A DNA stretch of 21,082 bases. It comes from Fibrobacterota bacterium. Lineage in GTDB: Bacteria > Fibrobacterota > Chitinivibrionia > Chitinivibrionales > FEN-1185. Of this stretch, positions 1 to 21,082 are shown in pieces; within the stretch, counting starts at the first letter, position 1; the number at the start of each line of letters is the position of its first letter. The translations under genes were made by a program, and so were the position numbers. The stretch spans positions 1 through 21,082 of the forward strand of contig PLWQ01000033.1 in the NCBI GenBank assembly GCA_003165595.1. Reading direction: 5' to 3'. A model generated the notes under the pieces. That model ran no database searches. It was not told the DNA's origin and saw only the letters and a list, made by a program, of their open reading frames with translations.

Positions 1-56
1 GCTTCGCTTTGCTCGCAATGACAAAACGCGTTTTTGAATATTTAGAGGTCCCCTGA
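1..56 (+). repeat. Right end of a MITE-like intergenic repeat (truncated by window edge)
   Basis: The first 54 bases match 15584-15637 at 52 of 54 positions. The shared part includes a CTCGCAATGAC arm, an AAAACGCG tract and an end reading GAGGTCCCCT. In the full copy at 15462-15639 this segment is the right half, so the left half of this copy lies outside the window. It ends about 50 bases before the first glycosyltransferase gene. Confidence 0.85.
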
Positions 57-105
57 AGAAAGAGGCGGGTACGCCGGGCATTTCCTTTCGGTAATCAAGC
101 GAATT

Positions 106-1182
106 ATGAGAATCCTAAACATAATAAACAACCTTCAACCGGCGGGCGCCGAATCGCTTCTTGCGGAAATCGCAATTGCTTTGCAGAAGAAGGGTGTGCA
201 CAGCGAGGTGGCCACGCTCTTCCGGTATCCGGAAAAGTCCCTATACCAAAGGCTTGTCCAAAGCGGCGTGGTAGTTCATTCCCTGGATTTCTCGTTTCGC
301 TACGACATGCGAATTCCGGGCGCGTTGCGGAGACTGGCGGAAAACACATCATATGATATCGTACACGCTAACCTTTTTCCTGCATTTTACTGGACGGCTC
401 TTGCCCGGCCAAAGTGCAAAAGAATGATTCTAACCGAACACAACACGTTCAATCGCCGACAGCACAACCCTCTGCTCAAGCCGGTTGAACGGTTCGTGTA
501 CGGAAGATACAATTCCATAGTGTGCATCACCAACAGCGTCCGTGATTCGCTTGCAACCAGTCTGCCGCTGCTTGCAGAAAGAATGTCCGTTATTTACAAT
601 GGCGTAGACACCGAGAGATTTCGAGATGCACGGCCCGCAAACAGGCAGGAGCTGGGGGTTCCGTTTGATGCGCCTCTGTGCATCATGGTTTCGCGGTTTT
701 ACAAGCCGAAGGATCACAAGACCGTAATCGATGCGGCCGCGTTGGTGCCCGACCTGCACGTGTTGTTTGCCGGGGAGGGCGAGCTTGAGCCGGCTGCCAA
801 AAGACATGCACAGGAAGCCGGCGTTGGAAGCCGGATACATTTTCTGGGGCTCAGAAGCGACATTCCTTCTCTGTTAAAGGCCTCCGACCTATGTGTTCAT
901 TCGTCGTACAACGAAGGGTTCTCCCTGGCTGTTGTAGAAGCAATGGCATGCGGAATTCCGGTTGTGGCCTCCGATGTCCGGGCGCTCAACGAAATAGTGC
1001 AAGACAAGGTGTCGGGCCTGCTTTTTGATTGCGGCGACCCCAAGCAGCTTGCTCAAAAAATAGGCATGGTGCTGCACGATCAGGTGCTCAACGCGAAGCT
1101 GCGCCAGGGTGCGCTGGCAAGGGCAGATGATTTTTCCCTTAAGAACACGGTAAGCAAATTATTGACGCTGTATAACTCATAG
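106..1182 (+). CDS. GT4-family glycosyltransferase
   Basis: This 358-residue protein is a retaining GT-B glycosyltransferase of family GT4. It would transfer a sugar from a nucleotide donor onto a growing lipid-linked glycan at the inner face of the cytoplasmic membrane. The N-terminal domain begins MRILNIINNLQPAGAE, with the usual glycine-rich acceptor-side loop. The C-terminal donor domain has ITNSVRDSL, IYNGVDTERF and an intact E-x7-E motif (E270 and E278, in EGFSLAVVEAMACGIPVVASD). Length is normal for the family. The ATG at 106 is the first in-frame start and precedes the conserved N-terminal strand; its ribosome site is weak. The next gene starts 11 bases after the stop, so the two are probably co-transcribed. 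Donor and acceptor cannot be predicted. Confidence 0.93.
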   Translation: MRILNIINNLQPAGAESLLAEIAIALQKKGVHSEVATLFRYPEKSLYQRLVQSGVVVHSLDFSFRYDMRIPGALRRLAENTSYDIVHANLFPAFYWTALARPKCKRMILTEHNTFNRRQHNPLLKPVERFVYGRYNSIVCITNSVRDSLATSLPLLAERMSVIYNGVDTERFRDARPANRQELGVPFDAPLCIMVSRFYKPKDHKTVIDAAALVPDLHVLFAGEGELEPAAKRHAQEAGVGSRIHFLGLRSDIPSLLKASDLCVHSSYNEGFSLAVVEAMACGIPVVASDVRALNEIVQDKVSGLLFDCGDPKQLAQKIGMVLHDQVLNAKLRQGALARADDFSLKNTVSKLLTLYNS

Positions 1183-1193
1183 GCTGCCAAACT

Positions 1194-2477
1194 ATGCTTA
1201 TTGATTTCTTCACGTTTTTTACCATTTATCTTATTTCCGGAGTGATGATAGTAGTTGTTTTTGCCAAAACTTCCAAATCTACGCAGCTGGAGGTCCAAAT
1301 TTTTCTATTGGCGTTGCTGTTCAAGGCAACGTGCACCTTTTATTACTATGTATTCACCACTACTAATCCCGCTGACGCGCTCGGGTATTATCAATATGCG
1401 GCACGCGTGGAATTTCTGCCTTCAATCGGATTATTATTTCAAACCAGCACGGGTTTCGTCAACAATGTTGCCGCACTCTTTTTTCCACTTGTCTCGTCTT
1501 TCACCAACCAGTACCTCATGTTGTACATTCCGTTTTCCCTGCTCGGTTTCATTGGTTCCCTCCTGTTCTACAGGGCCATGCGGGCTGTTGCGCCGTTCAA
1601 GAGAAAGAGAGACCTGTTCCTCGTCTGCTTCTTCCTTCCCAACATGGTGTTCTGGACAAGCAATCTGGGCAAGGACTCACTCATGTTCTTGGGCATTGCG
1701 ATGGTCCTCTATGGATTCCTGGCAAAAGTCAAGACCCCCAGAAACATCGTCTTCATTGGTTTGGGCGGGCTTCTTGTATACGCGGTTCGGCCGCACACGT
1801 TTTTGTTCATGACGTTCGGGTTCCTCCTTGGTATGGCTTTTGAACGGCGCAAGATGTCGCCGAGGTTGGTTATCGGGTTCGTGCTGGCAGCCGCAGCCCT
1901 TATGTTTACTTTTCAACGAACGATGACGTTTGCAGGAGTGACCGTGGAAGACGACGAGGAACACTCTTCTTCCGTTGGCTCATATTATGAAGCTGGAATT
2001 TCCAGAGTCGAGACCTCTTCTCAAGACCTTAAGGCTGTCGGTGGAGGCGCCGCAATGGGAGGCTCCCATAAGTTCTCCATACTGTACAGCCCGTATTATC
2101 TTGCCATGTTTCTTGGCAGCCCGTTCTTGTGGCAGGCGAGAAAGCCGATCCATGTTTTCTCCGCTTTGGAAACACTAATTTATCAGATCATGATTCTGTA
2201 CATCTGCATCCACTGGAGAGCCGTGGTCAGGATCAGGTTCATACCGTTCAAATATTCCTGGATCACGTATCTGATATTGTCAAGCATAATCGAGGGCGCT
2301 GCTCAGACCAACTTCGGTTTAATCATTCGCCAGAGATGCATGGTTCTGCCGGTCGTTTTCCTTTTCTTTCTCGGCGTGCGGTATTACCTTTCTGTCAATA
2401 ACACACGCAAACCGCAGTTGGTCGTCGGCAAGCCACCCACCAGCAAGCCTCTCTATGCCGCCAAAACCAAAGCCTAA
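1194..2477 (+). CDS. Polytopic membrane protein, putative Wzy-like oligosaccharide polymerase
   Basis: This 427-residue protein has about eleven or twelve hydrophobic segments, roughly at residues 4-23, 33-52, 84-128, 143-160, 165-220, 228-243, 290-312, 330-350 and 358-398. A polar extracytoplasmic loop lies near residues 245-290. An acidic/aromatic patch after the second helix (ADALGYYQYA), a conserved-looking FWTSNLGKDSL patch and RPHTF are of the kind seen in O-antigen and exopolysaccharide polymerases. Those families diverge too far to assign by motif. Its position between glycosyltransferases supports a role in polymerising or exporting a repeat unit. The gene overlaps the following glycosyltransferase gene by 23 bases in another frame, implying translational coupling. 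Alternatives are a flippase-like or uncharacterised membrane protein. Confidence 0.55.
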   Translation: MLIDFFTFFTIYLISGVMIVVVFAKTSKSTQLEVQIFLLALLFKATCTFYYYVFTTTNPADALGYYQYAARVEFLPSIGLLFQTSTGFVNNVAALFFPLVSSFTNQYLMLYIPFSLLGFIGSLLFYRAMRAVAPFKRKRDLFLVCFFLPNMVFWTSNLGKDSLMFLGIAMVLYGFLAKVKTPRNIVFIGLGGLLVYAVRPHTFLFMTFGFLLGMAFERRKMSPRLVIGFVLAAAALMFTFQRTMTFAGVTVEDDEEHSSSVGSYYEAGISRVETSSQDLKAVGGGAAMGGSHKFSILYSPYYLAMFLGSPFLWQARKPIHVFSALETLIYQIMILYICIHWRAVVRIRFIPFKYSWITYLILSSIIEGAAQTNFGLIIRQRCMVLPVVFLFFLGVRYYLSVNNTRKPQLVVGKPPTSKPLYAAKTKA

Positions 2478-4842
2478 AATCCTCATCACCGTCACGGTTG
2501 CAGAAACCGCGTTTTCCTTTTTCCGGGAACAAATTCCGTTTCTGGTTCAAAAGGGATTTCGCGTGGAACTCGCCGCAGGTGAAGGCGACTGGATAAAGCT
2601 TTCCGACGTCCGCAAAGTGCTGGGCATTCCCGTGCACCAGATGCCGTTCACCCGGTCGGTCAATGTTTTCCGGGACCTATGGTCTATTGTAAAGCTGTAT
2701 TGCCTCCTGAGAAAGTTGCGGCCGGATATTCTTCATACCAGCACGCCCAAAGCCGCGGTCGTATCGCTTTTTTGCGGCTGGCTGGCCCGCGTTCCCGTAC
2801 GCATCTACCTGGTTCGCGGGATTCCCTATTGTAACGAGACCGGTCTTGCGAAACGCTTTTATGAAACACTGTTTACCCTCACCAACCGGCTGGCGCACGT
2901 TCTGATATGCGTGAGCAAATCCAACAGGGATTTCCTGGTTTCCAACGGAATATGCCCCGGGGAAAAAGCCAGAATTCTTTGCAACGGGTCGAGCCACGGC
3001 GTGGATGCACGCGCCAAGTTCAACAGGAGCAATGCCGACCCGGTGAAAGTGGCTCTATTACGGCAGCGGTACTGCATTGGCAAAGGTGATGTGGTGTTCG
3101 GGTTCGCGGGGCGCATTGTACGAGACAAAGGCATAGAAGATTTGGCCGGAGCATGGGCGACATTCTCAAAAGGCAAGCATAACGTGCACCTGTTTGTCGT
3201 TGGGCATAAGGAAAAGCGGGGCGCGGTGTCGGCCCAATGCCTCGCCCAATTGGAGAGCGACCCAACGGTGCATGTAGTGAGTGACGTTATCGATCCATTC
3301 GAATACTACTGCGTTTTCGACATTTTCGTTTTCCCGTCGCACCGGGAAGGATTTCCGAACGCGGTGCTGGAGGCCAGCGCAATGGAAGTCCCGGTCATCA
3401 CGACAAACGCGCAGGGGTGCGTGGATTCGGTGTTAAACGGACAAACCGGGTATGTGGTGCCGCCAGGGGATCAGGCCGCCTTGATTGACAAAATGGAGAA
3501 GCTGTATTCGAGCACGGAGTTGAGGACGGCCCTTGGCCGCAATGGCCGGAAGCACGTGCTTGACAATTTTGATCCCGGCGAGCTGTGCCTAGCGCTGGAA
3601 AAGGTGGTGCGCTCGCAGTGCGAAAAAAGCCGGGTTGTGATGCGGCCGAGGATGGCCATCGTCACCACCGTTCCCACCACGCTGTATCATTTGTTCTCGA
3701 ATCAGATAGACCGGATACGCAGCGCCGGCTTTGAAGTCTTTCTTGTTTCCTCCTCCGGAGATGAGTGGATAACCGCAAAAGCCGTGGAAAGAATGTACGG
3801 TATTTTGGTGCATCAGGTTCCGTTTCAAAGAACATTTTCCGTTCTTGCGGACCTGCGGTCGCTTGCCGCCCTATGCCTGTTTTTTTTGAAAGTCAAACCG
3901 GATGTCATCTACTACTGCACGCCCAAAGCCTCGCTGGTTGCGGGTTTGGCCGCTTACATCACGCGCGTTCCCTACAGGATTTACGCAATTTTTGGTCAGG
4001 TGTACTACGAAAGCGCCGGGCTCATCGAAATAGTGCTGCTCCTGGCGGAAAAAATTTCCTGCGCGGTTTCGCACAAAGTAATCCTGATGAGCAAGTCCAA
4101 CCTCGATTACCTGCTTGCGAAACGGTTGTGCAATCCCAAAAAGGTGGGCATCCTCGGGCATGGAACAAACCAGGGCGTTGACGCCATTGTCAGGTTTAAC
4201 CCCGAAAGAATCGACGCTGCCCAGGCGCAAGATCTCAGGCGTCACCTTGCTATTCGGGATGGAGCAACGGTGTTCGGGTACATAGGGCGTCTGGTGAAAG
4301 ATAAAGGCATTGTTGAGCTTGTCAATGCCTGGAAGGAAATTGGTCGCACAAATGCGTCCTCGGTGCTTCTCCTCATCGGCCCAAGAAAGGAGCCGCGAGA
4401 CCTGCTTCCGGAAAGCATTTACAATCACGTTGCCAGCGACCCCAGCATTACGCTGGTGGAGCCGGTGGCAAACCCGGAATTGTATTACGCGATAATGGAT
4501 GTTTTCGTCCTTCCATCGCACCGGGAGGGGTTTCCAAACGTAGTGCTCGAAGCGGCGGCAATGGAGCTTCCGGTCATCACAACCGACGCGATTGGGTGCG
4601 TTGATTCGGTAGTGGACAACAAGACGGGCTTTATAGTTCCAAGGAAGAATATTGAGAAGCTCAAGGAGAAGATGACTCTGCTTCTTGGTGATCCGGAATT
4701 GAGAAAAGCCATGGGAAAACAAGCCCGGCAGCGAGCCATAACCGAATTCTCTTCCGAAAAGGTCACCTCCGATCTTATGTATCTGATCGAGAACCGTGAA
4801 TTCCACAGCGAGCGCATTCCCCGAAGCTTGCTTTGGGGTTAG
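2455..4842 (+). CDS. Tandem double-domain GT4 glycosyltransferase (internal duplication)
   Basis: This 795-residue protein consists of two complete GT4 units joined head to tail. Unit 1 covers about residues 5-395 and unit 2 about 398-790. The units are clearly related: PDILHTSTPKAAVVSLFCGW versus PDVIYYCTPKASLVAGLAAY, VSKSNRDFL versus MSKSNLDYL, and FPSHREGFPNAVLEASAMEV versus LPSHREGFPNVVLEAAAMEL. The E-x7-E motif is intact in both, beginning at E298 and E691, so the repeat period is 393 residues. Typical members have one unit of about 370-400 residues. ATGs at 3640 and 3652 at the junction could once have started a separate second gene. The ATG at 2455 overlaps the upstream membrane-protein gene by 23 bases. 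The protein could add two sugars in sequence, or one unit could have shifted specificity. Confidence 0.92.
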   Translation: MPPKPKPKILITVTVAETAFSFFREQIPFLVQKGFRVELAAGEGDWIKLSDVRKVLGIPVHQMPFTRSVNVFRDLWSIVKLYCLLRKLRPDILHTSTPKAAVVSLFCGWLARVPVRIYLVRGIPYCNETGLAKRFYETLFTLTNRLAHVLICVSKSNRDFLVSNGICPGEKARILCNGSSHGVDARAKFNRSNADPVKVALLRQRYCIGKGDVVFGFAGRIVRDKGIEDLAGAWATFSKGKHNVHLFVVGHKEKRGAVSAQCLAQLESDPTVHVVSDVIDPFEYYCVFDIFVFPSHREGFPNAVLEASAMEVPVITTNAQGCVDSVLNGQTGYVVPPGDQAALIDKMEKLYSSTELRTALGRNGRKHVLDNFDPGELCLALEKVVRSQCEKSRVVMRPRMAIVTTVPTTLYHLFSNQIDRIRSAGFEVFLVSSSGDEWITAKAVERMYGILVHQVPFQRTFSVLADLRSLAALCLFFLKVKPDVIYYCTPKASLVAGLAAYITRVPYRIYAIFGQVYYESAGLIEIVLLLAEKISCAVSHKVILMSKSNLDYLLAKRLCNPKKVGILGHGTNQGVDAIVRFNPERIDAAQAQDLRRHLAIRDGATVFGYIGRLVKDKGIVELVNAWKEIGRTNASSVLLLIGPRKEPRDLLPESIYNHVASDPSITLVEPVANPELYYAIMDVFVLPSHREGFPNVVLEAAAMELPVITTDAIGCVDSVVDNKTGFIVPRKNIEKLKEKMTLLLGDPELRKAMGKQARQRAITEFSSEKVTSDLMYLIENREFHSERIPRSLLWG

Positions 4843-5028
4843 CGAGCGAATTCGAATCTCTTTTCTTCCATAGGAATGGAAGATTCCCCGCAGGTTCGCA
4901 AGAGCGGCTACTCCTGTAGTGTTGCATGCAGTCGTAGTCGTGGTGCTGCGGGGTCTTTCAATTCGCCGGGAGGGTTTCAAATTAACATAATCCGTCTTGC
5001 CACCTGCGGCGTGGCCTGTTCCGCCCTT

Positions 5029-5089
5029 CCCGCCATCAGCGCCGCCCCTGCGGCCGGCGGATCGGCCGCTCGTGCTGTTCGAAGCCCGG
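5029..5089 (+). repeat. CCATCAGCG-type GC-rich intergenic repeat, copy A
   Basis: This 61-bp block lies in the 342-bp gap between the double glycosyltransferase and the ATPase gene. It starts CCGCCATCAGCG and ends CGTGCTGTTCGAAGCCCGG. It aligns end to end with 6774-6833, with about seven mismatches and one indel. The same CGCCATCAGCG start recurs at 6617 and 8011 inside larger repeats, which links this block to the family described at 7733-8276. I see no gene in the rest of the gap (4843-5104). Confidence 0.8.
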
Positions 5090-5104
5090 GGTGTATAGCT
5101 TGAA

Positions 5105-5174
5105 GATGTGCCTTAATTTGTGTCTTAATGCAAGGCACAAAATACTATTTTGTGTCTTGAGGCAAGATTCAAAA
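5105..5174 (+). promoter_or_regulatory. Paired inverted-repeat operator upstream of the AAA ATPase gene
   Basis: Two related imperfect palindromes lie just upstream of the ribosome site. The first is at 5117-5141 (TTTGTGTCTT, spacer, AAGGCACAAA) and the second at 5148-5174 (TTTTGTGTCTT, then AAGATTCAAAA). An overlapping arm GTGCCTT at 5108 also pairs with AAGGCAC at 5132-5138. Two tandem palindromes about three helical turns apart suggest binding of a dimeric regulator, possibly autoregulation. The function is inferred from position only. Confidence 0.6.
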
Positions 5175-5184
5175 AGGACAGGCA

Positions 5185-6495
5185 GTGTTCGAACATGAAA
5201 TAGAGAGAAAAATCGCGGATTTCCGCGAACTGGGTCTGTCGGAATATGTGCCGCGCGACGGCCGCGTCCATGTCGCCGCGGAGATGGTGTCGGCTTTGGT
5301 CGGTTCGCGGCGAAGCGGGAAGAGCTACCGCTCCATGCAGGTGGCAAATGAAATGATCAAGGACGGCTTTCTTCCGTCGATACGCCACGTTTGCGCGATG
5401 GATTTCGACAATCCCGTGCTTGCCTCGATGAAGGCCGCGGACCTTTCGCTGATCCAGAAGATGTTCCTTAAAATCAACCCTGAATTCTCAGTCAAGACGC
5501 CCATTCTCTTCATTCTTGACGAGATACATAAGATCGCCGGATGGGAGAATTTCGTCATCGATCTTTCGCGCAACAGGAACTGGCGCGTCATCGTGACGGG
5601 TTCCTCATCGAAGATGCTTCACGGCGACGTCGCGACTGAATTGCGCGGCAAGGCGATAACCTCGCCGGTGTATCCGCTGTCATTCGGCGAGTTCATGCGG
5701 TTCCATGGAGCAACGCGTAGGCCGCGTTCCACCGGAGACGAGGCGAATGTCATGCGCCTCTTTGATGATTTTCTTCACTGGGGTTCGTATCCGGTGATGC
5801 CGGCCACGCCCGCGCACATGAAGGAAGCCGTTCTGCGGCAATACTTCGACACGATGATCCTGCGCGACATCATACAGCGCTATGAAGTACCCAGGCCCGG
5901 CGCATGTACGGCGGCAATGCGTCATTGCATCTCGAATATTTCAAGGCCATATACCGTTAAAAGCGTGACTGCATTCGTCAAGGACGCGGGCCATGCGGTA
6001 GGGAGAGAGACGGTAACGGATTATCTGCGATGGGCCGAAGACGCGTGGCTGCTGTTCTCGGTCCCGGTGTATTCATCCTCCTCAAAAGAGCAGGAGCGCA
6101 ATTACAAGAAGTTGTATTGCGTCGACTGGGGGCTTGCCCAATGCAACAGCGCGGTCTGGGACGGCACGTATTCGCGGGCCCTGGAAAATGCGGTCTTTAT
6201 GCATCTGAAACGTACATACAGCCGGGTACAGTACTGTCTGACGCGGGAGAAACGTCAGGAGGTGGATTTTATCGCCGTTGATGACAGGGGAAAGGCGGCC
6301 CTTGGGGTCCAGGTATGCATGGACATTGCGGACGCGCACACGCTGAAACGGGAAATCGAACCTCTTGCCTCGGTCGCGAAATTCTACGGGTGCAAAGAAA
6401 ACGTCATCGTTACCTACAATCAGGAAAAAAACTTTGCCCAAGACGGCGTTCGCGTCCGCGCGGTTCCCGCATGGCGATGGATGCTGGAAGAGTGA
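5185..6495 (+). CDS. AAA ATPase with C-terminal DUF4143 domain (AAA_14/COG1373 type)
   Basis: This 436-residue protein belongs to the widespread AAA_14 plus DUF4143 ATPases, whose cellular role is mostly unknown. The Walker A motif is GSRRSGKS (residues 40-47) and the Walker B motif is ILDEIHKI (D112, E113). The family's VTGSSSKML sensor-like segment and the YPLSFGEFM motif follow. The C-terminal domain contains EVDFIA (D361) and GVQVCMDI, a layout like a decayed PD-(D/E)xK nuclease fold. The GTG at 5185 is chosen because AAGGA ends 6 bases upstream and the N-terminus matches the family. The gene is not a glycan gene. Repeats flank it on both sides and it has its own operator, so it is probably an acquired accessory gene. 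Confidence 0.93.
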   Translation: MFEHEIERKIADFRELGLSEYVPRDGRVHVAAEMVSALVGSRRSGKSYRSMQVANEMIKDGFLPSIRHVCAMDFDNPVLASMKAADLSLIQKMFLKINPEFSVKTPILFILDEIHKIAGWENFVIDLSRNRNWRVIVTGSSSKMLHGDVATELRGKAITSPVYPLSFGEFMRFHGATRRPRSTGDEANVMRLFDDFLHWGSYPVMPATPAHMKEAVLRQYFDTMILRDIIQRYEVPRPGACTAAMRHCISNISRPYTVKSVTAFVKDAGHAVGRETVTDYLRWAEDAWLLFSVPVYSSSSKEQERNYKKLYCVDWGLAQCNSAVWDGTYSRALENAVFMHLKRTYSRVQYCLTREKRQEVDFIAVDDRGKAALGVQVCMDIADAHTLKREIEPLASVAKFYGCKENVIVTYNQEKNFAQDGVRVRAVPAWRWMLEE

Positions 6496-6524
6496 GCAGG
6501 ATGAAGAAGGTGGGGCTTCTGCGG

Positions 6525-6717
6525 CCTTGACCGTTTTCCAGTCCCCCTCTCTGTGTCGGAGAGGGGGCGCCGGGGGTGAGGTCACGGAGAAAGCAGAAAC
6601 TGCGACATTTTCTTTCCGCCATCAGCGCCGCCCCTGCCGCTAAGCCGCGGTCAGGCAGCCCTGCGCTCCAGCGCCCTCTGCCGTCCTCCCTGGCGCGGCG
6701 CAGAAGAATGTTTGCCC
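6525..6717 (+). repeat. Composite structured repeat: E block plus truncated core (B)
   Basis: The first part (6525-6629) repeats at 7921-8023. It contains a perfect hairpin CCCCCTCTC / GAGAGGGGG, then CGCCGGGGGTGAGGTC, then an outer stem whose sequence differs between copies around the conserved inner hairpin GCRGAAACTGC, then CGCCATCAGCGCC. The second part (6648-6717) aligns with 7820-7889 through GCCCTGCGCTCCAGCGC and CCTGGCGC, so it is a 5'-truncated copy of the larger element. No plausible gene overlaps it. Confidence 0.8.
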
Positions 6718-6773
6718 ATCTGTAAATAGCATCATGCGAGGGGGTAATGTAGATTGTTACGCACCCTTGCATT

Positions 6774-6833
6774 TCCGCCATCAGCGACGGCCCTACGGCC
6801 TCCGGATTGGCCGCTCGTGCTGTTCGAGCCCGG
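6774..6833 (+). repeat. CCATCAGCG-type GC-rich intergenic repeat, copy C
   Basis: This block matches copy A (5029-5089) over its full length. It shares GGCCGCTCGTGCTGTTCGA and a GCCCGG end, with scattered substitutions. A and C therefore bracket the ATPase gene as direct repeats. Confidence 0.8.
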
Positions 6834-6855
6834 CATCTTTGTTCAAGGCCTGCGG

Positions 6856-6991
6856 TTGTCCTGCCGGGTGAGTTCACAAGCGGCCCGGAGGTCGTAGGAC
6901 AAGCCGGAGCTGAAGGCGCGGCACGGGGTTCCAAGGGGCGCTTGCTGCTGAGCGCCCCTTGGTCAGGGTTCGGGAGTGAAGCTCCTGACCC
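6856..6991 (+). repeat. Cluster of three hairpins downstream of copy C
   Basis: Hairpin 1 spans 6856-6902: outer TTGTCCT/AGGACAA and inner CCGGG/CCCGG. Hairpin 2 has perfect 11-bp arms, CCAAGGGGCGC (6931-6941) and GCGCCCCTTGG (6952-6962). Hairpin 3 pairs GGTCAGG (6961-6967) with CCTGACC (6984-6990). None is followed by a T tract, so an intrinsic terminator is unlikely. The outer-stem, internal-loop, inner-stem plan of hairpin 1 resembles the hairpins in the 8096-8276 module. I see no gene in 6496-7055. Confidence 0.7.
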
Positions 6992-7055
6992 CTTTCATAA
7001 AGAGTGTTGAACCTTTGGCTCCGCTGCTTTTAAAAATTGGAGTACGATCGTCATC

Positions 7056-7724
7056 ATGACTTCCCCCACTCCCGCGCGCGGCCCCATCACCTGCATACCT
7101 TGCAAGAAAGAATGGCTGCCCGCCGTCGCCCTCCTTCACCAGCAGGGCATCACCACCGGGTTTCTCTCCCGGCTGGGCGCGCCGTTCCTTGCCGCGCTGT
7201 ACGGCGCGATCGCCTCTTCCCGATGGTCAAGGGTTTTCGTCGCCCTGTCGGATCAGCAGCCGGTGGGCTTCGTCGCCTGCAGCATCGACACGGGCCGCAT
7301 GTACGGTAACATTATATTGACAAAAGGCCTGCTCTTTGCGGCTTTGCTTCTGCCCAACGTACTCCGGATTTCCGTGCTCAGGAATATCTGCGAGACCATC
7401 CTGTATCCGGTTACGCACAGGGCCAAGGAGCCGCCGGCAAACCCGGCATCTGCGCAAATGTCAAACAGGGAGCCTCCAAAGGCCGAGCTTTTGTCCGTAG
7501 CCGTGGACAAACAATGGCAGGGCAGGGGCGTGGGAAAGCTGCTCGTTGCGGAAATGGGGCGGTATTTTGCCGAACGCGGCGTCACGCGATGCAAGGTGGT
7601 GACGCTTGCGAAAGACGAAACGTCCAACGGATTCTACAGGGCGGCGGGATTTGAATTTGCAGGCACGTTTGTTCATCACGGGAATGAGATGTGCGAATAT
7701 ATAAAAGCAATCCAACCTAAATAA
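7056..7724 (+). CDS. GNAT-family N-acetyltransferase
   Basis: This 222-residue protein is an acetyl-CoA-dependent N-acetyltransferase of the GNAT superfamily. The acetyl-CoA-binding motif A is LLSVAVDKQWQGRGVGKLLV, carrying the Q-x-x-G-x-G loop. It is followed by the NGFYRAAGF motif B region. The first 140 residues are longer than in a minimal GNAT and include hydrophobic stretches around residues 40-50 and 85-110. The ATG at 7056 has GGAG about 12 bases upstream. The gene precedes PglC-, PglE- and PglF-like genes, so the likely substrate is the 4-amino sugar nucleotide made by the aminotransferase, the job PglD does in Campylobacter with a different fold. That substrate is inferred from context. 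An unrelated small-molecule substrate remains possible. Confidence 0.88.
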   Translation: MTSPTPARGPITCIPCKKEWLPAVALLHQQGITTGFLSRLGAPFLAALYGAIASSRWSRVFVALSDQQPVGFVACSIDTGRMYGNIILTKGLLFAALLLPNVLRISVLRNICETILYPVTHRAKEPPANPASAQMSNREPPKAELLSVAVDKQWQGRGVGKLLVAEMGRYFAERGVTRCKVVTLAKDETSNGFYRAAGFEFAGTFVHHGNEMCEYIKAIQPK

Positions 7725-7732
7725 CTGGATTT

Positions 7733-8276
7733 GGGCGCCCCGCCGCTTCGCGGCGGCGGCCCTCCTTACACGCTCGGCCATTCGGCCTCGGTGCCGGTCC
7801 GCCCCGATGGCCTTCGGCCGGGGTCGGCCGGCCCTGCGCTCCAGCGCACGTTCCAGTCCTGCCTGGCGCTTGGCAGCAGGTTGATTCCACAATTGTCAAG
7901 CTCGTTATTGCGAGCACAGCAGCTGACCGTTTTCCGTCCCCCTCTCTCTGTCGGAGAGGGGGCGCCGGGGGTGAGGTCACGGAGGATGCGGAAACTGCAG
8001 GGCATCCTCTCGCCATCAGCGCCATACCGAAAGTCATTTGTCAGTCCCGCGGCGAGACTTCATTCGGGATTTTGAATTGCATCTTGTTTTGCACTGCCGC
8101 GTAGCGGCGTACCAATGAGGTTGCGTTGCAAAGGTCTGACGGCGCGTTTTGTGAAGCAAAACGCCTTGCCGCAGACCTTTGCAGGAAGGGGTATGGGTGC
8201 AGATCACCTCGCGCCGATCTGCGGCGCGAGGAAGCTGCACCCTAGGGGAAACCGCCTGCGGTTTCCCCACCAACAG
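7733..8276 (+). repeat. Structured intergenic element, copy R1
   Basis: This element fills the gap between the GNAT and PglC-like genes and begins within ten bases of the GNAT stop. Its 5' core has GGGCG, a stem CCGCCGC/GCGGCGG (7740-7756), GCTCGGCC...GGCCTCGGTGCCG, then GGTCGGCCGGCCCTGCGCTC and a CCACAATTGTCAAG box. A second repeat, the E block (7921-8023), is embedded. The 3' module (8096-8276) has GCCGC/GCGGC, an 11-bp stem (8128-8138 with 8172-8182), a stem GGGTGCAG/CTGCACCC enclosing CCTCGCGCC/GGCGCGAGG, and the palindrome GGGGAAACCGC/GCGGTTTCCCC followed by ACCAACAG. Copies R2, R3 and R4 share this plan. No credible reading frame spans it. Confidence 0.85.
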
Positions 8277-8318
8277 CTCTTACGTTTGTAATTTCAATAC
8301 TCAAAGCATCGACGTAAT

Positions 8319-8939
8319 ATGAACCCTTTATCAAAGCGCCTGTTCGACATCCTGGCCTCATTCCTCGGCCTGACCATACTCTTTGTCCCGTTCCTGGTCG
8401 TGGCCCTCATCATCAAAATCACCTCGCCCGGCCCTGTGCTGTTCCGGCAGAAAAGAATCGGCCGATGGGGCAAAGAATTCACCATTATCAAGTTCCGCAC
8501 CATGCGTCCCGGCGCGGAGCGCGGCGGAACCATAACCACGGCGGGCGACCGGAGAATTACGCCGATAGGCCGCATCCTCAGGCGTTTCAAGCTCGACGAG
8601 TTTCCTCAACTATGGAACGTGCTCATCGGCAGAATGTCCCTTGTCGGGCCCCGGCCCGACATGCCGGGCTATGCAGACAGGCTCCAGGGCGCCGACCGCA
8701 GGATACTGGAACTGAGGCCCGGCATCACCGGACCGGCATCGCTTTACTTTCGCAACGAAGAAAAGCTGCTCGCGGCCCGGGCCAACCCGCAGGATTACAA
8801 CGATACGGTTGTCTGGCCCGCCAAGGTCGCCCTCAACCGCGCGTACCTGGAAAACTGGAGCTTCCGGCGGGACATAGGATATATTTTAATTACGGTGGTA
8901 CCGGTGCTTAACAAATGGATCAGACTTGTTTCAAAATAG
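8319..8939 (+). CDS. PglC-like monotopic phosphoglycosyltransferase (bacterial sugar transferase)
   Basis: This 206-residue protein is a small, single-domain bacterial sugar transferase (PF02397). It would move a sugar-1-phosphate from UDP-sugar onto undecaprenyl phosphate, the committed first step of glycan assembly at the inner membrane. One hydrophobic re-entrant segment lies at residues 12-35 (ILASFLGLTILFVPFLVVAL). The signatures SPGPVLFRQKRIG, FTIIKFRTM and DEFPQLWNVLIGRMSLVGPRP follow. The essential Asp-Glu dyad is D93-E94, the same numbers as in characterised Campylobacter PglC. Its length also matches the PglC class rather than the longer WbaP/WcaJ type. The ATG at 8319 has no strong ribosome site. 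Copy R1 ends 42 bases upstream, so R1 is likely in or near its leader. Confidence 0.93.
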   Translation: MNPLSKRLFDILASFLGLTILFVPFLVVALIIKITSPGPVLFRQKRIGRWGKEFTIIKFRTMRPGAERGGTITTAGDRRITPIGRILRRFKLDEFPQLWNVLIGRMSLVGPRPDMPGYADRLQGADRRILELRPGITGPASLYFRNEEKLLAARANPQDYNDTVVWPAKVALNRAYLENWSFRRDIGYILITVVPVLNKWIRLVSK

Positions 8940-8942
8940 AGA

Positions 8943-9387
8943 AAAAGGCCTGGGCGTTACCCGGCCTATGGCCGGGTCGGTCTCCCTGCGGGCTCGGCCC
9001 TAGGCCTCGGTGCCGCCCGTCACAATGTCGCTTCGCGCCGTGGTCGGCCGGCCCCGCGCTCCAGCGCGCCTTTCGGTCCACCTAACGCTTGGCACAAAGT
9101 TGATGCAACATCTGTCAAGGTCGGCCAACGCGACATGAGAGTATGTAATCAGGCCAAGGATGATAGCCCAAGAGCGTCGCCGCCCAGACGTTCTTGTCTT
9201 TGGCGAAATCCGGCTTCGGTCACCACGATCGCTCGTGGGTGCCCCCTAGCCGCAGATTGATTCTTGCAGCAGTACTCTCTTGGGGGTCACCCAGGAGGGC
9301 ATGCGCCCGCCCAACAGCAAGGGCGGAAAGCGCCGGAAGACCGGCGGCACGCCGGGCTGAAGCGAGGGGGAGACTTCCCCCACCAAA
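8943..9387 (+). repeat. Structured intergenic element, copy R2
   Basis: This copy fills the gap between the PglC- and PglE-like genes and begins a few bases after the PglC stop. Its core aligns with R1 and R3: GGGCG, the stem CCCGGCC/GGCCGGG (8960-8976), GCTCGGCCctaGGCCTCGGTGCCG, and GGTCGGCCGGCCCCGCGCTC. These lead to CGCTTGGCACAAAGTTGATG. Its 3' part differs from R1. It has a hairpin near 9238-9295 (GGGTGCCCCC with GGGGGTCACCC), a block GCCCGCCCAAC...GGGCGGAAAGCGCC shared with R3, and an end palindrome GGGGGA/TCCCCC followed by ACCAAAACA. The element stops about 25 bases before the aminotransferase ATG. Confidence 0.82.
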
Positions 9388-9411
9388 ACAACCTTGTCCA
9401 AGCCAATCACC

Positions 9412-10548
9412 ATGAAATCCACCTTTCCCCGCATCTATCTAAGCCCTCCCCATATGTCCGGCCGCGAGCTCGACTTTATCCACGACGCCTTTGCCTCAAA
9501 CTGGATAGCGCCCATCGGCCCGCATGTCGATGCGTTTGAAAAGGAATTCTGCCGGGTAACCGGCGCGCCGTTCGCCGCGGCGGTGAGTTCGGGCACGGCC
9601 GCGCTTCACCTTGCCCTGCTGCTGGCGGATGTGGGTCCCGGCGACGACGTCGCGTGTTCAACCTTTACATTTGCGGGAAGCGCGTTTCCCATCGTATACC
9701 GCGGCGCGACGCCGGTTTTCGTCGACTCCGAAGAACAATCCTGGAACATGGACCCTCGGCTTCTCGAAGACGCAATGGTCGACAGAAAGAAAAAGGGGAA
9801 GCGGGTGAAGGCGGTTGTGGTTGTGCATTTGTACGGGCAAAGCGCCGACCTCGATGAGATTGCCGTCATTTGCGGCCGTCACGATAGTATCCTTATCGAA
9901 GACGCGGCGGAATCGCTCGGCGCGACATACAAGGGGAAAACCACCGGCACCATGGGCCGCATCGGGATATTTTCCTTCAACGGGAACAAGATCGTCACCA
10001 CCTCCGGCGGAGGCATGCTGGTTTCCGGAGACACAGCGCTGGTTGACAAAGCGCGATTTCTCGCCACGCAGGCGCGCGACCCTGCGCCGCACTACGAACA
10101 CTCGTGTGTCGGCTACAATTACAGGATGAGCAACGTTCTCGCCGGTATCGGCAGGGCCCAGCTTGGCGTTTTGCAGGAGCGGGTGGCGGCAAAGCGGCGG
10201 ATTTTTGCGGCATACCGCGAGGCCCTGTCCCCAATGCCGGGATTCGACTTCATGCCCGAAGCGGACTGGGGCGTACCCAACCGGTGGCTCACCTGTGTTA
10301 CCATCGATCCGGCCAAGGCAGGGTTCTCGGCAGAAGACGTGCGGCTCAGGCTCGAAGCGGCAAACATCGAAGGCCGGCCGTTGTGGAAACCCATGCATCT
10401 GCAGCCGGTCTTTTCCGGCGCGCCCGCATTTGTCAACGGAATTTCTGAAGAACTATTTGCAAAAGGGCTGTGTTTGCCGTCCGGTACGGCAATGACAAAT
10501 GAAGACTTGGAAAGGGTGATTGCGTGCGTAAAGAGTGTGGGAAAGTAA
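9412..10548 (+). CDS. DegT/DnrJ/EryC1/StrS-family sugar aminotransferase (PglE-like)
   Basis: This 378-residue protein is a PLP-dependent sugar aminotransferase. It would transfer an amino group, usually from glutamate, to the C4 ketone made by the downstream 4,6-dehydratase. Family features in order are the N-terminal IYLSPPHMSGREL, the cofactor loop SSGTAALHLAL, DVACSTFTFAGSA, VVHLYGQSAD, the IEDAAESLGATYKGK Asp, and FSFNGNKIVTTSGGGML with the PLP-binding lysine at residue 193. The substrate-side GYNYRMSNVLAGIGRAQLG and a normal C-terminal end follow. An in-frame TTG at 9394 is possible, but the family N-terminus begins at the ATG at 9412. No clear Shine-Dalgarno site is visible for either start, which is notable so close to repeat R2. 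The exact sugar is not determinable. Confidence 0.93.
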   Translation: MKSTFPRIYLSPPHMSGRELDFIHDAFASNWIAPIGPHVDAFEKEFCRVTGAPFAAAVSSGTAALHLALLLADVGPGDDVACSTFTFAGSAFPIVYRGATPVFVDSEEQSWNMDPRLLEDAMVDRKKKGKRVKAVVVVHLYGQSADLDEIAVICGRHDSILIEDAAESLGATYKGKTTGTMGRIGIFSFNGNKIVTTSGGGMLVSGDTALVDKARFLATQARDPAPHYEHSCVGYNYRMSNVLAGIGRAQLGVLQERVAAKRRIFAAYREALSPMPGFDFMPEADWGVPNRWLTCVTIDPAKAGFSAEDVRLRLEAANIEGRPLWKPMHLQPVFSGAPAFVNGISEELFAKGLCLPSGTAMTNEDLERVIACVKSVGK

Positions 10549-10584
10549 GTGAGAAGTGGCGGATTTCCAGCAATTGTATAGTGA

Positions 10585-11069
10585 CTTGCTGGAGGGAAAA
10601 CCGCGCGCGGTTTCCCCTGGCCCCCGGCTTCCGGCGTTGCACGCCGGCGATCCGGGGGCACACCCCATCCAGCAGAAACGTGCGCGAGGCGCAACGCTTG
10701 CGCATTGCGCGCGTCACGTTTCCGCAACGCTTTCTCATTGGAACGCCGCTTCGCGGCTGTGAGGGTAAAACGGAGCAACACAGCAATTGCTCCCGCGCAG
10801 CAGACCTTGACAATTGTGGAACCAATCTTTTGCCCTGCGTTAGGTGGACCGCAGCTTGCGCCCGCCCAACTGGAAGGGCGGAAAGCGCCGCGAGAGCGCA
10901 GGGCCGCCTGACCCGGGCCATGAGGCCATAGGGCAGGCGGCACCGAGGCCATTGGCCGAGCCTGTAGGGAGACCGGCCCCGCGCAGCGGGGCAACGCCCA
11001 AATCTTTTCTGGCTCGGAGCGCCCAGCATGAGGGCGTATAGCGGCGCTTGCGGTTTCCCCACCAGCAAG
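10585..11069 (-). repeat. Structured intergenic element, copy R3 (reversed), with terminal inverted repeats
   Basis: This 485-bp element is the most complete copy and lies in reverse orientation. Its ends are inverted repeats: CTTGCTGGAGGGAAAACCGC at 10585-10604 against the complement of 11050-11069, 18 of 20 matching. Read on the minus strand, it contains GGGCG, the stem CCCCGC/GCGGGG (10977-10991), GCTCGGCC...GGCCTCGGTGCCG, the CCACAATTGTCAAG box, then the 3' module. That module has GCCGCGAAGCGGC, an 11-bp stem (10715-10725 with 10672-10682), the nested hairpin GCCCCCGG/CCGGGGGC, and the GGGAAAACCGC palindrome. It carries no transposase. An extra TCCAGCAA at 10566-10573 pairs with its left end. 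No target duplication is obvious. Confidence 0.87.
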
Positions 11070-11094
11070 AAATCATTTGAACGGAGCATTTATT

Positions 11095-12978
11095 ATGGCA
11101 GTACCATTCCCCAATCTTATTGTAAGATACCGCATCGTCGTCATCATCCTCATGCACGCTCTCTTTGCCGCGGCCGCGCTGTTCTTCTCGTTCCTGCTGC
11201 GCTTCGATTTTACCCTTGGATGGAGCCCCTATCCGGATTTCTTCTTCCGGGCGCTTCCAATCAACGTGGTGATTTTTCTGGTTTGCGCGGGCGGTTTCAG
11301 GCTTTACCAGGGGATCTGGCGGTACGTGAGCGTGGACGACCTCAAGGACATCCTCCAGGCATCCCTTCTTTCTTCCATTGTATTCGTGATGATAATAACG
11401 CTCAGCGGCAAGTTCACCTGGTTCCCGCGTTCCATTTTTGTGATGAATTTTGTGTTCCTCGTGGTGCTCTCCGGCGGTACCAGGTTTGCAATAAGGATTT
11501 TTCGCGAATCCTTTGCTCCCCAGAGCGATACTGCCCGTAATGTCTTGATTGTCGGCGCGGGCGCGGTGGGCAACGAGGTGGCAAAGACCCTCAAATCGGT
11601 CAAGAACAAGCAGTACATCCCGGTGGGATTTATCGACAAAGACGAATCCATGCGCGGAAAGCGCCTGCAGGGACTGCGGGTGCTCGGTGATATCTCCAAT
11701 ATCAAGCAGCAGATCAAAAAGAACCGCATTCATGAGGTGTTCATCGCCATACCCGAAGCCACCAACAAACTGGTGAGCGAGATCATCGAATCGTCGAAAA
11801 TTCCCGACTGGGAAGTGAAATTCAAGATCGTCCCGTCGATGCTCGACATCATGAGCGGCAAGTACCAGCTCAACCAGATTCGCGACGTGTCAATCAACGA
11901 CCTCCTGTCGCGGCCCAACATCACGCTCGACGACACGCACGTTCGCAAACAGCTCGCGGCGAAGACCATCCTCATCACCGGAGCGGGCGGGTCCATCGGC
12001 TCCGAGCTTTCGTACCAGGTGGCGGCATACCGGCCGGCCCGCATCATACTGCTAGATTCATGCGAACAGAATGCCTATAACGTGGACCAGGATCTCAAGT
12101 GGCACCACAAGGACATCGTGATCCACACCGTGGTGGGGAACATGCTCGACGTCGGGTTCATGGACCTGCTCATGCGGCAGTATCCCGTCGATTACATCTA
12201 CCACACCGCGGCCTACAAGCACGTTCACCTCATGGAATGGAACCCGCTCGCCGCGCTCAAGAACAACGTGCTGGGCACGGCCATGCTCGCGGCCCTGGCC
12301 GAGAAGCACGGCGTCAAGCAATTCGTGATGATATCCACCGACAAGGCGGTGAATCCGAGAGGAATGATGGGAATTTCGAAGCGTCTTGCCGAGCGCGTGG
12401 TGCTGGAGCGCCACAAGTCGGGTACCCTGTTCAACATCGTGCGGTTCGGCAACGTGCTCGGGTCGAGCGGCAGCGTTATACCGCTGTTTCAGAAGCAGAT
12501 TCGCGACGGCGGGCCCGTCACCGTTACGAGCCCGGAAACTCGCCGGTTTTTTATGTCCATTCCGGAGGCGGTGCAGCTCGTGTTGCAGGCGTCAACGCTC
12601 AACGAGTCAAATGCGATCTTTATGCTCGAAATGGGCGAGCCGGTGAGGATCGTCGATCTTGCCAAGAACCTTATCGAACTGTCGGGTCTCAAAGTGGGCG
12701 CCGACATCGAAATCGTTTTCACCGGGATGCGGCCGGGCGAAAAGATTCACGAGGAGCTGCTCACCGCCTCGGAGAATCTTGTCCTGACGCCGTTTGACAA
12801 AATCCGGCTTCAGAGAAACGAGAATTTCGACCCGGACCGCATTGAGCGGTTTGTCCACGACCTCAAATCGAACGTTGAGCTCGGCAATGTGCGGGCAATG
12901 TACGACGATATACAGGATCTCATCCCGGAAATGACCGGGCCCACGTTCGACGAAATGCTTAAAAACATGTTTGCGTGA
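11095..12978 (+). CDS. Membrane-anchored NDP-sugar 4,6-dehydratase (PglF/WbpM/CapD family)
   Basis: This 627-residue protein is a long-type SDR dehydratase that converts UDP-GlcNAc to a 4-keto-6-deoxy sugar, the first step toward bacillosamine-like or related sugars. Residues 10-140 hold about four membrane helices. A first Rossmann domain follows (NVLIVGAGAVGNE, near 149-161), then the catalytic SDR domain with TGAGGSIG (G296) and YHTAAYKHVHLMEWNP. The Met-x3-Lys of this subfamily replaces the usual Tyr-x3-Lys (M425, K429 in MMGISK, with S414 upstream). RFGNVLGSSGSVIPLF and GMRPGEKIHEEL are also present. The ATG at 11095 has GGAG 8 bases upstream; the upstream in-frame TTG at 11077 lacks such a site. 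Some family members also epimerise C5. Confidence 0.95.
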   Translation: MAVPFPNLIVRYRIVVIILMHALFAAAALFFSFLLRFDFTLGWSPYPDFFFRALPINVVIFLVCAGGFRLYQGIWRYVSVDDLKDILQASLLSSIVFVMIITLSGKFTWFPRSIFVMNFVFLVVLSGGTRFAIRIFRESFAPQSDTARNVLIVGAGAVGNEVAKTLKSVKNKQYIPVGFIDKDESMRGKRLQGLRVLGDISNIKQQIKKNRIHEVFIAIPEATNKLVSEIIESSKIPDWEVKFKIVPSMLDIMSGKYQLNQIRDVSINDLLSRPNITLDDTHVRKQLAAKTILITGAGGSIGSELSYQVAAYRPARIILLDSCEQNAYNVDQDLKWHHKDIVIHTVVGNMLDVGFMDLLMRQYPVDYIYHTAAYKHVHLMEWNPLAALKNNVLGTAMLAALAEKHGVKQFVMISTDKAVNPRGMMGISKRLAERVVLERHKSGTLFNIVRFGNVLGSSGSVIPLFQKQIRDGGPVTVTSPETRRFFMSIPEAVQLVLQASTLNESNAIFMLEMGEPVRIVDLAKNLIELSGLKVGADIEIVFTGMRPGEKIHEELLTASENLVLTPFDKIRLQRNENFDPDRIERFVHDLKSNVELGNVRAMYDDIQDLIPEMTGPTFDEMLKNMFA

Positions 12979-12979
12979 T

Positions 12980-13759
12980 ATGCTCAATTTTATTGCCAAG
13001 GTTGTTCCTGTTTTTATTTATCCGGTCGGCGTGGCCGGGGCGTGCGCGGGCATCGCCGGAATCGCCGCAGTGCGGAGAAGGAAAAGAGTTGCCGCTGTCC
13101 TGGCGTTTCTCTCTGTGGCAGTGTTGTGGTTCTTTTCGACGCCGCTGGTCTCCTATTCCCTGTTGCGGACGCTGGAAAGCAAATTCGATCCTTCTCCGGA
13201 CCTGCCCAAGGTGCCGGCAATCGTGCTGCTCGGCGGCTGCACCAAGCCCGCGGTTCCCCCGCGCGCAACGGTGGAAGTAAGCTGCGCGGGCGACCGCATT
13301 ATCCATGCCGCCCGGCTGTTCAAACAGGGGCTGGCGCCGCTGATTATTTGCACCGGCGGCAAATTATCGTTTGTCCACGATTTCCCCGGATCAGAGGCGC
13401 GCTGCATGGCAAGCGTCCTGGAGAGCGATCTCGGCATAGATTCGTCGGCGATCGTCGTCGAGACCAAGGCGGAGAACACTCACGATCACGCGCCGCGCGT
13501 GGGAGCCATGCTTGCGGCCCGGGGCGCCCCCAGGGAGATTATTCTCGTCACCAGCGCAGCGCACATGTACCGTGCCGTCAAGGTATTCCGAAAATTCGGG
13601 TACGTGGTGCATCCCTCACCCGCCGATTTCGAGGCCGAGGCGCGGTTTCAATGGAACCTGCTGGCGTTTCTTCCCAGCGCCGATGCGCTGTTCGAATCCA
13701 CGAATGCCCTGCATGAGTATTACGGGTTGGTTGCATATAAGATACTGGGGTGGATTTGA
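12980..13759 (+). CDS. YdcF/ElyC/SanA-family membrane protein (DUF218)
   Basis: This 259-residue protein has two N-terminal membrane helices (about residues 5-28 and 38-56) followed by an extracytoplasmic DUF218 domain. Family signatures are AIVLLGGCTKP, DRIIHAARLFKQG, IICTGGK, SEARCMASVLESDLGI, ENTHDHAPRVGAML and IILVTSAAHMYRAVKVFRKFG. In enterobacteria, ElyC of this family affects undecaprenyl-phosphate-dependent envelope synthesis. The biochemical reaction is not established. The ATG begins one base after the dehydratase stop codon, so translation is coupled. That pairing fits a role in the same lipid-carrier glycan pathway. A TTG at 12971 would overlap the upstream gene by 8 bases and is a less likely start. 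Confidence 0.88.
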   Translation: MLNFIAKVVPVFIYPVGVAGACAGIAGIAAVRRRKRVAAVLAFLSVAVLWFFSTPLVSYSLLRTLESKFDPSPDLPKVPAIVLLGGCTKPAVPPRATVEVSCAGDRIIHAARLFKQGLAPLIICTGGKLSFVHDFPGSEARCMASVLESDLGIDSSAIVVETKAENTHDHAPRVGAMLAARGAPREIILVTSAAHMYRAVKVFRKFGYVVHPSPADFEAEARFQWNLLAFLPSADALFESTNALHEYYGLVAYKILGWI

Positions 13760-13819
13760 AAGGGAAGCGAGCAGCGAGGAGCGAGAAGGGGTAAGAGGTT
13801 CGCATTCTGCTTTGACAAG

Positions 13820-13955
13820 CCGCCCCCCGGCCCCCTAAGGGGCGGTAGGAGCATTCCTCATTCATCGAAATGAGGGAAGTACAATCGTGCCGGTAGCGCT
13901 CCCTCAGGGAGTTGGAGGGGATTTTCTTTGTAACTTCCTCAGTCGAGCCCCCCGG
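13820..13955. repeat. Hairpin-rich intergenic repeat between convergent genes
   Basis: The gap between ydcF-like and pncC-like genes contains CCGCCCC/GGGGCGG arms (13820-13845), CCTCATT/AATGAGG arms (13856-13875) and CTCCCT/AGGGAG (13899-13911). A GTTGGAGGGG segment and GAGCCCCCCGGCCC follow. The wording resembles palindromic repeats common in environmental bacterial genomes. The location between convergent genes would allow a bidirectional terminator, but there is no clean T tract after any stem. Confidence 0.55.
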
Positions 13956-13980
13956 CCCGGAAGTGGGAAGTAAGAACCCC

Positions 13981-14060
13981 CAACGCTTTAACACTCCAAC
14001 GCACTAACGCACCAACGCTCTAACACTTCAACTTTTCAACCTCTCAACTCTTCAACTTCT
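13981..14060. repeat. Degenerate octanucleotide tandem repeat (ten units)
   Basis: From 13981, every eighth base begins a unit starting CAAC or TAAC. Ten consecutive units stay in phase (for example CAACGCTT, TAACACTC, CAACGCAC, TAACGCAC, CAACGCTC, TAACACTT, CAACTTTT). The array runs through the stop codon of the pncC-like gene and encodes its last eight or so residues (EEVEELRG end). Period 8 is not a multiple of three, so it is a DNA repeat rather than a peptide repeat. Confidence 0.85.
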
Positions 14061-14551
14061 TCAATCATCCTCTTCAAAGCCTCCCGTACCGCCTGCATCC
14101 TTATCTCCCGCCTGCTTCCCCGAAAGCGATATTCAAAACTCCGCACGTTGTTGCCCGCCGCAATTCCCACGTAAACCAGTCCCACCGGTTTTTTCTTTGT
14201 GCCCCCGCCGGGTCCGGCAATGCCCGACACGCTCATTGCGCAATCGGAATTGAACAGCCGCTTTGCTCCCGCAGCCATTGCCGCGACCGTCTCGGCGCTT
14301 ACGGCTCCTTTGCTTTGGAGAACGCGGGCGGGTACGCAAAGCAGCCGGCGTTTTACCTCGTTGGAATAGGCAATCACGCCTCCCTTGAAATACGCCGAAG
14401 ACCCTGCAATACCCGTTATTTCGGCGCCCACCATGCCGCCGGTGCACGATTCCGCAACCGACACGGTGAGGCTGCGGCCGGCAAGCAGGCGGCCCAGCAG
14501 CCGCGCAAGCGCAACGGGAGACGCAGGGCTCGTGGCTTCGGCTCGGGTCAC
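14036..14551 (-). CDS. pncC: CinA C-terminal-type nicotinamide-nucleotide amidase
   Basis: This 171-residue protein is a stand-alone CinA C-terminal domain, which deamidates nicotinamide mononucleotide to nicotinate mononucleotide in pyridine-nucleotide salvage. Motifs are VAESCTGGMVGAEITGIAGS, with the ESCTGG serine (S35) thought to be catalytic, then YFKGGVIAYSNEVKRRLL, KGAVSAETVAAMA, SVSGIAGPGG and KPVGLVYVGIA. The start is the GTG at 14551, whose GTGA overlaps the znuB-like stop by 4 bases. The reading frame extends further upstream, but only as a shadow of the permease gene. The last residues are encoded by an octanucleotide repeat array. Its position at the end of a zinc operon is unexpected; co-transcription seems certain from the overlap. 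Confidence 0.93.
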   Translation of the reverse strand: MTRAEATSPASPVALARLLGRLLAGRSLTVSVAESCTGGMVGAEITGIAGSSAYFKGGVIAYSNEVKRRLLCVPARVLQSKGAVSAETVAAMAAGAKRLFNSDCAMSVSGIAGPGGGTKKKPVGLVYVGIAAGNNVRSFEYRFRGSRREIRMQAVREALKRMIEEVEELRG

Positions 14552-15393
14552 GGGCGCGCCCCCTGCGGTGCGGCGGCATCCGGCGATTTCTTGACAAACA
14601 GCCGCTTTGCCGCAAGCGCGGCAAAGTAGCAGACACCCGCGACAAGAATGATGGTCGCCCCGGAGGTGAGGTTGAAGTAATACGAGAGAAATAATCCGCT
14701 CACGGTAAACACCATGCCGAGGATGCTCGACGCAACCATGATGCGGCTGAGCTTCCGGGTAAAAAGCTCGGCAATGGAGGCGGGGATGGTAAAGAGCGCA
14801 ATTACCAGGATGAGCCCCACAACGCGGATAAGCACGACCACGCAGAGCGCGATGAGAATAAGCACGAGGTAATACAGGGCGCGCACGGGTACGCCGCTGA
14901 TAAGCGCGAATTCCTCGTCGTAGGACAGGGCAACGAGCTCCTTGTACAGCAGCACGATGCTCACGAGTATCACCACGTCGAGCCCGGCCATAAAGAGAAT
15001 GCTCTGGCCGGGTACGGCGAGTATGCTGCCGAACAGGTAGCTCATGAGGTCGACGAAATACCCTTTTGTCAAATCGATCATCAGGATGCCGAACGCCATG
15101 CCCAGCGCCCACACGACCCCCACCGTGGTGTCGGCCCGTTCCTTCTTCTTCGCGGTGAGAGAGCCCATGATTGTCGAAGCGAGCAGGGAAAAGAGCATGG
15201 CGCCTGCCAGCAGCGGCCAGCGGAAGAACACGGCAAGGCCGAGGCCGCCGTAGGCGGCGTGGGCGACCCCGCCGGCCAGCGACGACAAACGGTTCACCAC
15301 AACCAGGCTGCCCACCACGCCGCAGGCGATGCTCACCAGCACGCCGGCCAGCAGGGCATTGCGCATGAATTCGTAATGAAGGATGTCGAACAC
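14548..15393 (-). CDS. znuB: Zinc/metal ABC transporter permease (ZnuB/MntB family, ABC-3)
   Basis: This 281-residue polytopic protein is the permease of a metal ABC importer. It has about eight or nine hydrophobic segments. Family signatures are FMRNALLAGVLVSIACGVVGSLVVVNRL, LAGGVAHAAYGG, DLMSYLFGSIL and VVGLILVIALFTIPAS. The start is a GTG at 15393 with GAGG six bases upstream; no better start lies nearby. It overlaps the following pncC-like gene by 4 bases. It is separated from the upstream znuC-like gene by about 280 bases occupied by an inserted repeat, although all other junctions in this operon overlap. Zinc rather than manganese is inferred from the linked Fur-family regulator and the ZnuA-like protein. 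Confidence 0.94.
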   Translation of the reverse strand: MFDILHYEFMRNALLAGVLVSIACGVVGSLVVVNRLSSLAGGVAHAAYGGLGLAVFFRWPLLAGAMLFSLLASTIMGSLTAKKKERADTTVGVVWALGMAFGILMIDLTKGYFVDLMSYLFGSILAVPGQSILFMAGLDVVILVSIVLLYKELVALSYDEEFALISGVPVRALYYLVLILIALCVVVLIRVVGLILVIALFTIPASIAELFTRKLSRIMVASSILGMVFTVSGLFLSYYFNLTSGATIILVAGVCYFAALAAKRLFVKKSPDAAAPQGARP

Positions 15394-15417
15394 TAAAACC
15401 TCAGAGTTTCAATTTAA

Positions 15418-15669
15418 AAGTTCAAAGTTGAAAGTCTGGGCGACAAACCCGTAAATGCATTTAAGGGCACCTCTAAAAATTGTCCCGATGTCATTGCGAG
15501 GAGCGTAGCGACGTGGCACCACAGCCCTACAGGAGTAGACGCTCCTGCGAATCTCCCGCAATTCTTTGCAAAAACGCGAGATTGCTTCGCTTTGCTCGCA
15601 ATGACAAAACGCGTTTTTGAATATCTAGATGTCCCCTTAGGATTACTTTCAACTTTCAACTTTGAACTT
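15418..15669. repeat. Repeat cassette with 18-bp outer inverted repeats and inner MITE-like element, inserted in the zinc operon
   Basis: An 18-bp perfect inverted repeat (AAGTTCAAAGTTGAAAGT at 15418-15435, complement at 15652-15669) flanks a smaller element at 15462-15639. That element has imperfect 19-bp terminal inverted repeats starting TAAGGG, 15 of 19 matching. Inside, GTCATTGCGAG (from about 15489) pairs with CTCGCAATGAC (to about 15604), and AGGAG pairs with CTCCT. The right end matches the window start (1-54) at 52 of 54. The CATTGCGAG...CTCGCAATGAC wording is like dispersed palindromic repeats known in many bacteria. No gene is present. Confidence 0.87.
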
Positions 15670-15673
15670 CTAA

Positions 15674-16447
15674 CTACCTTTCGTGCGCATGATACACCCG
15701 GTGCGGAAGCCCGTGCGCGATAATATCCACCGGACAGCCGAAGGTGGCCGCAATGGTTTCGTCGTCGAGCATGCCGTCGGGATGGTAAAAGAGCCGCCTG
15801 TTTACGCATGCGACAGACCGGATATACGACGATACCGCACCCACGTTGTGCGTCACCAGAACCACCGTGGTCCCGGAAGCGTTGATTTTGCGCATATATT
15901 CGTAGATTTCGTCCTGGCCCATGGTGTCGATCGACGCGGTCGGTTCATCCAGAAACAGGATCTGCGGCTCCGACACGAGCGCCCGCGCCAGCAGCACTTT
16001 CTGGCGCTGTCCGCCCGAAAGCTCGCCGATGCTCCGGTTTTCCAGATGCGAGAGATTCAATTCCTTGAGAATGGCGGCGGCTTTGTCCCGGTCGTCCCCG
16101 GTATAGGGCCGAAACATACTCCGCCGCGACAGGAGCCCCATGAGCGTCACGTCGATCACCGAAATCGGGAACCACTTGTTGGACGACGTTTCCTGGGGAA
16201 TGTAGCCGGCACGGATGCGGGATTTTTCGGGCGCATCACCCAGGAGGCGCACCGTCCCCTGCGACGGCTTGAGCACACCGAGCGCCAGCCGCAAGAGCGT
16301 TGTCTTGCCGCCGCCATTGGGACCGATGATGCCGACGAAATCGCCTGCGTTGACAGTGAGCGAAACACCCTGCAGTACGGTTTCCTCGCCGAAGGAAAAC
16401 GAGACGCCGGCCATTTCGATGGCGGGAATGCGCTTAGGATCGCTCAC
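15674..16447 (-). CDS. znuC: Zinc/metal ABC transporter ATP-binding protein (ZnuC family)
   Basis: This 257-residue ATPase powers the metal importer. It has Walker A GPNGGGKTT, the Q-loop YIPQE, signature LSGGQRQKVLLARAL, Walker B ILFLDEPTASID and the H-loop VTHN. The SSNKWFPISVIDVTLMGL segment is typical of zinc and manganese importer ATPases. The start is the GTG at 16447, which overlaps the znuA-like stop as GTGA. An open frame continues upstream only as a shadow of that gene. It ends a few bases from the repeat cassette that separates it from the permease gene. Confidence 0.95.
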   Translation of the reverse strand: MSDPKRIPAIEMAGVSFSFGEETVLQGVSLTVNAGDFVGIIGPNGGGKTTLLRLALGVLKPSQGTVRLLGDAPEKSRIRAGYIPQETSSNKWFPISVIDVTLMGLLSRRSMFRPYTGDDRDKAAAILKELNLSHLENRSIGELSGGQRQKVLLARALVSEPQILFLDEPTASIDTMGQDEIYEYMRKINASGTTVVLVTHNVGAVSSYIRSVACVNRRLFYHPDGMLDDETIAATFGCPVDIIAHGLPHRVYHAHER

Positions 16448-17325
16448 TGTTCGCCTATCTTTCTTGCGACAGACAACAGCGTGTTCTTCCAGTCGTAGGC
16501 GAGCCCGTCGGCCTCGACCACGCCCGCGCCAAGCTCGCGCGCAATCACCTCGGCGCTCCTTCGCGAGAATTCCGGCTGGACAAACACCGTATGAATCTTG
16601 TAGTACCTCGCCGTATCGAGAATTGCCCTCATGGTGCGAGGGCTCGGTTCCTTGCCTTCCACCTCGATTGAAACCTGTTTGAGGCAATAGTCTTTCGCAA
16701 AGTATCCCCACGTGGGATGGAAAACGAGGAACGCCTTGCGGCGGCCGCCGGAATCGCATGGCAGAATGGCGCGCAGTTGCCGTTCAAGAGAATCGATTTC
16801 CGCGAAGAAAAGGCTGCAATTCTTTTTGTACGCCAAGGCATGAGCCGTGTCGATCCGGGCCAGCCCGGCCGCGATCGACGAGGCCTGCAGCTTGACGAGT
16901 TCGGGCGAAAGCCAGATATGCGGATCGAGCCCGCGGCCGCCGTTTGCAGGGGCATGCTCGTCGTTGTCCACGGCGGGGAGTTTCCGAACCAGCCTGTCGG
17001 TGTGAACCACGAGCATGCCGGGGGCCATGGACGCGAACTTGGGAAGCCAGGGTTCCTCGAACTCCAGCCCGACCGCAAAGTAAGCGCGGGCGGTTGACAA
17101 CAGCGACATCTGCGCCGGATGCGGCTCGTACGAATGTACATTGGTGCCCGGCGGCACCATAACGAGGCAATTGACCCGGCCGCCGCTTATCTTGTCCACA
17201 AAGTATTTCTGCGGCACAATGCTCACGAACACGGCAATGCCGGCCTCCGCGGGGCGCTTGTGCGGACGACCGCACAGGCACAGGCATGCAAGGGCTGCGG
17301 CGCAGAAAACGAGCGCTTGCTTCAT
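16444..17325 (-). CDS. znuA: Zinc ABC transporter substrate-binding lipoprotein (ZnuA family)
   Basis: This 293-residue protein captures metal outside the cytoplasmic membrane and delivers it to the permease. An N-terminal hydrophobic signal ends in a cysteine-rich stretch (ALACLCLCG), so it is probably a lipoprotein, though the lipobox is not perfect. Likely metal ligands are H64 (GTNVHSYEP), H136 (LDPHIWLSP), H203 (VFHPTWGYFAKDY) and an acidic residue near D273. The His-rich loop of many ZnuA proteins is reduced to one short segment (DNDEHAPANGG). The ATG at 17325 overlaps the fur/zur stop as ATGA. An alternative in-frame start nine codons upstream would overlap the regulator more and add a charged leader, which does not suit a signal peptide. 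Confidence 0.93.
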   Translation of the reverse strand: MKQALVFCAAALACLCLCGRPHKRPAEAGIAVFVSIVPQKYFVDKISGGRVNCLVMVPPGTNVHSYEPHPAQMSLLSTARAYFAVGLEFEEPWLPKFASMAPGMLVVHTDRLVRKLPAVDNDEHAPANGGRGLDPHIWLSPELVKLQASSIAAGLARIDTAHALAYKKNCSLFFAEIDSLERQLRAILPCDSGGRRKAFLVFHPTWGYFAKDYCLKQVSIEVEGKEPSPRTMRAILDTARYYKIHTVFVQPEFSRRSAEVIARELGAGVVEADGLAYDWKNTLLSVARKIGEQ

Positions 17326-17765
17326 GCGCCCTCCTTCCTGCAGCTCGCGCACAACCCGTGCAGGTAAATTTCCTGGTTTTCCACCACGCGGCCGGGTTTC
17401 AAGCGGCTCCAGCGAGGCAGCTTTACATCAGACAAGCATTCCATCTTCCCGCATTTGCGGCAGGAAAAGTGGGGGTGGCAATGCTCGGTATGGCCGCACG
17501 GGCATACGGCAAATTGCCACACGCGATCGCCGGTTTCGATCCGGTGCGCGATGCTGTGCTCCAAAAAGGATGACAGCACGCGGTACACCGTTACCTTGTC
17601 GGCGCCGGGAATGGCGCCGGCGATTTCATGATGGGATAGCGGCTTCCTGGCCGAGAGCAGGAGGCTGAGGACGTCGATCCGGGGTCGGGTCTTTTTGAGC
17701 CCGTGATCTCTCAGCAGGGCCGAGGCCCGTCCAAGAGAGTCGGAATGGCGGCGTGAACGCTTCAT
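17322..17765 (-). CDS. zur: Fur-family metalloregulator, probably Zur
   Basis: This 147-residue protein is a Fur-superfamily repressor. The winged helix includes KKTRPRIDVLSLLL, SHHEIAGAI and the recognition helix DKVTVYRVLSSFLE. The C-terminal dimerisation domain carries two CxxC pairs (C102/C105 and C139/C142) that hold structural zinc, plus the His/Cys-rich CPCGHTEHCHPHF. The ATG at 17765 has AAAGGAC just upstream; an open frame 23 codons longer lacks a start that fits the family and runs into the promoter. As first gene of the znuA-znuC-znuB operon, with a 4-bp overlap to znuA, it is most likely a zinc-responsive autorepressor. Iron or manganese sensing cannot be excluded by sequence. Confidence 0.9.
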   Translation of the reverse strand: MKRSRRHSDSLGRASALLRDHGLKKTRPRIDVLSLLLSARKPLSHHEIAGAIPGADKVTVYRVLSSFLEHSIAHRIETGDRVWQFAVCPCGHTEHCHPHFSCRKCGKMECLSDVKLPRWSRLKPGRVVENQEIYLHGLCASCRKEGA

Positions 17766-17789
17766 TCGGTGTCCTTTTCCCAAACAGAC

Positions 17790-17820
17790 AATATACATGC
17801 AAATGCAAGTGAGTTGCAAC
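17790..17820 (-). promoter_or_regulatory. Promoter and candidate Zur operator of the zinc operon
   Basis: On the minus strand, TTGCAA (17819-17814) and TATATT (17795-17790) form a sigma-70-like pair with an 18-base spacer, about 25 bases before the fur/zur ATG. The spacer and -35 box contain overlapping palindromes built on TGCA: TGCAA-5-TTGCA and TGCA-AA-TGCA. A Fur-family dimer bound here would block RNA polymerase, giving autoregulation. Operator identity is inferred. Confidence 0.65.
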
Positions 17821-17838
17821 TGGCGATGATGCAAAATC

Positions 17839-17848
17839 GGGGGGGGGG
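17839..17848 (+). repeat. Homopolymeric tract of ten G
   Basis: Ten consecutive G residues lie about 20 bases upstream of the -35 box of the zinc operon promoter and just past the HEPN gene stop. Such tracts slip during replication and are also prone to sequencing error. Confidence 0.8.
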
Positions 17849-17871
17849 TGGCCGGCGCCGCAACGGAACGG

Positions 17872-18267
17872 TCAGGGTTTCTGTGGAATGAGCGCTATGA
17901 CGGCAGCAACGAACAGTTCGGACTTCGTGACGAGGGGCTCCACTTGTCCTTGAGAAAAGGTAACAAAATCGGCATAGTCGCCTTCTTGCCTATTGTCAAA
18001 AAGGTCGTTGTACACTTCGGCGACCTCCCGTGAACAAATACCGGACTTAACAAAATGCACATTGAACAGCGACAGAATACCGGTGTGCTTGCTTGACGAC
18101 AAACCCCGCGATGCCAAGAGAGCCGAAACCGAGTAGAAGCATGCATAATAGAGGCGATTCACGCACGATCTCCATCTTCCGGCGGCGGCAAGCAATTTCG
18201 CATCCTCAAGAACTTCGCGGGCTCTGTCTACTCGATGTGAAACGACCGCAGAGGTGCCTTCGGTCAT
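17872..18267 (-). CDS. HEPN-domain protein (COG1895-like), partner of minimal nucleotidyltransferase
   Basis: This 131-residue all-helical protein has the HEPN features RVDRAREVLEDAKLL, RLYYACFYSVSALLASRG, KHTGILSLFNVHFV and NRQEGDYADFVTF. HEPN/nucleotidyltransferase pairs often act as toxin and antitoxin: the HEPN protein cleaves RNA and its partner silences it by nucleotide transfer. Here the usual catalytic R-x4-6-H is not evident; the matching place reads R93-QEG-D97-Y98, as in the COG1895 branch. RNase activity is therefore uncertain. The ATG at 18267 overlaps the upstream nucleotidyltransferase stop as ATGA, so the longer open frame is ignored. The two are an operon. Confidence 0.85.
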   Translation of the reverse strand: MTEGTSAVVSHRVDRAREVLEDAKLLAAAGRWRSCVNRLYYACFYSVSALLASRGLSSSKHTGILSLFNVHFVKSGICSREVAEVYNDLFDNRQEGDYADFVTFSQGQVEPLVTKSELFVAAVIALIPQKP

Positions 18268-18575
18268 ACCGTTATGCCTTCTGCGCGGATGTTTGCGAAT
18301 AATGATGATGCCTGGAATTCGGGAGCGCCCCAGAGGGCCCGGCTCCGCACAATTGCGCAAAGGACTTCGCCGGTTTCCCATTCAAGCTCGTGAAGCTCAT
18401 GACGAATCCTGGCCGTACGTTTGTAGTCGACATCGCCGTCAACCAGTATGAGGAAATCCCAATCGGACTCTTTCTGGAAATCGTTTCGCGCGCGTGAGCC
18501 ATAGAGAATTATCCGGGCGGTCGGCTCGACCCGCAGCACGGATTCTTTGACCCTTGTCGCGATACCGAATGCCAT
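18264..18575 (-). CDS. Minimal nucleotidyltransferase (MNT) domain protein
   Basis: This 103-residue protein is a stand-alone DNA-polymerase-beta-like nucleotidyltransferase. The signature LYGSRARNDFQKESDWDFLILVD contains G26-S27 and the metal-binding D38-x-D40. This matches the G-S-x(n)-D-x-D pattern of MntA-type antitoxins, which add AMP to the partner HEPN toxin in characterised systems. It precedes and overlaps the HEPN gene by 4 bases. The third acidic residue is probably E66 or nearby (HELEWETGEV), which I cannot fix without alignment. It could also be a domesticated, non-toxic pair. Confidence 0.88.
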   Translation of the reverse strand: MAFGIATRVKESVLRVEPTARIILYGSRARNDFQKESDWDFLILVDGDVDYKRTARIRHELHELEWETGEVLCAIVRSRALWGAPEFQASSLFANIRAEGITV

Positions 18576-18612
18576 GCTCCACTCCCGCCCAAAGGTTACT
18601 TCGTGCCATGGG

Positions 18613-18641
18613 CATATAAACGCCGACGCAGAGAACTACAA
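18613..18641 (-). promoter_or_regulatory. Candidate promoter of the MNT/HEPN pair
   Basis: On the minus strand, TTGTAG (18641-18636) and TATATG (18618-18613) are separated by 17 bases and lie about 38 bases before the nucleotidyltransferase ATG. The match to sigma-70 boxes is moderate. The rest of the divergent gap to the ABC-F gene (18642-18844) shows no gene or repeat that I recognise. Confidence 0.4.
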
Positions 18642-18844
18642 CTACTAAAAAAATAGGTCTTGCTGGTGAAATGGTCAAGGACGCCTGGCCACGCGTTGCC
18701 AAGACTCGCATTCCGGGCAGGAGTCACAATCTATCGGCAACGCGCGGAGAATGTGCGGCGAGGGACGCCCGGACTATTCAATTCAATGACGTCGATAAAT
18801 CCAAGAGACAATGGTGTCCCTTACAGAAACTATTTTCTTCCCCT

Positions 18845-20770
18845 ATGATTTCTCTCACCGGCATCCGAAAGCAATACTCCAGCCAGATCGTATTCGACAA
18901 CGTGAATGTGTCGTTTTACGACGACGACCGTGTCGCGCTCATCGGCCGCAACGGCACGGGCAAGACCTCTCTGCTGCGTCTGATCTCGGGAAAAGACGAG
19001 CCGGACAATGGCGTGGTGTCGGTAAGCGCGGGGACCACGGTGGGATATCTGCCGCAGGAGATCGAAACCATTCGCGACGCCGCGCCGCTGGACATTGTGC
19101 TCGAACCGTTCTCCCACCTCCTGTCCTTCCAGGAAACGTACGAGGCGGCGTCGCAATCGGCCGCCGGCGGCGACCACAGGCACGTGAAACGTGCTCTTGA
19201 CAAAATAGATGCCTTGCAGGCGCAGATCGAGTATGTGGACGCCTTTTCGCTGGCGTCGCGCGCAAAAGCCATCATGGCGGGCCTGGGGATTCCCGAAGAC
19301 AAATGGGAGGCGCCGGTCCAGAACCTCTCCGGCGGGTACCGGATGCGCGTGATGCTCGCGCGGCTCCTGCTCCTGTCGCCCTCCATGCTCATGCTCGACG
19401 AGCCCACCAATCATCTGGACATGGATTCGCTGGTATGGCTGGAGTCGTTCCTCAGGCGGTACAAAGGCGGGCTCATCGTGGTGAGCCACGACCGCGATTT
19501 TTTGAATCGGGCTACCGCTATCACGGCCGAACTTTCGGCCGGCGCGATAACGGTGTATAAGGGGAACTACGACGCGTACATGCTATACAAAGAGGAACGC
19601 GAGAAGTCGGAGGAGAGCACGCGCGCGAACCTCGAACGCCAGATTGCGCAAAAGGAACGGTTCATCGAACGGTTTCGCGCAAAGGCGACAAAGGCCTCGC
19701 AGGTGCAGTCGCGGGTAAAGTCCGTCGAAGAACTCAAGAACCAGCTGCCCGACGTCCACCGCGTGCAGAAGACGCTGCGCTTCACGTTCCCGTCGCCCTT
19801 TGCCAGCGGAGGCGTTCCTTTTAAGCTCGAAAAGGCGTCCGCCGCCTACAACGGCGTGCCCGTGTTTTCCGGGATCAGCCTCACTATTACCAGGGGAGAC
19901 AAAGTTGCGATCGTGGGTCCCAACGGCGCCGGCAAGACCACCCTGCTCAAAATTCTTTCCGGGCTTTTGCGCCCGTCAAGCGGGGCCTGCATTGTGGGCC
20001 ACAACACCGATATCAGGTATTTCGGCCAGCACCAGCTCGAGCAGCTCGACACGGAGCGAACCCTGTACGAAACGGTTCAGCAGGCAAGCGGCTCGGGGGA
20101 GAGGACCTTTATCCAGAACGTGCTCGGCGCGTTCCTGTTCTCGGGCGACGACGTGCTCAAGCGGGTGAAGGTGCTGTCCGGCGGAGAAACGTCGCGGCTT
20201 GTGCTGGCAACCATTCTGGCGCGTCCGGGCAACGTGCTCATCCTCGACGAGCCTACCAACCATCTCGACATGCAGTCGGTGGAGATACTCACAGCGGCGC
20301 TGCAGGATTTCGCCGGCACCGTGGTGTTCGTTTCCCACAACGAATATTTCATTTCCAAAATAGCAACGCGCGTCATCGAGATGCGGCCGGGAGTCGTGCG
20401 GGATTTTCCTGGGACCATTTCGCAGTACCGCTCGTTTCTGGAGGCCGGCTACATGAAGAACGACGACGCGGCCGGCGGCCCAAAGAAGCAGGTGGACGAG
20501 GGCGAAGCCGCCAAACAGGATCGCATCCGCAAACGCGAGGAGCGCCGCCAGCTCCAGCGAAAAATCGAAAAACTGGAAAAGGACATCGACGGCCTTGAAG
20601 GGGAAATGAAGGCCGCCGACGAAGTCCTCAACAATCCCGCCAACGCGTCCAATTACGGACTCCTGCATGATACCGCGATGACCTTTGAAACTCTCAAGAA
20701 GAAGAACGAGAAGCTTGTCGTTGAGTGGGAGGAGCTGCAGGGGAAACTGGCAGAGGTTGAGGAAATTTGA
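18845..20770 (+). CDS. ABC-F family ATPase (Uup/YheS/EttA group)
   Basis: This 641-residue cytosolic protein has two ABC ATPase domains and no membrane segments. ABC-F proteins bind ribosomes near the exit site and affect translation or stalled complexes. Domain 1 has GRNGTGKT (residues 34-41), YLPQE, LSGGYRMRVMLARLL and LMLDEPTNHLDM. The linker is the basic helical segment typical of ABC-F (KSEESTRANLERQIAQKERF, then KATKASQVQSR). Domain 2 has GPNGAGKTT, LSGGETSRLVLATIL and LILDEPTNHLDM. The C-terminus is a charged coiled coil (about residues 545-641), as in Uup/YheS. The ATG at 18845 starts the conserved MISLTGIRKQY strand. The open frame extends 58 codons upstream without homology. A specific orthologue is not assigned. 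Confidence 0.95.
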   Translation: MISLTGIRKQYSSQIVFDNVNVSFYDDDRVALIGRNGTGKTSLLRLISGKDEPDNGVVSVSAGTTVGYLPQEIETIRDAAPLDIVLEPFSHLLSFQETYEAASQSAAGGDHRHVKRALDKIDALQAQIEYVDAFSLASRAKAIMAGLGIPEDKWEAPVQNLSGGYRMRVMLARLLLLSPSMLMLDEPTNHLDMDSLVWLESFLRRYKGGLIVVSHDRDFLNRATAITAELSAGAITVYKGNYDAYMLYKEEREKSEESTRANLERQIAQKERFIERFRAKATKASQVQSRVKSVEELKNQLPDVHRVQKTLRFTFPSPFASGGVPFKLEKASAAYNGVPVFSGISLTITRGDKVAIVGPNGAGKTTLLKILSGLLRPSSGACIVGHNTDIRYFGQHQLEQLDTERTLYETVQQASGSGERTFIQNVLGAFLFSGDDVLKRVKVLSGGETSRLVLATILARPGNVLILDEPTNHLDMQSVEILTAALQDFAGTVVFVSHNEYFISKIATRVIEMRPGVVRDFPGTISQYRSFLEAGYMKNDDAAGGPKKQVDEGEAAKQDRIRKREERRQLQRKIEKLEKDIDGLEGEMKAADEVLNNPANASNYGLLHDTAMTFETLKKKNEKLVVEWEELQGKLAEVEEI

Positions 20771-20818
20771 GAAGGTCGAGCCGGGCGAGTAATATTTTTC
20801 TAACAATTATTTTCCAAG

Positions 20819-21082
20819 AGGGGAAGTTTCCCCCTCTCTCCAGCCTCCTCGGCCTTCGGCCTGCGGTGGCTTGCGCTACCCCCTCGGCAGGTGCACCCCA
20901 AGAGGGCGCAGTTGCAAGCGTCAACACCCGTGTGGGGGCACCTGGAGGCGGCAGTTGAACGGTTTTTATGTGGCCGCGAAGCGGCATACCATTGAGGTTG
21001 CGTTGCGAAGGTGCGACGACGCACGAGCGTCAGCGGCGCACCTTCGCAGGAAGGGGTGTGCCTTGTATGTAGAGGCGTAGCG
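20819..21082 (+). repeat. Structured intergenic element, copy R4 (incomplete at window end)
   Basis: After the ABC-F gene the sequence has a palindrome GAGGGGAA/TTCCCCCTC (20818-20836) and a long hairpin whose arms are CAGGTGC and GCACCTG (about 20889-20943). Read in reverse, this hairpin resembles the one in R2 near 9238-9295. From 20973 comes a close copy of the R1 3' module: GCCGCGAAGCGGC, CATTGAGGTTGCGTTGC, a perfect 11-bp stem (21005-21015 with 21037-21047) and AGGAAGGGGTGTG. The window ends before the next expected hairpin. Confidence 0.82.

Follow-up and report, generated by a model that had tools for sequence, protein, structure and literature searches.

Three intergenic gaps of the window (the whole stretch of 21,082 nt of Fibrobacterota DNA analysed here) contain related sequences, designated R1, R2 and R3, whose stems differ from copy to copy while the junctions between them are kept. 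The question they raise is whether they represent a large structured RNA, the leader or tail of neighbouring transcripts, or a mobile structured repeat, the three options offered by the original prediction. The observations on which it was built can be read directly from the sequence: the first stems are CCGCCGC/GCGGCGG in R1, CCCGGCC/GGCCGGG in R2 and CCCCGC/GCGGGG in R3, each closing a 3-nt loop, and the conserved stretch behind the first stem, GCTCGGCC...GGCCTCGGTGCCG, is present in all three copies. Their likeness is not due to chance, since 37 copies were detected in 1.18 Mb of the window's own genome (E≤0.01; about 31 per Mb), and covariation amounted to 0.363, compared with 0.123 after shuffling.

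The gaps had been described as a single homologous element of 445–544 nt; however, the conserved core measures only 137 nt, and outside it each gap is pieced together from other repeats. The core of R1 (7733–7869, plus strand; covariance model match of 108.1 bits, terminal pair GCGCC/GGCGC) begins 9 nt past the stop of a GNAT gene (7056–7724), and that of R2 (8952–9088, plus strand; 123.3 bits, terminal pair GCGTT/AACGC) begins 12 nt past the stop of a sugar transferase gene (8319–8939). The R3 core (10837–10999, minus strand; 86.0 bits) is antisense to both genes that flank it and carries an additional hairpin, GCGCTTTCCGCCCTTNNNGTTGGGCGGGCGC, within P4. The P1 hairpins lie at 7740–7756 in R1 (loop TTC; arms 7740–7746 with 7750–7756), at 8960–8976 in R2 (loop TAT; arms 8960–8966 with 8970–8976), both on the plus strand, and at 10977–10991 on the minus strand in R3 (loop TGC; arms 10991–10986 with 10982–10977). 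The most conserved stretch is the P2 hairpin GGCC/GGCC, located at 7776–7787 (plus strand) in R1; in this helix (helix 6), 100% of cells were paired among 93 copies.

The homology common to R1, R2 and R3 consists of the core of about 137 nt and about 40–50 nt behind it. The latter region, a right arm reading GGCA...TTCCACAATTGTCAAG that was also seen behind many other copies, was localized by blastn at 7867–7903 of R1 (plus strand; R1 135–171 versus R3 231–267, 81%), at 9074–9125 of R2 (plus strand; R2 132–183 versus R3 219–270, 79%) and, by comparison with these two, at 10800–10851 of R3 (minus strand). Further out, R1 carries a distal module at 8092–8275 (plus strand), a separate repeat that ends in GGTTTCCCCACCA, part of which recurs at 20973–21022 of the window. 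It corresponds to 10587–10761 (minus strand) of R3 (R1 360–543 versus R3 309–483, 67%). R2 lacks this block and has a different, inverted module instead: its tail (9299–9343, minus strand) is an inverted copy of the hairpin module found in P4 of R3 (R2 357–401 versus R3 216–172, 87%).

The core comprises an unpaired GG, a terminal helix P0 formed by the extreme ends, the hairpin P1 beside P0, and a short helix Px closing an inner domain whose hairpins differ between lineages. The fold returned by RNAalifold for the raw alignment was partly wrong, and a hand-made structure was tested and used in its place. With 45 pairs, 93.9% of cells were paired in 93 distinct copies (34–46% in slid alignments, which served as a control), and 567 compensatory cells were observed, compared with 177 after shuffling. 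In a covariation test that takes the tree into account, 11 pairs were significant, every one of them within the structure, and 6 significant pairs persisted in an alignment built without it; on the tree, 178 double compensatory changes were counted versus 148 single changes leaving a Watson-Crick pair. Nine to ten helices show covariation, long-range ones of 2–3 bp among them; assessed against the tree-aware null, this covariation strongly supports the predicted selection on a folded nucleic acid. The 'large' RNA envisaged is reduced by the same analysis to a core of about 137 nt.

The element ends, GCGTT...AACGC, read alike on both strands, and their sequence varies with the pairing maintained: in the genome G003 the P0 variants GCGTT/AACGC, GGGTT/AACCC, GTGTT/AACAC, GCCTT/AAGGC and GTCTT/AAGAC were found in different copies. 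Tree events producing G.T exceeded those producing A.C (46 versus 26), which lends modest support to the GGGCG strand. Single-sequence folding gave z values of −1.8 to −2.7, both strands folding alike; given the GC content, these values carry little weight. Broken pairs are rare (about 6% of cells), a rate that could also mean selection on each copy.

Copy number and placement were examined in a genome sample of 1.95 Mb, taken as stretches. The congeneric genome yielded 34 copies in 0.77 Mb, and the total for the window's own genome is estimated at roughly 170. The copies are intergenic and mostly situated right behind a stop codon; only 4 of 71 overlap a called gene, and three of these calls have minimal scores. 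Among the 67 non-overlapping copies, 43 have a same-strand gene directly upstream and 24 are antisense to the gene on their 5' side, whereas divergent gaps are depleted (5 copies versus about 21 expected). A position behind stop codons is also what would be expected as the remnant of purifying selection alone. Most copies are 75–90% alike and the closest within one genome are 93–95% identical; a burst of identical copies is absent.

The distribution is patchy: no copies were detected in another genus of the family or across most of the order, and 19 were present in a genome of a different family. Across the phylum, 74 of 167 genomes were positive. Forms that are shorter but have the same ends were found in other members of the phylum, in Treponema, in one Leptospiraceae genome and in 46 viral contigs, which contain both element ends. 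None of the four informative orthologous positions was shared between the window's genome and its congener, orthology between the sampled contigs being too sparse to give exact junctions. Among related phage contigs, L254 and L257 carry a copy behind a small-terminase-like gene and L267, L274 and L278 have none there; searching by terminase for phage sites free of the element retrieved the query contigs alone. As no insertion with exact boundaries and a target duplication was recovered (the flanks of the presence/absence pairs were too diverged for the junction to be read), transposition is something that we infer.

Of the three options, a leader or tail of adjacent transcripts is a poor fit, since the copies are found in either orientation with respect to their genes, and the mobile structured repeat fits best, because of the high copy number, the patchiness, the positions unshared with the congener and the presence in phages. 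We therefore consider the element to be probably a dispersed, non-autonomous mobile repeat of the Flavo-1 kind, recognized as a folded single strand. The recognized form would be either RNA or single-stranded DNA, and the GGGCG strand is probably the sense one. Since what is conserved in P0, P1 and Px is the pairing and not the sequence, the machinery behind copying or insertion of the element appears to recognize a shape and not inverted repeats of set sequence, and the copies would come to lie mostly directly behind stop codons, on either strand.

A functional RNA family, such as a small RNA or a 3'-UTR element, multicopy by coincidence and with each copy selected for its fold (e.g. for mRNA 3' end protection or protein binding), would agree with the strong covariation, the scarcity of unpaired cells, the G.T excess on one strand and the 43 copies that directly follow a same-strand gene. 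We nevertheless regard it as unlikely, given the 24 antisense copies, the positions unshared with the congener and the lack of the element in most relatives, another genus of the family included; the genes flanking the window copies, moreover, form an ordinary polysaccharide cluster. Covariation could also stem from mutation and not from selection, if template switching kept hairpins perfect (quasipalindrome correction), as might be suggested by P1, a nearly perfect local hairpin in which whole arms are exchanged. This is extremely improbable, since long-range helices of 2–5 bp whose arms lie more than 80 nt apart (P0, Px, 39–40/134–135 and P5) show significant or consistent covariation as well.

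Two further readings place the element at the level of DNA. It might serve as a site of recombination or gene shuffling, attC-like in use, in which a structured junction joins genes and islands. In genus g24 the element borders displaced 3' parts of housekeeping genes (e.g. nifJ and carB), the genomes G066 and G042 share a PIN-gene block whose upstream sequence diverges exactly from the 5' end of the element, and the location behind stop codons resembles that of attC sites. However, the attC consensus has the order RYYYAAC...GTTRRRY, and the ends of the element (GTT...AAC) have it reversed; the copies sampled in the window's own genome have no adjacent gene fragments, and breakpoints of this kind, seen here in draft genomes, may arise from recombination between mobile repeats or deletion beside them. 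We consider this reading rather improbable. Still less probable is a classical MITE, i.e. an IS derivative mobilized in trans by a transposase that recognizes its terminal inverted repeats in duplex form: the element is small, non-coding, high-copy and intergenic, with complementary ends, but these comprise just about 5 bp and are free in sequence provided they pair, no target duplication was seen, and the Y1 transposases surveyed show no correlation with the element.

Integron attC membership was rejected because the ends read GCGTT...AACGC on both strands, where attC sites would have RYYYAAC on the 5' side and GTTRRRY on the 3' side; the likeness lies in a folded shape being recognized rather than a sequence, and the window shows no cassette arrangement. 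Membership among MITEs, defined by terminal inverted repeats of conserved sequence that match an autonomous IS, was dismissed on the free variation of the paired ends. With REP/RAYT, ERIC, BOX, NEMIS and similar intergenic palindromic repeats the element shares a multicopy, intergenic, folded and non-autonomous character, often near gene ends. It differs from all of these in keeping a multi-junction fold through covariation with its sequence, including the end pairing, left free, and in that no clear association with a RAYT-type transposase was found (2, 2 and 8 Y1 transposases in carriers, and also some in most non-carriers). TnpB/IscB omega-RNAs and IS110 bridge RNAs are structured RNAs linked to mobile DNA too, but the TnpB/Cas12f-type zinc domain PF07282 had no matches in the carriers tested (G000, which is the window's genome, G001, G003 and G035), and the IS110 DEDD transposase was absent from G000, G003 and G035 and present once in G001. 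PF00078 (RVT_1) was absent in G001 and G003, gave one divergent match in G000 and was common in non-carriers. The occurrence of the element is thus unrelated to that of reverse transcriptase, TnpB or IS110. No Rfam match to HEARO was obtained in the window.

The prediction recognized no named RNA family, which holds for the window copies, in which Flavo-1 RNA (Rfam RF01705; Weinberg et al. 2010, PMC2864571) gave no match at gathering or at E≤5, as it gave none at E≤1 in the window's genome. The viral short form (GGGCGTT...CCCTAACGC), however, matched RF01705 in contig L273 with 44.9 bits (gathering 42); matches in L239, L246, L251, L265 and L275 reached 30–35 bits (E 0.001–0.02), below gathering. 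The match covers the inner part of the viral form (Px and the central hairpin), on the strand opposite to GGGCG. A Twister-sister match to the R1 minus strand, at 20 bits (E 4.1) and thus under the gathering score of 34, was put down to chance, and a literature search with the end sequences returned chance matches only. Both Flavo-1 and the window element are widespread and, judged by genomic position, not cis-regulatory; in a transcriptome of Flavobacterium psychrophilum, Flavo-1 hits showed no distinction between sense and antisense with respect to transcribed regions and often fell beyond such regions (PMC9723704). The Rfam model omits P0 and P1, which are common to the whole set, and the window form has the extra inner hairpins P2, P3 and P4 (about 137 nt versus 76 model positions). 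The window element is probably a distant relative of the Flavo-1 elements.

More tentatively, these elements may belong to a mobile superfamily that crosses phyla (the window's own phylum, Spirochaetota, phages and, via Flavo-1, Bacteroidota), defined not by sequence but by a three-way-junction fold with self-pairing ends and moving as a folded single strand without a reverse transcriptase or a known RNA-guided nuclease; RF01705 would then describe an inner, wrong-strand fragment only. If the mobile-repeat reading is right, the Flavo-1 motif would gain a concrete frame, that of a mobile element whose end architecture is common to several phyla and phages and not that of a regulatory RNA, and there would be an unrecognized enzyme that copies DNA guided by the shape of a folded strand. 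The roughly 170 copies in one genome and the five end-pair types in one relative make these genomes a promising place to seek it. For annotation, the case warns that covariation by itself is no proof of a functional host RNA. A minor point concerns the strand: the GGGCG strand is modestly favoured by the G.T excess, whereas Rfam models the opposite one.

Direct reading of the sequence confirmed the three stems of P1 (the first hairpin) with their loops, as well as the conserved GCTCGGCC...GGCCTCGGTGCCG stretch described in the original prediction. Of the long elements that it had aligned, a core of ~137 nt and a right arm of ~40–50 nt beyond it are common to the three copies of the folded repeat (R1, R2 and R3), while the remainder of the gaps differs. 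The cores lie at 7733–7869 (R1, plus strand, ~137 nt), 8952–9088 (R2, plus strand, ~137 nt) and 10837–10999 (R3, minus strand), the last extended to 163 nt by a second hairpin module within the inner hairpin P4. Past the right arm, a distal block is common to R1 and R3; R2 carries a different, inverted module. R1 and R2 are preceded by genes of a polysaccharide cluster (GNAT before R1, a sugar transferase before R2), and R3 is in antisense orientation. Small repeats crowd the genome: the window also contains an intergenic 69-nt repeat unrelated to the element (6535–6603 and 7930–7998, 91% alike; CCCCTCTCTNTGTCGGAGAGGGGGCGCCGGGGGTGAGG) and other dispersed families (5027–5082, 6613–6668 and 6772–6827; also 1–59 and 15584–15642; TTTCCGCCATCAGCGCCGCCCCTGCGGCC...; GCTTCGCTTTGCTCGCAATGACAAAACGCG...).

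The structure, built by hand on an alignment of 23 copies (A1), comprises an unpaired GG, the terminal helix P0 (GCGTT/AACGC; GCGCC/GGCGC in R1 and locus L026; GCGCG/CGCGC in L021), P1, and Px, a short helix closing the inner domain (alignment columns 32–33 with 141–142). Further in are a 2-bp helix (columns 39–40/134–135), P5 (columns 44–46/127–130), P2 (GGCC/GGCC), the long hairpin P3 with its 3-nt bulge, and the P4 hairpin. In A1, 92.3% of the cells assigned to helices were paired, 23 pairs had changed on both sides, and pairing fell to 36–45% when partners were slid by 1–3 columns. With 93 distinct copies (alignment A4), pairing reached 93.9%, both-side changes occurred in 37 of 45 pairs, and the covariation score was 0.363 versus 0.123 in shuffles, none of 500 being as high. 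Since A4 had been fitted to a covariance model, two controls were added. A purpose-made, R-scape-like test (substitutions inferred by Fitch on a FastTree tree, then redistributed over the columns) yielded 11 pairs at E<0.05, and a MAFFT alignment made without the structure gave 6 significant pairs; all of them belong to the structure. On the tree, 178 paired-to-paired double changes were counted versus 148 single changes away from Watson-Crick pairing.

The claim that covariation reflects selection on a folded nucleic acid was strongly supported by these tests; the structure is under selection, or was recently amplified from selected sources. In P1 alone, covariation could stem from templated hairpin correction, i.e. 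from mutation, which does not explain the short long-range helices. The P1 loops of five loci (L005, L007, L009, L015, L022) hold nested palindromes of the TGTAGGGGCGCAC type, some with assembly N runs. One internally deleted copy (L316, G162:C35) consists of P0, P1 and Px alone (GGGCGTTCCCCGCGCTCCGCACGGGTCGGACTATCCCTAACGC), which suggests that this three-helix junction is the minimal unit. Single changes from Watson-Crick pairs to G.T outnumbered those to A.C (46 versus 26 tree events; 69 versus 26 cells outside P1), modestly favouring the GGGCG strand as the folded one; this asymmetry is compatible with both RNA and single-stranded DNA, and does not distinguish between them.

The covariance model built here, which matched all 81 scored candidates in the host genome, detected 37 copies in 1.18 Mb of it (~170 per 5.39 Mb genome by extrapolation from this sample) and 34 in 0.77 Mb of a congener. 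Their GC averages ~0.74 in a genome of 0.56. According to a purpose-made gene caller, only 4 of 71 copies overlapped called genes, three of these being minimal-score calls. Among the other 67, found in both orientations, 43 lay directly downstream of a same-strand gene, mostly 15–60 nt past the stop; 20 occupied convergent gaps and 5 divergent ones, versus ~9 and ~21 expected from gap counts. Comparison of orthologous genes of the two genomes revealed four positions with a copy in one of them and none shared, and the nearest copies inside one genome were 93–95% identical. With the same model, the element was not found in another genus of the family nor in most of the order, and it was found in one genome of another family. 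Truncated left ends, looking as if added in tandem, precede many full copies by 30–50 nt (TGGGCGCCCCGCTGC in the host genome, L016, L020, L023, L027; TTGGGCGYCTTCTCG in genome G003, L211, L214, L219, L221, L233). Pairs of elements also face each other ~100–400 nt apart, right ends inward and left ends toward genes (L120:18315–18786, L140:5844–6220, L108:9397–9989, L145:9333–9806).

Relatives of the element occur elsewhere. Of 167 genomes of the phylum, 74 carried the P1 pattern; a reversed control had hardly any matches. Forms of ~97 nt in G003 keep P0, P1, Px and P2, with P0 reading GCGTT/AACGC, GGGTT/AACCC, GTGTT/AACAC, GCCTT/AAGGC or GTCTT/AAGAC; in another genome (G035) it reads GCGTG/CACGC. 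In a pattern scan of named genomes, two Treponema MAGs and one Leptospiraceae MAG had the same ends together with the first hairpin, and further Treponema copies have P0 GCGCA/TGCGC. The pattern GGGCGTTNCCC...GGGTCGGGCT matched 46 viral contigs, in forms of 60–162 nt nearly all ending in ATCCCTAACGC. Phage copies often begin within ~30 nt of a stop codon, e.g. at the end of a large terminase gene. In another comparison, related phages were without the element at a homologous place.

Of the options originally offered, we adopt the mobile structured repeat, given the high copy number, unshared positions, patchy occurrence, phage carriage, and ends conserved in pairing rather than sequence. We propose that the element is a non-autonomous mobile repeat, which would transpose and would be recognised in the form of a folded single strand. 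As regards candidate enzymes, RVT_1 was not found in two of the three carriers searched, IS110 was not found in two carriers, TnpB zinc domains were absent from every carrier searched, and Y1 transposases did not discriminate carriers from non-carriers.

That the element belongs to no named RNA family held for the window, where an Rfam search gave no match, but not for some short forms, which match Flavo-1 (RF01705): one (L273) above the gathering threshold and five other loci below it, always opposite to the GGGCG strand and over Px and the central hairpin only. Because Rfam was empty for the window and RF01705 for the host genome, the window element, judged by Rfam itself, is not a member of Flavo-1; the case for kinship is made by intermediates that have P0, P1, Px and the unpaired C and T beside Px in common. 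Weinberg et al. (PMC2864571) class Flavo-1, a motif of Bacteroidetes, as a probable RNA and as not cis-regulatory. In Flavobacterium psychrophilum RNA-seq, its matches are indistinctly sense or antisense to transcribed regions, and many lie outside them (PMC9723704), a pattern more in keeping with a dispersed repeat than with an RNA gene.

In genus g24, which appears to be Fibrobacter, the element abuts displaced 3' fragments of housekeeping genes, nifJ and carB among them, and lies precisely at their 5' edge. One genome (G066) has, besides an intact nifJ, two 3' remnants of this gene, and before each of them come an antisense element and an A-rich linker; in a PIN-gene block common to G066 and G042, upstream divergence starts at the element's first base. 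Rearrangement breakpoints in g24 thus lie at the element, whether by transposition, adjacent deletion or recombination. Beside the copies sampled in the host genome, no displaced gene fragments were found. Islands located within nifJ and carB or directly behind them (L331 = G066:C4:372000–391000; L329, L330, L334, L337) restore the gene and leave displaced 3' remnants, with the element at the outer end; they carry toxin-antitoxin genes, PIN genes and lipoprotein-like paralogues. In the nifJ remnant of L331, insertions of 90–100 nt at 7160–7260 and 7746–7845 come from different families of small folded repeats (TGTGAGCCGTAGGCGAC... and GACTTGTGCTCTCGCCTACGACGACAA...); for these insertions the intact nifJ of the same genome provides near-exact empty sites.
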